From positions 62,001 through 126,000 of the forward strand of contig CANGFA010000002.1 in assembly GCA_947453145.1 (NCBI GenBank): a DNA stretch of 64,000 bases. Direction: 5' to 3'. The stretch is from Bacteroidota bacterium (lineage in GTDB: Bacteria > Bacteroidota > Bacteroidia > Chitinophagales > Chitinophagaceae). The notes beneath the pieces were generated by a model. That model had not been told where the DNA came from. It made no database searches and saw nothing but the letters and a program-made list of their open reading frames with translations. This document shows positions 1 through 64,000 of this stretch, one piece after another. Numbering within the stretch: position 1 is the first letter of the stretch; every line of letters starts with the position of its first letter. Made by a program: the position numbers and the translations under genes.

Positions 1-2
1 TG

Positions 3-1688
3 TATGAAAATGTTTTTAGACCGGATCAAAGCAAACCTATTTCTACTGAAGAAATAATAGATTGTCTTACAAACATAAGACAAAAAATAAAGGACGAAAA
101 TCATTTACTTTATTTATCCAAATTAGATAGCTTGTTAAATAAGGTCAAAATCTTTGGCACCCATTTCGCATCATTAGACATAAGACAGGATAGTCGCATA
201 CATACAAAGGTTTTATTAGATGTACATGCTACTATAAAAGCACAAAAGGGAATTGGCTTTTTGCCTGATAACTATACCAGCTTGAATCCTGAACAAAAAA
301 TAACTTATTTAGAGAAAATAGCCGAGAAAATAGATCCCACTTTGCTTACCGAAACCATCAGCAAAGATACCATTGAAAGTATTTATGCAATTGCTCAAGT
401 GCAAACCATGAATGGAATAAAAGGTTGTCACCGTTATGTTATTAGTAACTGTCAATCCGAAGTAAACGTAATGGAATTATATGCCTTGTTTAAACTTTGT
501 GGTTGGGATGAAACATTATCTAATGTGGACATTGTTCCTTTATTTGAAACCATCGACGATTTAAGTGCATCCGAAGAAATAATGAGTCGCTTATATGACA
601 ACACTTTATTTTCGGCACACTTAAAGGCAAGGAAAAGTCAACAACCCATTATGCTTGGCTTTAGTGACGGAACCAAAGATGGTGGTTATTTACAAGCCAA
701 CTGGCGTATTTATAAAGCAAAGGAATCACTCACAAAAATTTCTAGAAAAAATAATATTGTTGTTAAATTTTTTGATGGCCGTGGAGGACCACCAAGCAGG
801 GGTGGAGGTAAAACACATCAGTTTTATGCTTCCATGGGCAACCAAATTGAAAATGACGAGATACAAATAACCATTCAAGGACAAACCATTACCTCCAATT
901 TTGGGACAATACAATCTTCAAAATACAATTTAGAACAATTGTTAAGCGCTGGCGTTAGCCATGAATTATTTGCGGATACTAAACTACAGTTGACTAGCCA
1001 AGACCGACTGGTTTTGGAAGAGCTTGGCAATATAAGTTATCATGCCTATCAACAACTAAAGGAGCATCCATTATTCCTACCTTATTTGCAAAAATTTAGC
1101 CCACTTAATTATTATAGCAAAAGCAATATTGCAAGCCGTCCTGCAAAGCGAGGTGCAGGAGATACTTTAAAATTTGAAGATCTTAGAGCTATACCTTTTG
1201 TTGGAAGTTGGAGCCAACTAAAACAAAATGTACCTGGATTTTATGGGGTAGGTACTGCATTGCAGGTGTTAAAAGAAAAAGGACAATGGAAAGAAGTGCA
1301 ATCTTTATTTAATACAATTGGATTTTTCAAAACACTGATTGATAATAGTATGATGAGTATGGTTAAATCGAGTTTTGCAATTTCAAAGTTTATAGACAAA
1401 GACCCTTCCTATAGTGCCCTTTGGAATATGATTAAAGAAGAATTTAAACTTACCACACAACTGTATTTAGAACTTAGCAATACCAATAGTTTAATGGAAA
1501 ACGATACACTTGGAAAGTATTCCATTTTACTAAGAGATAAAATAGTACTACCACTACTTACTATTCAGCAATTTGCATTATGCCAAGTACAAGAACCCAA
1601 CCTAGATGCTGAATTAAAAGCTTCCTATGAAAAGCTATTAACAAGAACCATGTTTGGAGTGATTAATGCCGCCAGAAACTCCGTTTAA
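3..1688 (+). CDS. ppc: Phosphoenolpyruvate carboxylase, C-terminal part (5' truncated by window edge)
   Basis: Open frame from base 3; motifs GFSDGTKDGGYLQANW and FFDGRGGPPSRGGGKTH. Confidence 0.96.
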   Translation, partial: YENVFRPDQSKPISTEEIIDCLTNIRQKIKDENHLLYLSKLDSLLNKVKIFGTHFASLDIRQDSRIHTKVLLDVHATIKAQKGIGFLPDNYTSLNPEQKITYLEKIAEKIDPTLLTETISKDTIESIYAIAQVQTMNGIKGCHRYVISNCQSEVNVMELYALFKLCGWDETLSNVDIVPLFETIDDLSASEEIMSRLYDNTLFSAHLKARKSQQPIMLGFSDGTKDGGYLQANWRIYKAKESLTKISRKNNIVVKFFDGRGGPPSRGGGKTHQFYASMGNQIENDEIQITIQGQTITSNFGTIQSSKYNLEQLLSAGVSHELFADTKLQLTSQDRLVLEELGNISYHAYQQLKEHPLFLPYLQKFSPLNYYSKSNIASRPAKRGAGDTLKFEDLRAIPFVGSWSQLKQNVPGFYGVGTALQVLKEKGQWKEVQSLFNTIGFFKTLIDNSMMSMVKSSFAISKFIDKDPSYSALWNMIKEEFKLTTQLYLELSNTNSLMENDTLGKYSILLRDKIVLPLLTIQQFALCQVQEPNLDAELKASYEKLLTRTMFGVINAARNSV

Positions 1689-1717
1689 TTATACTTACGA
1701 TTTAGCTATGTTTTAAA

Positions 1718-2323
1718 TTAAACAGGCGCTTGGGTATCCTTCCATTTCCATAAATGCAAACAGGCATAGCTTTTAAAAGGAGACCAGCTTTCCGATTTTT
1801 TAAGCATCTTTAATTGTAATTCTTTTTTGGTCTCAAATTTAATTTTATACAATTTGATCATGGCCTGCTGAATACCTAAATCATCCACGGCGAAAACATT
1901 TTCATGCCCTAAACTAAACATCAATAACATTTCAACTGTCCATCTCCCTACCCCTTTAATTTGCGTAAGCAATTCAATCACAGCTTCGGGTTCCATTTTA
2001 TACAATTGCTTATCCATTATTCCATGGTCTAAAAAAAACTGGGCTACATTTTGCACATAGGCCACTTTAGAATTACTTAAGCCAATACTTCTTAAAACAG
2101 CAGGGTCGATTGCCAATACCTCCTCACAACTTGGCTCCTTACCATTATATAAACCCAAGAATCGATCAAATATAATCTTAGCCACTTTCGTACTAAGCTG
2201 CTGACTTACAATACTAGCTATTAATCGGATTGGGATATTTTTGCGACGCTTTAATGCATGCGTATCTTCCTTTAAAAGCGCAGCTAGTTTTAGATCCTTT
2301 TGTAAATGTGTTTTATAACTCAT
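1718..2323 (-). CDS. DNA-3-methyladenine glycosylase II family (HhH-GPD)
   Basis: IKGVGRWTVEMLLMFSLGHENVFAVDDLGIQQAM HhH-GPD motif with catalytic Asp. Confidence 0.88.
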   Translation of the reverse strand: MSYKTHLQKDLKLAALLKEDTHALKRRKNIPIRLIASIVSQQLSTKVAKIIFDRFLGLYNGKEPSCEEVLAIDPAVLRSIGLSNSKVAYVQNVAQFFLDHGIMDKQLYKMEPEAVIELLTQIKGVGRWTVEMLLMFSLGHENVFAVDDLGIQQAMIKLYKIKFETKKELQLKMLKKSESWSPFKSYACLHLWKWKDTQAPV

Positions 2324-2384
2324 GCCACAAATTAGGGAGATTTATTTATTTATCTTAACTTTTGACTCTATTCAAATTAACCAT

Positions 2385-2864
2385 ATGAAAAAAATTATCC
2401 CATTCATAGTCATTTTATTTGCACATACTTTAAATGCACAAAACAACGATACTACAAAAGCGGGTCCTATAGAGTGCTTTGTTATTGCAACAGATGAAAG
2501 AGAAAATATCAAAGCCATTCAAAGTATTTTAGATAACCAAATTAAATATTGGAACAGCGGCAATTTAGACTCATTTATGGTTGGCTATTTACACAGTGAT
2601 AGTCTTGTGTTTATTGGGAAATCGGGGGCTACTTATGGATATGAAAACACATTAAAAAATTATAAAAAAAACTACCCCGACAAAAGTCATATGGGTAAGT
2701 TGAATTTTGAAATTGTAAGCATGAAGCCGCTTAGTGCTAACTATTATTTTGTAATCGGAAAATGGTTTTTAAAAAGAACGGTAGGTGACCTTAACGGTGT
2801 ATATACTTTGGTATTTAAGAAAACAAAAGAGGGCTGGAAAATTATTTCGGACCACAGTAGCTAA
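2385..2864 (+). CDS. SnoaL/DUF4440-like (NTF2 fold) secreted protein
   Basis: ATG at 2385 gives signal peptide MKKIIPFIVILFAHTLNAQ; NTF2-like pattern ILDNQIKYWNSGNLDSFM...GWKIISDHSS. Confidence 0.75.
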   Translation: MKKIIPFIVILFAHTLNAQNNDTTKAGPIECFVIATDERENIKAIQSILDNQIKYWNSGNLDSFMVGYLHSDSLVFIGKSGATYGYENTLKNYKKNYPDKSHMGKLNFEIVSMKPLSANYYFVIGKWFLKRTVGDLNGVYTLVFKKTKEGWKIISDHSS

Positions 2865-2929
2865 ACACCACAAGCTTCCGATTGTACTCATCTAATACTG
2901 CCACATTTATGCTCAGGTAATTGTGTTGC

Positions 2930-3901
2930 CTAATCTAAACTTTGCTTATTGTTAGCAGCTGCTTTTAAGATACGATCAAATTGTTCAGGCGTAAGATCAT
3001 TATAAAAATAATAAATAGGATCCACCTTGGTTCCTCTTTTAATAACCTCGTAATGGCAATGTGGTCCGGTACTTTTACCAGTACTTCCAATGTAACCAAT
3101 AACTTGTCCCCTAGTAACTTTTTGACCTGCGTTGGTATTTACTTTTACCATATGCCCATAAAGGGTTTGATAACCAAACCCATGGTTAATGACTACTTTG
3201 TTTCCATAACCATCTGCACTAAATCCGGCAACTTCTACAACCCCATCTGCAGTAGCATAAATAGGGGTTCCGGCTGGTGCAGTAAAATCTAAACCCTGAT
3301 GCATTCTAATATTCTTATAAATGGGGTCTATTCGATAACCAAAACTACTTCCAATTCTATTTAAGTCCTTATTACTAACCGGTTGTATAGCAGGTATGGC
3401 TCTTAACAATTTTTCTTTGTTCTTTACCATATCATTGATTTCTACATAAGAGCTGTCTTGAAATTTAACCCTCAAACTAAGTTTATTTAATTGAGCTGCC
3501 ATATTATCGGTTAATTCGGTACTCGTTAAATTTTGAATAGATAACACTTCTTTTTTGGCTTCCATTAGTTTTAAGCGCGCACTGTCCGGAATAGGATCGG
3601 CTTCAAAAATAGATCTATATACATCGTTGTCCCTATTTTCCAATTCCAGCATTTGCAACTCCAATTGTTTAACACGATCTTGCAAAACGCTATAATTAGC
3701 CTTATATGCTTCATTTTGCTGACGAAGTAATTTTTCTTTTGGAGAATCGATGTATTGAAAAATAAGAATTACAATAATAATGGCCGTTGTTATCGAGGCA
3801 ATAATAAAACCAAACATTTGCAAGAGGCGCACACGTAAGGGAACCTCCACTTTTTCAAATCGAAGGGTATGTGTATTAAAGAAATATTTGATTTTCTTCA
3901 T
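2930..3901 (-). CDS. M23 family metallopeptidase, membrane anchored
   Basis: HQGLDFTAPAGTPIYATADGVV...HGFGYQTLYGHM...GPHCHYEV LytM motifs; N-terminal TM and coiled coil. Confidence 0.92.
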   Translation of the reverse strand: MKKIKYFFNTHTLRFEKVEVPLRVRLLQMFGFIIASITTAIIIVILIFQYIDSPKEKLLRQQNEAYKANYSVLQDRVKQLELQMLELENRDNDVYRSIFEADPIPDSARLKLMEAKKEVLSIQNLTSTELTDNMAAQLNKLSLRVKFQDSSYVEINDMVKNKEKLLRAIPAIQPVSNKDLNRIGSSFGYRIDPIYKNIRMHQGLDFTAPAGTPIYATADGVVEVAGFSADGYGNKVVINHGFGYQTLYGHMVKVNTNAGQKVTRGQVIGYIGSTGKSTGPHCHYEVIKRGTKVDPIYYFYNDLTPEQFDRILKAAANNKQSLD

Positions 3902-4024
3902 TTCTCTTGGCTGATATTTGGGTCCAAATCATTAAAAAAGAGCCTATTTCCTTACCTTTGAAGCTCCTTAAAAAACATTACAAATATAGCTTTTTAAGGA
4001 AGAAATAGCTTAAAATTCCCATCC

Positions 4025-6721
4025 ATGATGACCAGTTCAGAAATTAGACAACAGTTTTTAGATTTTTTTGCATCCAAGGGGCATGCGATTGTACCCTCGG
4101 CCCCTATCGTAATAAAAAATGATCCAACATTGCTTTTTACCAATGCGGGCATGAATCAATTTAAAGATTTTTTCTTGGGCAATCAGGAGCCTACCCATCC
4201 AAGAATTGCAGATACACAAAAATGTTTGCGTGTAAGTGGAAAGCACAATGACTTGGAAGAAGTAGGTGTAGACACCTATCATCATACCATGTTTGAAATG
4301 TTGGGTAACTGGAGTTTTGGTGACTATTTTAAACCCGAAGCCATATCTTGGAGTTGGGAATTATTAACTAAAATATACAAATTAGATCCTGCTCGTTTAT
4401 ATGTTTCCGTTTTTGAAGGAGACCCTGCAGAAAATTTACCCTCTTCCAGTATTGCGCTAGAAGAGTGGAGAAAATGGGTGCCTGAAGAAAAAATTATTTA
4501 TGGAAATAAAAAAGATAATTTTTGGGAAATGGGCGACACTGGCCCTTGCGGTCCTTGTAGTGAGATTCATGTGGATATGCGCAGCGAGGAAGAAATCGCA
4601 AAAATTCCAGGTCGCGATTTAGTCAATAAAGACCACCCACAAGTAATTGAAATTTGGAACAATGTATTTATACAATATAATCGCAAAAAGGATGGCAGCC
4701 TAGAACCCTTACCTGCAAAGCATGTGGACACGGGTATGGGTTTTGAAAGATTGGTGCGTGTTATTCAAGGAAAGAAAAGTAATTACGATACAGATGTGTT
4801 TACAGGCACCATTCACATAGTTGCCCAAATTACAGGAAAGACCTATGACTTTAGTGATACCAAAGAAGCAGTTGCATTTAGAGTCATCGCCGATCATATT
4901 CGAGCCATTGCTTTTACCATTGCAGATGGTCAATTGCCGTCTAATACAGGGGCAGGTTATGTAATTAGAAGAATATTAAGAAGAGCAGTAAGATATTACT
5001 ACTCTTATTTAGATTACAAACATCCTTTGTTACATCAATTAATGCCAACGCTTGCAAAACAATTTGAAAAAGTTTTTCCTGAACTAAATGCACAACTTGA
5101 TTTTGTAACCAAAGTAGTAAAGGAGGAAGAGGAAGGATTTTTAAGAACTTTGGAAAAGGGATTAAAAAGAATGGATGATATTATAAGTACCCATCCAAAA
5201 GGAGCAAGCATTGAAGGTAAATTAGTTTTTGAGTTATTTGATACTTATGGATTCCCTGTAGATTTAACCCGTTTAATTGCAAGTGAAAATGAATTAACCG
5301 TAGACGAGGTTGGATTTGAAACAGAAATGAAGCAACAAAAAGACCGCAGTAGAGCAGCTACTGCAGTAGATACGGGCGATTGGATTTTAGTTGGAGAAGA
5401 AATACCTACTGAATTTATTGGTTATACACACATACAGGCCGATACCTCTTTAATAAAATATAGAAATGTTAAAGCAAAAGGCAAAGAAGGATATCAGTTA
5501 ATATTAGCTGCTACTCCTTTTTATGCAGAAAGTGGAGGTCAGGTTGGCGATAAAGGAACATTAACTTTTGAAGATGGATCGGTAGTGGAAGTAACGGATA
5601 CAAAAAAAGAAAATAACTTATTCATTCATTATACGGATACATTACCTGCTACAATTGGAACTAAAGTAAAAGCAACGGTTGACCTAACTTTAAGAACCAA
5701 TACTACTAAGCATCACTCTGCAACACATTTATTGCATGCAGCATTAAGAAGTGTATTAGGTAAACATGTTGCGCAAAAAGGAAGTTTAGTAAATGCCGAA
5801 CAATTACGTTTTGACTTCTCACATTTTGCAAAAATGACAGATTCCGAAATAGCATCTGTTGAAAAAATAGTGAATGAAAAAATAAAAGAAAATGTTCCTG
5901 TAATCATCAACGAAATGAGTAAAGATGAAGCAATTGCATTAGGGGCAATGGCTTTGTTTGGCGAAAAATATGGTAATAAAGTACGTGTTGTTATTATGGA
6001 TCCTGCTTATTCCATTGAATTATGTGGTGGAACCCATGTAGGACATACAGGTGAAATAGGTAATTTTATTTTAAAAGCAGAAGCATCCGTAGCGGCTGGC
6101 GTAAGAAGAGTAGAAGCAGTGGTGGGCGATGCAGCTGCAAGATACTTAACACAAGTAAATGAAAAATTGCACAAGCAAATTATTCAATTGACAGAAGCCT
6201 GTGCAAGTATCGCTGCAAAATTGAATACGAATTTCATTGCACCTGAATGGAATGAAAACTCCAGTGTGGATGTTTTAAATGATACCATTGCATCCGTTCA
6301 GGGAAGTCAAAAAGATTTAAGTAAAAAATTAGAGAGTCAAGAAGCGTTACTTATAAATGAATTATTTGAAACTTATAAAAACGCTTTCGAAAATATTAAG
6401 GATACTCAATTTATAGGTGCTCAATTACAAATTAGTAGTGGAGATCATTTAAAAAAATTAGCAAATCAACTTTGCGCAATGCATGAAAATGCGCTTGTTA
6501 TTTTAACTGCAGAAACTGGCGGAAAAGCAAGTGTTGCTTTAGCCATAAGCGAAAATTTAGCGAATACTAAAAATTGGCAGGCACCTGCAATTATTAAAGA
6601 AAAAATAGCCCCACTCATTAAAGGCGGTGGTGGTGGTCAAAAAACCTTAGCAACAGCGGGTGGACAGGATGCAACCCAATTAAGCCAAGTTTTAGAAGTA
6701 ATAAAATCCATGCTGCATTAG
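4025..6721 (+). CDS. alaS: Alanine--tRNA ligase
   Basis: FTNAGMNQFKDFFLG; HHSATHLLHAALR; CGGTHVGHTGEIG; C-terminal GGGGGQKTLATAGG. Confidence 0.98.
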   Translation: MMTSSEIRQQFLDFFASKGHAIVPSAPIVIKNDPTLLFTNAGMNQFKDFFLGNQEPTHPRIADTQKCLRVSGKHNDLEEVGVDTYHHTMFEMLGNWSFGDYFKPEAISWSWELLTKIYKLDPARLYVSVFEGDPAENLPSSSIALEEWRKWVPEEKIIYGNKKDNFWEMGDTGPCGPCSEIHVDMRSEEEIAKIPGRDLVNKDHPQVIEIWNNVFIQYNRKKDGSLEPLPAKHVDTGMGFERLVRVIQGKKSNYDTDVFTGTIHIVAQITGKTYDFSDTKEAVAFRVIADHIRAIAFTIADGQLPSNTGAGYVIRRILRRAVRYYYSYLDYKHPLLHQLMPTLAKQFEKVFPELNAQLDFVTKVVKEEEEGFLRTLEKGLKRMDDIISTHPKGASIEGKLVFELFDTYGFPVDLTRLIASENELTVDEVGFETEMKQQKDRSRAATAVDTGDWILVGEEIPTEFIGYTHIQADTSLIKYRNVKAKGKEGYQLILAATPFYAESGGQVGDKGTLTFEDGSVVEVTDTKKENNLFIHYTDTLPATIGTKVKATVDLTLRTNTTKHHSATHLLHAALRSVLGKHVAQKGSLVNAEQLRFDFSHFAKMTDSEIASVEKIVNEKIKENVPVIINEMSKDEAIALGAMALFGEKYGNKVRVVIMDPAYSIELCGGTHVGHTGEIGNFILKAEASVAAGVRRVEAVVGDAAARYLTQVNEKLHKQIIQLTEACASIAAKLNTNFIAPEWNENSSVDVLNDTIASVQGSQKDLSKKLESQEALLINELFETYKNAFENIKDTQFIGAQLQISSGDHLKKLANQLCAMHENALVILTAETGGKASVALAISENLANTKNWQAPAIIKEKIAPLIKGGGGGQKTLATAGGQDATQLSQVLEVIKSMLH

Positions 6722-6893
6722 GAACCAAAATTTATTAAATAATTGATTTTCAATACTTTATTTTTCAATTTTAGAAATCTAAAGCCTTTTTCTTCTAGTA
6801 ATATTTTTTAAAAATTAACAATTGCGAATAAATTCGTAGTTAAAATATTTTCTTACATTTGTCCTACAAATTCATTCGTATAAAATTTTGTCT

Positions 6894-8108
6894 ATGAAAA
6901 AAATTGTTCTTGGAATAAGCCTTCTGCTAATGACGCAAACCTTGGTGAATGCGCAGGAAGTAATGATTATTAAAAAAAATAGTAAGGATTCAAGCATTAA
7001 GCCATTAATCGTTATCGATGGTGTGGTTAGTCCACAAGCAAATGTAAATGATATCGCTCCCAATGATATCCAATCCATCAATGTTTTAAAAGGAGCAAAT
7101 GCAACCAATAAATATGGCATAAAGGGCGATAATGGTGTTATTGAAATTACCTCTAAACATAAAATAAAAGCGGGCAAAGTAGACACCACTATTAATATGT
7201 CCATAGTAGTAGACGGAGATAAGGTAACCATTAACGGTAAGCCAGCAGACAAAAATGATCCAAGAATAATTAGAAGAGGAAAAGTAACCATTATAGGTGG
7301 CAAACCAGGTGAAACCATTACGGTTAAAGAGGATACGGTTACAAAAAATGATATTGAAATTGAAGAAACCGAGGATGAATCTGAGGATATGTTAGCTCCA
7401 CCCCCACCTCCTACCAATGCTGCATTCTTGGGCGTGGTGACAGAAGCTAACGATAAAGGAGCTAAAATAAATACGATAAGCGAAGGAAGTCCCGCTGAAA
7501 AAACTGGCTTACAAAAAGACGACATCATTTTAAAAGTAAATGATAAAAATATTGATAGCCCAAAAACATTATTTGAAGTGATTGGAACATTTAAACCAGA
7601 AGATAAAGTTAGCATTACTTATTTAAGAGAAGGGAAGGAAAAGAAAACAACTGCTGTTTTAGAAAAAAATAAAAATGTTGCATCCAATAATAATAATAAT
7701 TTTTATTTCAATTCCCCAAATGGAAATATGCCCAACATTATGCGCAGAGGATTTAGAATCAGTCCAAATCAAAATTTTAATTTTGAAATGCCACAAATGC
7801 CAGGATTAGATGGTTTGACCCGTCAATTTAACAGAAAACCTAAATTGGGAATCTCTATTGAGGACCTTGAAACGGGCGAAGGTGTCAAAATTAAATCGGT
7901 AACAGTTGGAACACCAGCAGAAAAAGCGGGTTTGAAAGCGAATGATATAATTGTACAATTTGGCGATAAAAAAGTAACCGATGTGAGTGATCTTTCATGG
8001 GAATACATGCAAGAAGGTCAAACTTTGAAATTTACAGTTCAACGTGGAAGTGAGAAAAAAAATATAGAAGTTAAAATTCCTAAAAAACTAAAAACAGCCG
8101 ATTTATAG
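6894..8108 (+). CDS. Secreted protein with TonB-receptor-plug-like segment and two PDZ domains
   Basis: Signal peptide from ATG 6894; VIDGVVSPQANVNDIAPNDIQSINVLKGANATNKYGIKGDNGVIEITSK; two PDZ units (GAKINTISEGSPAEKTGLQKDDIILKVN and GVKIKSVTVGTPAEKAGLKANDIIVQFG). Confidence 0.85.
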   Translation: MKKIVLGISLLLMTQTLVNAQEVMIIKKNSKDSSIKPLIVIDGVVSPQANVNDIAPNDIQSINVLKGANATNKYGIKGDNGVIEITSKHKIKAGKVDTTINMSIVVDGDKVTINGKPADKNDPRIIRRGKVTIIGGKPGETITVKEDTVTKNDIEIEETEDESEDMLAPPPPPTNAAFLGVVTEANDKGAKINTISEGSPAEKTGLQKDDIILKVNDKNIDSPKTLFEVIGTFKPEDKVSITYLREGKEKKTTAVLEKNKNVASNNNNNFYFNSPNGNMPNIMRRGFRISPNQNFNFEMPQMPGLDGLTRQFNRKPKLGISIEDLETGEGVKIKSVTVGTPAEKAGLKANDIIVQFGDKKVTDVSDLSWEYMQEGQTLKFTVQRGSEKKNIEVKIPKKLKTADL

Positions 8109-8131
8109 CTTCTTCAACAAACTACCCCCTA

Positions 8132-8164
8132 AAAGCCCTTCCTAGTTTATGAAGGGCTTTTTTA
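8132..8164 (+). terminator. Intrinsic terminator
   Basis: AAAGCCCTTC-CTAGTTTAT-GAAGGGCTTTTTT. Confidence 0.8.
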
Positions 8165-8201
8165 TGACCCTCCTATAATAGGGTAAATGGGGCTTTTTTG
8201 G

Positions 8202-8209
8202 TACTTTTG
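8202..8209 (+). promoter_or_regulatory. Bacteroidota -7 promoter element upstream of gatB
   Basis: TACTTTTG matches TAxxTTTG, 4 nt before ATG 8214. Confidence 0.5.
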
Positions 8210-8213
8210 CTCT

Positions 8214-9659
8214 ATGTTGAACATGGGAAAATACGAAGCAGTCATTGGGCTAGAAATACACGCACAATTGTCTACTGAAAGTAAATTATTTTGTGATGAT
8301 GCCACCAGCTTTGGAGCAGCACCAAACACCCATGTTAGCCCCATCACTTTAGGACATCCGGGCACCCTGCCTAAAACCAATACCAAAGCCATTGAGTATG
8401 CAATAAAAATGGGATTGGCTTGCAACTGTTCGATTGCAAAAGAAAATTATTTTGCAAGAAAAAATTATTTCTACCCGGACTTACCAAAAGGCTATCAAAT
8501 TTCTCAACATACAACACCTATTTGTGTTGGTGGTCATGTAACACTTAATACAAAGGATGGAGAAAAATGTATACAATTAAATCGTATACATTTAGAGGAG
8601 GATGCAGGTAAAAGCATCCATGACCAATCACCAACCCATACACTTATTGATCTTAACCGAGCTGGTACACCCTTAATTGAAATAGTTACGGAACCCTGTA
8701 TACATTCCGCAGAAGATGCATTTTTATATGTTACTGAAGTTCGAAAGTTGGTAAGATGGTTAGGGGTTTGTGATGGGAATATGGAAGAAGGAAGTTTAAG
8801 ATGTGATGCGAATGTTTCGGTAAGATTAAAGGGAGATCCCACTTTAGGAACCAAGGTAGAGGTTAAAAATTTAAACTCTATTCGTAATATCAAAAAAGCA
8901 ATTGAATTTGAAATTGAAAGACTTATTCATTTGAAAGAAACTGGAGGGACTATTATACAACAAACTAGAAGTTTCGACGCTAATAATGATACCACTTTCT
9001 CAATCAGAGATAAGGAAGATGCAAATGATTATAGATATTTCCCAGATCCTGATTTAGCCCCATTTAATTTAACAGAGGCATATATTGCAAGTATTAAAGC
9101 TGGCTTACCTAGCTTACCCAATGAATTAAAATCAACATGGAAAAGTACTTACGAATTATCGACTTATGATATCGAACAATTATGCGATAACAAGGAAGAG
9201 TCCGATTTTTTCATAACACTTACAAAACAAACAACGCATTATAAAGCAGCAGCCAATTGGATCATAGGCCCCATTAGAGAATATCTTCATGAAACAGCAC
9301 AAACATATGCCCAGCTGTATCATGCGATTCCCTATTTAGTTGAATTATTTAATTTAGTAGAAAGCGGGCAACTCAATTTCTCAGTAGCAACAAGCAAAGT
9401 GTTTAAGGCAGTCATGGAAAATCCGCAATCTCCTATCCAATATGCAGTTGACCAAAACCTAATTCAATCACAATCAATAGAAGAAATTGAAATGTGGATT
9501 AATGAAGTACTAGCTGAACATCCCGAAAAAGTAGCAGCATACAAAAAAGGGAAAAAAGGGTTAATAGGTTTATTTATGGGGGAAGTGAAAAAGAAAAGTA
9601 AAGGAAAGGCAGATCCTAAAAAAACAACACAATTATTAGAAGAAAAACTTTCATCTTAA
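8214..9659 (+). CDS. gatB: Asp-tRNA(Asn)/Glu-tRNA(Gln) amidotransferase subunit B
   Basis: YEAVIGLEIHAQLSTESKLFC; DLNRAGTPLIEIVTEP; YRYFPDPDLAPF; start 8214 or 8223. Confidence 0.97.
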   Translation: MLNMGKYEAVIGLEIHAQLSTESKLFCDDATSFGAAPNTHVSPITLGHPGTLPKTNTKAIEYAIKMGLACNCSIAKENYFARKNYFYPDLPKGYQISQHTTPICVGGHVTLNTKDGEKCIQLNRIHLEEDAGKSIHDQSPTHTLIDLNRAGTPLIEIVTEPCIHSAEDAFLYVTEVRKLVRWLGVCDGNMEEGSLRCDANVSVRLKGDPTLGTKVEVKNLNSIRNIKKAIEFEIERLIHLKETGGTIIQQTRSFDANNDTTFSIRDKEDANDYRYFPDPDLAPFNLTEAYIASIKAGLPSLPNELKSTWKSTYELSTYDIEQLCDNKEESDFFITLTKQTTHYKAAANWIIGPIREYLHETAQTYAQLYHAIPYLVELFNLVESGQLNFSVATSKVFKAVMENPQSPIQYAVDQNLIQSQSIEEIEMWINEVLAEHPEKVAAYKKGKKGLIGLFMGEVKKKSKGKADPKKTTQLLEEKLSS

Positions 9660-9669
9660 ATTTATATTT

Positions 9670-10818
9670 ATGAATCGTAACCTTATTTTGTTAGTAGTAG
9701 CAATAAGCCTTGCCACTATATTTGGTTGTAGTCAAAAAAAGACAGAAGCGCGCTATTCAGTTGCAGGAACGATACAAAATGCAACGAAACAAAAATTAAT
9801 ATTACAGGAATTGAAATTTGACGGTTCTCCAAATGTAACCTTGGATACAATTACCTTGGATGAAAAGGGGAAATTTAACTTTAGCTTTCTGTCAAAAGAG
9901 GAAGGTTTATACCGCCTAGCTATTGAAAATGAATTAGGTAATGGTTTTGAGATGTTATTAATTAATGACGAAAAAAATATTCAAGTAAATGCCGATCCTG
10001 CTAATTATGAAACCTATTCAGTTAATGGATCTAAAAATAGTGCGACACTCAATGATTTTTTAAAACAGTATCGTAAAAAAAATGAAACTTTTTTTAATGG
10101 AGCTGATCAACTTCAATTGCTACAAAGTAGCAATGGTGACGCTGCAACAATTGATAAATTACAAAAAGAGCAGGTTGCCCGCATTAAAGAGATAAATGAA
10201 TTTATTCAAAAAACCTTGAATGAAAATGCAGATCCAATTGTACTACAATATGTTTTAGGGATTAGCCTAAGATCTATGGAAACCTCTCAGGTATTGGCTT
10301 TGGCAAAAGTAGCAGCAGAAAAAACTAAGTCGGAGTTACTTGTAAAGTTTGTAAGTACATTAACTAGTCAAATTCAAACTAATGCAAAATCTACTTCCGT
10401 AACCATTGGCAAACCTGCACCTGAAATTGCCATGGCAGACCCAAATGGGAAAATAATAACCTTAAGTAGTTTAAAAGGTAAATATGTGTTGGTAGATTTT
10501 TGGGCTAGCTGGTGTGGACCATGCAGAGCAGAAAACCCAAATGTGGTAAATGCATTTGATAAATATAAAAATAAAAAATTCACTGTCTTAGGCGTATCCC
10601 TAGACGACGATAAGACAGCCTGGGAAGACGCCATTAAAGCTGATAAGTTAACCTGGCAACATATAAGTGACTTGAAAAAATGGGAAAGTACAGTAGTAAG
10701 TACCTACCAATTTGAAGGCATCCCTTACAATGTTTTAATTGATACCAATGGTATTGTAATAGCTAAAGAATTAAGAGGAAAGGCATTACAGGATACGCTC
10801 GCTAGTATACTCAAGTAA
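9670..10818 (+). CDS. TlpA-like thioredoxin-family lipoprotein with N-terminal DUF4369-like domain
   Basis: Lipobox ATIFGCSQ; VLVDFWASWCGPCRAENPNV. Confidence 0.92.
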   Translation: MNRNLILLVVAISLATIFGCSQKKTEARYSVAGTIQNATKQKLILQELKFDGSPNVTLDTITLDEKGKFNFSFLSKEEGLYRLAIENELGNGFEMLLINDEKNIQVNADPANYETYSVNGSKNSATLNDFLKQYRKKNETFFNGADQLQLLQSSNGDAATIDKLQKEQVARIKEINEFIQKTLNENADPIVLQYVLGISLRSMETSQVLALAKVAAEKTKSELLVKFVSTLTSQIQTNAKSTSVTIGKPAPEIAMADPNGKIITLSSLKGKYVLVDFWASWCGPCRAENPNVVNAFDKYKNKKFTVLGVSLDDDKTAWEDAIKADKLTWQHISDLKKWESTVVSTYQFEGIPYNVLIDTNGIVIAKELRGKALQDTLASILK

Positions 10819-10887
10819 CTGTAACCGCTCTTACTATCTTTTTCCCATGCAATAGAAATTAAACGCGCGTTAAAACTGGGTTACTAT

Positions 10888-13224
10888 TTATTTTTGCTGT
10901 TTTATAAATGTTTTAAGTAAGGCAGGTAGTAAAATTAAATTTGTAAAGGTACTAACTACTAAGGTTAGTGAAGTTAACCATCCTAATGCTTTGGTACCTC
11001 CAAAGTCACTAAAACAAAATATTACAAAACCTGCCACTAAAACTAAGGAAGTATAAATAATACTGATACCCGTTTGCTTTATGGTTTGAATCAAGGTTAC
11101 AGAAACATTATTATTTAAATGAGGTAACTCTTGTTTATAATTTACAAGGAATCGAATAGTTACATCTATTGCAATACCCAATGCCACACTAAATACCAAT
11201 ACAGTAGAGGGTTTTAAAGCAATTCCTATCCACCCCATCATACCTGCAGTAATTAACAAGGGTACCAAGTTGGGTATTAAAGAGCACATTAAAATGGGAA
11301 AAGATCGGAATAAGAAAATCATACAAAAAGCAATTAACAAGAAAGCCCAAAAGATAGATTCACTTAATCCTTTAATAATAAAATTACTGCCCTCTAAAAA
11401 AGTTACACTACTACCCGTAATGGTAATATTGTATTTACTGGAATCAAAAATTGCTTTAGTAGCACTATCCACCTTATTTAAAAAAGAAGGTAATTTAGCA
11501 CTTCCAATATCTTTCATATTTACACTCACCCTAGTAGCCTGCTTGTCCTTATCTAGGAATTTATTTAAAAGTTGGGTAGGATTATTCTCTTTTTTGGTGG
11601 AATCTCCTCCTGATTTTGGTTTAATATAATCGGCCATAAATGCCAACTCTGTCGAAGAAGGAATACTGTAAGAGGAACTATCTCCTTCGTAAAAAACTTG
11701 CTTAGCAAATTTAATTCCATCAATTAATCCAATAGGCTTTCCTAGTTCTGGCTGAGCAATTAAATATGCATGCAATTGATCAATATCCAATAAAGTACCC
11801 TCTATGTTCTTTAGGTTGGTTAAGCCATTTTTTTTCTTTGTATCTATAATAATTTCTAATGGCATAACTCCACCACCTTCTTTCTCAAACCATTTTAAGT
11901 CGGTATATAATTTATCTTTTTTAGGCAAATCATCCACTATAAAAGCTTCCTTTTTTATTTTAGTTAACCCATAAAAGGAAACAACAACCAAAACAAGCGT
12001 AATACCAAAAACCCATTTAGTATGTACAAAGGTCCAACGCTCAATTTTTAACAATACCTTTTCCAATAACTTATTCTCCAAGTACCTAACATGTTTAGGC
12101 TGCGGAACACTTAAGTAGGTTAATACAGGTGGTATGAAAAATAAACTAATAAAAAATAGGACCATTATATTTATACCCGATACCCAACCAAACTCTTTTA
12201 ATAAAGGGCTTTTGGTAAATGCAAATACAAAAAAACCAATGGCTGCAGTAAGATTACAGAACAAAGTAACTATACCCATTTTGCCAACCATATTAATTAT
12301 GGCTTTTTCCTTATCCTGTGTTTCTTTGTAGGATGTGTGGTACTTATTTAAAAAGTAAATACAGTTAGGTATTCCAATAACTACAATTAAGGGTGGAATC
12401 AATGCAGTAAGTAATGTAATTTTTTGCCCCATTAAAACCATTGAACCTAAGCTCCAGATAACCCCCATGGCAACCACAGCCAAACTCATAAGCATTGCAG
12501 AGAAGGATCTGAAAAACAAGAAAAGGGTAATCGCACACAATAATAAAGAGCCAAATAAAAACCAAACCATTTCTTTTTTAATTCTATTCGCCAAAATGGT
12601 TCTTATATAGGGGAGCCCACTTAAATGGGTTTCCAATTGCGTTGCTTTGCTAAATGAATCTACTTGTGCAGTAAGCGCATTTACAATACGAGATCTTGAA
12701 CCACTATTTATAGAATCTGGTACAAAACTTACCGCCATGATATAGGCATGACTATTGGGATTGTACAATAAATGATTATAAAATGGAAGTTGTTCAAATT
12801 CAGCTTGGTTTCCTAATAATGCACTGTCACTAGAGTAAGTAGTATCGAAAATCTTATGTGGATTAAATTTATCTTCTAAAGTATCTTTTACCAAATTATA
12901 AGCAAATGGAACACTCAGTACTTCCGTTACACCAGTTATTTTTTTTATGTTTTGATGCAACACTACAAGCTTATTAAACAAGTTAGGTGTATACAAACTA
13001 TCGGTTTGAAAACCAATAACCATTGTGGTCCCATCAACCCCAAATTTATTAACGAAGTTTTTATAGACTACAAATTTTTGATTGTCTTCGGGGATAGCCT
13101 TTGTAAACTCGTAACTTAATTTTACTTGAGCAGCAAAATAACCCATTACAAGGGTTAGTGCAATTAATATAACTAAACTTGCAACTTTATATTTTACTAT
13201 TTTTTGGCCTAACCGATACCACAT
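10888..13224 (-). CDS. RND/MMPL superfamily transporter
   Basis: 778 aa with two TM bundles; GVDGTTMVIGFQTD; SVALGIAIDVTIRFLVNY. Confidence 0.85.
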   Translation of the reverse strand: MWYRLGQKIVKYKVASLVILIALTLVMGYFAAQVKLSYEFTKAIPEDNQKFVVYKNFVNKFGVDGTTMVIGFQTDSLYTPNLFNKLVVLHQNIKKITGVTEVLSVPFAYNLVKDTLEDKFNPHKIFDTTYSSDSALLGNQAEFEQLPFYNHLLYNPNSHAYIMAVSFVPDSINSGSRSRIVNALTAQVDSFSKATQLETHLSGLPYIRTILANRIKKEMVWFLFGSLLLCAITLFLFFRSFSAMLMSLAVVAMGVIWSLGSMVLMGQKITLLTALIPPLIVVIGIPNCIYFLNKYHTSYKETQDKEKAIINMVGKMGIVTLFCNLTAAIGFFVFAFTKSPLLKEFGWVSGINIMVLFFISLFFIPPVLTYLSVPQPKHVRYLENKLLEKVLLKIERWTFVHTKWVFGITLVLVVVSFYGLTKIKKEAFIVDDLPKKDKLYTDLKWFEKEGGGVMPLEIIIDTKKKNGLTNLKNIEGTLLDIDQLHAYLIAQPELGKPIGLIDGIKFAKQVFYEGDSSSYSIPSSTELAFMADYIKPKSGGDSTKKENNPTQLLNKFLDKDKQATRVSVNMKDIGSAKLPSFLNKVDSATKAIFDSSKYNITITGSSVTFLEGSNFIIKGLSESIFWAFLLIAFCMIFLFRSFPILMCSLIPNLVPLLITAGMMGWIGIALKPSTVLVFSVALGIAIDVTIRFLVNYKQELPHLNNNVSVTLIQTIKQTGISIIYTSLVLVAGFVIFCFSDFGGTKALGWLTSLTLVVSTFTNLILLPALLKTFIKQQK

Positions 13225-13236
13225 AAGCGATCTGAA

Positions 13237-13875
13237 TTATAGGACCCAAAAATACGCAATTAGTTGTGTAAACAAGCCAATCCCAAAACCAACTAGCAAC
13301 TCCTGCTTGGTGTGGTCACTAACAATCATTCGTGCACTCACCACTATTGCAGACAAGCATAAAGTTCCCACAAACCAAATTAAATTAACTGTCTCATAAT
13401 GAATAGAAACCAACAAGACAGCCATTAACAAGCCACTTATTCCCATTGCATGTAAGCTCACTTTAATAAAATTATTTACAATTAATCCCAAGGAAGTTGC
13501 AATAAATATACCAAAATAGAAAAATTTTAAATCAATGGGCTGATCTTTAAAATTGCGGCTTAAATAATACATCCACCAATAAAAAAACATAGTAATGACG
13601 TAAGGAATAATACGCTCTTTTTGGGTGCGTAAAAAGATGCTCTCACTAAACTTTAATTTCCACAATAAGAAAACTGCAAAAGCTGGAAAAAAAGCAGTTA
13701 ACCAAAACACACTAAAGAGTTTCAATTTTAATTGCCAATCGGTGACACCTTCAAACTTATAAGGTAAAGTGAACATTAAAAATGCAAAGAAAAAGGTTGG
13801 AACAAATAAGGGATGGAAAATATAAGATATAAATTGTGCGAAATATTTAAGTTGCCTGGGTTGATTATTTTCCAT
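13237..13875 (-). CDS. PAP2-like polytopic membrane protein
   Basis: Multiple TM segments; KVSLHAMGISGL and ARMIVSDHTKQELLVGFGIG resemble degenerate PAP2 motifs. Confidence 0.55.
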   Translation of the reverse strand: MENNQPRQLKYFAQFISYIFHPLFVPTFFFAFLMFTLPYKFEGVTDWQLKLKLFSVFWLTAFFPAFAVFLLWKLKFSESIFLRTQKERIIPYVITMFFYWWMYYLSRNFKDQPIDLKFFYFGIFIATSLGLIVNNFIKVSLHAMGISGLLMAVLLVSIHYETVNLIWFVGTLCLSAIVVSARMIVSDHTKQELLVGFGIGLFTQLIAYFWVL

Positions 13876-13900
13876 AGGGTATTTTACAAATAGTTTTTGC

Positions 13901-15430
13901 TTATAGTTCTTTTCTTAACCTTGCAACAGGGATATTTAATTGTTCTCTGTATTTGGCTACCGTTCTTCTTGCGATGTTATATCCCTTTTCCTGTAATTGT
14001 TCGGTTAATTCATCGTCACTTAAAGGCTTATGCTTATCCTCCTGGTCTATCAGTTCTTCTAAAATGGCTTTTACTTCCTTGGTACTAACTTCTTCCCCCG
14101 AGTCCGTGGTTAAAGATTCACTAAAAAAGAATTTTAATAAATAAGTTCCAAACTCAGTTTGAACATACTTGCTATTGGCTACCCTGCTTACCGTAGAAAC
14201 ATCCAGTCCTGTTTTTTCTGCTATATCTTTTAAAATCATAGGACGCAACTGGGTCGTGTCTCCACTTAAAAAGAAGCCCTCTTGATGCAATAAAATAGCG
14301 CGCATGGTCATAATTAAGGTCTGTTGCCTTTGTTGTATCATTTCAATAAACCACTTGGCAGCATCAATTTTTTGTTTAATAAAAAATACAGCTTCTTTTT
14401 GAGCCTTGTCTTTCTTTTGACCCAACTCATACTCTTTCAGCATCATTTTATAATCATCGCTCACTACCAAGGGGGGTGCGTTTCTGCTATTTAAGCTAAT
14501 CTCTAGTTTTCCATTATTGATTAATACCGTAAAATCGGGAATGATATATTTTTCTGCTTCACTCTGCTGACTTATTTCAGCTCCAGGCTTTGGATTTAAG
14601 GTAATAATTTGATGTAATACACTTTTAATTTCCGCATCTGTTAAATGCTGGCTTTTTTGTATTTTATCGTAATGCTTTCGCGTAAATTCTTCGAAATGTT
14701 TTTCCAAAACATGAATGGCTATCAGTATATGTTCTTTTTGATCATTCCTGTTTTCTCGATCATCCGAATCTAATTTTCTTTTCAATTGCAATAACAAACA
14801 CTCTTGTAAATTTCTAGCTGCAATACCAACAGGGTCGAATCCTTGTATTTTAATTAAAATATTTTCGATTGTTTTTTCTTCTACCCACATACCTTGTTTA
14901 AAAGCAAGGTCATCAGCAATAGATTGCAAAGCCCTTCTTAAATAGCCATCATCGTCCAAGCTTCCAATAATTTGTTCGGCAATTTTAAAATCATCTTCTG
15001 CTAAATCCAGCATACTTAACTGATCCATTAGCAGTTCATGTAAACTTTGCTCTGCCTTAATGGGTGTTACTTTATCGTCGTCTAATTCCGGGAAATAATC
15101 GTCTTTAGTTTTGTAATCAGCAATCTCTCCGTCATCGTCATAATTATATTCGTTCAGTTCTTCATTACTTAGCTCGTACTCGTCAACCGGAACAGCTTCC
15201 TCATCCTCATTTACATCCTGCAGTAATTCATCTTTCATTTCTTCGGAAGCAGTGGATGCATCTCCATCCAACAAATCTAAATTTACTTCTAATGCAGGGT
15301 TCTCTTCTAACTCTTCCTTTACCCTTTGCTCAATTTGGGCACTAGGCAGCTGCAACAGTTTCATCAATTGGATTTGTTGCGGGGACAATCTTTGTAATTG
15401 TCTTTGTTGGAATGACTGGCCTAATGACAT
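13901..15430 (-). CDS. rpoN: RNA polymerase sigma-54 factor
   Basis: Q-rich N-terminus LSPQQIQLMKLLQLP; C-terminal RRTVAKYREQLNIPVARLRKEL (RpoN box). Confidence 0.97.
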   Translation of the reverse strand: MSLGQSFQQRQLQRLSPQQIQLMKLLQLPSAQIEQRVKEELEENPALEVNLDLLDGDASTASEEMKDELLQDVNEDEEAVPVDEYELSNEELNEYNYDDDGEIADYKTKDDYFPELDDDKVTPIKAEQSLHELLMDQLSMLDLAEDDFKIAEQIIGSLDDDGYLRRALQSIADDLAFKQGMWVEEKTIENILIKIQGFDPVGIAARNLQECLLLQLKRKLDSDDRENRNDQKEHILIAIHVLEKHFEEFTRKHYDKIQKSQHLTDAEIKSVLHQIITLNPKPGAEISQQSEAEKYIIPDFTVLINNGKLEISLNSRNAPPLVVSDDYKMMLKEYELGQKKDKAQKEAVFFIKQKIDAAKWFIEMIQQRQQTLIMTMRAILLHQEGFFLSGDTTQLRPMILKDIAEKTGLDVSTVSRVANSKYVQTEFGTYLLKFFFSESLTTDSGEEVSTKEVKAILEELIDQEDKHKPLSDDELTEQLQEKGYNIARRTVAKYREQLNIPVARLRKEL

Positions 15431-15439
15431 ATATGATTG

Positions 15440-16639
15440 TTATGAAAGCGCAGCTTGTATTACTTCTAAGAACTTTGCACCTTTCTCATGCACCTGCTCC
15501 TCTGTCCAAATTAAACTAATTGCAGTTGAAATACATTTGCTCATAATGGCATCGCTTTTTTCAAAGTTGGCAGTTTGTAAATGGGTTAATGCTTTTTGTT
15601 GTGCTTCAGACAAAGCATATAAGCTTTTAGCAGTTTTTAAATGATCCCATTTGCGGATATAATGCCAATTGTTAGCATACCAATAAAAATTACCAGCTAA
15701 GATACCCGCCGACTTCATTGCTTCGATTACTTTTTCGGTTTGTTCCTTTGTTGGTAAAAACCAACTTAAGAAACTGTAACTATCCCCGGCAGGATCTGGC
15801 ACCACTCTAAATTGAATACCAGGTACTTTTTCTAAATAAGATCTTAATATAAGATTATGCTTTTTTTGAATTGCTAAAAAAGTAGCTAGTTTACGAATTT
15901 GACCAAGTCCAACCGCAGCATGTAATTCACTAATTCTAAAGTTATACCCTAAGAAAGGATGTAAATCTGCTCCTCGGTCTACGCCTAAATGATCATGACC
16001 ATGATCCGTAAATGCATCAGACTTTACATACACTTCTTTATTATTAGTCATAACAACACCCCCTTCGCCACAAGTAATGGTTTTTACAAAATCAAAGGAA
16101 AAAGTACCAGCATCCCCAATGGTACCCAATGCCTTTCCTTTATAGGTCCCCCCAATACTTTGACAGGCATCTTCCAATAATATAAGATGATGTTGGGCAC
16201 AAATTTCTTTTAATGCATCTAAATCCGCCATACTACCACACATATGCACCGGCATTATACATTTTGTTTTTGGCGTGATAGCAGCTTTAACTGCATCTGG
16301 AGCCAATGTCAAACTTTCATCGATATCTACTAAAACGGGTATTGCTCCCATACTTAGTACAGCTTCAAAACTTGCAACAAACGTAAATGCAGGCATGATT
16401 ACTTCATCCCCTGCACCCACACCTAACGCAGCCATAGCGGTAGTTAAGGCAGCCGTACCACTTGAAGTAAGTTGCGCATATTCACTTCCAAATGTTTTAC
16501 AAATTGCTTCTTCTAGCTCTTTAGATTTCCAAATTCCTTTGCGAGGGCCATCAAAACCATAACGCATTAAAATTCCTGTCTCTAAAACTTCATTTACTTC
16601 TTTTTTCTCTTCTTCTCCGAAGAATTCAAAACCTGGCAT
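15440..16639 (-). CDS. DegT/DnrJ/EryC1/StrS family aminotransferase
   Basis: GAGDEVIMPAFTFVASFEAVLSMGAIPVLVDID; FSFDFVKTITCGEGGVVMTN; start trimmed to ATG 16639, downstream of a -7 box. Confidence 0.9.
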   Translation of the reverse strand: MPGFEFFGEEEKKEVNEVLETGILMRYGFDGPRKGIWKSKELEEAICKTFGSEYAQLTSSGTAALTTAMAALGVGAGDEVIMPAFTFVASFEAVLSMGAIPVLVDIDESLTLAPDAVKAAITPKTKCIMPVHMCGSMADLDALKEICAQHHLILLEDACQSIGGTYKGKALGTIGDAGTFSFDFVKTITCGEGGVVMTNNKEVYVKSDAFTDHGHDHLGVDRGADLHPFLGYNFRISELHAAVGLGQIRKLATFLAIQKKHNLILRSYLEKVPGIQFRVVPDPAGDSYSFLSWFLPTKEQTEKVIEAMKSAGILAGNFYWYANNWHYIRKWDHLKTAKSLYALSEAQQKALTHLQTANFEKSDAIMSKCISTAISLIWTEEQVHEKGAKFLEVIQAALS

Positions 16640-16732
16640 AATCTTGATTTTTAAGTAAAACAAAGGTAGCTTAAAAAATGAAAATTGGGTGTTTTTCAGT
16701 AATTTGCGCCTGTAAATAAACCTATAGCATTT

Positions 16733-17134
16733 ATGGAATACAGCAAATTGATCTCAGTAACTGGGATGTCTGGATTATTTGAAATTGTGAGCAGTAAAAA
16801 TGACGGAGCCATTGCTACCTCTTTGGAAAATAATAATACTCAATTTATTAGTTCTAGAAAACACCAAATTTCACATTTAGAAAGCATTGAAGTATACACT
16901 ACTCATGAAAACGTTTTTTTAGCCGAAGTATTTATAGCTATGAAAGCAGCCAAGGAAGCTTTACCAAACGAAAAAGACCCAAAAGCGGTAACCACATACT
17001 TTAAAAAAGTATTCCCAAAGATGGATTTTGATAGGGTTTATGGTAGTGATATGAAAAAAATGGTAAAATGGTATGCTCAATTAGAAAAGCATGATATCGA
17101 ACCGGTCATTCCTGCAGAAGACGATTCCGAATAG
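16733..17134 (+). CDS. DUF5606-like conserved Bacteroidota protein
   Basis: MEYSKLISVTGMSGLFEIVSSKNDGAIATSLEN... recognised family pattern. Confidence 0.7.
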   Translation: MEYSKLISVTGMSGLFEIVSSKNDGAIATSLENNNTQFISSRKHQISHLESIEVYTTHENVFLAEVFIAMKAAKEALPNEKDPKAVTTYFKKVFPKMDFDRVYGSDMKKMVKWYAQLEKHDIEPVIPAEDDSE

Positions 17135-17153
17135 TATTATAAGACATTTTTAT

Positions 17154-17190
17154 ATAAAAAGCTTACCCAATATCGGGTAAGCTTTTTTTT
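17154..17190 (+). terminator. Intrinsic terminator
   Basis: AAAAAGCTTACCC-AATATC-GGGTAAGCTTTTTTTT. Confidence 0.85.
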
Positions 17191-17233
17191 ATCCTTAAAT
17201 TGCAAGTACAGAAAAAGCTATAAATAAGTTACT

Positions 17234-20071
17234 ATGAAAAAAATATTCCTTTTTGTCATTTTATGTTTTTCATTTTTCATGCAGGTAACTGCACAAAATG
17301 TACCAACTAAAGCCGAAAAAAAATGGATTAAAAAACAATTTAGATCCCTTAGTCAGGACCAGAAAATTGCACAATTAATGATTATTCGTGCGCATAGTAA
17401 TTGGGATGCAAAAAAATTAGATACTATTAAACAAACCATTGAAAAATACAATATAGGTGGACTTTGTTTTTTTCAAGGGGGTCCTGTTCGGGAAGCAATT
17501 CAAACAAATTATTATCAGTCAATTGCTAAAACACCATTGCTCATTACCATGGATGCGGAATGGGGCGTGGGTATGCGTTTAGATAGTGTTGAAATGTTCC
17601 CTCGTCAACTTTCATTAGGGGCCATTGAAAATGATAGTTTAGTTTATCAAATGGGCGCAGCCATCGCAGCTCAATGTAAACGTTTAGGCATTCATGTAGA
17701 CTATGCACCAGATGTAGACATTAATAACAATCCCAGTAACCCTGTCATTAATGACCGAAGCTTTGGTCAAAATAAAGACCGTGTTATTCAACATGGTATT
17801 GCTTATATGAGAGGCTTACAAGACAATGGTGTGATGGCTACTGCTAAACACTTTCCAGGACATGGAGACGTGAGCGTGGACTCGCATTTAGATATTCCTA
17901 TAATTAAAAAGACTAAGGAACAACTAGACGCTTTGGAACTGGCTCCATTTAAAGCTTTGATAGATGCAGGTATCGAATCGGTAATGGTTGGGCATTTGTC
18001 GGTTCCTGCCATAGATAGCACACCTAAATTTGCCACTTCTTTGTCACCTAAAGCCATTAATGATTTATTGAAAAATGAAATGGGATTTAAAGGAATAACA
18101 ATAACAGATGCCTTGGAAATGAAAGCAATTGCTAACTATTTTCCAAATAGCGAAGCCAATGTAAAAGCAATATTAGCAGGCAATGATATGTTATGTTTAC
18201 CAGGAAATATTCCAGAAACCATTCAAAAAATTAAGGATGCAATTAAAGAAGGTAGATTGTCTCAAAAAGATATTGATGCAAGAGTTTTAAAAGTATTGAC
18301 TGCTAAATATAAGCATGGATTAGCTAATAAACAGTGGATAGATACAACCCATCTTTTAGCAGATTTAAATACAGAAGTTATTCGCCTAAAATCAAGCATG
18401 GCAGCGCAATCTTTAACTTATTGCAATGCACAAAGTACACCCGTATTAAACAAACAAGTATCTACTGCATATGTTGCTTTGAATATAGAGAAGCCAAATT
18501 TTTTAACCAAAACATTAGATAGCGCTTATGGTGTAAAAGTATTTTATATAGGGACAAAGGATAGCGCAGTACTTGCACACTTAAAAGACAGTCTTAGCTC
18601 CTATCAACAAGTATTTATTGGATTGCACAACTATAACCGAAGGCCTGCTAATCATTTTCAAATTCATCATTCATTTATTGAATTCATGAATCAAGCACAG
18701 CCTATAAATTGGATGAATATTATTTTAGGAAATCCTTATGCAGTAAGTGATTTTAATGGTATTAAAAATATCTTATTTGCTTACGAGGACAATGATTTTG
18801 CTCAAAAAGCAGTACTCAATTGGATGGAAGGAAAAATAACAGCAACGGGCAAACTTCCCGTTACTGTTGCAGAAAACTTACCATACGGAACGGGTGATGC
18901 GAAAATTCAAAAATTAGCCGTTATTGATAGTTTAGTAATGGATGCGATTGCTAAAAAGGCTATACCTGGATGTCAGGTATTAGTTGCAAAGGATAATAAA
19001 ATTGTTTTTAATAAAGCTTATGGGACCACAGCAGGAGAGGGATCTAGCCCGGTGAGTGTTGATACTTATTATGATTTAGCTTCTGTAACCAAAGTAACTG
19101 CTACCACAGTGAGTATCATGAAATTAGTAGATGAAGGTAAAGTAGACATTGATAAAACCATTGGCGATTATCTTCCTTGGGTAAAAGGAAATGCAAAAGC
19201 AAAAATTACTTTAAGAGATTTGTTGTTACACCAAGCTGGCTTATTTCCTTATATCAAATTTTACGAATCCTTATTGCAAAAAAATGGCGTTTATCTACCT
19301 GGCGTAATTAGTTCCCAAAAGGACAATACACACCATCAATTTATTTCCCCCAATAAATGGCTTTTAGATACTTGGGCAGATACTATACAAAATCAGATAT
19401 TAAAAAGCCCTGTAACAGAAGCGGGCAAATACGTGTATAGCGACAATGATTTTATATTTCTTGGAAAAATTGTTGAAAAGGTATCAGGTATGAATTTGAA
19501 TGAGTACACAAAGCAATCTTTTTATCAACCCATGGGCATGCAATCCACTGGATTCTTGCCTTTAGAAAAAACCAATTTAGATAATATTGCTGCCACAGAA
19601 ATGGACAATTATTTTAGACATGAACTCATAAGAGGTAGCGTACATGATGAAGGTGCTTCTACTATGGGTGGAATTGCGGGCCATGCAGGTTTATTTAGCA
19701 ATGCCACTGACTTAGCTAAACTGTATCTAATGCTCATGAACAAAGGAACTTGGAATGACAAGCAATATTTGCAACCCAAAACAGTTGCCAACTTCACTGC
19801 CTACCAAAATGAAAGTCGCCGTGGCCTGGGTTTTGATAAGCCAGAAAAAAATAATAAAACCAGAAAAGAGCCTTATCCTAGTCTTAGTCCATCCCAGTCT
19901 ACTTTTGGCCATACTGGATTCACAGGCACCTGTGTGTGGGCCGATCCAGAAAATGGCATCTTATTTATTTTTTTAGGAAATAGAGTTTACCCAACTAGGG
20001 ATAGTAAAGCATTTAATTCATTGAATTTAAGACCCAATATTCAAGAAGCTATATATAGTGCATTCAAATAA
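17234..20071 (+). CDS. GH3 beta-N-acetylhexosaminidase (NagZ-like) fused to a serine hydrolase (class C beta-lactamase-like) domain
   Basis: KHFPGHGDVSVDSHLDIP (NagZ catalytic loop); YYDLASVTKVTATT (SxxK) and YSDNDFIFLG (YxN) in C-terminal half. Confidence 0.93.
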   Translation: MKKIFLFVILCFSFFMQVTAQNVPTKAEKKWIKKQFRSLSQDQKIAQLMIIRAHSNWDAKKLDTIKQTIEKYNIGGLCFFQGGPVREAIQTNYYQSIAKTPLLITMDAEWGVGMRLDSVEMFPRQLSLGAIENDSLVYQMGAAIAAQCKRLGIHVDYAPDVDINNNPSNPVINDRSFGQNKDRVIQHGIAYMRGLQDNGVMATAKHFPGHGDVSVDSHLDIPIIKKTKEQLDALELAPFKALIDAGIESVMVGHLSVPAIDSTPKFATSLSPKAINDLLKNEMGFKGITITDALEMKAIANYFPNSEANVKAILAGNDMLCLPGNIPETIQKIKDAIKEGRLSQKDIDARVLKVLTAKYKHGLANKQWIDTTHLLADLNTEVIRLKSSMAAQSLTYCNAQSTPVLNKQVSTAYVALNIEKPNFLTKTLDSAYGVKVFYIGTKDSAVLAHLKDSLSSYQQVFIGLHNYNRRPANHFQIHHSFIEFMNQAQPINWMNIILGNPYAVSDFNGIKNILFAYEDNDFAQKAVLNWMEGKITATGKLPVTVAENLPYGTGDAKIQKLAVIDSLVMDAIAKKAIPGCQVLVAKDNKIVFNKAYGTTAGEGSSPVSVDTYYDLASVTKVTATTVSIMKLVDEGKVDIDKTIGDYLPWVKGNAKAKITLRDLLLHQAGLFPYIKFYESLLQKNGVYLPGVISSQKDNTHHQFISPNKWLLDTWADTIQNQILKSPVTEAGKYVYSDNDFIFLGKIVEKVSGMNLNEYTKQSFYQPMGMQSTGFLPLEKTNLDNIAATEMDNYFRHELIRGSVHDEGASTMGGIAGHAGLFSNATDLAKLYLMLMNKGTWNDKQYLQPKTVANFTAYQNESRRGLGFDKPEKNNKTRKEPYPSLSPSQSTFGHTGFTGTCVWADPENGILFIFLGNRVYPTRDSKAFNSLNLRPNIQEAIYSAFK

Positions 20072-22254
20072 TGAAAGGCATTGTATCTATACTGTTTTGT
20101 TTATTATGCATCCTTTCCAATGCACAAAATAAAATAGGTGCAATTGGTAAATGGAGGGCTCATTTTGACAATCATAGTATTCAACTAGTAGTAAAAGGAG
20201 ACTATGTTTATGCCGCTAGTCCTTATCAAATTATTAGAACCGACGGTGTTAAAAATAATTGGATTGACAAGACAACGGGCTTAAGTGATATCCAGATAAA
20301 ACATCTTGCTTGGGATGAAAATGGTCAACAATTAATTGTAGTATACGCTAATAGCAATGTGGATATACTTAAGGGGGATCAAGTTTACAATACCAATGCG
20401 ATTCAGTTAACCAGTTTATTTCCTGATAAAAAGGTAAACACACTAAGAGTATACCAAAATTGGGCATTGCTAGCAACTAATTTTGGTATTGTAATAATAG
20501 ATTTGGTAAAACATGAAATAAAAGACAATTGGTTTCCCAATAACAATCAACAGTCTGTGACTACTTATGATGCATTGATTGCCAATGATACCATTTTTGC
20601 TTCAACTAGTAATGGAATATGGAAGTGTTCCATTGCAAATGCAAATTTACAAGCAAGTCAATGGATTCATTTAACAGGGTATGATAGTTACTTACTAAAA
20701 AAACTAATTCAGCATAAGGGAAACGTGTATGGATATAACGCACAAACTATTATTCAATTTCCACAAACCACCCCCCTATTTAATTTTAGTAATGGAGTTA
20801 TAAACAATATAGACACGAGTGTAAGTAATTTAAATATTTGCATTCAATACCCAAATCAAAAAGGGGCGGTGCTGCAACTTAATAAGGATTTGAGTTTGGC
20901 CACCCTTGTCGATAGCAATCAATTAAGTACGCCCAAGCAAAGTATTGTAGAAAATAATAATTTTTGGGTCGCTGATAGTACAAAGGGTTTATTGCTAAAA
21001 AATAATACCACTAAGTGGGTTCCTTTAGGAGGTCCCAATGCAATTATACAAGGCATTAGCGATATAAATGAAAGTAAACTAATTGCCCCATTTGCAAATG
21101 CCAACACGGGGTATGCTACTTTCAATGAAGGCGGCTGGAATACCGTAAAGCAAATAGGAAATTTCACCCTACCCATTTTAAATGCAACTGCTATTTCAAA
21201 TTTGGATAATACTATATGGTTAGCAAGCAATAATTTTTTATTTCATCTTACCAATGAAAGCAAAATGGAAACCCTACAACCCAATAGTTTAAAAGGCAGC
21301 TATCTACAATTGCAAGTTGATCCTTCTCAAAACCTATGGGTGTTGCAGGATCAGCAGGGGCTTGCAAAGCAAGCTAATAATACCTGGGGCTCTATTTCAT
21401 TACCCAACGATTTTATAAAAAATGGACTTACTCAATTTGTAGTTAATAAATTAGGGCAAGCATGGCTCATTGCACCCAATCATTCTGGCCTGTATGTGTA
21501 TCAAGAAAAAACAATTTACCCAAGTGAGGTATGGAAACAATTTACTACACAATCGTCCAATGGAAATTTACCAAGCACCTATGTGACAAGCCTTTGTCAG
21601 GATTTAAATGGGAGTATTTGGGTAGGTACAGATAATGGTATAGGTATTTTTAATTGCGGAGATATAGCAACAGCACCTTGTAATGCCTATCTCCCTATTG
21701 TAAATAACAATGGTTTTAATGGCTATTTATTTCAAAAAGAAATAGTGAATTGCATTAGTATTGACGGTGCCAACAGAAAATGGATTGGTACCAATAATGG
21801 AGCTTGGTTATTAAGTCCTGATGGAATTGAGATTATTGAACATTTTACTAAAGCAAATAGTCCATTGCCAAATGATACTGTCACCCAAATATTGGTTCAA
21901 CCAATTACCGGTGAAGTATTTATGAATACTAAAAATCAAATGGTAAGTTATAGAGGTACTGCTACCAAAGGTGCAGAAACACAAGCTTCTATTCAAATAT
22001 TTCCCAATCCTGTTTCCAGTTCCTTTAATGGAAATATAGCCATAAGGGGATTAGTTGACAATGCCTTGGTTAAAATAACCGATTTAAACGGCAAGTTATT
22101 ATTTCAAACAGTAGCCCTAGGAGGACAAGCACTATGGAATGCAAGAAATAGCGAAGGGCATAAGGTAGCTACCGGTATTTATCTGGTATTTGTAAGGGAC
22201 CTAAGTGGAAATGAAAAAGGGGTAGGAAAAATTATGATTGCAGATGGTTACTAA
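20071..22254 (+). CDS. porZ: PorZ-like beta-propeller T9SS protein with C-terminal sorting-type domain
   Basis: GKWRAHFDNHSIQLVVKGDYVYAASPYQIIR; SIWVGTDNGIGIF propeller repeats; C-terminal SIQIFPNPVSS...GIYLVFV. Confidence 0.7.
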   Translation: MKGIVSILFCLLCILSNAQNKIGAIGKWRAHFDNHSIQLVVKGDYVYAASPYQIIRTDGVKNNWIDKTTGLSDIQIKHLAWDENGQQLIVVYANSNVDILKGDQVYNTNAIQLTSLFPDKKVNTLRVYQNWALLATNFGIVIIDLVKHEIKDNWFPNNNQQSVTTYDALIANDTIFASTSNGIWKCSIANANLQASQWIHLTGYDSYLLKKLIQHKGNVYGYNAQTIIQFPQTTPLFNFSNGVINNIDTSVSNLNICIQYPNQKGAVLQLNKDLSLATLVDSNQLSTPKQSIVENNNFWVADSTKGLLLKNNTTKWVPLGGPNAIIQGISDINESKLIAPFANANTGYATFNEGGWNTVKQIGNFTLPILNATAISNLDNTIWLASNNFLFHLTNESKMETLQPNSLKGSYLQLQVDPSQNLWVLQDQQGLAKQANNTWGSISLPNDFIKNGLTQFVVNKLGQAWLIAPNHSGLYVYQEKTIYPSEVWKQFTTQSSNGNLPSTYVTSLCQDLNGSIWVGTDNGIGIFNCGDIATAPCNAYLPIVNNNGFNGYLFQKEIVNCISIDGANRKWIGTNNGAWLLSPDGIEIIEHFTKANSPLPNDTVTQILVQPITGEVFMNTKNQMVSYRGTATKGAETQASIQIFPNPVSSSFNGNIAIRGLVDNALVKITDLNGKLLFQTVALGGQALWNARNSEGHKVATGIYLVFVRDLSGNEKGVGKIMIADGY

Positions 22255-22289
22255 TCTATAACTACTAAAAAGTTGAGCTCAGTTATAAT

Positions 22290-22934
22290 TTAATTCGGAA
22301 TGTAATCAATGGATTTAAAGTCTTTGAAAGTTAAAACGCCTCTATCTCCTTCTACCACATGGTAAAATATTTTTCTGACTTTATTGGTGGGTGTTTTAAT
22401 GGTGGTGTCCGCATCATATATGGGAAAAGTGCGCCACAATATGCCCTGGTTTAATTCATATTCATCCCCACCTCTATAGCCTTTATTAATTTTTGTATCA
22501 ACCGTAATATCTGGCATGTAAATAGGCTGCATATAAAGCGGTTGTTTCCCGTCGTCACTTTTTGCACTCACACAGAATAAATTTTTCTTGCCAGATGATT
22601 CTAAAATATAGATAAGTAAATCGGGAAATTCATCGTTGTTTAAAAATTCAACTTCCGATGAAATAATCCTTGCTTTTAATTCAAGATTAATTTCCCTTGC
22701 TTCTGCCTTAAAACCGATTGGTTTAATGCTTATCGGATTTTGTGTTAAGGATCGATTGGTACAAGTTACCCTATAACCATATTTGCCAATTTTTAAAGTA
22801 CTATCATATTTGTTTAATTTAATACTAGCAGCAATAGCGGCTTCATTTTTTGATGCAGTATCGGTCTGTGCATATACTTGGCCAAAAGCACCAAACATTA
22901 AAAACAAAAAAACGATGCTAAAAAATTTGTACAT
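22290..22934 (-). CDS. Hypothetical secreted protein
   Basis: ORF with signal peptide MYKFFSIVFLFLMFGAFGQVYAQ; TAACTTTG -7 box just upstream (22955-22962, minus). Confidence 0.6.
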   Translation of the reverse strand: MYKFFSIVFLFLMFGAFGQVYAQTDTASKNEAAIAASIKLNKYDSTLKIGKYGYRVTCTNRSLTQNPISIKPIGFKAEAREINLELKARIISSEVEFLNNDEFPDLLIYILESSGKKNLFCVSAKSDDGKQPLYMQPIYMPDITVDTKINKGYRGGDEYELNQGILWRTFPIYDADTTIKTPTNKVRKIFYHVVEGDRGVLTFKDFKSIDYIPN

Positions 22935-22997
22935 TCGAAAAGTAATTTAAGTAGCAAAGTTAACCGTTTAGTTTTAAAATACGTCAAACCTAATAAG

Positions 22998-23930
22998 ATG
23001 TCTTTTTCCATTGATATTCAACCCATTTCCAGCTTTAAACGGATTCGAATTACAGACCTTACCACCTATGCATATATTGACATCATAAGCAAAGGTGCAA
23101 TTTTAAATAGCTGGATGCAGCCCTCCGAAAATTGGGATATTATTGAGGGTAATGATTTTACAAATGGTTGGGATCAATATGAATCCAATGGATTTAAAAG
23201 CGGAAAGATGAATCCATTTGCTTGTAGATTAAAAAATGGGAAATACACCCACTTAAACCAGTCCTACAAAATTGAGCATTTTTATTTAGGAGAACATGCG
23301 CTCCATGGTATATTGTATGATGCCGATTATGCTATTATAACATCTGAAATACAAGAAAATAAAGCGCGCGCCTTATTAGCACATTCCTACCAAGGAACCG
23401 ATAAAGGATTCCCATTTGAATATACTGTTCAAGTGGAATGGACTTTTCACAAAGACAATAAAATAACGGTCCTAACGACTATTATTAATAATAGCCAAGT
23501 CCCTATTCCGATGATGGATGGATGGCATCCATACTTTAAACTAGCCGAAACCATAAATGATTGTAGTTTACAATTTGAAAATAAGGGAATACTAGAATAC
23601 GATAAAAGCCTGCTACCCACTGGTCGTATTTTAGCGAATACTCTTTTTGAAAATGGCTGTGTAATTTCAACTACCAAATTAGACAATGGCTATTTATTGA
23701 ACGATCAAAACCCAAGCTGTACCTTACAGAACGATACGTATAAATTAATTATTCTTCCCAATGCGGCATATCCCTACTTACAATTATATACCCCCGATGA
23801 TAGAAAAAGTATTGCTATAGAAAATTTAAGTGCTGCGCCAGACTGTTTTAATAATAAAATGGGGCTGCACCTAATGCAACCCCAAAGTAGTTGGAAATTA
23901 GAGACAAGCTATCAGCTTATCCATAAATAA
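22998..23930 (+). CDS. Aldose 1-epimerase family protein
   Basis: MNPFACRLKNGKY; LHGILYD; PIPMMDGWHPYFKL. Confidence 0.85.
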   Translation: MSFSIDIQPISSFKRIRITDLTTYAYIDIISKGAILNSWMQPSENWDIIEGNDFTNGWDQYESNGFKSGKMNPFACRLKNGKYTHLNQSYKIEHFYLGEHALHGILYDADYAIITSEIQENKARALLAHSYQGTDKGFPFEYTVQVEWTFHKDNKITVLTTIINNSQVPIPMMDGWHPYFKLAETINDCSLQFENKGILEYDKSLLPTGRILANTLFENGCVISTTKLDNGYLLNDQNPSCTLQNDTYKLIILPNAAYPYLQLYTPDDRKSIAIENLSAAPDCFNNKMGLHLMQPQSSWKLETSYQLIHK

Positions 23931-24317
23931 TTATAATGCAGTTATAGCCGTAATGCTTATTTCAACATTTACGTTTCTTGGCAAGGTTTTTACTGCAACT
24001 GTTTCGCGCGCAGGAAAAGCAGCCGTAAAGTAACTTCCATATACTTCATTCACCTGCGCAAATGATTGCATATCGCTTAAAAAAATAGTCGTCTTTACAA
24101 TATGATCAAAGCTAAGTTTAGCTTCTTCCAATATAGCTTTAATATTCTCCATTACCTGTTTGGTTTCTGCTTGTATAGTATCCAATACGATCTCCCCTGT
24201 CGCTGGGTTAAAAGCAATTTGTCCACTTGCAAATAAAAAGCCATTTGCAATTACTGCTTGACTATAAGGGCCAATGGGAGCGGGCACTTTGTTGGTTTCA
24301 ATAATTTGTTTTGACAT
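23931..24317 (-). CDS. ridA: RidA/YjgF family reactive intermediate deaminase
   Basis: APIGPYSQAVIANGFLFASGQIAFNPATGEIV; VEISITAI. Confidence 0.95.
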   Translation of the reverse strand: MSKQIIETNKVPAPIGPYSQAVIANGFLFASGQIAFNPATGEIVLDTIQAETKQVMENIKAILEEAKLSFDHIVKTTIFLSDMQSFAQVNEVYGSYFTAAFPARETVAVKTLPRNVNVEISITAITAL

Positions 24318-24394
24318 ATAATTTAATATTAGATGCACAATTTCTTATTTTTCTATCAAATACACGCTTATTTTTGCAAAACAATACAATTATT

Positions 24395-25090
24395 TTGGCA
24401 ACCTTCTTATATATTGACACAGCTGGCGAAAAAGCCATGGTTGCCATTAGCAAGGATCACCAAATATTGGCCATGGAAACGAATGAAATGTCCAATACAC
24501 ATGCCTCTTTTGTTCAGGTTGGAATTGATAAGATTTTAAAAAAAACCAATACCTCTATACAAACAATGGATGCAGTAGTGGTCACTTTGGGCCCTGGAAG
24601 TTATACTGGACTTAGGGTAGGCTTATCCAGTGCGAAAGGCATTGCTTATGCAATCAATAAACCACTCATTGGTGTTTCCACATTGGCATTATTGGCAAAT
24701 CATGTTATTGTAAATCATAAGGAAAAACTAAGTGTAGAGAATGTCCAAATTTTTAGCATGATTGATGCGAAAAGAATGGAAGTTTTTGGCGCTATTTATA
24801 AGCAAGATCTTTCCGTTATTTTATCCGAGCAAGCTATTATTTTAGATTCCATATTTATGACAGGTTTAATTGAAAAGGGTCCATTAATATGTATTGGTTC
24901 TGGTGCCAACAAAACAAGTATACTATTTTCTAATAATCTTGTTTATTACCTTGACGAACAATACGATATAAAGGATTTTGAACAGATTGCCACTGAAAAA
25001 TGGTCCAAAAAAGAGTTTATTGACAATGCTTATGCTAGCCCATCTTATTTAAAAGAGTTTTACCAAGGCCCTGCAAAATCCACAAAGTAG
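24395..25090 (+). CDS. tsaB: tRNA threonylcarbamoyladenosine biosynthesis protein TsaB
   Basis: FLYIDTAGEKAMVAI; VVTLGPGSYTGLRVGLSSAKGIAYA; likely TTG start at 24395 after TATTTTTG -7 box. Confidence 0.92.
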   Translation: MATFLYIDTAGEKAMVAISKDHQILAMETNEMSNTHASFVQVGIDKILKKTNTSIQTMDAVVVTLGPGSYTGLRVGLSSAKGIAYAINKPLIGVSTLALLANHVIVNHKEKLSVENVQIFSMIDAKRMEVFGAIYKQDLSVILSEQAIILDSIFMTGLIEKGPLICIGSGANKTSILFSNNLVYYLDEQYDIKDFEQIATEKWSKKEFIDNAYASPSYLKEFYQGPAKSTK

Positions 25091-25167
25091 TTAAACAAAA
25101 TGGATGAGTGGTGTACAGAATTTCCAAATTCGCAAGGAAATATATATTATTTTTTAAATTAATAATG

Positions 25168-25175
25168 TAAATTTG
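25168..25175 (+). promoter_or_regulatory. -7 promoter element of the arsR-rhodanese pair
   Basis: TAAATTTG matches TAxxTTTG. Confidence 0.45.
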
Positions 25176-25220
25176 CCTAAACAATTATTAGTCGATAACC
25201 CCCAAATCTTAAAAATTGTA

Positions 25221-25556
25221 ATGAATCAATCTTTACCCCAACTACAATTAACCAATGGAAAGTCACCATTGAAAGTGGATTTGCTACACAGCAAAAAAGC
25301 CGCTATGATTTTAAGAGCATTAAATCACAAGTTACGCCAGCAAATTGTGAAATTAATTGACGAGCAACAAAAAATGACTGTGACTGAAATTTATGTGAAA
25401 CTAAGATTAGAACAATCTGTTGCTTCACAACATTTAGCTATTTTAAGAAGAGCAGGAATTGTGATTACCACAAGAGAAGGAAAGTTTATTTTTTACACAG
25501 TAGATTACAATAGATTAGAACAAATCAACCAATTCGTTGAGCAACTTGTTGGATAA
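25221..25556 (+). CDS. ArsR-family winged-helix regulator (Cys-free)
   Basis: RALNHKLRQQIVKLIDEQQKMTVTEIYVKLRLEQSVASQHLAILRRAGIVITTREGKFIFYTVD; start trimmed past the -7 box. Confidence 0.9.
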   Translation: MNQSLPQLQLTNGKSPLKVDLLHSKKAAMILRALNHKLRQQIVKLIDEQQKMTVTEIYVKLRLEQSVASQHLAILRRAGIVITTREGKFIFYTVDYNRLEQINQFVEQLVG

Positions 25557-26247
25557 TATGGTAATTGCTTTTGAACAATTCAAGTCTTTACTTGAGGACC
25601 CCTCCATTTCACTCATTGATACAAGATTGCCAGCACAATGGATGGATGGTCATATCCCCAACTCATTACATATCACCCCGGCTACTGTAAAATTTGCAGT
25701 GGCCATGGGCGTGATTGAAAAAACCAGTCCACTCCTTTTTATTTTAGATCCGCAATTAGAAAAGGAAACACTAGTTTATTTTAAAGAAGCTGGATTTTCC
25801 AATATCAAAGGCTATCTAGAAGGCGGTTATGCTACTTGGAAAAATAAGGAACAAACCATTGACCTGCTTATAGAAGTTGAACCTGATGAATTGGCAATGG
25901 ATATTCCTTTTGATGAATTCTTAATGCCATTGGATATTAGAGAAGAAATTGCATTCAATACTTCTCATATTAAAAATTCTGTTTCACTACCCATGTCTGA
26001 ATTTATGGACCCCGGCAGCATGTCTGAATTAGACGAACACTTTAATATTTACCTGATTGGTGAAGACGGCACCTGCAATACCCTTGCAGCAAGCATCTTA
26101 AAAAAACAAGGCATTCATAACATAAGGGTGGTGATGGATGGCTGGGAAGGTGTTCAATTTTTAAAGGATAAATTTACCTTTGAAACCATTAAGAAAGCAA
26201 AGATTACAAAGACCGATCCAAACAAAACAAGCTTCTTAGAAGACTAA
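25537..26247 (+). CDS. Tandem rhodanese-like domain protein lacking catalytic Cys
   Basis: LIDTRLPAQWMDGHIPNSLHI and second repeat PLDIREEIAFNTSHIKNSVSLP; true start possibly 25558. Confidence 0.8.
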   Translation: MSNLLDNMVIAFEQFKSLLEDPSISLIDTRLPAQWMDGHIPNSLHITPATVKFAVAMGVIEKTSPLLFILDPQLEKETLVYFKEAGFSNIKGYLEGGYATWKNKEQTIDLLIEVEPDELAMDIPFDEFLMPLDIREEIAFNTSHIKNSVSLPMSEFMDPGSMSELDEHFNIYLIGEDGTCNTLAASILKKQGIHNIRVVMDGWEGVQFLKDKFTFETIKKAKITKTDPNKTSFLED

Positions 26248-26252
26248 GCTTT

Positions 26253-27140
26253 TTATTTTACAACAAGCTGCTCGTGTATGGCCGCATCATATGAATATTT
26301 CCAACGACGATGACTCCATAAATAATTAGATGGGTTCAACTTAATTTTCTCTTCTAACACTTTTACATATAAGGCAGTCAATTGGCCATCTTTAAAATAA
26401 TTAGGGGAAGTAGTCATGACTTCATACTCAGAATGATAATAACCTCTTTTAGTTCTATAGAAATGAACAAAAACTTGTGCGGTATTGTTTAATTTAGCAC
26501 CTTTTTCTGGTCCTTTTACAAAAGGAGTAAGTCTTCCAAAGAAGTTCACCCAATAAGCCTGCAATGGATTTCCCGGATTTTGATCTGCAGCCAATGCCAT
26601 TGCATAGGGGCCCTCATTGGCATATTTATGAAATTGAGATCTAAAATTAGTAGCCGGAATTAAGATAGAGCCATACCTTGCTCTAAGATCATAAATTAAT
26701 TTATTAAACGCCTTATTACTTAGCGGCATATAAACAGCAATGAATGGATACTTACCATATTTTGCAACACCCCAATTGGCAAATTCCCAATTAAAGAAAT
26801 GACCTGCCATAATTTGCACCGATTGCCCAGTTGCGTACAAATCATTTAACACTTCGACATTAGAAGTAAACCTTTTTTCAAACGTTTTATTTGAAATAGA
26901 TAATAATTTAATGGTCTCAATAAACGAATCTGTAAACTGCTGGTAAAAAGAGTTTGCAATTTGCTTTCTTTCTTTCTCCGTTTTATCAGGAAAAGCAATG
27001 GCTAAATTTTGATTCACTACTCCCAATCTATATTTGATAACATACTTTAATAAAAAAGCAACCCCGTCACTAAAAATATAAAGTACCCGCCAAGGCAAGA
27101 GGGATACCAAATAAAGCAAACTATAAACAATAAAATACAT
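26253..27140 (-). CDS. Lipid A biosynthesis (lauroyl/myristoyl) acyltransferase family
   Basis: GHFFNWEFANW (Hx4E), AADQNPG, LpxL/HtrB architecture. Confidence 0.9.
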   Translation of the reverse strand: MYFIVYSLLYLVSLLPWRVLYIFSDGVAFLLKYVIKYRLGVVNQNLAIAFPDKTEKERKQIANSFYQQFTDSFIETIKLLSISNKTFEKRFTSNVEVLNDLYATGQSVQIMAGHFFNWEFANWGVAKYGKYPFIAVYMPLSNKAFNKLIYDLRARYGSILIPATNFRSQFHKYANEGPYAMALAADQNPGNPLQAYWVNFFGRLTPFVKGPEKGAKLNNTAQVFVHFYRTKRGYYHSEYEVMTTSPNYFKDGQLTALYVKVLEEKIKLNPSNYLWSHRRWKYSYDAAIHEQLVVK

Positions 27141-27158
27141 AATTAAATTTTATTCCGA

Positions 27159-29168
27159 TTATTGAGGATCAATCCATGCATCATTATCCTTTAATAGTAG
27201 TATGAGTTCATCCACGGCTACTTCACTATCAATATTTCGTTTCATTACTTCTTTACCTTTATACAAAGTGATTTTTCCAACACCACTTCCCACATATCCA
27301 AAATCGGCATCTGCCATTTCTCCAGGTCCATTTACAATACAACCCATAATGGCAATTTTTAATCCCTTTAAATGATTGGTTACCTTTCTAATTTTAGCGG
27401 TAGTTTCTTGTAACTCAAATAAGGTTCTTCCACAACTTGGACAAGAAATATATTCGGTTTTAGAAATTCTTGTTCTAGTCGCTTGCAAAATTCCAAATGC
27501 CGTAGCATTTAAAAATTGCTCTATCGAACTATTTTGAATATAGTTTCTACCTGATACCTGTTCAAAATCTTCAGATACATTTGAATATACTTCTTGAACT
27601 AATGAAAGCCAAATACCATCCCCCATTCCATCTAATAAGATTGCTCCTGTTTCAGTTGCAAAATGAATGAGGTGCTCGTCGGTGGTCTCCCCTTTACTTT
27701 CTGTGGTTAAAATTATTGGGTTACTAATTTGCAATTCATTTAGTTTCACAATCATTCTTCTAACTGCCTGCATGGCATTTACCAATTCACTTCCAATACA
27801 AAATACGACCGTAGGATTTTTAGAAATTTGAAGTAATTGTTCATCCGAAATAGAAGTGTTGGTACTGTATGCATCTAACATAACAAAATTCAACACACTA
27901 CTCATATTACTTGTAGCTATAAAGTCATTTATATAAAAAAGCGGCGCATATTTACGATCGTCCTTTAATTGCACCCATTTTTGATGAGGTACAACCACCT
28001 TTAAAGTGCCTGGAATTTCAAAGTCAATGGCTTGGTCGCCCACAAAAACATAGTCTGCTGCTGCGTCTGCAATGTTCCACTTATCTGTTGACTGGTTATA
28101 TTGATAGCCAATTGCCTGAAAAGAAGCTGCATTGATATTGGATACACTAATCATATCGGCTACAACCACTGGCACATTGTTGCCTCCAATATTTGCAACG
28201 GCATGTGAAGCTCTTTTCTTATATTCAAAGGGATTGTAGTTTACTTGATGGATAGGTAAAATAGTAGAACTTGATTCGGACAATCTTCCATTGTACCTTT
28301 TTACAATATCTCTACAAACGGGGATCTCTAATTCCGGATCCTCCGTTAAACTTACTCTTATGGTATCACCAATGCCATCTTCTAATAAAGTGCCAATGCC
28401 TATAGCACTTTTAATTCTTCCATCCTCGCCGTCCCCTGCTTCAGTGACTCCTAAATGTAATGGATAAGATTCCCCAAATTCATTTTGCATTTGTTGAATA
28501 AGTAAACGGTATGCATGAACCATTACTTGAGGATTACTGGATTTCATGCTCAATACAATTTGATGATAATCCAATGACCTTGCGATACGCAAAAATTCCA
28601 TTGCGCTCTCTACCATGCCATTGGCCGTATCACCGTATCTACTCATTATGCGATCACTTAATGATCCATGGTTGGTTCCAATACGCATGGCTGTACCATG
28701 TTCTTTACAAATAAGCACAAGTGGCGTGAACCTTTCTCTGATTCTTTCAATTTCTTCTACATATTCTGCATCGGTATATTCAATCTGTTCAAATTTTTTC
28801 TTGTCTACATAGTTGCCTGGATTCACTCTAACTTTTTCTACAATGGTTGCAGCAATTTCTGCCGCATTGGGTGTAAAATGAATATCTGCAACAAGTGGGG
28901 TATCATATCCTTTTGCACGTAACGCAGCTTTAATATTGGCTAAATTATCTGCTTCCTTTTTACTAGGTGCTGTAATCCTTACTAGCTGTGCACCTGCTTC
29001 AATACATTTAATAACCTGGGCAACTGTTTTTTCGGTGTCCATGGTATCTGTAGTGGTCATAGTTTGTATTTTAACAGACCTTCCACCACCAATAATTAAA
29101 TTACCTATTTTAACCTCTCTGGTTACTAAACGATTATAGGCAGTTAATGAATTACAATATTGTTGCAT
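27159..29168 (-). CDS. ispG: 4-hydroxy-3-methylbut-2-enyl diphosphate synthase, large type with inserted domain
   Basis: VKIQTMTTTDTMDTEKTVAQV; YISCPSCGRTLFELQ; IMGCIVNGPGEMADADFGYVG; 669 aa. Confidence 0.97.
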   Translation of the reverse strand: MQQYCNSLTAYNRLVTREVKIGNLIIGGGRSVKIQTMTTTDTMDTEKTVAQVIKCIEAGAQLVRITAPSKKEADNLANIKAALRAKGYDTPLVADIHFTPNAAEIAATIVEKVRVNPGNYVDKKKFEQIEYTDAEYVEEIERIRERFTPLVLICKEHGTAMRIGTNHGSLSDRIMSRYGDTANGMVESAMEFLRIARSLDYHQIVLSMKSSNPQVMVHAYRLLIQQMQNEFGESYPLHLGVTEAGDGEDGRIKSAIGIGTLLEDGIGDTIRVSLTEDPELEIPVCRDIVKRYNGRLSESSSTILPIHQVNYNPFEYKKRASHAVANIGGNNVPVVVADMISVSNINAASFQAIGYQYNQSTDKWNIADAAADYVFVGDQAIDFEIPGTLKVVVPHQKWVQLKDDRKYAPLFYINDFIATSNMSSVLNFVMLDAYSTNTSISDEQLLQISKNPTVVFCIGSELVNAMQAVRRMIVKLNELQISNPIILTTESKGETTDEHLIHFATETGAILLDGMGDGIWLSLVQEVYSNVSEDFEQVSGRNYIQNSSIEQFLNATAFGILQATRTRISKTEYISCPSCGRTLFELQETTAKIRKVTNHLKGLKIAIMGCIVNGPGEMADADFGYVGSGVGKITLYKGKEVMKRNIDSEVAVDELILLLKDNDAWIDPQ

Positions 29169-29186
29169 AATACTATGGGTGTGCTT

Positions 29187-29924
29187 TTATCTTACTCCTT
29201 TCAAAAATCCTTGTTGCAATAAAATAGTTTTTAACAAACTAGATGAATCTTTTCCTCCAGTACTCGTTTTTACAGCATGTGTATATAATACAAAGAAGTA
29301 TGGATGTTTGTTCTCTTCTACATAACCTAAAATCCACGCATTCCCTTTTTCTGCATCTACACCATGGATGTAACTTAATTTATAATTGGCATTGTCTTCC
29401 TTTAGAATCATTTTTTTATACATATCCTGCGCTCTCTTTTGAAAAGACAGTTCATTAAAATATAGTTTTTTAATAAAACCCAATTGTTCGTCTGGGGTAA
29501 TTAACAAGCTTCCATTAGTCCAATATTTAGTAGAATCGGCAGTTGCAATTCCTTTACCATAATGTAAAGAGTCTCTTGTTTTTAAGATGGTTTCTCTACC
29601 AATTTTTGCAATTAAAGATTCATAATAATTTACAGAATCAAAAGCTACCCAAGTTTTTGCATCATGACTTATCATTCCCTTATCCAAAGCAATTAAAGTA
29701 GGAATGGCAAAAAAAGTATGCAGCGGCGCAAAAGCAGAATCTTTATAGGTTGCCAAATTAGAGATGGTAAATTGTCCTGAGCCGTTTTCCATTAATGCAA
29801 AAACACCAGTTACACTGGCGCTATCCATTATTTTAACAATTGCAGGATCAGACTTTACATTGTTAGGAGAACAAGCAAAAACAAAGAACCCAAATCCAAA
29901 TAAAAACATAGCGGCTTTAAACAT
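29187..29924 (-). CDS. Class D beta-lactamase-like lipoprotein with degenerate active site
   Basis: Lipobox FFVFACS; HYGKGIATADSTKYWTNGSLLITPDEQLGFIKKLYFNELS aligns with OXA [22 protein letters not shown] region; motifs altered. Confidence 0.72.
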   Translation of the reverse strand: MFKAAMFLFGFGFFVFACSPNNVKSDPAIVKIMDSASVTGVFALMENGSGQFTISNLATYKDSAFAPLHTFFAIPTLIALDKGMISHDAKTWVAFDSVNYYESLIAKIGRETILKTRDSLHYGKGIATADSTKYWTNGSLLITPDEQLGFIKKLYFNELSFQKRAQDMYKKMILKEDNANYKLSYIHGVDAEKGNAWILGYVEENKHPYFFVLYTHAVKTSTGGKDSSSLLKTILLQQGFLKGVR

Positions 29925-29970
29925 AATGATAGCTTTAAATAGAAGCACAAAATTACCACATAATAACAAT

Positions 29971-29998
29971 AAAAAACCCCCTATAAAGGGGGTCTTTT
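29971..29998 (-). terminator. Intrinsic terminator for the FKBP gene
   Basis: Minus strand: CCCCC-TTTATA-GGGGGTTTTTTATTG. Confidence 0.75.
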
Positions 29999-30014
29999 GA
30001 ATATTTTAGTTGGT

Positions 30015-30764
30015 TTATTCTATACCTAATAACTCCACTTCGAATATCAAGGTTGAACCTGGTCCAATCATAGGCCCCGCCGAACGCTCACCATAAGCTA
30101 ATTCACTAGGGATAAACAATCTCCATTTTGCTCCAACGGTCATTAATTGAACAGCGTCCTGCCATCCTTTGATTACACCGTTTAGAGGGAAAGTAATAGG
30201 CTCGCCTCTTTGTACAGAACTGTCAAAAACACTTCCATCAATTAAAGTGCCATGGTAATGACATTTTACCTTGCTTTTTAAAGTAGGATGTTCGGTACCC
30301 GTACCCGCTGTTAATACTAAATACTGCATGCCGTTTGTCATTTTTACAACACCTGGCTTTTTTGCATTTTCTTCTAAGAACGCTTTTCCAGTCGCTCTGT
30401 TGATTGCGATTTTTTCTTGACTCATTTTATCTTGGTAGTTTTTAATACATACATCTAATAAGCTATCAGGGATATCTGTTTTAGCAATTGTCCCTGCAGC
30501 CATTCCTTTTTTAAACAATTCAAAGTTTACATCTTGCAAACCTTGACCTTTTAAACTTTGAGCAATTCTATAACCTAATGCATAAGAAGCACTATCCTTT
30601 GTTGTTTTAAGCGATTGTGCTGCAGTATAGGTTAAGGCTAATTTTGGTTTAGTAATTGGAGCACCTGTTTTTGCAGCTGGAACTTTTGTTGCAGTTGCAG
30701 TCTTTGTTTGCGCCACTGCCATTAAACCAGTAAAAAGTCCAATAAATAATAATCCTTTTTTCAT
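30015..30764 (-). CDS. FKBP-type peptidyl-prolyl cis-trans isomerase
   Basis: KVKCHYHGTLIDGSVFDSSVQRGEPITFPLNGVIKGWQDAVQLM; FKBP_N region. Confidence 0.95.
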   Translation of the reverse strand: MKKGLLFIGLFTGLMAVAQTKTATATKVPAAKTGAPITKPKLALTYTAAQSLKTTKDSASYALGYRIAQSLKGQGLQDVNFELFKKGMAAGTIAKTDIPDSLLDVCIKNYQDKMSQEKIAINRATGKAFLEENAKKPGVVKMTNGMQYLVLTAGTGTEHPTLKSKVKCHYHGTLIDGSVFDSSVQRGEPITFPLNGVIKGWQDAVQLMTVGAKWRLFIPSELAYGERSAGPMIGPGSTLIFEVELLGIE

Positions 30765-30833
30765 ATTCGTTTCAATTTGTCTTTTAATTATTTGCCTTGG
30801 CAATTTTAGATTTTATAGTGGTCAAAAGTACAA

Positions 30834-32171
30834 TTAGCTATTCAATAATTGATTTATTTGTTGCTCAACTTTGCTAAAATGCATGCTATTTAACACTTTA
30901 TTCATGGCAGTTGCAATTTCTGCGGTACAAAGATTCCCAATACTACCTTCATGCGTATGTGCCATTTTGGTAGAATAGGTATAATTGCCATTCTCAATTT
31001 CTAACCCTATTTTTTTATAGGCATCTCTAAATGGCATTCCCTCGTTTACTAATTTATTCACCTCATCTACGCTAAACAAATATTGATATTTCGAATCCTC
31101 TAACAACCCTTCCTTCACTTCCATATTTTGTATCATTAAAGAAGCCATTTCCATACAATTTTTCAATTGCTGAAATGCAGGAAACAAATGCTCTTTTAAT
31201 AATTGCAAATCACGATGATAGCCTGAAGGCAAATTAGTAGTCATCATCATAATTTCATTAGGCAATGCTTTAATGCGATTGCAATAAGAACGGATCAGTT
31301 CAAAAACATCAGGGTTCTTTTTGTGCGGCATGATGCTTGATCCTGTTGTTAATTCTTCAGGAAATTTAATGAAGCCAAAATTTTGATTCATAAATAAACA
31401 AGCATCCATACTAAATCTGGCTAAAGTGTCCGCAAAATTAGCAAGTGCCATTGCAGTGATTCTTTCGGCCTTACCACGTCCCATTTGCGCATACACCACA
31501 TTATAGTTTAAGGTTTCAAAACCCAATAGCTCCGTAGTTCTCGTTCGGTTAATGGGAAAAGAAGATCCATAGCCCGCTGCAGATCCCAATGGATTTTTAT
31601 TCACCACCGTATATGCCGCTTGCAATACCGTCATATCGTCTACCAAACTCTCTGCATAAGCGCCTAGCCACAATCCAAAAGAGGATGGCATGGCCAATTG
31701 CAAATGTGTATAGCCAGGCAATAAATCATTTTTATGCTGTTCACTTTTTTCTTGTAATAAAGTAAATAAGGATTGAACCGACTTGCTTAAATCCATTAAC
31801 TCGGCTCTTAAAAATAATTTTAAGTCTACTAAAACCTGATCATTTCTACTTCTGGCACTGTGAATTTTTTTTCCAATATCCCCTAACTTCTCAGTTAATA
31901 ATATTTCTACTTGAGAATGTATATCTTCTACCCCTTCTGCTAATTTAAAATCACCGGACTGGATTAACGCATAAATTTCAACCAACGCTATTTTTAATTG
32001 TATTTGTTCCTCCTTAGTTAATAAGCCAACCTCCGACAACATAGTAGTGTGTGCAATGGAACCTAATACATCATAAGCTGCTAAGTACAAGTCCATTTCT
32101 TGATCCTTGCCTATAGTAAACTGTTCGACTGAACTCGCTACCTTATTATTTTTTTGCCAAAGCTTACTCAT
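30834..32171 (-). CDS. argH: Argininosuccinate lyase
   Basis: GSSIMPHKKNPDVFELIRS; EDIHSQVE; HSARSRNDQV. Confidence 0.97.
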   Translation of the reverse strand: MSKLWQKNNKVASSVEQFTIGKDQEMDLYLAAYDVLGSIAHTTMLSEVGLLTKEEQIQLKIALVEIYALIQSGDFKLAEGVEDIHSQVEILLTEKLGDIGKKIHSARSRNDQVLVDLKLFLRAELMDLSKSVQSLFTLLQEKSEQHKNDLLPGYTHLQLAMPSSFGLWLGAYAESLVDDMTVLQAAYTVVNKNPLGSAAGYGSSFPINRTRTTELLGFETLNYNVVYAQMGRGKAERITAMALANFADTLARFSMDACLFMNQNFGFIKFPEELTTGSSIMPHKKNPDVFELIRSYCNRIKALPNEIMMMTTNLPSGYHRDLQLLKEHLFPAFQQLKNCMEMASLMIQNMEVKEGLLEDSKYQYLFSVDEVNKLVNEGMPFRDAYKKIGLEIENGNYTYSTKMAHTHEGSIGNLCTAEIATAMNKVLNSMHFSKVEQQINQLLNS

Positions 32172-33270
32172 GTGTTATCATTTTATCAATTAGTTGAATA
32201 TAGGTATTTATCCCTTCTTCTATTTCTTTTACAAATATAAACTCATCTGCAGTGTGACTTCTTGCAGAATTACCTGGTCCCATTTTTAAAGTTGGAAAGG
32301 GCATTAATGCTTTATCCGAAGTAGTCACAGAACCATAATAGCCTTTGCCTAAAGCTTTACCTGCTTGAATTAATGGGTGATCCAAGGCAATGCTTGTAGA
32401 TCGCATTCTTAAGGATCTTGGTGTCACCGTTGCATTTACGTGTTTACTAATTGTTTCCAATATTTCTTCAAAAGTATACAACTCATTTACGCGAACATCC
32501 ACTACAATTTTACAAGAAGAAGGCACTACATTATGTTGTTTGTTTTCCGTTTCAATAACCGTAACCGTCATCTTAACCTTGCCTAATAATTCAGATACTT
32601 TCTCAAATTCATAATTTTTAAACCATTCAATGGTAGGCAACATTTTATACAATGCACTCTCCCCTTCCTCTCTTGCTGCATGACCCGACTTCCCAGTAGC
32701 CACTACATCCAACACCAACAAACCTCTTTCCGCAATGGCCATTTCTAGTATAGTAGGTTCTCCTACAATCCCAAAATCAATTTTAGGCAACAAAGGCAAT
32801 GCTACTTCTATTCCATCATGCCCGGATATTTCTTCCTCGGCAGAGGCAACTAAAATGATATTAAAAGGCAAATTCGTATATTCATAATAGTATAAAAAAG
32901 TGGCGATTAAACTCACCAAACAACCGCCTGCATCATTACTTCCCAGTCCAAATAATTTACCTTCTTTTTCAATAGGCGTAAATGGATCCAAGGTAAAGCC
33001 TTTATTAGGTTTCACCGTATCGTGATGCGAGTTTAATAATAAAGTAGGTTTTTTTGCATCATAGTGTGTATTCATCGCCCAAATATTATTTTTCTTTCTT
33101 TCTGTTTTAACTTTTTTCTGATGTAAATAAGCTTGTATTAAATCGGCTGTTTTATCCTCCTCTTTACTAAATGAAGGCGTAGCAATTAATTTTTCTAATA
33201 ATTGTTTTGCCTCTTGTTGTAATAATGCAATTAGAGCACTATTATTTTGTATGGTATTTGTCTGTGACAT
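32164..33270 (-). CDS. argE: M20 family deacylase, likely N-acylcitrulline deacylase (argE')
   Basis: LLNSHHDTVKPNKGFTLDPF; LGSNDAGGCLVSLIA; ASAEEEISG; in arg operon with argF'. Confidence 0.88.
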   Translation of the reverse strand: MSQTNTIQNNSALIALLQQEAKQLLEKLIATPSFSKEEDKTADLIQAYLHQKKVKTERKKNNIWAMNTHYDAKKPTLLLNSHHDTVKPNKGFTLDPFTPIEKEGKLFGLGSNDAGGCLVSLIATFLYYYEYTNLPFNIILVASAEEEISGHDGIEVALPLLPKIDFGIVGEPTILEMAIAERGLLVLDVVATGKSGHAAREEGESALYKMLPTIEWFKNYEFEKVSELLGKVKMTVTVIETENKQHNVVPSSCKIVVDVRVNELYTFEEILETISKHVNATVTPRSLRMRSTSIALDHPLIQAGKALGKGYYGSVTTSDKALMPFPTLKMGPGNSARSHTADEFIFVKEIEEGINTYIQLIDKMITHE

Positions 33271-34052
33271 TATATTTTGATTGTGGTACCTGCAGTACCG
33301 TTAATTAATTCATTCATTTTTTCGGCTTTACCAATGATGACAGATTGCACACCACCTTCTAAAGCCAAATACGCGTTGTCAATTTTAGGAATCATTCCTT
33401 CAAAAATGACTTTTTGATCTTTTAATGTACCGTAAGCCGGTCGATCAATAAACGCGATCACTGAACTAGGATCATTAACGTCTGATAACACCCCTTCTCT
33501 TTCAAATCCGTAAATTAAATGCACTTCATAATCCCTTGCCATACCAGTTGCAATGCTTTGTGCAATGGTATCTGCATTCGTGTTTAATAACTGGCCATCT
33601 CCATTATGAGTGATGGGCGCAATCACTAATTTTATACCATCGCCCAATAATTTATTTATCAAATTCTTATTCACCGCATCTACATCTCCAACAAATCCAT
33701 AATCGATTGCAGCAGCTGTTCTTTTATGCGCACTTATTAAATTTCCATCAGCTCCTGTTAATCCCATGGCATTCACACCCAAGCCCTGTAATTGTGCGAC
33801 AATATTTTTATTAATGTAACCTGCATATACCATGGTTACAATTTTCAGTGTTTCCGCATCTGTTACTCTTCGGCCTTCTAACATGGTTTGTTCAACGCCC
33901 ATACTCGTAGCCATTTGTGTGGCTAATTTTCCACCTCCGTGCACTAAAATAGCCTGACCCTTCAATTTTGAAAAAGCAGTTAAGCACAACGTTAACAATT
34001 CTGGATTGTCAACAATATTGCCTCCAATTTTAATGACGTATAATTTTTCCAT
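33270..34052 (-). CDS. argB: N-acylglutamate kinase
   Basis: VIKIGGNIVDNP; AILVHGGGKLAT; LNTNADTIAQSIA. Confidence 0.96.
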   Translation of the reverse strand: MEKLYVIKIGGNIVDNPELLTLCLTAFSKLKGQAILVHGGGKLATQMATSMGVEQTMLEGRRVTDAETLKIVTMVYAGYINKNIVAQLQGLGVNAMGLTGADGNLISAHKRTAAAIDYGFVGDVDAVNKNLINKLLGDGIKLVIAPITHNGDGQLLNTNADTIAQSIATGMARDYEVHLIYGFEREGVLSDVNDPSSVIAFIDRPAYGTLKDQKVIFEGMIPKIDNAYLALEGGVQSVIIGKAEKMNELINGTAGTTIKI

Positions 34053-34114
34053 TTTATTTTTACATGGATATTAATATCCAGTGTTTTTTAATTGGTGAAT
34101 TGCATACTATTTTT

Positions 34115-35083
34115 TTATGCATTTTTTAATATTTCAGACAACACGGTTTGTGCAGCCCATACTCTATTAGACGCTTCCTTGGTCACTAAACTATTTTCAC
34201 CGTCCAATATTTCATCACTCAATTCTACATTTCTTCTTACTGGTAAACAATGCATCACTTTGGCTTTATTGGTTGTAGCTAATTTTGCATTGGTTAACAT
34301 CCAGCTAGCATCTGTACACAACACTTTACCATAATCACTATAACTACTCCAGTTTTTAACGTACACAAAATCGGCATCTTTCAACGCTTCTTCTTGATTA
34401 TGCGTGATGGTTGCTCCATTGGTATATTGGGAATCTAATTCATACCCTTCTGGATGCGTAATTATAAAGTTTGCTGCTCCCCAAGCGTTTACCCACTGGC
34501 TAAAACTATTGGCTACACATTGTGGAATAGGTTTAATATGAGGCGCCCAGGTTAACACTATTTTAGGTTGCTTGTTTTTTAAATTTTCATTAGCATCCAT
34601 TGATTCCTTAATGGTGATCATGTCGGTTAAAGATTGTAATGGGTGTAAAGTCGCCGACTCCAAACTCACTACCGGAATTCCTGCATACTTTATAAATTGG
34701 TTGATTATTTTTTCACCATAATCATCCGCTCTATTTTGTAAGCCAGGAAAAGTCCTTATACATAATATGTCAAAATAATTACCCAAAATGGGGGCTGCAT
34801 CCTTAATATGTTCAACCGTAGTTCCATTCATAATTGCAGCCTCAGTAAATTCCAATGCCCATCCCTCTTTGTCTACATTAAATACAATAGGCTCCATTCC
34901 TAAGTTTTGAGCAGCAACTTGTGTACTTAATCTAGTTCTTAAACTTGGATTTAAAAAAAGGAGTCCAATTCTTTTATTCGTACCTAATGCTTTATCCGCA
35001 AAAGGATTGGCTTTATAGTGTAATGCTTGTTTAACCAATGCATTGATATCTTTCACATCCTTCACTGAAATAAACTGCTTCAT
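34115..35083 (-). CDS. argF': N-acylornithine carbamoyltransferase (ArgF', SOTCase/AOTCase family)
   Basis: LNPSLRTRLSTQVAAQNLG; HPLQSLTDMITI; HCLPVRRNVELSDEIL. Confidence 0.93.
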   Translation of the reverse strand: MKQFISVKDVKDINALVKQALHYKANPFADKALGTNKRIGLLFLNPSLRTRLSTQVAAQNLGMEPIVFNVDKEGWALEFTEAAIMNGTTVEHIKDAAPILGNYFDILCIRTFPGLQNRADDYGEKIINQFIKYAGIPVVSLESATLHPLQSLTDMITIKESMDANENLKNKQPKIVLTWAPHIKPIPQCVANSFSQWVNAWGAANFIITHPEGYELDSQYTNGATITHNQEEALKDADFVYVKNWSSYSDYGKVLCTDASWMLTNAKLATTNKAKVMHCLPVRRNVELSDEILDGENSLVTKEASNRVWAAQTVLSEILKNA

Positions 35084-35086
35084 GGC

Positions 35087-36238
35087 TTAATCTTGCTTTT
35101 GCTTCAAATGTTGAATCGCATTATTCAACCCGGTTATAAATAAATTAATATCCTCCATGCTAATCGCAAGTGATGGCAATAGTCTTATCACATTTGGCTT
35201 TGCTTCACCTGTAAATATTTTAAAATCATTTAGTAAAACTTTACGAATGTCCTCTAATCCGGATTCCATTTCAAATCCAATCATTAAGCCTCTACCTCTA
35301 ACTGCTTTCACTCCTTCTGTATTTTTCAATGCGTTAATTAAGTATGCTCCTTTTTCCTCGGCTGCTTTAATTAAATTTTCTTTTTGCATGATTTCAATCA
35401 CTCCTAATGCTGCTGCGCATGCTAAAGGATTTCCACCAAATGTAGTTCCTAGCATCCCAAACTTCGCTTGAATATGAGGCGTGATTAAAATGCCACCTAT
35501 TGGGAAGCCATTGCCCATGCCCTTGGCCATGGAATAAATATCTGCATTTACACCGGCATGATCGTGTGCAAAAAACTGACCAGAACGACCGTATCCACAC
35601 TGAACACTATCTGCGATATATATTGCTCCATGCGCATCACAAGCTTTTCTGATGGCTTGTAAAAAAGCATCGCTTGCTTCATAAATTCCTGCCACACCTT
35701 GAATGCCTTCAATAATCACTGCGGCAATTTCAGCACCTTGTTCAGAAAAACAGGCTTCTAATGCCTCAATATCATTAAAAGGTAAAAAGATAATATTATT
35801 TGTTTCATTCACAGGCGCTACAATACTTGGATTGTCGGTTGCAGCTACTGCTAAAGAAGTTCTTCCGTGAAAGGATTTTTTAAAAGCTATAATTTTTTTT
35901 CTTCCAGTATGGAAGCTTGCCAACTTTAATGCATTTTCATTCGCTTCAGCGCCACTATTACAAAGGAATAATTGAAAATCCTTTTTACCACTAATGTCAT
36001 TCAATGCCAAAGCCAGTTCCTCCTGAATAGGCATGATTACAGAATTAGAATAAAAAGCAATGGCATGTAATTGATCTTCAATTCTCTTTACCCAGTGTGA
36101 ATTAGTGTGTCCAATGCTTATTACCGCATGTCCACCATACATGTCTAAATATTCTTGACCCTTATCATCCCAAACACGGCTGCCTGCAGCTTTTGTGATA
36201 GCGATTGGATTTAAAGGATAAACGTTGAATAAGGACAT
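35087..36238 (-). CDS. argD: N-acylornithine aminotransferase
   Basis: YLDMYGGHAVISIGHTN; SFHGRTSLAVAAT; GTTFGGNPLACAAALGVI. Confidence 0.95.
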   Translation of the reverse strand: MSLFNVYPLNPIAITKAAGSRVWDDKGQEYLDMYGGHAVISIGHTNSHWVKRIEDQLHAIAFYSNSVIMPIQEELALALNDISGKKDFQLFLCNSGAEANENALKLASFHTGRKKIIAFKKSFHGRTSLAVAATDNPSIVAPVNETNNIIFLPFNDIEALEACFSEQGAEIAAVIIEGIQGVAGIYEASDAFLQAIRKACDAHGAIYIADSVQCGYGRSGQFFAHDHAGVNADIYSMAKGMGNGFPIGGILITPHIQAKFGMLGTTFGGNPLACAAALGVIEIMQKENLIKAAEEKGAYLINALKNTEGVKAVRGRGLMIGFEMESGLEDIRKVLLNDFKIFTGEAKPNVIRLLPSLAISMEDINLFITGLNNAIQHLKQKQD

Positions 36239-36298
36239 AAGGTTAAATTTTATATTTAAGAAATTGCGGTATGCGTTTTCTGTTACTTATTAATATTT

Positions 36299-37279
36299 TT
36301 AAAAAAAATTTGCTTTTAATTGCAACCCTGCTTCTTCGTCTAATCCAAAAATTAAATTCATATTTTGAACAGCTTGTCCAACGGCTCCTTTCAATAAATT
36401 ATCAATCACCGAATGAATAGCAATTTTATTTCCTTGCTTTTCAATATGAATTAAACATTTATTGGTATTCACTACTTGTTTTAAATCAATATTGTTTTGA
36501 GAAACATGCGTAAAAGGATGCGCTTCATAATACGCATTATATAATTCATACACGGCCTCTAAACTTAAATCACAAGCTAATACCGAAGTGACAAAAATAC
36601 CTCTTGTAAAATCGCCTCTCCAAGGCACAAAATTCACTTCCGCTTTTTGATTGCCTTGTAAAGTCGCCAAACTTTCACTAATCTCATTTAAATGTTGATG
36701 TTGCAATGTTTTATAGGCTTGGATATTATTAGCTCTCCAACTAAAGTGACTAGTTGTTGTCAATCCTTGTCCTGCTCCCGTTGAACCAGTGATCCCTGTT
36801 GTATAAACGTCTTGTAATAATCCTTTTGCAGCCAATGGCAATAAACCTAATTGGATTGCAGTAGCAAAGCAGCCCGGATTAGCGATATAATTTGACTCTT
36901 TAATTTTTTCTCTATGTATTTCAGGCAACCCGTATACAAATTGCTTATCTCCTAAAGTTGCAGTTGCCGCTAATCTGAAATCCTGTGATAGATCTATAAT
37001 TTTAATGCCTGCTTTTATTTCATTGGTTGCTAAAAACTTTTTAGCATCCCCATGCCCTACACATAAAAACAAGACCTCTATGTTTTGATCTAATTCAGCG
37101 GCAAATTTCAATTCGGTATCCCCAACTAAGTCAGCATGTACTTTACATACTGGTTCGCCTGCATTACTTGTACTGTGAACAAAAGTAATATGTGCATTTG
37201 GATGGCGCAATAATACACGCAGTAATTCACCACCTGTATATCCTGCCCCTCCTACAATTCCAATATTTACTTTTTGCAT
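36299..37279 (-). CDS. argC: N-acyl-gamma-glutamyl-phosphate reductase
   Basis: GIVGGAGYTGGELLRVLLRHPN; YIANPGCFATAIQLGLLPL. Confidence 0.97.
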   Translation of the reverse strand: MQKVNIGIVGGAGYTGGELLRVLLRHPNAHITFVHSTSNAGEPVCKVHADLVGDTELKFAAELDQNIEVLFLCVGHGDAKKFLATNEIKAGIKIIDLSQDFRLAATATLGDKQFVYGLPEIHREKIKESNYIANPGCFATAIQLGLLPLAAKGLLQDVYTTGITGSTGAGQGLTTTSHFSWRANNIQAYKTLQHQHLNEISESLATLQGNQKAEVNFVPWRGDFTRGIFVTSVLACDLSLEAVYELYNAYYEAHPFTHVSQNNIDLKQVVNTNKCLIHIEKQGNKIAIHSVIDNLLKGAVGQAVQNMNLIFGLDEEAGLQLKANFF

Positions 37280-37323
37280 TTTAATTCTATTTATAATTTA
37301 CAGTACTTGTCATTGCCCTTTAC

Positions 37324-38523
37324 TTATTTTTTATTAGCCTCTTTAACGTTATGAAAGATGCTTGTTTGATTGCCAAATATTTTGGTAAAGCCTCTCACAT
37401 CTGCACCTGTAAATCCAGTATTCATTTCACCATACTTACCAAACTTAGCACTCATCAAATCATTTGGAGATTCAATACCTAGGATTTGAAAATGGTATGG
37501 ATTTAATTGTACAAACACCTTACCTGTTACTTGCTCTTGCGAATTGGATAAATAGGCTTCAATATCACGCATTACAGGATCTAATATCTGACCTTCATGC
37601 AACCAATTGCCATAAAAAGAGGCCAATTGATCCTTCCAAGATAATTGCCATTTTGTAAGCACATGTTTTTCTAAAGCATGATGTGCTTTTAAAATCACCA
37701 TAGGAGCAGCTGCTTCAAAACCTACACGCCCTTTAATACCTATAATCGTATCTCCCACATGAATGTCTCGGCCAATTCCATAAGCACCTGCGATGGATTG
37801 TATAAATTGGATGGCTTCTGTTGGATGGGCAAATGTTTGACCATTTACATTTTTAATTTCTCCTTGCTCGAAACTAATAATCATTTCTTCAGTTGCACCT
37901 TGCTTGGTCATTTGTGTTGGCCAAGCAGATTCTGGTAACATACCTTTTGAGTTTAAGGTTTCTTTTCCTCCCACACTGGTACCCCATAATCCTTTATTAA
38001 TAGAGTAAGCTGCTTTTTCAAAATTCATTTCAACTCCTTTGCCTTTCAAGTATTCGATCTCCGCTTCTCTACTTAACTGCAAATCACGAATAGGCGTTAA
38101 AATTTCAATGCCAGGAATCATGATTTGAAAAATCATATCAAAACGAACTTGATCATTACCTGCACCCGTACTACCATGCGCCACTAATTTTGCACCTACT
38201 TTTTTAACATGTTCAGCAATGTGCAACGCTTGACTTAAACGCTCGGCACTTACACTTAAAGGATAGGTATTGTTTTTTAAAACATTACCATATACCAAAT
38301 ATTTAATAATAGAATCGTAATATCCTTTTACTGCATTTACCGTAGTATGTGTTTTCACGCCCAATGCATAAGCATGTGCTTCTACTTTTTTCAATTCCTC
38401 TTCGGTAAAGCCACCCGTATTTACAATCACACTATGCACCTCCAATCCTTTATCCTCCGTTAAGTATTTTACACAAAAGGTGGTATCCAATCCACCACTA
38501 AATCCCAATACAACTTTCTCCAT
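37324..38523 (-). CDS. argG: Argininosuccinate synthase
   Basis: VLGFSGGLDTTFCVKYL; AHGSTGAGNDQVRFD. Confidence 0.96.
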   Translation of the reverse strand: MEKVVLGFSGGLDTTFCVKYLTEDKGLEVHSVIVNTGGFTEEELKKVEAHAYALGVKTHTTVNAVKGYYDSIIKYLVYGNVLKNNTYPLSVSAERLSQALHIAEHVKKVGAKLVAHGSTGAGNDQVRFDMIFQIMIPGIEILTPIRDLQLSREAEIEYLKGKGVEMNFEKAAYSINKGLWGTSVGGKETLNSKGMLPESAWPTQMTKQGATEEMIISFEQGEIKNVNGQTFAHPTEAIQFIQSIAGAYGIGRDIHVGDTIIGIKGRVGFEAAAPMVILKAHHALEKHVLTKWQLSWKDQLASFYGNWLHEGQILDPVMRDIEAYLSNSQEQVTGKVFVQLNPYHFQILGIESPNDLMSAKFGKYGEMNTGFTGADVRGFTKIFGNQTSIFHNVKEANKK

Positions 38524-38528
38524 AGTAC

Positions 38529-39176
38529 TTATTTTTTTGTCAACCAGTTTAATAATTTGCTTTGTTTTATTTTCATAAAACGCTCGTATAATTTTGAATT
38601 CGTTTTGAACTCAGAAGCAGTCAGTTCAGGTGTATGCTCACTTTTTGGCTCATACAACATGGCCGTACACATACAATTTTTACGATCCTTACTCATCAAA
38701 ATTTCATAATTCACGCAGCTTTTACAACCCGCCCAGAATTCTTCATCGTCTGTTAATTCACTATAGGTAACGGGCTCATAGCCTAACTCACTATTAATCT
38801 TCATCACAGCCAACCCTGTTGTTAAACCAAATAGTTTTGAATTTGGATATTTTTCTCTAGACAATTGAAAAATGGTCTGCTTAATTTTTTTTGCAATTCC
38901 ACTTTTTCTAAATTCAGGAGAAACAATCAATCCACTATTGGCTACAAACTGACCATGCTGCCAAGCTTCAATATAACAAAAGCCTACCCATGTACCGTCG
39001 GCCGTGTGTGCAATCACCGATTTACCTTCCTCTATTTTTTTAGCAACATACTCGGGCGTGCGTTTAGCAATACCTGTTCCACGTGCTTTTGCAGAGGATG
39101 CCATCTCGTCGGTGATGGTTGTTGAATAATGAACGTCGCCACTATGGGCTACACGTACTATAATTTGCTGTTCCAA
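38529..39176 (-). CDS. GNAT N-acyltransferase, probable ArgA-equivalent, first gene of arg operon (TTG start)
   Basis: SGLIVSPEFRKSGIAKKIKQTIFQLSREKYPNSKLFGLTTGLAVMKINSELGYEPV GNAT motif A; operon context. Confidence 0.8.
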   Translation of the reverse strand: MEQQIIVRVAHSGDVHYSTTITDEMASSAKARGTGIAKRTPEYVAKKIEEGKSVIAHTADGTWVGFCYIEAWQHGQFVANSGLIVSPEFRKSGIAKKIKQTIFQLSREKYPNSKLFGLTTGLAVMKINSELGYEPVTYSELTDDEEFWAGCKSCVNYEILMSKDRKNCMCTAMLYEPKSEHTPELTASEFKTNSKLYERFMKIKQSKLLNWLTKK

Positions 39177-39214
39177 TGATCTGTAAAATTTAAAAAAATG
39201 ACACTTCTGGCGTT

Positions 39215-39323
39215 TCTATCAAAATTCGGTTTTTTTTCCACTGATAGGGGCAATTGCCAACTGCTCGTCCTATCAGAATCCACGTCGGGGAGAGAAACTA
39301 ACCGCAAGCGGCAACCTGATAGG
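39215..39323 (-). promoter_or_regulatory. Candidate attenuator / alternative RNA structure upstream of arg operon
   Basis: Minus-strand order: CCTATCAG (39323-39316), CTGATAGG (39276-39269), CCTATCAG (39248-39241), TGATAGA (39221-39215); 1:2, 2:3 and 3:4 complementary. Confidence 0.6.
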
Positions 39324-39392
39324 GCTGTTCAATACAGGGACCTTTGCAAAATTTGCACTTGTCATGATGATATTTTTTTGGTCCTGTTTCAT
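39273..39392 (-). CDS. Candidate 39-aa arginine leader peptide
   Basis: MKQDQKNIIMTSANFAKVPVLNSPIRLPLAVSFSPRRGF*; AAGGA about 10 nt upstream; CGA CGT tandem Arg codons near stop. Confidence 0.5.
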   Translation of the reverse strand: MKQDQKNIIMTSANFAKVPVLNSPIRLPLAVSFSPRRGF

Positions 39393-39584
39393 TTTATAAT
39401 TTTCCTTAAATAGGAATTAGGATGTAAAAGTATTAAATAATTAAATAAAATAGGGGCTATTAGGACTATAATTTGGGCTTAAAAGCCCTAAACCACCGCA
39501 TTTAGGCTTAAATTAATAGTTGTTAGTTTTATTTTGACCGTATGTAGGTGTATTTTTGTTCGTATCATCCTTAAAATAATACCT

Positions 39585-39914
39585 ATGAAAAAGATTATCG
39601 GATACTGTCTTTTGGCCTTTGTAGTACTATTTAGTTACTGCGGCAATCGTCAAGAAACAAAAATAGTACCCCCTGAAAATAATTCAACAATGCCTAACAA
39701 GGAGGAAGTGAATACAGAAAAAACTTATCCCTTAGCCTTGGTAAATAATAAAAAGGACCCTACTTGTGGCATGCCAGTAACAGCAGGAATTCATGATACA
39801 GCACATTATGAAAAATGGGTGCTAGGATTTTGCTCAAAAGAATGTAAGGATGAGGCAATTGCTGGTTTAGCTAAAAATCCAAAAGCAATTTTAGATACTG
39901 CAATTATTAAATAA
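39585..39914 (+). CDS. Small YHS-like domain lipoprotein
   Basis: Lipobox VVLFSYCG; DPTCGMPVTAGIHDTAHYEKWVLGFCSKECKDE. Confidence 0.75.
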   Translation: MKKIIGYCLLAFVVLFSYCGNRQETKIVPPENNSTMPNKEEVNTEKTYPLALVNNKKDPTCGMPVTAGIHDTAHYEKWVLGFCSKECKDEAIAGLAKNPKAILDTAIIK

Positions 39915-39917
39915 ATT

Positions 39918-39954
39918 TTTGTTTAGTTAAGAAATAAAGTCTTAACTAAACAAA
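39918..39954. terminator. Bidirectional terminator hairpin between convergent genes
   Basis: TTTGTTTAGTTAAGA-AATAAAG-TCTTAACTAAACAAA, 15-bp perfect stem. Confidence 0.8.
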
Positions 39955-42900
39955 TAAGCAATATCGTCTTTGGTTAAGGACTTCACAAATCCTTCTTCAT
40001 CAGAAATTAATTCTTTGGCCAAGGATCTTTTACGATCCTGCAATTTCAAAATTTTATCTTCTACTGTGTCCGTACAAATCATACGATACGCAAATATATT
40101 TTTGGTCTGACCAATTCGATGCGTTCGGTCGATGGCTTGTTGCTCTACAGCTGGATTCCACCAAGGATCTACAATATATACATAGTCGGCTGCAGTTAAG
40201 TTTAATCCAACACCACCCGCTTTTAAAGAAATTAAAAATACCCTGCAATTTGAATCATTTTGAAAACGTTCAATTGCTTTTTCTCTTTCTTGTATAGTAC
40301 TGCCTCCGTCAAAATACTCATAATCAATACCCAACTTAGTTAACTGCTCTTTTATAAGTCCTAACATGCCCAAGAACTGAGAAAATACCAAGGCCTTGTG
40401 ATCCCCAATATTTTCGGCTATTTCACGGGTTAGCTCTTCTAATTTTACCGATTCATTTGGATAGGATTCATCCTTTATAATAGCGGGGCTATCACAAATT
40501 TGACGCAATTTCATTAAACCTTGTAAAATGGATAGTTGAGATTTTTGAATTCCTTTTTCTTCCACCATGCCAATTAACTTATCACGATAATCGTTTCGGT
40601 AGGCTTCATAAATTTTACGTTGTGCTGAACCCATTTCACAATACAACACCATCTCTTGCTTCTCAGGTAAATCTTTTGCAACCTGTTCTTTAGTTCTGCG
40701 TAAAATAAAAGGAAATACAAATTTTCTTAAATGTTCTTTTTGCTCCTTCTCATCAAACTTATCAATAGGCATAGAAAAATTATGCTTAAAATATTCTACT
40801 GTTCCTAGCATCCCAGGATTTAAGAAATTCATTTGCGCATAAATATCAAATGTATTGTTTTGCAATGGTGTACCACTCAAACATAATTTGTTGGTGGCTT
40901 GTAATAAGCAGGCTGCTTTGGTCACTTTACTGGACGGATTTTTAATGGCTTGACTCTCATCCAATATCACGTAATCAAATTTTACTTCAGCAAACATTTT
41001 AATATCACTTCTTAAAGTACCATAGGTGGTAATAATAACTTCTACAGGATCTTTAAACAATTGTGATTTACTACGAGTGCCGCCATGGTGAATTTGAAAA
41101 CTTAAACTTGGCGTGAACTTTTTTAATTCATTTTGCCAGTTATACAATAGTGTTGTTGGACAAACCACCAAAGCCAACAATTTTCCGTTCTTTTCTTTTA
41201 AATGTTGTAAAAAAGAAAGCGTTTGAATGGTTTTGCCCAGTCCCATATCATCTGCCAATATTCCACCCCATTGCACATCATGCAGATAATTTAACCATTG
41301 AAATCCACTCACCTGATAAGGCCTTAAAATAGGAGATAAATGTTCTGGAGGTGGAATATCTGCAATGGAATACTTTTCTCTTATTTGTTCAAATTTTTCT
41401 TCCAACTTAAATACCAATTCTTCTTCATCCCTTTGTTCATATAATTCATCTATTATAGAGAAATGGTATTTACTCAATTTTAAATTATCAACTTTTCCTT
41501 CTCCTACTTTAAACAATAAAGAATATTTGTTTAACCATTTTTCTGGCAACACCCCTAGGCTACCATCTTTTAATTCCACATATTGTTGTTTGTTAGACAA
41601 CATGTTTTTAATATCCTGTACCGAAACTTTTTGTTCACCAAAGGATACTTCCACTTTCGCATCAAACCAATCGGTATTGCTACTAATGTATAATTTGGTA
41701 GTTGGTTTTGCCGTATTAAATTTGAATTGCTTTAAATTATCTGATCCAAATAGTGGAATTTGTTTTTCTTTAAGGGTGTCTATAAATAAGAAAAACCAAT
41801 TATTTTTTAATACCTCCGCACCTTTTAATGCTAAAATATTTCCTTCATTTGGCCTAACAAATCCCGAATGCAATTGCTCTATAATGGTTATCAGGCTTCG
41901 CTCTGCTGCTAAATCTCTTTCTAAAATAATAATCTTATCTCCTTGTTGTTGGATAACAGAAGGACCGTCGGCCGTAGTTACAATAATATCCTTATACAAA
42001 TAGATTGGCTCAAATAATAAATAATCTCTGTCCTCTTTTAACAAAATTTGCAACTGTGGTTTTACCCCTCTTAATTTTTCTTGCTTCACATTACCCAACT
42101 CAACCGCATATGCTTTTGACAAAGGCAGTAAAGTGGTTTGCAAATACGTAGGCCAATCTTCTAAATCTATTTCATTATACCCCGTAGGTAAGAATTTTTC
42201 AACCCATTGTAAATCTTCTAGTTTTTTCCATGTAAAAAACTGATGGTGGTACTGAAAAATATAATGTGATTTTGCATGATTTTCTTCCAATGCAATTTTT
42301 CCCTCAGGTAAATTTACTTGTGCATATATGATATATTTTTCGCCGTCTTTCTCCACTTTAAAACTGGGCTGAATGGTATTAAAAACCATCTCTGCTTTTT
42401 GTAAATTAGCAGTAGTGAAAGGTTTATTATTGGGAAGATGGAAATTAAATGGATGCTCAGAAATATCTCTCCATAATCTCTCCAACTTCGAATGCATGTA
42501 TTCCTGAATTAAACTCTTGGTTTCATCTGGTAAATTGGATTCGTCGGCATGTAAAATGGTATCCCAAATACCCATAAAAGGAGAATTTTTATTTAAAAAC
42601 TTAGTCAGTTCAGGTGCTTGTAATTTCCGCACCATTTGTACTAAATTTTTATCCTCTTCCTTCATCTCTTCAGAAACAATGAATTTTGGTAAATCTATTT
42701 TCTCCACTTTCCCAACAAAAGTAGTGCCCTCTTCATTTACTTCTCCTTTAATTACATTTAAAATTAGATAAGGATAGGCCTCTGCATTTTGCTGAATGAC
42801 CAAGCCAAAACGCTCCAAAGTTCTTGCTGGAGTAATTCCTGCGCTGCCTTGCTCTTGTTCCATATCCCAATCGTTGGATCGGGGTAATTTTCTGGTGGCA

Positions 42901-43709
42901 GTAACCGGACCCGCATTTACTCTTTGGATACGCTCATCTAAAACTTTTAAATAAGGCTTGCCTTCATGGTAAGTGAACTCGAATTTATCTTCGATATAGT
43001 CATCTAATGAATAACCATACAAAGCCAATAATTTATTTTTTTCTCTATCCCAATTGCGAATGGTATCAAAATAATCAGCCCCTTTTAATTGGAATAATTG
43101 TAATAACAAAACCGTTTTATGTAAACACAATGGGTATTCTGTCTCACTTAAACAATCACATGAGGTGTCAAAGAAGCGTTCTTCATTTTTTTGTACAATG
43201 AGATGAAATGTTTTTTTATTTTCATCCATTTCCGCGACAACTTTTTCATTGGCGCTCTCTATAATATGGGGCCTATTGGCTTTTAGGGTCGTTTCTGCTT
43301 TTTCAAAAGTTGCTTTTGAACAAAGCATTCTTATCATTTTTAAATCTAAATTTTTTGTACGCAACTGTGTATGCGTAGTTACATAAGAAGCCTGTTTATA
43401 ATCCAATAAATTTTTATCTAGCAAGTCTTGTACAAAAAATAAAGCTGCTGCTTTATGTCTACAAACCTCAGATAAATTATAAGGACAACCACATCTTAAT
43501 GAAAGGGTAGCCGGGCTTTTAAAATTTTCGATAGTGACTTTATAATAGGTACTATATCCATCGTCTTTTACACGACAATGGATACTACCCAATAATGGAT
43601 CAAATTTGACCAATTCGATATTTTTGAGCGCGAAAATCTTTTTTCCACGTCTAATTACCTCTTCGGTTCCGTAGCTATAAATGTGTTTTACTAAATAGGG
43701 TAATGCCAT
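39942..43709 (-). CDS. SNF2-family DEAD/DEAH helicase with N-terminal SWIM-like zinc fingers
   Basis: GGILADDMGLGKTIQTLSFL; DESQAIKNPSS; DPWWNPAVEQQAIDRTHRIGQ; CGCPYNLSEVCRHKA. Confidence 0.95.
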   Translation of the reverse strand: MALPYLVKHIYSYGTEEVIRRGKKIFALKNIELVKFDPLLGSIHCRVKDDGYSTYYKVTIENFKSPATLSLRCGCPYNLSEVCRHKAAALFFVQDLLDKNLLDYKQASYVTTHTQLRTKNLDLKMIRMLCSKATFEKAETTLKANRPHIIESANEKVVAEMDENKKTFHLIVQKNEERFFDTSCDCLSETEYPLCLHKTVLLLQLFQLKGADYFDTIRNWDREKNKLLALYGYSLDDYIEDKFEFTYHEGKPYLKVLDERIQRVNAGPVTATRKLPRSNDWDMEQEQGSAGITPARTLERFGLVIQQNAEAYPYLILNVIKGEVNEEGTTFVGKVEKIDLPKFIVSEEMKEEDKNLVQMVRKLQAPELTKFLNKNSPFMGIWDTILHADESNLPDETKSLIQEYMHSKLERLWRDISEHPFNFHLPNNKPFTTANLQKAEMVFNTIQPSFKVEKDGEKYIIYAQVNLPEGKIALEENHAKSHYIFQYHHQFFTWKKLEDLQWVEKFLPTGYNEIDLEDWPTYLQTTLLPLSKAYAVELGNVKQEKLRGVKPQLQILLKEDRDYLLFEPIYLYKDIIVTTADGPSVIQQQGDKIIILERDLAAERSLITIIEQLHSGFVRPNEGNILALKGAEVLKNNWFFLFIDTLKEKQIPLFGSDNLKQFKFNTAKPTTKLYISSNTDWFDAKVEVSFGEQKVSVQDIKNMLSNKQQYVELKDGSLGVLPEKWLNKYSLLFKVGEGKVDNLKLSKYHFSIIDELYEQRDEEELVFKLEEKFEQIREKYSIADIPPPEHLSPILRPYQVSGFQWLNYLHDVQWGGILADDMGLGKTIQTLSFLQHLKEKNGKLLALVVCPTTLLYNWQNELKKFTPSLSFQIHHGGTRSKSQLFKDPVEVIITTYGTLRSDIKMFAEVKFDYVILDESQAIKNPSSKVTKAACLLQATNKLCLSGTPLQNNTFDIYAQMNFLNPGMLGTVEYFKHNFSMPIDKFDEKEQKEHLRKFVFPFILRRTKEQVAKDLPEKQEMVLYCEMGSAQRKIYEAYRNDYRDKLIGMVEEKGIQKSQLSILQGLMKLRQICDSPAIIKDESYPNESVKLEELTREIAENIGDHKALVFSQFLGMLGLIKEQLTKLGIDYEYFDGGSTIQEREKAIERFQNDSNCRVFLISLKAGGVGLNLTAADYVYIVDPWWNPAVEQQAIDRTHRIGQTKNIFAYRMICTDTVEDKILKLQDRKRSLAKELISDEEGFVKSLTKDDIAYLFS

Positions 43710-43747
43710 AAATTATACAATATCACCCTTTTGAAAAGGGCAATTTG

Positions 43748-43755
43748 CAAATGTA
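43748..43755 (-). promoter_or_regulatory. -7 promoter element of SNF2 helicase gene
   Basis: Minus TACATTTG. Confidence 0.4.
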
Positions 43756-43783
43756 CGAATTTGTGGGCTAATTTTCGTTATTC

Positions 43784-44521
43784 TTATACCCCATTTATCA
43801 ATGCACCATCCTTAAAAATGGGTAAGCTGGGGGCAATATCCTTGCTAATACAATACAGCATGTCTAATTCTAATCCATAAGCAGCTAAGCGATGCCAATG
43901 CGTTACTGTTTTAATATATTCAGTCATATTATTTTTATGCTGATTATACAACTGGTTGGCCATAAAACTACTATCACAATGAATGGTAAAATGATCTTTT
44001 ATTTCCTCAATAACCGCCCCGGCAAATAAAGTATCTTCTATATTAAATCTGTTCTTCCAACCCGAACAACCCAAAATAACAGGCTTATTTTGTGCTTTTA
44101 AATACGCTACCACCTGTGATAAATTAGGAAAGGACCCCGTAATCACTTCCTTGGCACCATTACGAAGTGCCATATGTAACAATTTAGTACCATTTGTTGT
44201 GGTAATTACTAAGGTTTTGTTTTGGATAAAATCTTTTGGATATTCCGAAGGAGAATTTCCATAGGATAAACCTGGAATAATTTTACCATCCCGTTCACCT
44301 GCCGTTATTCCACCAGTGGCCTTTCCCATTTCTATACAAGCTTCTGCACTATCTACAGGAATAATTTTAGTAGCCCCATTGTATAATGCTGTTGCCATCG
44401 TTGAAGTAGCTCTAAATACATCAATGATGACAACAATACTATCATTAATTTCATATAAATCTAATAACTGTGGAGTAAGTACCGTGTGTAAACTCGGTTT
44501 AGTTTTAGGATCGCTGTTCAT
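43784..44521 (-). CDS. comB: 2-phosphosulfolactate phosphatase family (ComB)
   Basis: VVIIDVFRATSTMATALYNGATKIIPVDS; GERDGKIIPGLSYGNSPSEY; start trimmed to ATG 44521 because a -7 box overlaps the longer ORF. Confidence 0.88.
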   Translation of the reverse strand: MNSDPKTKPSLHTVLTPQLLDLYEINDSIVVIIDVFRATSTMATALYNGATKIIPVDSAEACIEMGKATGGITAGERDGKIIPGLSYGNSPSEYPKDFIQNKTLVITTTNGTKLLHMALRNGAKEVITGSFPNLSQVVAYLKAQNKPVILGCSGWKNRFNIEDTLFAGAVIEEIKDHFTIHCDSSFMANQLYNQHKNNMTEYIKTVTHWHRLAAYGLELDMLYCISKDIAPSLPIFKDGALINGV

Positions 44522-44525
44522 GCGG

Positions 44526-44533
44526 CAAAGATA
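44526..44533 (-). promoter_or_regulatory. -7 element immediately upstream of comB
   Basis: Minus TATCTTTG ending 4 nt before ATG 44521. Confidence 0.5.
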
Positions 44534-44542
44534 CAAAACAGC

Positions 44543-44899
44543 TTACATTTCTACGAGCAATTCCTTTTGTTTTGACAAAAGTAAAATTTCATTTAAAATA
44601 ATTTCGGTACTTGTTCGCTTTACTCCATTTTTATCAGTAAACATTTTATTTACCAATCTTCCTTCCACAGCCACTTCGGTTCCCTTGGTCAAATATTTTT
44701 CAACATAAACTGCCAACTTGGCCCAAGCCACCAAGCTAAACCATTGAGTTTCGTCCATCCACTCCCCTTTTGCATTTTTATAGCGATCGTTTACTGCCAA
44801 TCTTATATTGGCTAATTTTTTATTATCACCATACGTTTTCATTTCTGGATGGGCACCTAGTCGTCCAACCAATTGAACCTTGTTTTTAATTGCTTTCAT
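44543..44899 (-). CDS. ssb: Single-stranded DNA-binding protein
   Basis: NKVQLVGRLGAHPEMKTYGDNKKLANIRLAVND; VEGRLVNKMFTDKNGVKRTSTEIILNEI. Confidence 0.92.
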   Translation of the reverse strand: MKAIKNKVQLVGRLGAHPEMKTYGDNKKLANIRLAVNDRYKNAKGEWMDETQWFSLVAWAKLAVYVEKYLTKGTEVAVEGRLVNKMFTDKNGVKRTSTEIILNEILLLSKQKELLVEM

Positions 44900-44967
44900 T
44901 GTATATTTTTTGTTGAAATACAAATGTGCAATTCAAATAGATACAAGAATCAAGTATTTATACTACT

Positions 44968-44995
44968 AAAAAAGGGGCCAGATGCCCCTTTCCTA
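44968..44995 (-). terminator. Intrinsic terminator downstream of gcvT
   Basis: Minus: AAAGGGGC-ATCTG-GCCCCTTTTTT. Confidence 0.8.
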
Positions 44996-45017
44996 TTTTA
45001 ATCAAGCTATTTAAAGA

Positions 45018-46112
45018 TTATTTAAATGGAAATTTAACAACTTTAGCTTTTACCAATGTGTTTCTTATATCTATAAATATTTCTGTACCCGCTTTTGCAT
45101 GATCTGTTGCAACATAACCAAGCCCAATTGCTTTTCCTAAACTTGGTGCTTGGGTTCCAGAAGTTACTGAACCAATTTCTTTGCCAGCCGCATCTTTAAT
45201 TAGGTAATAATGACGAGGGATCCCACGGTCAATCATTTCAAAGCCGACTAATTTTTTTGCAGCTCCTGCTTCTTTCTGTACTTTAAGTGCAGCTGAATTA
45301 GTGAATTCTTTGGTAAACTTTGTAATCCATCCTAAACCAGCGTCTATTGGACTGGTTGTATCGTCTATATCATTTCCATATAAACAAAATCCCATTTCTA
45401 ATCTTAAAGTATCTCTGGCACCTAAACCAATTGGTTTTAAATCATAGGCAGCACCTGCTTCAAATAATGCATCCCAAATTTTATGAGCATTATCATTCAC
45501 ATCATCAAAATAAATTTCAACTCCTCCTGCACCTGTATAACCCGTTGCACTAATTAATACATTTTCAATATCCAATAAAGTGCCTTTTGCAAAACTATAA
45601 TAAGGCATATTCAATACATCCATTTTAGTCATGGTTTGAACTATCTTGGTTGCATTGGGGCCTTGCACTGCAAGCAAAGCGGTCTTTACACTTATATTGT
45701 GCATTTCAACACCTTTGGTATTATGTTGTGAAACCCAATTCCAATCTTTTTCAATGTTGGAAGCATTTACTACCAACATGTATACTTTATTTTTTTCAAC
45801 ACAGTATACTAATAAGTCATCCACTATACCTCCTGTTGCATTTGGAAAACAACTATACTGCGCCTTTCCATCTTCCAAAACTGATGCATCATTGCTCGTA
45901 ACTCTTTGTATTAAATCCAACGCATTTTCTCCTTTTAAAATAAATTCTCCCATATGACTTACATCAAAAACACCAGCGCTGTTTCTAACTGCAGCATGTT
46001 CATCATTAATACCAGTGTAGCTAATGGGCATATTATAACCAGCAAAAGGGGCCATTTTAGCGCCAAGCTCAATATGTTTTTGGGTAAATGGGGTATTTAA
46101 AACTTCACTCAT
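45018..46112 (-). CDS. gcvT: Glycine cleavage system aminomethyltransferase
   Basis: [45 protein letters not shown]. Confidence 0.97.
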
Positions 46113-46156
46113 GTAAATTGTATTTCTGCAAATATAATCAAAAAGGGTGCTAATTA

Positions 46157-46188
46157 AAACACCCCTTCTACAATAGAAAGGGTGTGGT
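46157..46188 (-). terminator. Probable terminator downstream of pspC-like gene
   Basis: Minus: ACACCCTTTCT-ATTGT-AGAAGGGGTGTTTTAATT. Confidence 0.55.
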
Positions 46189-46228
46189 TCCAAAAATCAA
46201 AATGGAAGAATCAAAGACAGTTTTTATG

Positions 46229-48442
46229 TTAGTAGGTGAACCGATCTAAAACCCAATGCAAATCAAAAAAATGAATCGTTTTTTTTACCAGCACTTCCTT
46301 TGCTCCATTGGTATTCAAACCTATATTACCCTTATCTTTATCTTTATTCTGTTCTAATTGCTCTCTTTCTTCTTTCAAATCCCTCAAAGGGTTTTCCTGG
46401 TTATTTTTAATTTGGCTGTCCCCTTTTAATGGCTCCTCCTTGGAAGGTTTTAACAATTCCAAGCCCTTTTCTGTCATTTTATATTCTGCACCAATTTCAA
46501 ATGGATAAGATGCATTATCCCATGGTTCATTCCATTCATCATACCAGCCATCACGAATACCATTAATGGTTTCAGTTCTAATCGATGATCGGTTTACTTT
46601 AATATTTACTTGTTGCCAATTTTTATTACTAATTTTTATGCGTTTCCCAACTGGAACCGCAATAGTCATAATAACATGTTGGTTTCTAAATTTATTCTTT
46701 TTTGTAATCGCAATACCTTTATCCAAATTCAACAAACTATCTGTTTGACTTACATTAAAATTAATGGCATTTGCAAATTGATTTGCTTCTTGTATGGAAT
46801 TGCCTTTTGATAATTTAACTACATTCACTTCAAAACTATCCGTTTTGGATTGTACAATTCTTACTTTAAGATTTCTTATAAATATGGTATCCTCATTATT
46901 ATAACTACTAAAAGGGGTGATGTTAAAAAATTGTTCGTCATAATATTTCATTTTGGAAAATGTAGATACCTCCAAAAAATCCACTTTAGCATTGGTTAAG
47001 ACAACAGGTTCTTCTACCGGTATATTATGTTTAGAAAAACTACTGCCTAAACTACTAAAGAAATAAAATAAACAAATCCAACCCAATACCCACAATGAAA
47101 TAAAACTAGCTCTTACCCATTTATTGGATTTCTTAAAGCCTGCAATTTTCCTGATAACGGCTGTTACAATACCAATAACTGGCACCCATATAAAAAATAA
47201 AATAGTACCTATGAGCGCGGCTGTTTGCAATCCATCTTCAATTAAAAATCCTTTAAGAGGTAATAAACTGGTGCTTGCAAGGCCCAAGCCAAACAAAGAC
47301 ACTAAAATACCAAAGCCTACTACGCCTAAAATAAAATATACAAATACCTTAACCGCAATGGTAATGATGCGGCCTACAAAATACAAGCATCCTTTATTAT
47401 GAGCGTTTGTTACCTGGGTCTGTGGTTCTCTATTTTGGTTTTCTGATCCGCCTTCCTCACTTTTTTGGGATCTTTCTGCTCTACGTTCATTTCGTTTATT
47501 ATAAAATTCACTGCCCCAACTTTGAGCTCTTTTACTAAACCCTTCCATGTCATTTTGTATGGTATTTTTGATACTATTCAAGTCAACTTTTTCTCCTACC
47601 ATTTCCAATTTATCCGCACTGGTCTTGGCTTCGGGCAATACCAACCATAATACAATGTAAACAAAAACAGCTCCTGGACTAAATGTAAAATCTAAAAAAC
47701 TTGGAAAATCTGGACTATCCCAAAATTGCCATAAATGAAGATGTTTGAAATTAATTATAAAGCGAATAAAAGGAATCAAAAATAATAATCTAGCAATCCC
47801 CACTCTAATTCCAAAATATTTTGACAAGCCCGAACAAACCCCTCCAATTAATTTATTATCAATGTCTCTAAACAATCTTTTACGAACGCCTCCCACTTCT
47901 TTAACAGATGAGCTAGGAACGGCAATCCATAAAATTAAATAGCCTAATAAATTAATGCCCACTAAGAAAATCCATAAAACTCTTACCAATAAAGGATCTA
48001 AACCAAAATAGTTTGCGATACCACTACATACACCTCCTAATACTTTATTTTGCTCATCACGATATAAACGTTTTGGTGTTGAAGACTCAAAAGCATTTGA
48101 ACTGTTGGCATCATGTGTTGATGAACTTGAAGCCGAAGATGAATTAGAAGAGGCTGAAGTTGTTTGCTCAAAACCATCCTGCGCTTCAAAGTCAGCAGGT
48201 CGACCAATACTTGTAATAATTAAATTTATGGAATCTTCATTTATACATACTTCTCCTTTTTTTAATCGATCATCGCATAATTCTGCAACACGACATTCAA
48301 TATCATTGATAATTTCATCTCTGCCTTCTTCATTAGCAAAATAAACACGAAGAGATTGTATATATTGTTTTAAAATTTCATAAGCCTGTTCCTCAATGGG
48401 AAGAATACGACCTTGAAAATTAATATTGATTACTTTATTCAT
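46229..48442 (-). CDS. Tandem PspC-domain membrane protein
   Basis: KRLYRDEQNKVLGGVCSGIANYFGLDPLLVRVLWI and KRLFRDIDNKLIGGVCSGLSKYFGI; start ATG 48442. Confidence 0.9.
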   Translation of the reverse strand: MNKVININFQGRILPIEEQAYEILKQYIQSLRVYFANEEGRDEIINDIECRVAELCDDRLKKGEVCINEDSINLIITSIGRPADFEAQDGFEQTTSASSNSSSASSSSTHDANSSNAFESSTPKRLYRDEQNKVLGGVCSGIANYFGLDPLLVRVLWIFLVGINLLGYLILWIAVPSSSVKEVGGVRKRLFRDIDNKLIGGVCSGLSKYFGIRVGIARLLFLIPFIRFIINFKHLHLWQFWDSPDFPSFLDFTFSPGAVFVYIVLWLVLPEAKTSADKLEMVGEKVDLNSIKNTIQNDMEGFSKRAQSWGSEFYNKRNERRAERSQKSEEGGSENQNREPQTQVTNAHNKGCLYFVGRIITIAVKVFVYFILGVVGFGILVSLFGLGLASTSLLPLKGFLIEDGLQTAALIGTILFFIWVPVIGIVTAVIRKIAGFKKSNKWVRASFISLWVLGWICLFYFFSSLGSSFSKHNIPVEEPVVLTNAKVDFLEVSTFSKMKYYDEQFFNITPFSSYNNEDTIFIRNLKVRIVQSKTDSFEVNVVKLSKGNSIQEANQFANAINFNVSQTDSLLNLDKGIAITKKNKFRNQHVIMTIAVPVGKRIKISNKNWQQVNIKVNRSSIRTETINGIRDGWYDEWNEPWDNASYPFEIGAEYKMTEKGLELLKPSKEEPLKGDSQIKNNQENPLRDLKEEREQLEQNKDKDKGNIGLNTNGAKEVLVKKTIHFFDLHWVLDRFTY

Positions 48443-48470
48443 AAAAAGAAATTTTAATTTTTGAGACCAA

Positions 48471-48836
48471 CTAGGAAGCGGGACTTGCTTCTGTTGTAGG
48501 ATAGGTATTGTTATTTTGGGTGAGTTGATTAACGGCACCTGACATATCATTCCAGGTATTTAATAAAACTTCGTACGCTTTATTTCCTTCTTCTGTTAGC
48601 ACAAAATATTTTCTTGGTGGACCACTTACACTTTCCACCCATCTATAATTTAAAAGTCCCGCATTTTTTAACCTTGTTAATAAAGGATACAAAGTCCCTT
48701 CCAAAATGTGCAAATTGGCCGCTTTCATTTGCAAGACGATATCACTGGGATATACTTCGCCTTTTTGAATGATGGACAATATGCAAAACTCCAAAACGCC
48801 CTTGCGCATTTGACTTTGTGTGTTTTGAATATCCAT
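48471..48836 (-). CDS. PadR-family transcriptional regulator
   Basis: QMRKGVLEFCILSIIQKGEVYPSDIVLQMKAANLHILEGTLYPLLTRLKNAGLLNY. Confidence 0.94.
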   Translation of the reverse strand: MDIQNTQSQMRKGVLEFCILSIIQKGEVYPSDIVLQMKAANLHILEGTLYPLLTRLKNAGLLNYRWVESVSGPPRKYFVLTEEGNKAYEVLLNTWNDMSGAVNQLTQNNNTYPTTEASPAS

Positions 48837-48854
48837 GATAATTGCTTTAGAATA

Positions 48855-48862
48855 CAAAGCTA
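48855..48862 (-). promoter_or_regulatory. -7 element of padR-pspC promoter
   Basis: Minus TAGCTTTG. Confidence 0.5.
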
Positions 48863-48867
48863 GGTTT

Positions 48868-48902
48868 ATTTCTAGTACTATGCATCACATAGTACTAGAA
48901 AT
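48868..48902. promoter_or_regulatory. Long perfect inverted repeat, candidate PadR autoregulatory operator
   Basis: ATTTCTAGTACTATG-CATCA-CATAGTACTAGAAAT, 15-bp arms. Confidence 0.7.
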
Positions 48903-48968
48903 TTGCAAAATAATTTTTAATTCATTGAATTTCAATAACTTAAAAATTTAATGCTACTGTAAATAATA

Positions 48969-50252
48969 TTAGTAAACCACTAATTCGTAAAAATCCTCCT
49001 GTTTTAAGTACTTGTTTGCTAGGTCCTTAATTTGTTCAGGCTGTATAGCGCGAACGGTTTTTATGGTATTGTAAAAATATTCCTCTGTGAGTCCGTTTAA
49101 TATATAAGATTTCCAACGACCAATAATTTGAAAGGGACCATCTACATCGCCAAGTAAAGAGCCCAACATGTAATTTTTCACTAGGTTTAGTTCATCTATG
49201 TCCACCAACTCTTCTCTTAAAATGGCCATCTCCTTATACACTTCTTCTATAGTAGCATTACAAACATCCTTTCCAGCATCCGTACTTACCAACCACGCAC
49301 TTTGCTGAATATGGTTTTGTAAATAACTATGTATTCCATAAGTATACCCTTTGTCCTCTCTAATATTACTCATTAAACGAGAACCAAAAAAACCACCGAA
49401 AATATTATTCAAAACCTGTGCGGGTGCAAAATCGGGATGGTGTCTATTGGGAAAATGTCTTGCAATACGAATAGAGCCTTGCACCGAACTTGGATCGTTT
49501 ACTACATTGTATTTTTTTTGCGAAGCTGCAACAATTTTATGTTCAGGCTGTTCTATTTTATTTTTATTCAATGGCAAAGAACCAATATACTTATTTAAAG
49601 TAGACTCAATATTTGCAGGAAATTTACCAGCCATAAATACAATGCATTTTCCTTCCTTATAATATTTGTTGTAATAATCTACTAAGTCGGATCTCGTTAA
49701 ACTATTGTAGGCATCCTCACTTGAATATTTTCCATAAGGATGATTAATGCCAAATAAATATTCATCAATAAATCGGTTCGCAATAAAATCACCTTTCTTT
49801 AAATTTAGGGTAAGCTGTTGAATTTGATTTTTGGCATAAATATCCAATTCATTTTCAGGAAACACCGCATCTGCAACCAATTCACTCACCACCGGTATCA
49901 CATCGCTAAAATGCTTAGTCAATGTATGTAAGCTAATGGTAGCCGTTTCATTAAAGCAGGATCTGTTTAAATAGGCACCATAAAATTCAAAAGCATCATT
50001 TACTTCAAAGGCCGACTTAGTACTGGTGCCATTTTTTAATAAATAATTCGTAGCGGGTGCTACCCAATTTTTTGTTTCAAAACTATTGCCTGCAAAAAAT
50101 ACTAATTCCATGAGCATCACTTCCTGAGCACCTCCTTCAAAAGCATACACTTCGACCCCATTGTCTAATGTGTATTTTTGATACGGTTTTAATTGTATAT
50201 CAAAATCAACAGCGTCTTTTATAAGTGGAGCGATGGTTCTATCTAATGCCAT
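48969..50252 (-). CDS. M16 family peptidase (non-catalytic partner type)
   Basis: M16 fold signatures (VLNNIFGGFFGSRLMSNIREDKGYTYGIHS); lacks HxxEH. Confidence 0.9.
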   Translation of the reverse strand: MALDRTIAPLIKDAVDFDIQLKPYQKYTLDNGVEVYAFEGGAQEVMLMELVFFAGNSFETKNWVAPATNYLLKNGTSTKSAFEVNDAFEFYGAYLNRSCFNETATISLHTLTKHFSDVIPVVSELVADAVFPENELDIYAKNQIQQLTLNLKKGDFIANRFIDEYLFGINHPYGKYSSEDAYNSLTRSDLVDYYNKYYKEGKCIVFMAGKFPANIESTLNKYIGSLPLNKNKIEQPEHKIVAASQKKYNVVNDPSSVQGSIRIARHFPNRHHPDFAPAQVLNNIFGGFFGSRLMSNIREDKGYTYGIHSYLQNHIQQSAWLVSTDAGKDVCNATIEEVYKEMAILREELVDIDELNLVKNYMLGSLLGDVDGPFQIIGRWKSYILNGLTEEYFYNTIKTVRAIQPEQIKDLANKYLKQEDFYELVVY

Positions 50253-50304
50253 AATATTGTGTTATACGAATGAATTGAATGAGTTATTTTTTTTCAAAGC
50301 ATTA

Positions 50305-51549
50305 TTAAGCAGTTGTATTGCTATAATAATACAAGGTGTTCCTATTGCCTTCGGAAAAAATAGTTTTAGCAGTAGATTGAATAAGCTCCGGAGTGACTGT
50401 TTGATATTTAGCGAGTTCATCATTCATGAGTGAAGCGTCTCCTATCAATTCATAAAAAGCCAAACTTTGCGCGCGATTCATAATACTCATGTCCTCAAAG
50501 CAAATCATGCTCTCTGTTTTATTAATTACTTTTTGAACCTCCTTTACATCTAACAATTCAGTTTTCATTTTTTCAACTTCTTCCAACACTGCTTTTTCTG
50601 CAACCGACATAGTGATACCTTTTACCAACTTACCTGTGATTACAAATAAACCTGGATCAATCGTACCAAAATGAAAGCAAGAAATGGAAGAAAATAGTTG
50701 CCTTACTTTAATCAGTTGCTCGTATAAACGTGAGGAAGCACCACCCCCCAAAACTTCCGTCAATAAATCGGTTGCATGATAGGAAGCATCAAAACGACCA
50801 CCCATATGCCAGGTCATCATGAGCATATCCATGGGCACATCGGCACGCACATCTATGCTTCTATTTTTTTCTTGCTTTGGCTCTTGTGGTAAATTTCGAA
50901 CATAGGGCTTACCAGCAGGGATAGGTCCAAACCATTTTTCTGCCAACACTTTTATATCCTCTGTTTTTACATTCCCTGTAACCACCAAAATAGCATTATT
51001 AGGTCGGTAAAATTTAAAGAAAAAGTCTTTCACCTCTTCCATCGTAGCTTGCTCTACATGCTCTAAAGAGGCACCAATGGTCATCCACTGATAAGGATGC
51101 TTTGTATAGGCTAGGGTGCGCATTTTGTGCCAGGCATCCCCATAAGGCTTATTAATATAATGTTCTTTAAACTCCTCACACACTACTTTTCTTTGCACTT
51201 CCAAACTCTTTGGACTAAAAGCCAACGATAACATTCTGTCACTTTCTAACCAAAAAGCTGTTTCAATATTTTCGGCTGGAAGCTGGCAATAATAGTTAGT
51301 TAAATCATTGGTGGTATATGCATTATTTTCACCTCCTGCTCTTTGCAAGGGTTCGTCGTATTCAGGTATGTTAACACTACCCCCAAACATTAAATGTTCA
51401 AATAAATGGGCGAATCCAGTTTTTGCTGGATTTTCATCCTTAGCTCCTATATTGTATAAAATGTTCACCACCGCCATCGGGGTGGTGGTATCGGGGTGCA
51501 CCAATACTTTTAAGCCATTGGCTAATTCAAATCTGTCAAATTGTATCAT
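50305..51549 (-). CDS. M16 family zinc peptidase
   Basis: GFAHLFEHLMFGGSVN (HxxEH). Confidence 0.95.
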   Translation of the reverse strand: MIQFDRFELANGLKVLVHPDTTTPMAVVNILYNIGAKDENPAKTGFAHLFEHLMFGGSVNIPEYDEPLQRAGGENNAYTTNDLTNYYCQLPAENIETAFWLESDRMLSLAFSPKSLEVQRKVVCEEFKEHYINKPYGDAWHKMRTLAYTKHPYQWMTIGASLEHVEQATMEEVKDFFFKFYRPNNAILVVTGNVKTEDIKVLAEKWFGPIPAGKPYVRNLPQEPKQEKNRSIDVRADVPMDMLMMTWHMGGRFDASYHATDLLTEVLGGGASSRLYEQLIKVRQLFSSISCFHFGTIDPGLFVITGKLVKGITMSVAEKAVLEEVEKMKTELLDVKEVQKVINKTESMICFEDMSIMNRAQSLAFYELIGDASLMNDELAKYQTVTPELIQSTAKTIFSEGNRNTLYYYSNTTA

Positions 51550-51639
51550 AATAAAGAACGAAATTACTCCTTTTAACTAAGAGTCAATTAGCGAATATAG
51601 ATAAAATAAACAGGGACATAAACCGAACCCTTTACCCCT

Positions 51640-51647
51640 TAACTTTG
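51640..51647 (+). promoter_or_regulatory. -7 element upstream of mqnC
   Basis: TAACTTTG. Confidence 0.45.
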
Positions 51648-51666
51648 TTACTCTTAAAAGAATTAT

Positions 51667-52791
51667 ATGCAATTAGAAGAATTATATAAGAAAGCCTTGA
51701 ATTTTGAGTATTTGACCAAGGAAGAAGGTATTTTTTTGTTTGAAAATGCCCCTTTAAATGAGATTAGTTATGTTGCCAATGAATTAAGAAAAAAGCAGGT
51801 ACCGCATGGTAAAGTAACCTGGCAGATAGATCGCAATGTAAATACAACCAATGTATGTATAGCCAATTGTAAATTTTGTAATTTTTACAGAATCCCTGGA
51901 CATCCGGAAGCCTATATCACCAATATGGATACCTACCGTGTAAAGATTAAGGAAACCTTGGCATGGGGTGGTGATCAATTATTATTACAAGGTGGGCATC
52001 ATCCTGAATTAGGTTTAAAATATTATACCGATACTTTTAGTCAAATTAAACAAGAATTCCCCACCATTAAATTGCACACTTTAGGGCCCCCAGAAATTGC
52101 GCATATTGCAAAGTTGGAAGGGATGACACATACCCAAGTATTAAAAGCATTACAAGAAGCTGGCATGGACTCCTTGCCAGGTGCGGGTGCGGAGATATTA
52201 GTGGATCGTGTGAGAAAATTAGTTTCCAATGGAAAATGTGGAGCTGACGAATGGTTGGAGGTAATGGCTGCAGCACATCAATTAAATATCACAACAAGTG
52301 CGACCATGATGTTTGGACACGTAGAAACTTTGGAAGAAAGATTTATTCATTTAGTACGCATAAGAGAAACACAGGATAGAAAACCAAAAGACGCAAATGG
52401 TTTCTTGGCATTTATTCCGTGGACCTTCCAAGATGTAGATACCCTTTTAACTAAAATAAGAGGGGTACATAATTTAACGACGACCGAAGAATATATTCGT
52501 ATGATTGCCATTAGCCGTATCATGCTTCCAAATATTAAAAATATTCAGGCAAGTTGGTTAACAGTGGGCAAGGCCACTGCTCAGGTTTGTTTGGAGGCAG
52601 GAGCCAATGACTTTGGAAGTATTATGTTAGAAGAAAACGTAGTAAGTGCCGCTGGTGCTCCTCACCGATTTACCTATAAAACCATACAAGAAGCCATTAA
52701 AGAAGCAGGTTTTGAGCCGCAATTACGTACACAAAAATACGAATGGCGTGAACTTCCTGCCGATATCCAAGAACAAGTAGTTAATTATTGA
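51667..52791 (+). CDS. mqnC: Cyclic dehypoxanthinyl futalosine synthase (radical SAM)
   Basis: CIANCKFCNFYR; QGGHHPELGLKYY; MDSLPGAGAEILVDRVR. Confidence 0.92.
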   Translation: MQLEELYKKALNFEYLTKEEGIFLFENAPLNEISYVANELRKKQVPHGKVTWQIDRNVNTTNVCIANCKFCNFYRIPGHPEAYITNMDTYRVKIKETLAWGGDQLLLQGGHHPELGLKYYTDTFSQIKQEFPTIKLHTLGPPEIAHIAKLEGMTHTQVLKALQEAGMDSLPGAGAEILVDRVRKLVSNGKCGADEWLEVMAAAHQLNITTSATMMFGHVETLEERFIHLVRIRETQDRKPKDANGFLAFIPWTFQDVDTLLTKIRGVHNLTTTEEYIRMIAISRIMLPNIKNIQASWLTVGKATAQVCLEAGANDFGSIMLEENVVSAAGAPHRFTYKTIQEAIKEAGFEPQLRTQKYEWRELPADIQEQVVNY

Positions 52792-52852
52792 TCCACTGTA
52801 ACATTTGAACTTCCCCTTCGTTATATCTTTACATTAAAGTAAGACAAGGAGG

Positions 52853-53344
52853 ATGACAGTTCAAGATTTCAATCATTGTGTAGATAGTTACTCCGACGGG
52901 GTGTATCGTTTCATTGTCAAAAATATTGGCCATGAAGCAGATGCGCAGGATATTGTCCAAACCGCATTTGAGAAACTATGGGTAAACAGAGATAAAGTAG
53001 AAACGGAGAAAGCAAAATCTTACTTATTTACAGTGGCCTATCATCAAATGATTGATCATATTCGAAAGGACAAGAAAAAATCAACCACTGATAATTTTGA
53101 AGAAGTAAAAGGACATATACAAACTTCCAGCAATTCGGAATTAAAACAAATTTTATTGCGTGCTATTAACGAATTAAATCCTACTCAAAAAAGTTTGGTT
53201 TTGTTAAAAGATTATGAAGGATATAGCTACCAAGAAATTGGAGAAATCATGCATCTTTCGGAAAGCCAGGTAAAAGTATACTTACACCGTGCACGGTTAA
53301 TATTAAAGGGCAAATTAATTCATCTTGAAAAAATGAGTGCCTAA
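52853..53344 (+). CDS. ECF-type RNA polymerase sigma factor
   Basis: DAQDIVQTAFEKLWVNRDKV; YEGYSYQEIGEIMHLSESQVKVYLHRAR. Confidence 0.95.
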   Translation: MTVQDFNHCVDSYSDGVYRFIVKNIGHEADAQDIVQTAFEKLWVNRDKVETEKAKSYLFTVAYHQMIDHIRKDKKKSTTDNFEEVKGHIQTSSNSELKQILLRAINELNPTQKSLVLLKDYEGYSYQEIGEIMHLSESQVKVYLHRARLILKGKLIHLEKMSA

Positions 53345-54231
53345 TGAAAATTAATATCCAAAATTACGAAAGCTATTGTTTGTTGTACATTGACAATGAA
53401 CTTTCTGCGGCAGAGCGGAGGGAATTTGAATTATTTATGCAAGAAAATTCAGCTCTTGTAAATGAATTCAATGCTTTACAACAAACAGTATTAACACCAG
53501 AGACTCTTTTATTTGAAGACAAAGCAATCTTATATCGCTATGATGAAATGGAAGCAAGCTTACCTAGTTCATTCAAGCAAAGTTTATACCGAGAAGAAGC
53601 CAAAGTAGTCGACGGATATTTTACAAGAACAAGAATAATAGGAATTGCATCTATTGCAGCAATACTTTTACTATTACTTGGTTATCAATTTTATTTCTCC
53701 AATTCTATCAACGTAAAAAATGATAAAGAAAATCGTCAAACTAACAATAAAAGTTTGAAATTAAAGAGTTCGAAAGATTCAAATAATTTGGTGCGTGTTG
53801 ATGCAAATAATAACTTAGAAAATAATACTTTAACTAAGCATAAAAGCGAAATAGCAAAAGCAAATGGTTCTAAATTGTTTACAAGTAATAATTTACCCTC
53901 TTTAAAAGAAACTGACATTATTTCGCAAGAAATAAAAACTCAAGATATAATTATAGAGAATGATGTCGTAACCAACACTATAAGTTCGGAGGTTACAAAT
54001 AATCTGGTTTCCGATAAAAATGCAATATCTATTAACAACAATAACAGCCCCATTTTAAACAACACAAATATTCCATCTGAAACGACAGAAAATTACAATA
54101 CTATAAATACAGACGAACATGATCGATCTATCTATATTGCTAATTTTGAAATCGACGGCGATAAATTAAGGGGTGTAACAAGACGTATTAATGCGCTCTT
54201 TAAAAGAAATAAAAACGATAAACAGAAATAA
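53344..54231 (+). CDS. Putative membrane anti-sigma factor, single TM
   Basis: Start overlaps sigma stop (TAATG); ESYCLLYIDNELSAAERREFELFMQEN; TM IIGIASIAAILLLLLGYQFYF. Confidence 0.65.
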   Translation: MKINIQNYESYCLLYIDNELSAAERREFELFMQENSALVNEFNALQQTVLTPETLLFEDKAILYRYDEMEASLPSSFKQSLYREEAKVVDGYFTRTRIIGIASIAAILLLLLGYQFYFSNSINVKNDKENRQTNNKSLKLKSSKDSNNLVRVDANNNLENNTLTKHKSEIAKANGSKLFTSNNLPSLKETDIISQEIKTQDIIIENDVVTNTISSEVTNNLVSDKNAISINNNNSPILNNTNIPSETTENYNTINTDEHDRSIYIANFEIDGDKLRGVTRRINALFKRNKNDKQK

Positions 54232-54239
54232 AAAAAATT

Positions 54240-55310
54240 ATGAAAGCAACTATTTTAACAGTATTCGCCTTAATAACCTTAAGTGTAAGTGCACAGACAG
54301 ATTCTACTAAAAATAAAAAACAAGATACCATTAAGATTGGTAATATGGTTATTGTAGGAGATCCATCCATTATCATAGGCGAACAACCTGTTAGCAATCG
54401 CAATAGACGTAGAAATAAAAATAATGGCGTAACCATTCATAGCTTTAGTGACACCCTTGTTAGTGTAACCAGTGATACAGTAAAAGTAGGATCCATGTTA
54501 ATCGTTAATAAAAAAGAGCAGGAAGATCCCAATTTTAAAACGCTCATAAAAATTGGTGATGCTTCCTATGGTAAAGAAAAAGGTGGAGAGCTAGGTTGGA
54601 TAAGAGGTGATTTTAAGAAAACTAGAATTAGTATTGCAAAAGATCGAAGGGAACATAAAATAGTTTCAACCAACTGGTGGGTTTTTGATTTGGGCTATGC
54701 TAACTATGTTGACCATACCCAACCCTTATTTTATACTGCTATTCCATACAATGCATTGGTTCCCAGATATGTAACCAACACCGATCTTAAATTAAACAAT
54801 TCAAAATCAAGCAATGTTAATATTTGGATTGTGCAACAAAAAGCAAGTTTATACAAAAATATCTGGAACTTAAAATATGGTGTTGGTATTGAAATGTACA
54901 ATTTTAGATTAGAACAACCCATTAGTTTTAGCAATTCGGCTCCTAATAAAATGTATTTTGACAATGTAAATTTTAGTAAGAATAAATTATTTGTTGAATA
55001 TTTAACGGTACCAGTTCAACTTAACTTTCAATCCAATCCAGACAACAACAGAAGTTTTTATGCAAGTTTGGGTGTAAGTGCTGGCTACCTTTTACAATCT
55101 CATACCAAACAAATAAGCCAAGAGAGAGGCAAGCAAAAAGTATACGGGAGTTTTAATTTGAATAATTTCAAAATGGCTACTGTTGGGGAATTAGGTGTTG
55201 GAGGTATACGATTATATGGAAGCTTAAGTATGACTAATTTATTTGACAAGAAGTTTACTAGTATTGATATGGCTCCTTTTGCAGTAGGTGTAAGATTTAG
55301 TAAGTTTTAA
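54240..55310 (+). CDS. Outer-membrane beta-barrel-like secreted protein
   Basis: Signal peptide MKATILTVFALITLSVSAQ; PVQLNFQSNPDNNRSFYASLGVSAGYLL; C-terminal GVRFSKF. Confidence 0.7.
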   Translation: MKATILTVFALITLSVSAQTDSTKNKKQDTIKIGNMVIVGDPSIIIGEQPVSNRNRRRNKNNGVTIHSFSDTLVSVTSDTVKVGSMLIVNKKEQEDPNFKTLIKIGDASYGKEKGGELGWIRGDFKKTRISIAKDRREHKIVSTNWWVFDLGYANYVDHTQPLFYTAIPYNALVPRYVTNTDLKLNNSKSSNVNIWIVQQKASLYKNIWNLKYGVGIEMYNFRLEQPISFSNSAPNKMYFDNVNFSKNKLFVEYLTVPVQLNFQSNPDNNRSFYASLGVSAGYLLQSHTKQISQERGKQKVYGSFNLNNFKMATVGELGVGGIRLYGSLSMTNLFDKKFTSIDMAPFAVGVRFSKF

Positions 55311-55345
55311 AAGTTTGCGATAGTTTACTTAGTTTGATACGATGC

Positions 55346-55378
55346 AAAAAGCCCTTCCAAATGGAGGGGCTTTTTTAT
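55346..55378 (+). terminator. Intrinsic terminator
   Basis: AAAAAGCCCTTCC-AAAT-GGAGGGGCTTTTTT. Confidence 0.82.
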
Positions 55379-55424
55379 ATAATAGCGTTATTTAATAAAA
55401 CCTATTTTAAAATTGCTTCCAATT

Positions 55425-56696
55425 TTAAATCAAATGTTCCGCACCAAAATAAGGTTGTAATACTTTAGGTAAGGCAATACCATTTTCGGTTTGATAGTTC
55501 TCCACAATAGCAGCAAAAATTCTTGGCAATGCCAATGAGCTTCCATTTAAAGAGTGTGCAAACTGTATTTTACCATCCGCATCTTTAAATCTGCATTTCA
55601 TTCGATACGTTTGATAGGCTTGGAAATTACTTACACTGCTTACCTCTAGCCATCTTTCCTGTGCCGCACTATATACTTCAAAATCATAAGTAATGGCAGA
55701 TGCAAATCCCATATCACCACCACACAATCTTAAAATACGATATTGTAAACCAAGACTCACTAATAATTTTTCAACGTGCGCAACCATCTCCTCTAAAACA
55801 GCATCGCTTTTATCGGGATGTACAATTTGTATAATTTCTACTTTCTCAAATTGATGAACTCTATTCAACCCACGAACCTCTTTACCAAAACTTCCAGCTT
55901 CTCTTCTAAAGCAAGGAGAATACGCTGTCATTTGAATTGGCAGGTCGGCCTCTTTTAATACCGTATCACGAAATACATTGGTAACGGGCACTTCGGCAGT
56001 AGGGATTAAATAAAAATCGTCTTCCGTTGCGTGATACATTTGACCTTCTTTGTCTGGCAATTGACCTGTTGCAAAAGCAGAGGCCGCATTGACCATAAAA
56101 GGAGGCAAATATTCGGTGTATCCAGCAGCTGTATTAAAATCTAAAAAATATTGTGTTAATACTCTTTGAAACTTAGCACCCTTCCCAATGTATATAGGGA
56201 AACCGCTACCTGTTATTTTAGCACCTGTTTCAAAATCTACTAAATTGTATTTCTTTATTAAGTCCCAATGCGCTTCGGCACCTGGTGGTAATTGAGGCCT
56301 TGCTCCACCCTCACGTACCACTTCATTTTCTTCGGGCGTTTTTCCCAATGGTACCCTATCATGAGGAAGATTGGGGAATTGAACAATGACTTGTTGCAAA
56401 TTGGCTTCCACCGCCGCCATTTGTTCTTTCAAAGGTTCTAATTGTTTTTTCCATTCTGCCACCTCGTTTTTTAATGACGCTGCTTTATCTTTTTCTCCTT
56501 TTGCCATATGTCCTCCAATTTCCTTGGAAGCTGCATTCACCTTGGATTGCATATCATCAAAGGAGGCCTGTAATTGCTTTCTTTGATCATCAATCGCAAT
56601 CACCTCATCCACTAAATTTAAATTAGCGAAGTGCTTGACAGCCAATTTCTTTTTAGCCAGTTCTTTATTTTGGCGCAAAAAGTTTACTTGTAACAT
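55425..56696 (-). CDS. serS: Serine--tRNA ligase
   Basis: PCFRREAGSFGKEVRGLNRVHQFEKVEI; SLNGSSLALPRIFAAIVENYQ. Confidence 0.97.
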   Translation of the reverse strand: MLQVNFLRQNKELAKKKLAVKHFANLNLVDEVIAIDDQRKQLQASFDDMQSKVNAASKEIGGHMAKGEKDKAASLKNEVAEWKKQLEPLKEQMAAVEANLQQVIVQFPNLPHDRVPLGKTPEENEVVREGGARPQLPPGAEAHWDLIKKYNLVDFETGAKITGSGFPIYIGKGAKFQRVLTQYFLDFNTAAGYTEYLPPFMVNAASAFATGQLPDKEGQMYHATEDDFYLIPTAEVPVTNVFRDTVLKEADLPIQMTAYSPCFRREAGSFGKEVRGLNRVHQFEKVEIIQIVHPDKSDAVLEEMVAHVEKLLVSLGLQYRILRLCGGDMGFASAITYDFEVYSAAQERWLEVSSVSNFQAYQTYRMKCRFKDADGKIQFAHSLNGSSLALPRIFAAIVENYQTENGIALPKVLQPYFGAEHLI

Positions 56697-56710
56697 AAAA
56701 CAAATTTTGG

Positions 56711-56718
56711 CAAAGATA
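56711..56718 (-). promoter_or_regulatory. -7 element of serS
   Basis: Minus TATCTTTG. Confidence 0.45.
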
Positions 56719-56750
56719 ATCAAACCATCCTACTAAGCAGTGATATCCCC

Positions 56751-56758
56751 TACCTTTG
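56751..56758 (+). promoter_or_regulatory. -7 element upstream of the 56779 ORF
   Basis: TACCTTTG. Confidence 0.45.
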
Positions 56759-56778
56759 CTAAAAATAGACCTTCATAC

Positions 56779-57126
56779 ATGGCCAATATACAAGACGATT
56801 TACAGACCCGATGGTGGGATTTAGAGAAGAAGCTAATGGATCAATTTGGGAAAAAGCCCGATACGGAAGCCGTATTATTTTTGATTGGATTACAGGAAAC
56901 GGGTTTTATAAGGGAAAAAATTACCAAAGAGCAGAAGCAGGATCTGATGCACATTGCTATTTGCAGCATACTTTCCCCAAGTGGTTACTACCTTTTAGAA
57001 GGAAAAGACGAAGAAGGTTGGCCACATTTTAAACAACTTAAACAACTCCCTGTTATGGATCTCATGGAACAGGAGGTTTTCTTAAAAGACCATATTTTGC
57101 TGTATTTTGATAATATTCGTTATTAG
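56779..57126 (+). CDS. Conserved hypothetical protein
   Basis: MANIQDDLQTRWWDLEKKLMDQFGKKPDTEAVLFLIGLQETG..., preceded by -7 box. Confidence 0.7.
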   Translation: MANIQDDLQTRWWDLEKKLMDQFGKKPDTEAVLFLIGLQETGFIREKITKEQKQDLMHIAICSILSPSGYYLLEGKDEEGWPHFKQLKQLPVMDLMEQEVFLKDHILLYFDNIRY

Positions 57127-57180
57127 CAGATTGGTTTTTTAGGGATTTTATAGATATTTGCAATAATAAAAAAACAAACT

Positions 57181-57558
57181 ATGCAATTCCCTGCCGACTT
57201 ACGTTACACAAAGGACCACGAGTGGATTAAAATTGAAGGTACTACTGCTACCATTGGAATTACCGACTTCGCGCAAGGTGAGTTAGGTGATATTGTATAT
57301 TTAGATATTAATACAGTAGGAAAGAGCTTGGCTGCTGAAGCTGTTTTTGGAACGGTAGAAGCGGTGAAAACAGTAAGTGATTTATTCCTTCCTATTGCCG
57401 GCACTATTACCGAAGTTAACCCTGCATTAACTGCGAATCCAGAATTAGTAAACAGCGACCCTTATGGTGCTGGTTGGATGGTAAAAGTTACAGTAGATAA
57501 TCCATCGGACTTTGAGCAATTAATGACTAGCGACGCTTATGCTGGCTTAGTGCACTAA
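57181..57558 (+). CDS. gcvH: Glycine cleavage system H protein
   Basis: [40 protein letters not shown]. Confidence 0.97.
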
Positions 57559-57562
57559 TTAT

Positions 57563-57952
57563 ATGAAAACAAGGCTATGGGTGATTGCGGAAATTACAAT
57601 CATATTTGTGTTATTGACCCTACCCGGGAATCGCTTTCACACCCCATCCAATTGGTTTAAGGGACTACCCATTGACAAACTAGTTCATATGGTTCTATTT
57701 GGCTCACTGGCCATTTCCTTTTTTTGCCATTTTGAACAATCTACATTCCCATTCCTAAAAACAGTAAGAGCAAAAGCATATGTCCTTATTTTTTGCATAT
57801 TATATGGAATAGGTATGGAATTTTACCAGAAATACTTTGTCCCTTCCAGGGGATTTGAAGTAGCAGATATGTTGGCAGACGCAATTGGTGCTTTGCTTGC
57901 ATTGCCTATCTTTACGTGGTTATTAAATAAATCCATTATAAAGAAGTCCTAA
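57563..57952 (+). CDS. VanZ-like family membrane protein
   Basis: DKLVHMVLFGSLAISFF; EFYQKYFVPSRGFEVADMLADAIGAL. Confidence 0.85.
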   Translation: MKTRLWVIAEITIIFVLLTLPGNRFHTPSNWFKGLPIDKLVHMVLFGSLAISFFCHFEQSTFPFLKTVRAKAYVLIFCILYGIGMEFYQKYFVPSRGFEVADMLADAIGALLALPIFTWLLNKSIIKKS

Positions 57953-57956
57953 TGAT

Positions 57957-58418
57957 ATGGGTATAGAAAAAGACATACAACAAACTAATTTCAGAAACGT
58001 GTTTCAGAAAATGGGTATTAATATCATTTATACTGCGAACTGGTTGAATGAGCGTATAGCTAGTTTTTTAGCCAAAGAAGATATCACCCTGCAACAATAT
58101 AATATCCTTAGGATTTTGAGAGGAAGTGAAGTGCCCTTAAGTACTTTACAAATAAGAGAACGTATGTTGGATAAAATGAGCGACACCAGTAGAATTGTGG
58201 ATCGTTTAATTGTAAAAGATTTGGTTCAGAAAACGGCATGTAAAGCCGATAAGCGACTTGTTGATATTACATTAACTGATAAGGGCATAAACTTGGTGAA
58301 CAAGTTGGATTTATACAATGATCAGATAGACGCAACCTTAAAAGGATTGTCTGAAGTGGAAGCAAACACCTTAAATCAAATATTGGATAAATTGCGAAAC
58401 GCAAATAATTCAAAATAA
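57957..58418 (+). CDS. MarR-family transcriptional regulator
   Basis: LQQYNILRILRG...STLQIRERMLDKMSDTSRIVDRLIVKDLVQKTACKADKRLVDITLTDKG. Confidence 0.92.
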   Translation: MGIEKDIQQTNFRNVFQKMGINIIYTANWLNERIASFLAKEDITLQQYNILRILRGSEVPLSTLQIRERMLDKMSDTSRIVDRLIVKDLVQKTACKADKRLVDITLTDKGINLVNKLDLYNDQIDATLKGLSEVEANTLNQILDKLRNANNSK

Positions 58419-58433
58419 TTTAATTTTTTATTT

Positions 58434-59900
58434 ATGCGATTAGTATGGAGCATTCTATTTTTAGCATGTAGTTTTTTTGTTGGGGCACAACCCAAATTAG
58501 AGGACAAAAATGTTTTTGAATTTAGAGGTGTTTGGGTAGCCTCCGTTTTAAATATAGACTGGCCAAGTAAACCAGGCTTAAGCAATGAAGCGCAAAAAGA
58601 GGAATTCATTGCCTTATTAAATATGCATCAAAAGAATGGAATGAATGCCATTATTATGCAAATTCGTCCTGCTGCGGATGCGCTATACCCTTCCACCTTA
58701 GAACCATGGAGTGAATATTTAATGGGACAACAAGGCTTGCCTCCAAGTCCATTTTACGATCCTTTAAGTTTTATGATTCAAGAAACGCATAAACGAGGGA
58801 TGGAATTTCATGCATGGATTAATCCGTATCGTGCCGTATTTAATACACAAAAATCTAGTGTTGCTCCCAATCATTTAACTAAAACACATCCTGAATGGTT
58901 TGTTACTTACGATAACAAAAAAATATTTGACCCAGGATTGCCTGAAGTTTGGAAGCATGTGAACAGAGTTGTAAGTGATATTGTAACTAGATATGATGTG
59001 GATGCTATTCATTTGGATGATTATTTTTACCCTTATAAAGTACCAGGCAAAGAATTTAATGACGAAGCCTCTTACAAAAAATATAATAGAGGATTAAATA
59101 AAGAGGATTGGAGAAGAAGCAATTGCGATACCATTATTAAACAAATGTCTGAAACCATTCACAATATAAAACCAGGTATTCAATTTGGTATAAGTCCATT
59201 TGGTGTATGGCGAAACAAATCACAGGATCCCGATGGAAGTAATACCAAGGCGGGTGTCACCAACTATGATGACTTATATGCAGATATTATGTTGTGGCAA
59301 AAAAAAGGATGGGTAGATTATATTATACCTCAATTGTATTGGGAGCATGGTCATGCTTTAGCTGACTATGATGAATTAATCAAGTGGTGGGACCAACACA
59401 GTAACAACAGAAACCTATACATTGGTCATGGTATTTATCGAGCTGGTACAACTTCTGCATGGAAAAGCAGTAACGAGATCCCTTATCAGATTCAAAGCTT
59501 ACGCAATTTAAAAAACACAAGAGGGAGTGCCTATTTTAGTAGTAAAACTTTTAAAGACAATCCCAATCATTGGAACGATACCTTGCAAAATAATTATTAC
59601 CGTAAACCAGCATTACAACCCACAATGCCATGGTTAGTGCAATATGAAGTAGCGGCACCTGTTGTCAATAAAAAAGGGGCTAACATTTATAGCATTGAAA
59701 TGGGAGAACCCAAAAAAGTGAAGCAATTTGCTATCCTAAGTAAGTCTAACAATAAGTTTGCTGTTGAAGCTATTGTACCCAATGAAACCCATTCCATAGA
59801 TTTAAATAAACTGGGGATTGATAAGCAAAATAATGCACAATATTTTATTGTTGCAGTTGGCTTGCAAAATCAATTAAGCAAAATGGTAGGTTTGTTATAG
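58434..59900 (+). CDS. Family 10-like glycoside hydrolase (GHL10/DUF187)
   Basis: EFRGVWVASVLNIDWPSKPGLS; MEFHAWINPYRAVF; DAIHLDDYFYPY; GISPFGVWRN. Confidence 0.92.
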   Translation: MRLVWSILFLACSFFVGAQPKLEDKNVFEFRGVWVASVLNIDWPSKPGLSNEAQKEEFIALLNMHQKNGMNAIIMQIRPAADALYPSTLEPWSEYLMGQQGLPPSPFYDPLSFMIQETHKRGMEFHAWINPYRAVFNTQKSSVAPNHLTKTHPEWFVTYDNKKIFDPGLPEVWKHVNRVVSDIVTRYDVDAIHLDDYFYPYKVPGKEFNDEASYKKYNRGLNKEDWRRSNCDTIIKQMSETIHNIKPGIQFGISPFGVWRNKSQDPDGSNTKAGVTNYDDLYADIMLWQKKGWVDYIIPQLYWEHGHALADYDELIKWWDQHSNNRNLYIGHGIYRAGTTSAWKSSNEIPYQIQSLRNLKNTRGSAYFSSKTFKDNPNHWNDTLQNNYYRKPALQPTMPWLVQYEVAAPVVNKKGANIYSIEMGEPKKVKQFAILSKSNNKFAVEAIVPNETHSIDLNKLGIDKQNNAQYFIVAVGLQNQLSKMVGLL

Positions 59901-59915
59901 TTTAAGCAACTACGT

Positions 59916-61904
59916 TTATCTATCAAAAACACGCCTTAAAGGCAGGTTCTCATTTGCTTTTATAATTAATGGTACATGTTCTACAATGGTCATGTCATTA
60001 TCCAACCCAAAAGCTTTTTGATCGCTTTGTGACAATTGCTTGATGTTAAAATATACATCCATAATAAAGTCTTCTCTAAAGGACAACTCATTTTCAATAC
60101 TAAAGAAGCTTTCAATTATTACATAAGTGATATCGGCATGAAAGTCTTTACTCTTTAAGGATTCATATTTACTGTAAATACCTAATTCTTGAGATTCATT
60201 TAATTCCTGCATTACTTTCTTAAACAAAACGTTTACTCTTGGTTGAATCCTAAAACCTAATTTAAAATCTACACGTACTACTTTGTCATCCACTAATTCC
60301 ATAATATTATATTCCATACCATAAGGCGAGTCCGTGCGATCTATATGTATAAACCAATAGATATCGGCACGCTTTGGCTTGCGATTTAAAATAGAATCAA
60401 TAATTCGGTGTTCAATTTCTCTATGATTATTTGCCTTAGTCAAATACACCAAATGAGTTGCATACTTTGGTATATCCTTATCCGTACTCAATTCTGTTAA
60501 TTGAGTTAAATAATCTTTCATCTTTACAAAATCCAAATAACGATTGGCAATTTTTCGCGCACGATGCCAAATCATCATTACAAAAATCATGCTAATTGAA
60601 AATACGAAAGTGATTGCAGCTTCGTGGATTTTAACAATGTTTGCAGCAAAAAAGGAAAATTCAACAATTACAAAAACAAGTATAATTAATGCGACAATGC
60701 CCTGACCCCATCTTTTCACATTTAACAAATAAAAGTTCATCAACATGGTGGTCATAATCATGGTGATAATAATAGAGAAGCCATAAGCGGCTTGCATGTT
60801 CTCGCTTTTCTTAAAATATAAAAGCATAGTCACACACCCTGCCCATAAAATAAAGTTTAAGCTAGGAATATAAATTTGTCCTTTTTGATCCGTTGGAAAC
60901 TTAACTGTAACGCGCGGCCAAAAATTTAAACTAATGGCTTCATTAATCAAAGTAAAGGAGCCACTAATTAATGCTTGAGAGGCAATGATGGTTGCAATGG
61001 TAGCAATACCAATACCTGGAATTAAGAACCAATGTGGCATGAGTTCAAAGAACGGATTCACACCACTTGTTGCTTCACTCAAATGATTTAACAACCAAGC
61101 ACCTTGTCCCATATAACTCATTACCAGTGCTACTTTCACAAACATCCAGCTAACTTGAATATTTTGACGTCCGCAGTGCCCTAAATCACTATATAATGCT
61201 TCCGCACCCGTGGTACATAAAAAAACGGCCCCTAGCAACCAAAATCCTTTTGGATAATGGGTTAAAAGCTCATACGCGTAATAAGGATTTATAGATTTTA
61301 AAATACCCAAGTTTTGAAAAACTTGGCTTAACCCTAAAATCAAAATCATAGAAAACCATAACAGCATAATTGGACCAAATGCAAAGCCAATAATTTTAGT
61401 ACCAAAACGTTGAAAGAAAAATAATAATGAGATAATTGCTAATACAATTCCCACAGTTAAATTATTACCAGGTACAAATATTTTTTCCAACCCTTTTACA
61501 TCTTTCAAACCTTCTATGGCTGAGGATACTGATATTGGTGGGGTAATCATCCCGTCTGCTAATAACATGGCTGCGCCTATTATTGCGGGAACATAAATCC
61601 ATTTTACATATCTACGAACTAAAGCAAAAAGAGAAAAAATACCACCTTCTCCTCTATTGTCTGCACGCAATGTTAAAAAAACATACTTAAATGTAGTTTG
61701 TAAAGTCAATGTCCAGAATACACATGAAATAGCTCCATAAATAAGTTCCGCATTTACTGGATTATTTCCTTTCATGGCACTGTTAATAATAGCGCCAAAT
61801 ACATACAAAGGAGAGGTTCCAATATCACCATAAATAATTCCTAAAGTAACGATTAAACCTGCTACCGAGAGTTTGTGGGCATGCCCACTAGATGTATGTG
61901 CCAT
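59916..61904 (-). CDS. kup: KUP-family potassium uptake protein
   Basis: VTLGIIYGDIGTSPLYVFGAI; GGIFSLFALVRR; GAEALYSDLGHCGRQNIQ. Confidence 0.96.
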   Translation of the reverse strand: MAHTSSGHAHKLSVAGLIVTLGIIYGDIGTSPLYVFGAIINSAMKGNNPVNAELIYGAISCVFWTLTLQTTFKYVFLTLRADNRGEGGIFSLFALVRRYVKWIYVPAIIGAAMLLADGMITPPISVSSAIEGLKDVKGLEKIFVPGNNLTVGIVLAIISLLFFFQRFGTKIIGFAFGPIMLLWFSMILILGLSQVFQNLGILKSINPYYAYELLTHYPKGFWLLGAVFLCTTGAEALYSDLGHCGRQNIQVSWMFVKVALVMSYMGQGAWLLNHLSEATSGVNPFFELMPHWFLIPGIGIATIATIIASQALISGSFTLINEAISLNFWPRVTVKFPTDQKGQIYIPSLNFILWAGCVTMLLYFKKSENMQAAYGFSIIITMIMTTMLMNFYLLNVKRWGQGIVALIILVFVIVEFSFFAANIVKIHEAAITFVFSISMIFVMMIWHRARKIANRYLDFVKMKDYLTQLTELSTDKDIPKYATHLVYLTKANNHREIEHRIIDSILNRKPKRADIYWFIHIDRTDSPYGMEYNIMELVDDKVVRVDFKLGFRIQPRVNVLFKKVMQELNESQELGIYSKYESLKSKDFHADITYVIIESFFSIENELSFREDFIMDVYFNIKQLSQSDQKAFGLDNDMTIVEHVPLIIKANENLPLRRVFDR

Positions 61905-62032
61905 GAAGCTTTTAGATTGGAGAACAAAGTTTATAAAAATTATATAAACAAAGTGCTTTAAGTACTAAGTATTTTATAAATATTTTGAAATGGGCACTAA
62001 CATCTTTCCGAACTTTGGATTTCCTGCCAATA

Positions 62033-62506
62033 CTAAGGCTTGTAAGTACCAAACATCTCCTCAACGGCCTTAAAACGGTAATCAAAAATTCCTTGTAATT
62101 GTTTTTTAACCAATATCCATTGTGCTATGTCCCCCAAAAAGCCCATAGGTATTTTGTAATGCACAATGTCCTCCATACAAACTCCACCCGGAATGGCCTT
62201 GAAATGATGTTGATGGTGCCAAAGGCTGTAGGGACCGAATCGTTGTTCATCAACAAAGTATTTTCCATCTTGTACATGGGTAATCTCGGTCATCCAATAC
62301 ATAGGAATACCCAATAATGGGCTTACCGTATATTCAATTATTTGTCCGGGATACATTTTTTCACCATGGTGCTTGCTAATGATATGAAAGCCCATATGTT
62401 GTGGTGTGATTTTTGCTAAATTGGCAGGACTACTAAAAAAATCCCAAGCCTGGTCCAAAGAAATTGGTAAATTTTGAACGGTGTGGATACTGTATACTTT
62501 TGACAT
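62033..62506 (-). CDS. SRPBCC-family ligand-binding protein
   Basis: VQNLPISLDQAWDFFSSPANLAKITPQHMGFHI; FVDEQRFGPYSLWHHQHHF. Confidence 0.85.
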   Translation of the reverse strand: MSKVYSIHTVQNLPISLDQAWDFFSSPANLAKITPQHMGFHIISKHHGEKMYPGQIIEYTVSPLLGIPMYWMTEITHVQDGKYFVDEQRFGPYSLWHHQHHFKAIPGGVCMEDIVHYKIPMGFLGDIAQWILVKKQLQGIFDYRFKAVEEMFGTYKP

Positions 62507-62572
62507 AATTTAATAACAAGAAAGGGGCTTAATTGTTGTCAAGATTACAAGGAAAGCCATTAATTTTATAAA

Positions 62573-64000
62573 ATGAGTAATAAGTTGGAACAAGTAAAGG
62601 CTTTTGAAGCAGTTTATGAAGGATTGAACGAACAACAAAAAATTGCCGTGAACACGATCGAGGGACCGGTTATGGTGATTGCTGGGCCAGGAACAGGTAA
62701 AACACAAATTTTAGGAGCACGTATTGGTAAAATATTATTAGAAACAGATACCGCACCGGAAAATATACTTTGCCTTACTTATACAGACGCCGGAGCAATT
62801 GCAATGCGTAAACGTTTGGTGAGTTTTATTGGCACCAGCGCATATAAAGTAAACATTTCAACATTTCATTCTTTTTGCAACGAGATTATTCAAGATAATT
62901 TATCCCTTTTTGATAAAACTAGTTTGGATGCAATATCAGAGCTAGAAAAAATTGAACTACTTAAAAAACTTATCGACGGTTTTGATAAAACCAATCCTTT
63001 AAAAAGATATCGTGGCGATATTTATTTTGAAATGAGCAACTTATCTAAGTTGTTTAGTGCGATGAAAAAAGAAGGATGGAAGCCTGCCTATTTAATTGAA
63101 AAAGTGGATGAGTATATAAAAGAGATCCCATTTAGAGATGAATTTATTTATAAAAGAAAATATAAGCAGTTCGAGGCCGGTTCTTTAAAACAAGGATTGG
63201 TAGACGCCGAACTTGAAAAAATGGCCAAGCTAAAAGCAGCCATCCAGAGTTTTGAGGTATACCAAAAATTAATGAAGGACCGAAACAGGTATGACTTTGA
63301 AGACATGATTAATTGGGTGATTAATGCATTTAAAGAAAATAAAAATTTATTGGCTCAATACCAGGAGCGCTTCTTATATATTTTAGTAGACGAATTTCAA
63401 GATACCAGTGGTACGCAAAACGAACTAGTGGAATTACTTGTAAACTATTGGGAACAACCCAACTTATTTGTGGTAGGCGATGACGACCAAAGTATATTTA
63501 GATTCCAGGGTGCGAATGTTGAAAACATGTTGCATTTTCAAAATCAATATGCAAAAGATATTTTAACGATTGTATTAGAAAATAATTACCGATCCACGCA
63601 GCCTATATTAGATGCTTCCACGATTGTAATAAATAACAATCAAGAAAGATTGGTCAATAAAATTAAAGGCTTAGAGAAAAAATTAATTGCATCTAATTCC
63701 GCACATCAAAACAATGGTATTGCTCCCAAAGTAGTTGCCTATCATATGCCGGAAGAAGAAATGATTGATATCACGGAACAAATTGTACAACTTACGCAAA
63801 ATGGTATCGCCCCAAATCATATTGCTGTTTTATACAAAGAACACAAATACGGCGAGGAAATTGCACATTTTTTAAAACAAAAAAATATCCCCGTTTTTAC
63901 ACGTCGTACGGCCAATTTATTAGATCAAATATTGATAAAACAAATTATTGCCATATTAGATTATTTGGTTTGCGAGCTAGACCAGCCCTATGAAGGCGCC
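62573..64000 (+). CDS. UvrD/Rep-family ATP-dependent helicase, N-terminal part (3' truncated by window edge)
   Basis: Frame from ATG 62573 open to window end: MSNKLEQVKAFEAVYEGLNEQQKIAVNTIEGPVMVIAGPGTGKTQILGARIG; VDEFQDTSGTQNELVE; DDQSIFRFQGA. Confidence 0.94.
   Translation, partial: MSNKLEQVKAFEAVYEGLNEQQKIAVNTIEGPVMVIAGPGTGKTQILGARIGKILLETDTAPENILCLTYTDAGAIAMRKRLVSFIGTSAYKVNISTFHSFCNEIIQDNLSLFDKTSLDAISELEKIELLKKLIDGFDKTNPLKRYRGDIYFEMSNLSKLFSAMKKEGWKPAYLIEKVDEYIKEIPFRDEFIYKRKYKQFEAGSLKQGLVDAELEKMAKLKAAIQSFEVYQKLMKDRNRYDFEDMINWVINAFKENKNLLAQYQERFLYILVDEFQDTSGTQNELVELLVNYWEQPNLFVVGDDDQSIFRFQGANVENMLHFQNQYAKDILTIVLENNYRSTQPILDASTIVINNNQERLVNKIKGLEKKLIASNSAHQNNGIAPKVVAYHMPEEEMIDITEQIVQLTQNGIAPNHIAVLYKEHKYGEEIAHFLKQKNIPVFTRRTANLLDQILIKQIIAILDYLVCELDQPYEGA

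Follow-up and report, generated by a model that had tools for sequence, protein, structure and literature searches.

Leader-peptide attenuation is a textbook mechanism for the synthesis of tryptophan, histidine, leucine, isoleucine/valine, threonine and phenylalanine. The control of arginine synthesis is usually ascribed to the ArgR repressor or to T-boxes. In the E. coli trp, his, leu, thr and phe attenuators, a leader ORF just behind the promoter carries tandem end-product codons close to its stop, a hairpin is found at the stop codon and the operon of the pathway is located downstream. The locus analysed here resembles them in each of these features. It lies on the minus strand of a window (the whole stretch of DNA that was analysed, 64,000 nucleotides) from a bacterium of the family Chitinophagaceae. 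However, it differs from the E. coli systems in the amino acid that would be sensed (arginine), in the conserved sequence of its hairpin and in its phylum (Bacteroidota), and no conserved terminator/antiterminator pair was found.

The closest tested analogue is orf34 (SpeFL) of Salmonella speF, where slow decoding of two consecutive Arg codons sets the fold of a hairpin past the stop, and mRNA decay (PMC6386406). The Arg pair and a hairpin just past the leader stop are shared with our locus. In contrast, orf34 governs an ornithine decarboxylase, carries its arginines at positions 12-13 of 34 within a conserved peptide, and involves control by ornithine, Rho and RNase G as well (PMC6386406). 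No sequence relation between the two leaders was seen. In Staphylococcus aureus, the rbfL leader ORF senses arginine limitation via Arg codons, but the paused ribosome directly blocks the ribosome binding site of a biofilm regulator, no hairpin switch is involved and expression drops in shortage (PMC13009471).

Other arginine sensors are more distant. The fungal arginine attenuator peptide (arg-2/CPA1 uORF) also controls arginine synthesis from an upstream ORF, but it is a eukaryotic nascent-peptide arrest caused by free arginine, with a conserved peptide and no codon sensing. The arginine T-boxes of Firmicutes likewise sense the charging of Arg-tRNA through RNA in the 5′ UTR; unlike our leader, they bind the tRNA directly and have no leader ORF. 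Rfam gave no match at the gathering threshold in the window and none at E<1 in the leader, so that neither a T-box nor a known riboswitch was recognised. Within the phylum, a transcriptome study of Flavobacterium psychrophilum reports, in broad terms, attenuation by leader peptides ahead of amino-acid operons (PMC9723704). The literature searched, mostly outside subscription papers, contained no description of an arginine biosynthesis operon with an Arg-codon attenuator, and an earlier prediction is possible.

The locus seems to represent an amino-acid switch of the classic type, so far undescribed for arginine synthesis. In our view the 5′ UTR of this complete arginine operon probably contains a leader-peptide attenuator specific for arginine, which would sense the charging of Arg-tRNA; pausing, regulatory direction and readout we infer alike. 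The sensing half is of a known kind with a new amino acid, while the readout may differ from that of a classical attenuator.

The leader ORF and the arginine operon

The first gene behind the leader (38529..39176, minus strand, TTG start) encodes a GNAT acetyltransferase (Pfam PF13508/PF00583). It is followed by argG, argC, argD, an acetylornithine carbamoyltransferase gene, argB, an argE-like gene and argH (30834..38523, minus strand, NCBIfam matches), and by these matches the arginine biosynthesis operon is complete. From its context, the GNAT product is probably the acetylglutamate synthase. It is a distant member of its family (PRK07757 is far under the cut-off) and the operon holds no other acetylglutamate synthase; it may therefore belong to an unrecognised type of N-acetylglutamate synthase. 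The carbamoyltransferase (34115-35083, minus strand) is nearest to N-acetylornithine carbamoyltransferase (279.9 bits, just below the cut-off of 288), and the pathway may thus run via acetylcitrulline.

The leader ORF occupies 39273..39392 of the minus strand. It is flanked by a small divergent gene and by the GNAT gene that opens the operon. The 39-residue product MKQDQKNIIMTSANFAKVPVLNSPIRLPLAVSFSPRRGF starts with MKQDQ and ends with SPRRGF before the tandem stops TGA TAG. The control codons CGA CGT (39282..39287, minus strand) are the fourth and third codons before the stop. Both the ORF and its Arg codons are present as the first-pass annotation had described them. Genome annotations miss such leaders because they are short and unannotated. 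The divergent gene (39534-39914, plus strand), earlier called a YHS lipoprotein, matches nothing in Pfam or NCBIfam at E<=0.001.

A promoter-like box of the Bacteroidota -7 type, TTTAATACTTTTACATCC, lies just 5′ of the ORF (39420..39437, minus strand). Close relatives keep it as TATACTTTTAC with an upstream TTTGT, about 30 nt 5′ of the leader ORF. Furthermore, TAnnTTTG boxes cluster 100-160 nt 5′ of the hairpin described below (31 matches in 71 loci). A promoter downstream of the leader would argue against its role, as pointed out earlier; none was found, and in the 71 loci no such box occurs from the hairpin down to GNAT codon 20. The AAGGA noted 5′ of the ATG is present but is weak as evidence, since it varies in relatives and is part of a small inverted repeat, TTCCT-ATTTA-AGGAA (39402..39416, minus strand), in the presumed 5′ UTR, which itself takes a varied form in close relatives. 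Bacteroidota ribosomes mostly do not use Shine-Dalgarno sequences.

Conservation was assessed from 80 relatives of the GNAT gene with upstream DNA, of which 79 upstream regions were usable. An Arg-Arg pair is found within the last 12 codons of an ORF whose end lies 60-200 nt 5′ of the GNAT gene in 77 of the 79 Chitinophagaceae regions, compared with 12.5 after shuffling, and no other amino acid shows a comparable enrichment near the end of the upstream ORF in these loci. Divergent leaders of the family are likewise enriched in Arg-Arg (18/20 versus 2.5 shuffled). The hairpin is shared by 70 homologous Chitinophagaceae leaders. All 70 keep the frame open for 25 codons or more, against 20 and 12 for the other two frames, and always offer a start codon. 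In 65 distinct leader tails, arginine occupies position -4 from the stop in 58 and position -3 in 52, and it is never found at -1, -2 or -7. Codon usage is opposed to that of the surrounding genes: leader arginines are mainly CGA and CGT (52% CGA, 4% AGA), whereas the genes of the window prefer AGA (50%, with 9% CGA). Judged by these comparisons, the leader ORF is under coding selection and its Arg codons are selected at fixed positions. The 5′ leader of a biosynthetic operon here holds a short ORF which is probably translated and which carries tandem end-product codons close to its stop.

The expected conservation of the SPRRGF C-terminus holds for its arginines, whereas the neighbouring residues change across clades (PRPRRGC, FFRRGC, RRPRI, RIPRRR, RRNRFTFRV, SRRRRP). 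Close relatives share the longer pattern MKQ..H..TSA..APVPVLN..RRGF. Some of this local conservation is due to RNA structure, since a hairpin inside the ORF, H0 (39344..39358, minus strand), covaries in close relatives. It reads GTGCA/TGCAC in relatives, and its outermost pair is broken in the window. In the 22-sequence alignment A2, H0 is 93.6% paired, its outer pair covaries (GC/CG/AU) and 0 of 500 shuffles reach its covariation score.

The hairpin at the stop codon

The first-pass annotation had proposed a switch of four segments, in which pairing of 1 with 2 and of 3 with 4 alternates with pairing of 2 with 3. All the repeats are located where it placed them: CCTATCAG at 39323-39316, CTGATAGG at 39276-39269, CCTATCAG again at 39248-39241 and TGATAGA at 39221-39215. 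The additional palindromes also exist (CCGCTTGCGG at 39311-39302 and GGCAATTGCC in the hairpin loop). When the 215-nt leader was shuffled 5000 times with its dinucleotides preserved, 35% of the shuffles contained some 8-bp inverted repeat, and 0.16% the arrangement of an 8-mer, its complement and the 8-mer again. Comparison between relatives argues for the leader far more strongly than these shuffle statistics.

Only the 2:3 pairing is conserved. It is kept, with covariation, in 67/67 aligned sequences. Segment 1 is coding, and relatives read CCCCATCAG, CCCATTAG or nothing there; segment 4 is absent even from the closest relatives (L031 reads TTTTCTAGAAA). As both are peculiar to the window, the four-segment switch is unsupported.

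The conserved element is a hairpin, P1-P2, on the minus strand. The 5′ arm of P1 (segment 2, 39269..39276) overlaps the TGA TAG stops and pairs with the 3′ arm (segment 3, 39241..39248). A bulge ACGA (39265..39268), near-invariant in alignment A1, separates P1 from the stem-loop P2, GCAG-TTGGCAA-TTGC (39250..39264). In Chitinophagaceae the consensus opens at the stop codon and reads CTGAYAGG-ACGA-GC(A/C)N...NNGC-C-CCYRTCAG; behind it come TGRAAA and C-rich sequence. One P1 pair is seen as U-A, U-G and C-G. P2 is 91.4% paired; three of its pairs change on both sides, including a compensatory change from A-U to C-G in 12 sequences. From this covariation, P1-P2 is an RNA structure, and one which adjoins the control codons and starts at the stop. 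The sequence of P1 is conserved beyond the needs of pairing, an excess that plain attenuation does not explain. In one relative (L081), about 200 nt 5′ of the GNAT start, the hairpin is apparently lost and a deletion fuses the Arg codon directly to the region before the GNAT start.

A covariance model of the hairpin gives 61 matches in 60 of 200 genomes of the family. By coordinates, 58 of them sit 40-80 nt 5′ of a GNAT gene; two more, read individually, also precede GNAT, and one runs off the end of its contig. The arg operon is therefore confirmed for 60/61, and no leader was found at unrelated, non-arginine operons. The genome studied here has one strong match. Searches of the genome and the phylum returned only weak, low-score matches to this hairpin outside the family. 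Clades without the P1 sequence, such as those with RRPRI leaders, mostly carry another hairpin past the stop. The earlier assignment of an arginine-specific leader ORF to the arg operon is borne out by the conservation of both the Arg codons and the stop-codon hairpin and by their occurrence at no other gene.

These elements suggest how the attenuator could work. Transcription would begin just 5′ of the leader ORF, and a ribosome would translate its 39 codons. When charged Arg-tRNA is scarce, the ribosome would pause at CGA CGT and its front would just reach the base of P1-P2; when arginine is ample, it would reach the TGA and open the hairpin. By known ribosome geometry, when the Arg codon at -4 or -3 occupies the A site, the front of the ribosome stands at the base of P1, and at the stop the ribosome opens P1. 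Ribosome position could thus be converted into RNA fold: whether the ribosome stands at the Arg codons or at the stop would set the fold behind RNA polymerase, and the operon would be upregulated in arginine shortage.

Arginine leaders and ArgR in other families

Beyond Chitinophagaceae, the GNAT-led arg operon of further families and classes of Bacteroidota is also preceded by Arg-rich leaders, which are unrelated in sequence. In other families, Arg-Arg near the end of the upstream ORF occurs in 23 of 40 loci, versus 6.7 after shuffling. Just before the stop, the leaders read RRFRRPSGV in family f2, RRPYMPRA in f3, RRNRFTFRV and RCRPARFVRI in f8, RRP in part of f5, and HRID...RIPRRR in f24, which belongs to another class. 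The codons differ as well: CGG is used in f24, CGC/CGT in f5, AGG in f8 and CGA/CGT in f1. Because families use different Arg codons, arginine itself is the conserved item. This conservation of arginine, rather than of a nucleotide motif or a peptide, points to a ribosome that senses the charging of Arg-tRNA and speaks against an arrest peptide.

Several f5 leaders (L186, L191, L196, L276-L278, L282) show a different hairpin with a conserved loop, about 20 nt past the leader stop, for example GGAAAT-AGGTGAGTCC-ATTTCC and GAACTT-AGGTGAGTCC-GGTTC. This is a separate RNA motif.

ArgR is absent from the genome studied here and from the sampled genomes of f1, f2, f3, f8 and f24. Conversely, in two f11 genomes (G423:C6 and G431:C1; loci L198 and L199), argR directly precedes the GNAT gene, at the place of the Arg leader in other families, and a convincing leader of this kind was not seen in them. 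The leader is missing from the GNAT-bearing family f4 and from some f5 genomes, and ArgR is missing there too. The presence of the leader where ArgR is absent is a suggestive association, which ignores phylogeny. A search of the own genome for CAY repeats, aimed at a histidine leader as a sister example, gave no convincing candidate.

Readout and competing explanations

Premature transcription termination is the readout we favour, although our confidence in it is evenly balanced; control through Rho or mRNA decay, as in speF of Salmonella, ranks second and translation third. Within the main group, terminator-like elements are modestly more frequent than expected by chance (12/69 at p<=0.1). 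Sediminibacterium-like leaders carry terminator-like hairpins with T tracts (AAAACAC-AGAG-GTGTTTT and TGGCAG-GTAG-CTGTCA), and similar hairpins appear in several other families, in some clades and not in all. A universal intrinsic terminator was therefore discarded. In the window leader, the scan accepted no canonical terminator; CGCCAGAAGTGTCATTTTTTT (39192..39212, minus strand), a weak 4-bp hairpin with a T run, is a possible one, but at percentile 0.33 it is not better than shuffled sequence. Folding with the hairpin closed or opened yields no recurrent alternative structure; P1-P2 and the downstream hairpins fold together. A mutually exclusive terminator in the ribosome-at-stop folds was rejected on these grounds, and no conserved terminator/antiterminator pair emerged.

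The strongest competitor keeps the same sensor and replaces the readout. Here a pause at the Arg pair would let the post-stop hairpin form (ON); once at the stop, the ribosome would melt it and expose the RNA to Rho or RNase (OFF), making an intrinsic terminator unnecessary. We regard this as possible, though clearly not the leading option. Tandem Arg codons with a hairpin downstream of the stop are a published architecture (PMC6386406), the window hairpin starts at the stop and a conserved terminator was not found. The stretch past the hairpin is C-rich and G-poor (C>G in 65/73; C 0.29 and G 0.11 in f24), a tendency that Rho sites share. However, this bias is weak evidence which also fits an open start-codon region, several clades do have terminator-like hairpins, and no conserved alternative fold was detected.

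Translational attenuation, in which the opened hairpin frees the P2 strand (GCARYT) to pair with the GNAT start region (ARTTGG) and block initiation, appears unlikely. Complementarity does peak at the start codon (z 4.4, the top of 18 positions, with kinship ignored) and at least two co-changes occur on the tree. But the pairing is absent from several clades with GTG or ATG starts, and folding shows no real fall in start accessibility (0.44 versus 0.42). Occlusion of the start codon by the P2 strand was set aside, since the complementarity is suggestive and ensemble folding lends it no support.

Two further explanations move the sensor elsewhere, and we consider each of them improbable. While still in the exit tunnel, a nascent chain could stall the ribosome by binding free arginine (or ornithine), as in fungal AAP or SpeFL, and the peptide pattern shared by close relatives would suit such an arrest. 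Yet hairpin H0 accounts for part of that local conservation, and across clades everything but arginine changes: residues beside the pair vary freely and no conserved arrest site is discernible. Alternatively, P1-P2 could itself be the sensor, as a ligand- or protein-binding RNA to which the ORF is secondary. The nearly invariant P1 and ACGA bulge point in this direction, but the Arg leader is kept where other hairpins replace this one (the RRPRI group, other families) and no Rfam family matches. Finally, the two conserved 8-bp arms are very improbable as a DNA operator for a repressor with an incidental ORF, given their variable spacing (loops of 19-23 nt), U-G wobbles and covarying inner pairs, and selection on the reading frame and its Arg codons.

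Returning to the attenuator that senses Arg-tRNA charging, we tentatively advance a broader proposal, which we hold with somewhat less than even confidence. A phylum-wide arginine attenuator may replace ArgR across much of Bacteroidota, and in Chitinophagaceae it may use a new readout: a sequence-conserved hairpin abutting the ribosome at the Arg codons, which would report ribosome position without a classical terminator/antiterminator pair. The choice of Arg codon by each family would constitute a natural experiment that could tell which tRNA isoacceptor is the best reporter of starvation. If true, the recurrence of Arg-codon leaders in different classes of Bacteroidota, in genomes without ArgR, would fill a gap and explain how the arginine pathway is controlled in these bacteria.
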